A program made the translations under genes and the position numbers. A model generated the notes under the pieces. The model had not been told where the DNA came from and did not search any database. It was given only the letters and a program-made list of their open reading frames with translations. From Gemmatimonadota bacterium (lineage in GTDB: Bacteria > GCA-2686955), in assembly GCA_002686955.1 (NCBI GenBank), contig NYZA01000088.1:1-10318 (forward strand): a stretch of 10,318 nt of DNA. Reading direction: 5' to 3'. Positions 1 through 10,318 of this stretch are shown here, one piece after another. The stretch's first letter is position 1; each line of letters starts with the position of its first letter.

Positions 1-2
1 GA

Positions 3-932
3 TTGGCGCTCGTCGAGATCGGTGGACTGCACAATCTGCAGGTCAATCGGGCGGGCGGTCCGATGGGCAACTCGATCACGCTCGGCGTTTCGATGATTCA
101 GGGGATCGTGCTCGGCTTCTTCCTGCTCCTCACCGAGAGGAAGCTGCCGGCACGCACTTTGGCGATCTCGGCACTTCTCTTCTGTTCGGTCGGCGCCCTG
201 GTGACCTACACGCGCTCGGTCTACTTCGCCTTCTTGCTCTGCGCCCCCCTGCTATGGCTCTGGTTTCCGAGGCTGCGCAAGGCGATGCTGGTGGGCAGTG
301 CCCTGGGAGTGTTGGGGGTGGCGGTGGCCATCCCGATCGCCATGTCGAACCCCGACAATCGCATCCTCAACATCGGCTCGATCTTCGAGCGTTTCGGCAT
401 GTGGGTAACCAGCTTCTACTTCATCAAGGCTAGCCCTCTGATCGGCCACGGCTACGGCTTCGACACCTATCCCTTCCTAAAGACACAAGATCTGGTCCCT
501 CGCCTGGAGCTCATCGGGCGCCGCTACTACCTGTCCAACACCACCCCTCACAACGAATTCCTGCGCATGACCATAGCGATGGGCGTCGTGGGTCTCGTGC
601 TCTACTGTCGCTTTCTCTGGACGATGATCGGCGAGCTCAACCGCTTCCGAGAAGACCTGCCACAGATGGGCCTCGAGCCGATGCGCCCCTTCGTCATCGC
701 CGCGGCCTGCGGAATGATCGGCTTCTACGGTCAGTCGCTCTTCACCGATATGACCGCGATGAACTACGCCGACACGGTGGTTTTTCTATTCCTCGGCACT
801 GTGCTGGGCGTGCGCGAGAACGCCCTCGCCGGAAACACGGGATCGCCCGAGAACCGGCCCGATCGCGGAACGCGGCGCGAGCCGGCGCCCGACCCGATGA
901 ACGAGCCGGGGCGCCGGGTTGTCGGACACTGA
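3..932 (+). CDS. O-antigen ligase/polymerase-like membrane protein (C-terminal part, 5' truncated by window)
   Basis: Probable inner-membrane glycan polymerase or ligase of the O-antigen ligase (Wzy_C/WaaL-type) family, which joins or polymerises lipid-linked surface glycan in the periplasm. About 309 residues are visible. Hydrophobic segments lie near residues 28-43, 51-69, 73-88, 94-113, 187-206, 229-247 and 257-270. The long soluble loop between about 114 and 186 is the usual periplasmic catalytic loop of this family. It contains GHGYGFDTY (148-156) and TPHNEFL (181-187); the latter resembles the family signature with its conserved His (H183). Arg71 in TYTRS is another typical position. 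Family members usually have 400 or more residues, so the N-terminal third is outside the window and the TTG at base 3 is probably an internal codon. The last 40 residues are polar and Pro/Arg-rich, a cytoplasmic tail. It converges on the kinase pair downstream. Ligase and polymerase cannot be told apart from this part. Confidence 0.8.
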   Translation: MALVEIGGLHNLQVNRAGGPMGNSITLGVSMIQGIVLGFFLLLTERKLPARTLAISALLFCSVGALVTYTRSVYFAFLLCAPLLWLWFPRLRKAMLVGSALGVLGVAVAIPIAMSNPDNRILNIGSIFERFGMWVTSFYFIKASPLIGHGYGFDTYPFLKTQDLVPRLELIGRRYYLSNTTPHNEFLRMTIAMGVVGLVLYCRFLWTMIGELNRFREDLPQMGLEPMRPFVIAAACGMIGFYGQSLFTDMTAMNYADTVVFLFLGTVLGVRENALAGNTGSPENRPDRGTRREPAPDPMNEPGRRVVGH

Positions 933-1013
933 AGAAGAAGAGGGGGAGAGCGTGGCCAAAACAAGGGTGTGTCATGGCCGAGTCAAGTCTGTTGGACAGC
1001 CAGGATCCGCCGC

Positions 1014-1709
1014 CTACCCCGCCGCGATCGACCTCACGATCGGCCGCACGTAGGCCCGCAGCTCTTCCTGCACCACTTCGACCGGCCGCTCGCCGTCGAG
1101 CTTCTTGAAGTGGAAGCGCTCGTCGAGCTCATCGAAGGCGCGCGCGATCCGCTCCTGATAGCGGATGAACGACAGATAGCGATCTCGCGAGAGCCCCATA
1201 TCCATGCCCGACTCCCAGTACTCCATATGCCCGTCCCGCGCGAGCACTCGACGCGCCAGAGTCTTCGGCGCGACCTCGAGGTAGACCACGGCGTCCGGCA
1301 CCAGCGCGAATCCGTACACCGCCCGCAGCCAGTCCAGTTTCGCCCCGCGGGCCAGATCGCGCACGATCAAGGTGTAGACGTAGCGGTCGCAGAGCACCAC
1401 CATGCCGCTGAGCAGCGCCGGCACGATCGACTTTTCCATCTGATCGGCGAGATCGGTCGCGTAGAAGAGCCCTCGCGTCAGCGGCCCCAGCAGCGTCCCC
1501 TCCCGGGCCGAAGCGAATTCGTTCGCCACCAGTTCGGAGTTGAGCAGCCCGATGTCGACGACCGCGTAGCCGTCCTTCTCGAGCGCGCTCTTCAGAAGCT
1601 GAATATGCGTCGAGCGCCCCGAGCCGTCCGCCCCCTCCATCACAATGAAGGGCCCCGACAACGCATCGGTCGCGATTCCCGCCATGGGCGAACCGAAGAA
1701 CTTCTTCAT
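1014..1709 (-). CDS. Thymidylate-kinase-like P-loop protein with Lys-to-Arg Walker A (second gene of pair)
   Basis: 231-residue member of the thymidylate-kinase-like P-loop fold, close to the usual 200-230 aa. The Walker A loop is at residues 26-34 and reads GADGSGRST: Arg32 (CGC, bases 1616-1614) replaces the Lys that normally holds the nucleotide phosphates. A Lys codon AAG would need three changes to reach CGC, so this is not a single base error. The DRYVYT motif (108-113), equivalent to the DR[YH] motif of thymidylate kinases, is kept, and the lid-like segment has ESGMDMGLS (166-174). The TREPGG segment of true dTMP kinases is not present; the matching stretch is DIGLLNSEL (52-60). The ATG at 1709 is chosen over longer openings because it overlaps the stop of the upstream gene (ATGA) and has GAGG 7 nt upstream. 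Translation is likely coupled to the intact paralogue. It may be a low-activity, regulatory or heteromeric partner; the substrate is unknown. Confidence 0.8.
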   Translation of the reverse strand: MKKFFGSPMAGIATDALSGPFIVMEGADGSGRSTHIQLLKSALEKDGYAVVDIGLLNSELVANEFASAREGTLLGPLTRGLFYATDLADQMEKSIVPALLSGMVVLCDRYVYTLIVRDLARGAKLDWLRAVYGFALVPDAVVYLEVAPKTLARRVLARDGHMEYWESGMDMGLSRDRYLSFIRYQERIARAFDELDERFHFKKLDGERPVEVVQEELRAYVRPIVRSIAAG

Positions 1710-2398
1710 TCGGTCGCCTCGATCTTCAGCGAGCCGAGATCCAGACGCTCGGAGACAATGGAGCGCACCTGGCGCTGCTGCTCTTCGACCGGCAGCGCCC
1801 CGTTGACGATCTCGAACTCGAACTCGCCGCACATCGCCTCATAGGCCTCCATGATCTTGCCCTGGTACATCTTGAAGCTGTCGGTGCGCTCCGTGCTGAG
1901 CCCGAGATCCATGCCCGCCTCGTGGAACTTCAGCCTCGGACGCCCGACCAGAATCCGGTCGAGGGCGGTCTTCAGGGGGGGGCGGAAGTAGAAGGTGATC
2001 GCCGGCTCCGGCGCGAAAGAGTAGAGGTTGCGCAGCCAATCGTCGGGCACACCCCGCACGCCGTCGCGGGCGTACGCCGTGTAGACATAGCGATCGCAAA
2101 GCACGAAATATCCCGCGCGCAGGAGCGGCAGCATCTGGCGCTCGAAACGATCCGCGAAATCGGTGCAGTGTATGAGCGAGAAAGTGGTCGGCGTCAGCGC
2201 GTTCCCCTTCTTCGCCTTCTTCGTCGCGCCCCTCACCAGCTCCGACGAATTCCACTCCGTGAACCAGACGCGATGGCCCGTCATCTCGAGCCAACGCTTC
2301 AGCAGATAGATCTGGGTCGACTTGCCCGATCCATCGAGACCCTCGACCGCGATCACCCGGCCCTTGATCTCACCGTTGTGTAAATCGATTCCGACCAT
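1706..2398 (-). CDS. Thymidylate-kinase-like P-loop kinase, intact Walker A (first gene of pair)
   Basis: 230-residue nucleoside-monophosphate-kinase-like protein; automated pipelines would probably call it dTMP kinase. Walker A GLDGSGKST is at residues 20-28 and is intact. CDRYVYTAYARD (101-112) carries the DR[YH] motif. The lid-like region has HEAGMDLGLS (159-168) followed by a run ending in Arg/Lys-rich helices. The normal TREPGG substrate motif after strand 2 is replaced by FTEWNSSEL (46-54), so phosphorylation of dTMP is uncertain. The LTPTTFSLIHCTDFADRFE region (68-86) resembles the central helices of the fold. The ATG at 2398 is the only ATG between the upstream in-frame stop (2416-2414) and the P-loop that leaves a family-length N-terminus; no clear Shine-Dalgarno is visible. 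Its stop overlaps the next start by 4 nt, and it is divergent from the sulfatase remnant across about 64 bp. Not every copy of this subfamily need be the housekeeping tmk; more likely a paralogous pair of its own. Confidence 0.83.
   Translation of the reverse strand: MVGIDLHNGEIKGRVIAVEGLDGSGKSTQIYLLKRWLEMTGHRVWFTEWNSSELVRGATKKAKKGNALTPTTFSLIHCTDFADRFERQMLPLLRAGYFVLCDRYVYTAYARDGVRGVPDDWLRNLYSFAPEPAITFYFRPPLKTALDRILVGRPRLKFHEAGMDLGLSTERTDSFKMYQGKIMEAYEAMCGEFEFEIVNGALPVEEQQRQVRSIVSERLDLGSLKIEATE
1717..1720 (-). promoter_or_regulatory. Ribosome binding site for the Arg-P-loop kinase paralogue
   Basis: GAGG on the minus strand lies 7 nt before the ATG at 1709, inside the 3' end of the preceding gene. 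It decides the start in favour of 1709 over the in-frame starts further upstream, which lie within the neighbouring gene. Confidence 0.6.
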
Positions 2399-2448
2399 TG
2401 GGAGATGGTAGCTTCATTGTCAGGATTGCTCAACTGAAGTCGCAGAGC

Positions 2449-2453
2449 GAGGA
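2449..2453 (+). promoter_or_regulatory. Ribosome binding site for the sulfatase remnant
   Basis: GAGGA lies 9 nt before the TTG at 2463. It supports TTG 2463, the frame that encodes the signal peptide, as the original start rather than the upstream TTG at 2398, whose frame encodes a non-signal-like leader. Confidence 0.55.
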
Positions 2454-2462
2454 TCGGCCTAC

Positions 2463-3228
2463 TTGTCAGCCCATCGGCGTCGTCTTCTCCGGTTCTTCAC
2501 ACTCATTCTCGGACTCTCGGCGATTCCGGGCGCCTGTTCTCGCGCCCGCGCCCGCCCCGACATTAGTCCTAATCCTCATCGACACCCTGCGCGCCGATCA
2601 TTTGAGCTTTCTCGGCTATCCACGCGAGACCGCCCCCTTTCTCTCCGAGCTCTCCACCCGCTCCGCCGTCTTCGAAAACGCCTTCTCCGCCTCGACCTGG
2701 ACCGCCCCGGCCACCGCCTCCCTCGTCACCGGCCGCTACCCGACCGATCACGGCATAGTCGAAGGCTTCATGGCGCACCAGGCCCGCACCCGTGAAGTCG
2801 ATCGCCTCGGCGCCTCGACCCTCGCCCTCGACCGCTTTCCCGAGCGCATCCCCACCCTCGCCGAGCTCCTGCGATCCGCCGGCTACGCCACCTACGGCCT
2901 CGCCTCCAACATCAACATTGGCGAACGAGGCCGCTCCGCCCCGCCGGTCTTCGCCCATCGACAGGAAAGGGATCGCCACCTCTGGGCCGTCCTCGATGGC
3001 CGCTGGAAGCTGATTCACGACGGCCGCTCTCCCGCCCTCTTCGATCTGCGAAACGACCGCGCCGAGCAGCGAAACCTCGCCGCCGGCGAACCGGAAATCA
3101 CCGCCCGGCTCTCCGAAGAGATCGACCGCTTCAAGGCCGGAGCCTTCCAAGAGCGAGGAGCTCGCATCGACGTGCCCCTCGATCGGCGCACCCTCGAAAC
3201 CCTGCGGACCTTGGGATATGTCGACTGA
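2463..3228 (+). pseudogene. Sulfatase / alkaline-phosphatase-superfamily gene, frameshifted and internally deleted
   Basis: Remnant of an exported hydrolase or phosphotransferase of the sulfatase fold. From TTG 2463 one frame encodes a signal peptide: RRRLLR, a hydrophobic stretch, then Cys25 in PGACS, a probable but imperfect lipobox. The catalytic part lies in another frame, beginning PTLVLILIDTLRADHLSFLGY (metal-site Asp region). Removing one C from the CCCC run at 2555-2558 joins the two as RARARPTLVLILIDTLRADH, just as in family members. The nucleophile region reads STWTAPATASLVTGRYP, with Thr (codon 2701-2703) where FGly sulfatases have Cys or Ser. After SNINIGE (about 2925) the frame passes straight to HLWAVLDGRWKLIHD and the usual C-terminus ending TLGYVD. 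The corrected product is about 254 aa against roughly 450-500 in the family, so the middle, with the later metal ligands, is missing. Almost certainly inactive, although the 1-nt shift alone could be an assembly error. Confidence 0.8.
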
Positions 3229-3242
3229 ATCCGGGGAGGATC

Positions 3243-3270
3243 GGGGAGGCGATACGCGCCATCCCTCCCC
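3243..3270 (+). terminator. Weak hairpin after the sulfatase remnant
   Basis: GGGGAGG (3243-3249) can pair with CCTCCCC (3264-3270) around a 14-nt loop, 14 nt after the stop codon. No T-run follows, so it is not a standard intrinsic terminator. It might stop transcription of the remnant or be chance in GC-rich DNA. Confidence 0.22.
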
Positions 3271-3356
3271 CGCCCGCGCGATCGACGCATTCCCCCCACC
3301 GCCGCCAACCACGAAGGGGCTGGACCGCCGGGGCTTTTGAACGCGTGCGCGGGGAG

Positions 3357-3560
3357 CTACTCCAGGAGCGCCGGCACATGGCGCTCGACACACACCGCGA
3401 TCCGCACCGCATCCTCCGCGTCGCTCATGGATACCGGTTCGAGTATCGGTAGGACGACCAAGAGATCTACGTCGCTTTCCGGACCCGCCGTGCCCCGTGC
3501 GTGCGAGCCAAAGATGATGATTCGGTCCGGATCGAATTGCTCCACGATCCGTCGAGTCAT
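3357..3560 (-). pseudogene. MNT-type minimal nucleotidyltransferase, truncated
   Basis: 67-residue piece of a minimal nucleotidyltransferase (NTP_transf_2/MNT family). Such proteins often act as antitoxins that AMPylate or otherwise modify a HEPN partner. The core signature is clear: RIIIFGSHARGTAGPESDVDLLVV, with GS at residues 18-19 and the metal-binding Asp pair D30 and D32. The expected C-terminal half, with the VVxTPE-like strand and third acidic residue, is missing. The frame stops after PALLE, and neither other frame on this strand continues the family sequence. Usual length is about 100 or more residues. The ATG at 3560 overlaps the stop of the preceding frame (ATGA), but no Shine-Dalgarno is visible and the foldback element begins only 15 bp upstream, so the original 5' context may be lost. 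No HEPN gene is seen nearby. Probably a dead remnant. Confidence 0.6.
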
Positions 3561-3570
3561 TCGGTGTCGA

Positions 3571-3574
3571 TTAG
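3571..3574. repeat. TTAG direct repeat, left (probable target-site duplication)
   Basis: TTAG directly abuts the left terminal inverted repeat of the foldback element, and the same four bases in the same orientation abut the right one. Most simply this is a 4-bp target-site duplication. A chance match is possible for so short a repeat. Confidence 0.6.
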
Positions 3575-3753
3575 GGGTCCGCGCAAGAACAACTTGTCAT
3601 CTTGGCGCCCAGATGTGCCGCGGATCTGGTCGATCGGTGAGTTCCGAAACCGGAGGAATAGTCGGGCTATTTCGAGGATTTCGGAGCTCGCCGATCGGCC
3701 GGAGATGTGGTGCAGATGGGATGCCAAATGACAAGGTATTCTTGCGCGGACCC
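3575..3753. mobile_element. 179-bp foldback (MITE-like) element with 15-bp perfect terminal inverted repeats
   Basis: Non-autonomous mobile-element candidate. The left end GGGTCCGCGCAAGAA (3575-3589) is perfectly inverted at the right end (3739-3753), and TTAG flanks both sides. The two arms pair along almost the whole length: by hand I count 66 Watson-Crick pairs, 10 G-U pairs (as + strand RNA), 6 G-A pairs in three tandem sets, 4 other mismatches, 2 single-base bulges and a 5-nt loop at 3662-3666. The centre is exactly base 3664. It encodes no transposase and is too short for one, although one frame is open through it on each strand. It interrupts a small exported-protein gene. A matching transposase would have to be supplied from elsewhere. 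The alternative is a long palindromic repeat or structured RNA not moved by a classical transposase. Confidence 0.8.
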
Positions 3754-3757
3754 TTAG
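3754..3757. repeat. TTAG direct repeat, right (probable target-site duplication)
   Basis: Right-hand copy of the 4-bp repeat flanking the foldback element, immediately after its last base. Confidence 0.6.
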
Positions 3758-3878
3758 CTCGAAAAATATCTCCGCCTCGTCGAGCTCGATCTCGTCCGCG
3801 GGTGCAGACAGTCCAAAAGCGAGACCGGCCGCCGCCAGGGCCGAAGTGTTCCATCGATTGATGCAGCTCATGGTGGTT

Positions 3879-3884
3879 CTCCTT
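3879..3884 (-). promoter_or_regulatory. Strong ribosome binding site for the interrupted exported-protein gene
   Basis: AAGGAG on the minus strand ends 7 nt before the ATG at 3871. This is the clearest Shine-Dalgarno in the window. It argues that 3871, and not the upstream in-frame ATG at 3922, is the start and that this reading frame was once a real gene. Confidence 0.7.
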
Positions 3885-4012
3885 CGCGAGGTCTTGCTGG
3901 ACGCCGAATGCGCCCAGTCCATGCGAATCGGCTCATGCGCAATCGCCGTGCCATCCGAACCGACGGGAAAATATGATGCTTCCGCGCGAAGCGAGGTCCG
4001 ATCCCTGCTCGA
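3885..4012. other. Intergenic spacer upstream of the interrupted exported-protein gene
   Basis: About 130 bp between the ribosome binding site of the interrupted gene and the end of the flavoprotein operon. It should hold a minus-strand promoter if the small gene is transcribed separately. I see an AT-rich spot at 3968-3977 and a small perfect hairpin (GCTTC/GAAGC around CGCGC, 3978-3992), but no convincing -35/-10 pair. Confidence 0.3.
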
Positions 4013-4032
4013 ATCGGCAGAGCTATGCCGAT
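4013..4032 (-). terminator. Hairpin overlapping the stop codon of the flavoprotein operon
   Basis: ATCGGCA (4013-4019) and TGCCGAT (4026-4032) form a perfect 7-bp stem with a 6-nt loop that includes the TAG stop of the last operon gene. The minus-strand sequence after it has only a short T pair, so an intrinsic terminator is doubtful. It may protect the 3' end or slow RNA polymerase. Confidence 0.3.
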
Positions 4033-5417
4033 ATTCGCGTAGCGGCCGAGCTCCTCATGGCCGCCATTCCCGCCCATTCTCTGAGCCCGCGCGGATCGTA
4101 CTGGGCGGGGTAGCGACGGTAGTGGCGCTCCTGACACTTCGATCGCAGGGTCGCCGCGGCGACCTTCCGGCCGAGTGCGCCGGCCATGGCGATCTTCATG
4201 AAGAGCCCCGGAAGGCGCGCGATCGGCACTCGCGCCGGGCGGCAGGCGATCACCTCGTGGCTGATATCGGCGCGCATCAGGCCGCCGCCCACGAGCCGAT
4301 CCAGCTCCTCGGCCGTAAAGCCCTCGGCGAGCTTGCGTACGATCTCGGCGCCGGCGCAGAGGGCTCCGCGCGAGCGCATGAAGAGGGCGGCGTAGGGCCA
4401 GAGCGCTTCGGAATCGAGCTCCGCGACCGAGCGGAGAGCGCCGCTGAGCGTGTTCGCCAAGAGCAGCGCGGCGCGGATGCCGGCGGCCACTCCGCTGCCG
4501 TGGGCTGGGTAGACCTGGGCGGCCGCGTCACCGAGCAGGGCGTAGCCGGGACCGACCAGCCGATCGTGCGGGCGGCGGACCGGGATCAGTCCACTCCCTC
4601 CGAAAAGCCTTTTGCCCGTGAAGCCTAGATCTCGCCGATACTCATCTATCAAATCGCGTGAGGCACCGCCCCCTTCATGAAGCATCGCTCCGCTCAGGAA
4701 CGACGCGTGGCGCCGGTCGAGATCGATCGAGGTATTCGAGATGGCGTATCCACCCCGCACGCCGATCCGAGAGAGCGCGTCGTGCGGTCTCAGCCCTCGC
4801 TCGGCCATGAAACGCTCCGCCGCGGCCGGATCTTCGATCTCGTAGACCTCTTGGCTCGCGATGCAGAGATCGGCGTCGTCGATCTCGCCGCCGGGAGCCT
4901 CCTCTCCCAGCGCCTCGGTGCCGGGAAGGGGGCGGTGGCCAGCCGCGTGCACCACGCAGCGCGCCCGAATCTGCTCTTCGTCCCCCTCCCGATTCCGCGC
5001 GACCACACCGCGAACCAGGCCCCCCTCGACGATGAGTCGTCGCACATCGGTATCGAAGCGGGTTCGAGCTCCCAGCAAGAGGGCGTTCCTCCGGAGGGCC
5101 GAACTCAGCTCTCGCATGTCGATCTCGGCGACCCTGGGTCGCTCGATCGTGATCCGGTAACCCGCGGGGCTCTCGATGATGAAGCGGGAACGATCGGCGA
5201 ATCGGATCGGGCCCTTCACTTGCCCCAGCCCGATGGCGGGAAAGAGTCGCTCTTCGACGCCGTTGATCCAGGGCCGACCGAGCTTCTCCCGCGGAGCGCG
5301 ATCGATGAGCAGCACCGAGATCTCTTCGGCGGCCAACTTCCAGGCGAGCGCGGCGCCCGCGCTGCCCGCGCCGACCACAACGACATCGATCGGCTTGGGG
5401 GACGAGACGGGAATCAT
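4023..5417 (-). CDS. FAD-dependent oxidoreductase, geranylgeranyl-reductase-like
   Basis: 464-residue flavoprotein of the geranylgeranyl-reductase / p-hydroxybenzoate-hydroxylase-like group. The N-terminal Rossmann strand has VVVVGAGSAGAAL (GxGxxG, Gly16, Gly18, Gly21), with an acidic residue ending strand 2 (LLIDR, Asp39) to hold the FAD ribose. The second FAD signature is GLIPVRRPHDRLVGPGYALLGDAAAQVYPAHGSGV (276-310), with Gly296-Asp297 and the following PxHGxG typical of the geranylgeranyl-reductase branch. The C-terminus is helical and basic. No WxWxIP motif is seen, so it is not a classical flavin halogenase. Such enzymes reduce or hydroxylate isoprenoid or aromatic substrates, but the substrate here cannot be read from sequence. 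ATG 5417 is chosen because it overlaps the upstream stop (ATGA). A longer opening to 5549 would lie inside the upstream gene and adds a low-complexity Arg/Pro leader. Last gene of the operon, translationally coupled to the NnrS-like gene. Confidence 0.82.
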   Translation of the reverse strand: MIPVSSPKPIDVVVVGAGSAGAALAWKLAAEEISVLLIDRAPREKLGRPWINGVEERLFPAIGLGQVKGPIRFADRSRFIIESPAGYRITIERPRVAEIDMRELSSALRRNALLLGARTRFDTDVRRLIVEGGLVRGVVARNREGDEEQIRARCVVHAAGHRPLPGTEALGEEAPGGEIDDADLCIASQEVYEIEDPAAAERFMAERGLRPHDALSRIGVRGGYAISNTSIDLDRRHASFLSGAMLHEGGGASRDLIDEYRRDLGFTGKRLFGGSGLIPVRRPHDRLVGPGYALLGDAAAQVYPAHGSGVAAGIRAALLLANTLSGALRSVAELDSEALWPYAALFMRSRGALCAGAEIVRKLAEGFTAEELDRLVGGGLMRADISHEVIACRPARVPIARLPGLFMKIAMAGALGRKVAAATLRSKCQERHYRRYPAQYDPRGLREWAGMAAMRSSAATRISA

Positions 5418-6640
5418 CGCGCCGAATCGACCGGGTTGCTCTCCGCGACGGCCGGCGCACCCGCCCCCCGGATATTCAGATGGGGGACGAGCAGGTGGGC
5501 CCATGCGAGGGTCCCGGCAAGAAAGAGGAGTGCGGCCGCGCCGATCCACTGAAGGAAGTGCGCGCGGTCGAGGTCGGCCGCGAAGCGCAGCACCGCCGCG
5601 GAGATGAAGCAGATTCCGAACGCCAACGGCTGCCAGGATCGCCCGCGAACGAGTCGCTGGTGCCCGGAGTGGGCCAGCGCGACATGCATGCCGACCGTGA
5701 ACGCCATCATCGCGAAACCGCCGATCAGGCCGATATGGAGCGCGCCCTTCTTCGCCTCGGGAAAGATGCTACCGAGCAGGTAGCCCGCGGGGAGCATCCA
5801 GGCGCTGAGCCAGAGCACCCGCCGGTGTCGCCCCGGAACCGTTGGAAAGCGCCGGATCCCCGCCCCTTCCAGCAAGACCGCGAGTACGATGGCGCCACGC
5901 AGGCCGTAGGCCAATCTCACCGAGACGAACACCTCGAGCCAGAACGATCCGACGAGGGCGGCGGAGGCCAGGGCATAGAGCGGCCACCGCCATCGGTCTT
6001 TCCGGCTCGCGTCGGGCGGTCCTTGACCCTGTGTGAGGAGGGGAAGGGCCAGCGATCCCGCACCCAAAACTAGACCGAGGAAGCAGCCTTGGAGCAGTGC
6101 CAGGCGACCGAGCTCATGGAGCCAGAAGGGCTCTCCTCCGCGGATCCCGTACGCGGCGATCGCGGCCGAGCCGGTGACTCCGAGCAGGATCGAGAAGGGG
6201 ATCCAGACGAAGCCCGCGGGGGGGCGGCGACCGGCGTCCGGGGCGACGAAGCGGCTCGCGACGAACCAGAGCAGCGTCGCCGCCAGAATCAGCCAGGTGG
6301 TCTGCGAAAGAACCCACGCCTGGTACCAGCCCGAAATCGTGACGATCGGTGGCGCGATCAGCCCGAGAGCAAGCTGCGCGCGCGACGGGGGCGGGGTGCC
6401 GGTCCGCCCGGGGATCGCCGTGTAGAGGAAACCGAGAGCGAAGCAGGTCAGAAAGCCTTGAATCTGTGTGATCGAGTGGAAGACCGGTCGGTAGTCGGGG
6501 AGCAGGGCGATCGAGTGCAGGAACCAATGAAGCACGCCGCCCCAAGCGAGGATCGCCCCCTCGATGAAGAAGACGGAGTAGGGTTCGCGCCGCCAGCGAT
6601 CGAAGACCGCGAGCGTTGTCGCGCCCGAGGGCGGGGTCAT
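5414..6640 (-). CDS. NnrS-like polytopic membrane protein
   Basis: 408-residue, very hydrophobic protein with about ten to twelve membrane segments, similar in length and motif order to the NnrS family, haem- and copper-containing membrane proteins linked to nitric oxide and nitrosative stress tolerance. The best matches are the FHSITQIQGFLTCFALGFLYTAIPGRTGTPPPS region (54-86), which corresponds to the family's H-x-x-x-F-G-F-...-FLLTAVPNWTG segment, and ALHIGLIGGFAMMAFTVGMHVALAHSGH (300-327), which corresponds to the ALHALTVGAIGTMTLAVMTR...GHTG segment. Candidate metal or haem ligands are H38, H42, H55, H175, H302, H319, H324 and H327. No denitrification or NO-sensing genes are visible in this window, so a nitrosative-stress role is only by family. 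Start ATG 6640 overlaps the stop of the peptidase gene (ATGA) and its own stop overlaps the flavoprotein start. No good Shine-Dalgarno is seen, so re-initiation after the upstream gene is likely. Confidence 0.72.
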   Translation of the reverse strand: MTPPSGATTLAVFDRWRREPYSVFFIEGAILAWGGVLHWFLHSIALLPDYRPVFHSITQIQGFLTCFALGFLYTAIPGRTGTPPPSRAQLALGLIAPPIVTISGWYQAWVLSQTTWLILAATLLWFVASRFVAPDAGRRPPAGFVWIPFSILLGVTGSAAIAAYGIRGGEPFWLHELGRLALLQGCFLGLVLGAGSLALPLLTQGQGPPDASRKDRWRWPLYALASAALVGSFWLEVFVSVRLAYGLRGAIVLAVLLEGAGIRRFPTVPGRHRRVLWLSAWMLPAGYLLGSIFPEAKKGALHIGLIGGFAMMAFTVGMHVALAHSGHQRLVRGRSWQPLAFGICFISAAVLRFAADLDRAHFLQWIGAAALLFLAGTLAWAHLLVPHLNIRGAGAPAVAESNPVDSAR

Positions 6641-9600
6641 CGGCCGGTGATCCAGAAATCTCGGGGATGAACGCGGTGGAGCCGGGCGTTCGCGTCGGTG
6701 CTCTTCAGGTAGGTTTCGTACGATTCCATCTGCGACTCCGGCCCGATGACGACATAGCACGCACCCGCGGGTGGAGGAGCGTCTCCGAGCCCCGGCAGCA
6801 CCCTCGCGCAGGCACCCTCGATCCGTGCCTTCAGCTCCGCCAAAAGAGCCGGCGGACCAAGCTCGTCTCGCAGGCGCAAGATCGCCTTGCGGTAGGCCCG
6901 CACCTGGCCGGGCAAGCGTCCGTCGGTGAGATCCGCCGCCATCGCCTCTCCCCTCAGCGAGTAGTGGGCGCCGGCGCGCGATTCCGAGAAGGTCTGCGCA
7001 ACGGCGTACTCGGCGAGGGAGGGATCTGGGTCGGCCGTGCTCAGCTCCGCGATCACGAAGCGGATCGTCTGCGCGAGGTCGGGGCAGCGCTCCGCGTAGT
7101 AGGCGAGACGTCCTTCCGCCGGACGGTCCCGCAGGCCGTTGGAGTAGGCCAAACCGGCGCTCCACGTCTTCATGAAGAGGCTGTGTGCTCCTCCGCCGCC
7201 GTAGAGGCGCGTGGCGAGAAAGTCGAGAAGCTGATCGCGTCCCAGGTCGGCGTAGCGGCCGCAGGGGGCCGTGTGCACGATCACTCCGGTGCTGGTGCTC
7301 GCGTTGACGACGCCAATATGGAGCGGATGGGAGTCCTCTTCGTTCGCCCCGCGCGCCCGAAGGCGGGCCACGATGTGGGGGGCTCCGGAGTGTTCGTGCA
7401 CGGCGGAAGGGCCTTCGGTCAGCTCGCCGATGATCGCCGAGATCGGCTGCTCGATGGCGGTGAGTGAAGGCTCGTCCCCGACCGTGAAGAGACGCAGGTT
7501 GTCGCGGTGCCGGATCTCGGCGAGCGCCTCTTCGAGCTCCCGTAGCCCGTTGGCGGGGGGCGTACAGAGCTCCGTAGCGATCGTCGCGCAGATCTCGCCC
7601 CAATCCAGCGCCAGGCTCGCATCGGGGCTCTCCGTCATGCAGTAGCCGAGGTCGTCACAGGCCTCCCGGAGCATCGCCCGGCCCCTCGCATCGAGTGCCT
7701 GAGCACCGGCCGCCCATCGCCCGCTCTCACCGGCCTGCCCCTCTTCGGTCAGGGATGCGAGCAACTCGGTGAGGCTCTCTCGTGAGGGTTCGCCTACTTC
7801 TCCCAGCTCACGAACGAAATCGGCCACGCCTCCCGGATCGTCGCGAAGCAACCAACGCAGCCGAAGCAGATCATAGGTTTGCGCCGCGTATGAATTCAGT
7901 CCCAACTGCAGTGGATCGGATTGGCGCCGCCAAGAGAGCTCCACCCCTCCGACCCAACCCTCTTCGGCTCCTCGGGGCGTGGCGCGTGTCGCCGCCAGAT
8001 CTCCATCGATCACGTCGCGGATTCGCGACAGATTCTCCGCTCTCCAGTCCGGATGAAAGAGCCCGAGACGCAGCCAGTGCATTGCCCTCTCGTTCTCGTC
8101 GGGCCGCGTACCCGCTCCCTTGATCACCAGCTCCACGCGCGAGGTCGAGCTGCTGGAGCTGTAATAGGCAACGAGCCCCCAGATCTCGCGGCGCAATGCC
8201 TCGGTCATCTCCGTGTGAGAGATAGGTTTTCCATTGTCGATGACACCCACATCGAGCAAAAGTGATGCCAGCGAGGAAACAATGAACCGGCGCCTTTGGG
8301 ATACTCGATCGAGTCGAAAGGCCAGACCGACTGTAGCACCACTCATATGGTCGAAGACCGACTCTACCGTGGGCACTCCGCAGATCGATCGACAACTGTA
8401 TTGGAGATGATCGTCGATCGTCATCGGGGGATCGTCGACGAAGCGCGGCATTTCGATCGACTCCGCCGAGGAATCGATCTCATCGGAGCGCAGATCGTAC
8501 TCCTCCCTGAAGAGGCGGAGCGAATCCTCTCCTTCCGCTTCGAAACGGGCATCCAGCTCCACCCGAGCCGATTGGAGTCGGTTCTCCTTCTCGATCCGTT
8601 CCTTTTCGAGCAGCCGCGGGTCGGGGCACACACTGACCGCATAGGGAGCAACACCGACGAGTCCCCATCTTCGGAGCCGGTCTCGCCAAGCATTTCCACG
8701 GGATGCCGCCAGCAAGAGTTCGAGCCGGTCGTGGATCGCCTTCATCGCGAGCGATCTTCGGAATCCACCGATCTTGCGAAGCTCATCGAGATGGGCCATC
8801 CAGCCTGCACCGGCCGATCTATAGCCAAACCCCGGTGGCGTGTTGAGAAAGTGTCGAGCCGCGCGGCGGCTTTGGATCAGCCGCCCGCGCCCGCGCTTAT
8901 TGAACTCGGCGAGCTCATCGGAATCGCCAGGAAGCGATGCGATCCTCTCGATCTCAGCGCGGACGATTGTCGCCACCTGATCCGCCTTCTCGCGCTCGGT
9001 TGTGTCGCGGTCGACGTTTCGCAAGCCGATATGGACGGAATGGCCGCAACTGTCGTCCACCCAGCCGAAGGCGGCCGAGGCGCCCGTTTCGATCACGCGC
9101 TGCGCGGAATCGACGAATCGAGAGTGGAGAATCGACGTCTCGCCGGAGGCCAGATTGGCCACGAAGAGGCCGAGCAGGCCGGCCTCCTCCGGTTCGAGGT
9201 CGCTGATCGGCGCGAAAGCGAAGACGAGCTCGGAGGGAGCATCGGGGTTGTGGCTCGGATAGGTTCCAGATCGGGTCGTGCCGGCGGCGGCCGGGATCGG
9301 CTCGGGGAGGCGATCGTCGGCCGTGGCCGGATCGCCAGCCGTGCGCGCATCGGGCTCGACGCGCTCGAGGATTCCAGAGACTTTTTCGATCCCCTCCTCG
9401 AGCGATACTTCATCTGGAAGACAGAGGATCATCCCCATGTTGGAAATACGATAGGCATCGCCGTGAAAGCGGCGTAGATGATCCGGCGTCATCGTTCTGA
9501 TAGCGTCGGGGCGTCCGCCGGAATCTCGTGCCAACGGGTGATCCTCACCGTAGAGCAGTAGACCCAGCTCATTCGAAAGAAAGGTCCAGGGATGCTCGTA

Positions 9601-10149
9601 GGTGCTGATCATCTCACTGTAGACGGTGCCCTTTTCTTCGAGCGTCACGGTGCCGGTCGCCGGATCGGTCACCGGCCCCAGGTGACACACTTCGCGCCGG
9701 ATCTCTTCATCGCTGAAATCGGGGTGCACGAGCGCATGAAGCTGGCTCTCCAGTAGGCCGAAGAAGACCTCCGACCCCGAGGCCGTATGTATGTGATAGC
9801 AGGTCTTGGTCTGCATCGTGAAGGCGGAGCTCTCTCCGAGCGACATCTCCTCGAGTGACGCGTGGGCGCGACCTCGGCGTCCCTTGCCCAGCAGCAGATG
9901 CTCGCAAGTATGCGGTTCCCCTCGCTGCGAGGGGGGGGCCGTATTCACCCAAAGAAAGACCTGAGGAACCGATTGCATCCGCAACACATCGAGGATGAAG
10001 CCGCTGGGTCGATGACGCATGCGCGCACCCATCGGCCGGTCCGCATCGTCGTCGTAGATCGCCTCGGCACCGAAATCTGCGACAGCGGCATTCGGCGTGA
10101 GTGTGCTCAAAAAAGTGTTGTCGGTTTTCGATGGCATCGGCTGGCTCAT
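6637..10149 (-). CDS. M16 family zinc metallopeptidase, PreP (M16C)-like
   Basis: 1170-residue member of the pitrilysin/insulinase clan, most like the M16C (presequence protease/falcilysin) type, which has both halves of the clamshell in one chain and degrades short peptides. The inverted zinc motif HTCEH is at 80-84 (ligands H80, H84; catalytic base E83). The third ligand is E179 in TVYSEM, 96 residues after E83, which fits the PreP spacing. HPLARDSGGRPDAIRTMTPDHLRRFH (204-229) matches the conserved stretch of the first domain. A charged helical linker at about 510-570 fits the M16C-associated hairpin. The second half ends with a Gly-rich stretch near residues 981-986, followed by TWSAGLAYSNG, equivalent to the substrate-clamping region. 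The usual length is about 970-1000, so this one is somewhat long. There is no signal peptide, so it is probably cytoplasmic. ATG 10149 overlaps the stop of the upstream gene (ATGA). It is the first complete gene of the operon and is coupled to the NnrS-like gene. Confidence 0.88.
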   Translation of the reverse strand: MSQPMPSKTDNTFLSTLTPNAAVADFGAEAIYDDDADRPMGARMRHRPSGFILDVLRMQSVPQVFLWVNTAPPSQRGEPHTCEHLLLGKGRRGRAHASLEEMSLGESSAFTMQTKTCYHIHTASGSEVFFGLLESQLHALVHPDFSDEEIRREVCHLGPVTDPATGTVTLEEKGTVYSEMISTYEHPWTFLSNELGLLLYGEDHPLARDSGGRPDAIRTMTPDHLRRFHGDAYRISNMGMILCLPDEVSLEEGIEKVSGILERVEPDARTAGDPATADDRLPEPIPAAAGTTRSGTYPSHNPDAPSELVFAFAPISDLEPEEAGLLGLFVANLASGETSILHSRFVDSAQRVIETGASAAFGWVDDSCGHSVHIGLRNVDRDTTEREKADQVATIVRAEIERIASLPGDSDELAEFNKRGRGRLIQSRRAARHFLNTPPGFGYRSAGAGWMAHLDELRKIGGFRRSLAMKAIHDRLELLLAASRGNAWRDRLRRWGLVGVAPYAVSVCPDPRLLEKERIEKENRLQSARVELDARFEAEGEDSLRLFREEYDLRSDEIDSSAESIEMPRFVDDPPMTIDDHLQYSCRSICGVPTVESVFDHMSGATVGLAFRLDRVSQRRRFIVSSLASLLLDVGVIDNGKPISHTEMTEALRREIWGLVAYYSSSSSTSRVELVIKGAGTRPDENERAMHWLRLGLFHPDWRAENLSRIRDVIDGDLAATRATPRGAEEGWVGGVELSWRRQSDPLQLGLNSYAAQTYDLLRLRWLLRDDPGGVADFVRELGEVGEPSRESLTELLASLTEEGQAGESGRWAAGAQALDARGRAMLREACDDLGYCMTESPDASLALDWGEICATIATELCTPPANGLRELEEALAEIRHRDNLRLFTVGDEPSLTAIEQPISAIIGELTEGPSAVHEHSGAPHIVARLRARGANEEDSHPLHIGVVNASTSTGVIVHTAPCGRYADLGRDQLLDFLATRLYGGGGAHSLFMKTWSAGLAYSNGLRDRPAEGRLAYYAERCPDLAQTIRFVIAELSTADPDPSLAEYAVAQTFSESRAGAHYSLRGEAMAADLTDGRLPGQVRAYRKAILRLRDELGPPALLAELKARIEGACARVLPGLGDAPPPAGACYVVIGPESQMESYETYLKSTDANARLHRVHPRDFWITGR

Positions 10150-10316
10150 TCCCTTTCGTCGTTCTCTTCGAGCTCATACTCCGGTGTGCCGTTGATGAGG
10201 TCGACCAGGATGGCCCGGTAGTCGGCCGGTGAAGGCTTTAGGGTGGCCGGGTCGATCCAGCCCAGCCGCCTCTCGGCCAGCCGCAGGGCCCAGCGGTCGA
10301 GCCAGCGCGCCACGAG
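10146..10316 (-). CDS. Unrecognised protein, C-terminal 56 residues (partial)
   Basis: Reading the minus strand in from the right edge, one frame is open from 10316 to a TGA at 10148-10146 and encodes a charged, protein-like C-terminus: LVARWLDRWALRLAERR, then LGWIDPATLKPSPADYRAILVDLINGTPEYELEENDERE. The other two frames are either Gly/Pro/Trp-rich or stop early. Its stop overlaps the peptidase ATG by 4 nt, the same coupling as at the next two junctions, so it is very probably a real gene of the same operon. I do not recognise the family. The rest of the gene lies outside the window. Confidence 0.65.
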   Translation of the reverse strand, partial: LVARWLDRWALRLAERRLGWIDPATLKPSPADYRAILVDLINGTPEYELEENDERE

Positions 10317-10318
10317 GC

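Follow-up and report, generated by a model that had tools for sequence, protein, structure and literature searches.

A hairpin MITE with a strand-polar interior in a Gemmatimonadota bacterium

Imperfect palindromes may be read as DNA or as the nucleic acid that one of their strands can fold into, and the differences between their arms can bear on which of the two matters. The window, that is, the whole stretch of 10,318 nucleotides analysed here (contig NYZA01000088.1 of a Gemmatimonadota bacterium), contains a long hairpin of this kind. An earlier note, made from the sequence alone, had proposed that its arm differences are biased towards pairing of the + strand read as RNA, and that the hairpin could be a mobile structured RNA, or an element selected as RNA or as a folded strand of one polarity. 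The questions raised by this locus are whether the hairpin moves, whether one strand is kept foldable, and in which molecule. The features on which the answers depend are the following:

3575..3753, + strand: whole element, a 179-nt imperfect-hairpin MITE, the + strand being the well-folding strand
3571..3573, no strand: left target duplication TTA, in the context TTAG on both sides
3754..3756, no strand: right target duplication TTA, from the sequence and the flank comparison over copies
3575..3594, + strand: left terminal inverted repeat GGGTCCGCGCAAGAACAACT; the same 16-base end, differing from the family form at 1 position, terminates an ISAzo13-family transposase gene at locus L162
3734..3753, + strand: right terminal inverted repeat AGGTATTCTTGCGCGGACCC, from the alignment of copies
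3605..3610, + strand: GCGCCC, pairing with 3718-3724 around a bulged A; the motif is found in acidobacterial cores too
3718..3724, + strand: GGGATGC, 3' partner of 3605-3610
3612..3613, + strand: 5' half of tandem GA set 1, partner 3715-3716; A3613 in 33/33 copies, G3612 in 29/33
3715..3716, + strand: 3' half of set 1; GA in 33/33 copies
3623..3624, + strand: 5' half of tandem GA set 2, partner 3704-3705; each position kept in 29-33 of 33 copies
3704..3705, + strand: 3' half of set 2 (sequence and copy alignment)
3653..3654, + strand: 5' half of tandem GA set 3, partner 3674-3675 (sequence and copy alignment)
3674..3675, + strand: 3' half of set 3 (sequence and copy alignment)
3650..3680, + strand: apical part CCGGAGGAATAGTCGGGCTATTTCGAGGATT, kept also by divergent copies with differing stems

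Copies, ends and surroundings of the element

The genome holds more than 40 dispersed copies of the element, with terminal inverted repeats of 20 bases and a 3-bp target duplication of the TNA type (33 near full-length copies, first alignment), and identical 3-mers flank 19 of 32 copies against 6.3 expected from shuffles. Dispersed copies, terminal repeats and target duplications bear out the mobility proposed in the earlier note, and the element, being short and non-coding as well, has everything by which a MITE is recognised. The right-hand target triplet falls on a stop codon of either strand in 24 of 32 copies; since a TNA target is often a stop codon, many copies lie exactly at gene ends. 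Other ends, GGGTCGGCGAAGAAATAA, are found on some copies of this genome (L251, L254, L265). At one place (L002; contig C17, 57829-57849) two copies adjoin, the left end of a full one following directly on the right end of another, with a single TTA serving both. Mini-copies of 87-89 nt are also found (L345-L348, L364), in which both ends are present, the apical part is missing and the tips differ; they probably arose separately, by deletion between direct repeats of the two arms, and the 87-nt ones were left out of the analysis.

The terminus of the window element, GGGTYCGCGCAAGAATAACT, ends an ISAzo13-family transposase gene (PF07592) of another bacterium (L162) with 1 mismatch in 16 bases, 41 bp past the PF07592 domain. 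The form GGGTCTGCGCAAGAATAACTTGG, which closes that gene, is also found at both ends of a larger ISAzo13-like element (L036/L166) of the same genome. Ends held in common with an ISAzo13-family element, the mark of a MITE of that family, are thus present. In the assembly of the window's own genome, the search for an intact ISAzo13-family transposase returned only a broken, dead PF07592 fragment, and a living copy may be unassembled there.

Within the window, the element lies 15 bp upstream of an NTP_transf_2 (MNT-like) gene (3357-3560) and seemingly interrupts a small exported-protein ORF on the - strand (3557-3922; MSCINRWNTSALAAAGLAFG...DEAEIFFEL). Two adjacent, overlapping ORFs of the thymidylate kinase family (PF02223; 1014-1832 and 1706-2398, - strand) are probably diverged tandem duplicates. 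The sulfatase-like ORF at 2398-3228 (+ strand), whose Pfam match spans only profile positions 1-95 of 301, looks internally deleted. The 1170-aa protein encoded at 6637-10149 (- strand) has no Pfam match; its HxxEH-like motif (HTCEH) suggests a putative M16-type peptidase.

Strand polarity and covariation of the stem

When the two arms of the window hairpin are aligned to each other with no reward for wobbles, the + strand shows 66 Watson-Crick pairs, 10 G·U, 2 A·C, 9 purine–purine and 0 pyrimidine–pyrimidine appositions. The earlier count of ten G-U against two C-A is therefore exact, and the three tandem GA/GA sets can be read in the sequence where they had been placed. The binomial p is 0.039 for 10:2, 0.004 for 9:0 and 2e-4 for both combined. 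The folding energies of the two strands, a comparison that the earlier note had called for, agree with this polarity: as RNA, the + strand reaches -132.5 kcal/mol (z -15.8) and the - strand -96.8 kcal/mol.

The polarity is a property of the family and not of one copy. In 35/35 aligned copies there are more G·U than A·C sites and more purine–purine than pyrimidine–pyrimidine mismatches; equal G-U and C-A numbers in other copies, which were to count against the idea, are thus not seen within this genome. The + strand folds better in 35/35 aligned copies with DNA energy parameters and in 33/33 copies folded with RNA parameters, and the bases of the three GA sets are nearly invariant (33 copies). 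By parsimony, Watson-Crick pairs of the inner stem changed to G·U 51 times vs 14 times to A·C (p = 4e-6), while the outer arms, including the terminal repeats, gave 41 changes to G·U vs 28 to A·C. A tree-free count of the inner stem sorts the changes by whether copies share them: those common to at least two copies comprise 14 G·U vs 2 A·C, whereas those private to a single copy are unbiased (11 vs 10). This contrast (Fisher p = 0.035, one modest test) is read as selection acting on the element as it propagates, and not on the host locus where a copy sits: we read landed copies as drifting and the spreading lineage as being under selection. Cytosine deamination of one strand was considered as a cause of the wobble bias and rejected, since both transition types are skewed in the first reconstruction of the inner stem (C>T 25, G>A 6; A>G 21, T>C 6) and deamination alone would not do this.

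Covariation, the other property on which the earlier proposal was to stand or fall, is plentiful in this genome. Over the whole stem 33/80 pairs change on both sides, a number reached by 0/500 shuffles and compared with 8-14 in slid controls; the inner stem alone gives 16/51 pairs vs 2-4. Stem-pair covariation together with conserved loops, the usual signature of a structured RNA, is hence found here, a signature that RNA and single-stranded DNA have in common. In a palindrome, covariation can also arise via DNA-level correction of one arm by the other. A covariance-model search of the genome recovered copies with almost wholly rewritten stems (L349-L351, L362, L363). The step GCGCC/GGGATGC, the AGAT loops and the apical GGAGG...TCGAGG have survived in these copies (in part in L349), and their + strand remains the better-folding one (L350: -127 vs -100). 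Rewritten stems around conserved loops are the pattern expected of a functional fold.

Similar cores under other terminal repeats

A 15-base end was searched for in a public genome collection, many matches being due to chance. Hairpins of 154-180 nt with the window-type end, mostly at TNA sites, occur in Acidobacteria, Vicinamibacterales and Planctomycetota. Their inner 80-100 nt recur in acidobacterial genomes under other ends, namely GTGGTCCCGGTCATAA, AGCAGCCCGTGGTGAA, GTGGTGTGTCCCTCAA, GTGTCCCGAATCAGAA, GTGCAGTGATCGCA, GTAGTGCGTCCGAAATAGG and a short form GGTTTTCGGAG, and at least eight other terminal-repeat types surround the acidobacterial-type core, which also has three tandem G·A sets. 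A core model, R1, gives over 70 copies per genome in three genomes and matches 6 of the 386 genomes of a wider sample, among them the window's own, where two R1 core copies (L370, L377) have yet another end. Head-to-tail arrays of core hairpins, without recognised transposon ends, were also observed (L219, L218, L279), with a spacing of ~103-106 nt (~166 nt in G065).

Among 22 divergent cores, 21/27 pairs show two-sided change and 94% of the cells pair vs 27-51% when slid; the single C-G pairs that separate the GA sets are C-G in some cores and G-C in others, without one-sided standard intermediates. All families examined have more purine–purine than pyrimidine–pyrimidine mismatches (13:1, 12:1, 13:1, 18:1 and so on). 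The same does not hold for G·U: G·U:A·C is 2:4 and 2:6 in two related families, and within-family changes of the acidobacterial families have no G·U bias (12:13 in the type A inner stem). Homology between the window core and the acidobacterial core is not significant by covariance model (best E 0.3). The same kind of core under many terminal repeats suggests that MITEs of different transposases either exchange this module or have kept it by convergence. A wider and quite tentative extension is that an undescribed structured module (RNA or single-stranded DNA, ~85-115 nt, with three tandem G·A sets) might hitch-hike between MITEs of many transposases in several phyla, its strand-specific fold driving their spread.

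Possible roles of the folded strand and known systems

Signals that would assign the fold to one molecule were sought in several ways. A search of the window element and its immediate flanks gave no promoter-like site, and neither a transcript nor a protein partner came to light. Rfam 15 gave no match above the gathering score and nothing credible at loose thresholds, where two weak miRNA-precursor matches reflect long hairpins only, and phage, plasmid and viral-contig collections gave no match. Sense placement relative to neighbouring genes was not found and the tendency is weakly opposite, the + strand being antisense in 30 cases vs sense in 14 where the flanking genes are co-oriented (genes from a simple purpose-made gene caller). 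Core orientation has no replichore bias in the one complete chromosome with many cores (G065; ~20:19 in one replichore). Since DNA and RNA energies favour the same strand and neither promoter, sense nor replication signals appear, the data reveal a foldable strand and not which molecule, and RNA and folded single-stranded DNA cannot be told apart here. Of the earlier proposal, mobility has held, selection as a folded strand of one polarity is supported (covariation, GA loops, 14:2 vs 11:10), and RNA is left as one of two candidate molecules. Among known single-strand systems, the integron attC identity was rejected, as the R' core site GTTRRRY is absent from the window element; RAYT involvement would not be needed. 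No Y1 transposase was found in the core-bearing genomes G060 and G065, and one or more were found in the others, the window's included.

These observations suggest that a folded single strand, RNA or DNA, matters to the spread of these elements. With moderate confidence, we take the window hairpin to be an ISAzo13-type non-autonomous MITE whose strand-polar folded interior serves propagation. A DDE transposase of the ISAzo13 family would move it in trans. The interior is a conserved strand-polar module, a long covarying stem broken by tandem G·A sets formable only on the + strand, and this strand would be used as a folded single strand at some step of the element's life cycle, RNA being a little likelier than single-stranded DNA. 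If fold-keeping changes spread with the element and landed copies decay with no strand bias, the fold would serve propagation, whether by mobilisation, by a gain in copy number, or by escape from silencing or instability, and not the adjoining gene.

Among the alternatives, the best surviving one, albeit rather unlikely, is that the + strand acts as a single-stranded DNA hairpin at replication forks or during transposition, joining the terminal repeats as one duplex end or offering a nuclease or transposase target, as in attC or REP/RAYT. DNA energies favour the + strand in every aligned copy, and tandem G·A sets are stable also in DNA. Known single-stranded DNA motifs do surface in RNA-motif screens, for instance the attC-like OTH-22-1 (PMC8632094). 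However, the indifference of core orientation to replichores, the two core-bearing genomes in which no Y1 transposase was found and the missing attC R' motif all argue against it. The second alternative, which we hold to be unlikely, is an ordinary palindromic MITE in which the arm differences are a meaningless legacy of the founder and compensatory changes are produced when one arm of the quasi-palindrome corrects the other. The unbiased private changes, the acidobacterial families lacking within-family G·U bias and the existence of chimeric copies with mixed arms (e.g., L135) are in line with such an origin. Nevertheless, changes shared between copies favour the founder's direction by 14:2, the GA sets, which arm correction should erase, hardly vary, loops are kept while divergent copies rewrite their stems, and families of other phyla also have the purine–purine excess. 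The least supported reading, and a very improbable one, is a function in cis on the host mRNA, where the hairpin would serve as an RNase III site, a stabiliser of the message or a terminator. In its favour, ERIC, NEMIS and similar MITEs of comparable size are transcribed and act so on host mRNA (PMC3733652), and the copies are found near the ends of genes, often at stop codons. Against it stand the excess of antisense over sense placement, opposite to expectation, and the landed copies, which have no strand-biased conservation.

The preferred reading, a MITE with a propagating fold, carries a warning: RNA-motif screens may catch mobile hairpins. MITEs are usually viewed as two transposase-binding ends with a meaningless middle. 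If a one-strand fold is truly conserved under many unrelated ends, bacterial MITEs would own a functional structured part, and this part would offer a handle on how non-autonomous elements come to outcompete those on which they depend.

Folding MITEs are already known, and the window element, with its strand-polar conserved interior, is a variant of which no description, nor of its core, was found in a literature that was mostly open-access with few subscription journals. Like ERIC, YPAL, NEMIS (Correia), RUP and EFAR, it belongs to the MITEs of 100-200 bp with terminal inverted repeats, a target duplication, dozens of copies and RNA hairpins (PMC3733652). It differs in that its fold is specific to one strand, its tandem G·A loops hardly vary, its stem covaries on both sides and a similar core occurs under many terminal repeats. 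To our knowledge, nothing of this kind has been reported for those five. The GTAG- and CGTC-tagged REP/RAYT systems also consist of repeated hairpins that have strand polarity and in which unpaired bases are conserved; the window hairpin is five to eight times longer, has terminal repeats and a target duplication, and no tag is seen. Integron attC sites are likewise imperfect hairpins with conserved mismatches of which one strand is used, whereas the window element is without their R' core site and is dispersed with target duplications. Finally, the ISAzo13-family insertion sequences (PF07592) share with the window MITE the terminal sequence and the TNA context, seen at the L162 end and at both L036 ends, and differ from it in their coding sequence, the MITE having none and an interior unrelated to the transposase gene.
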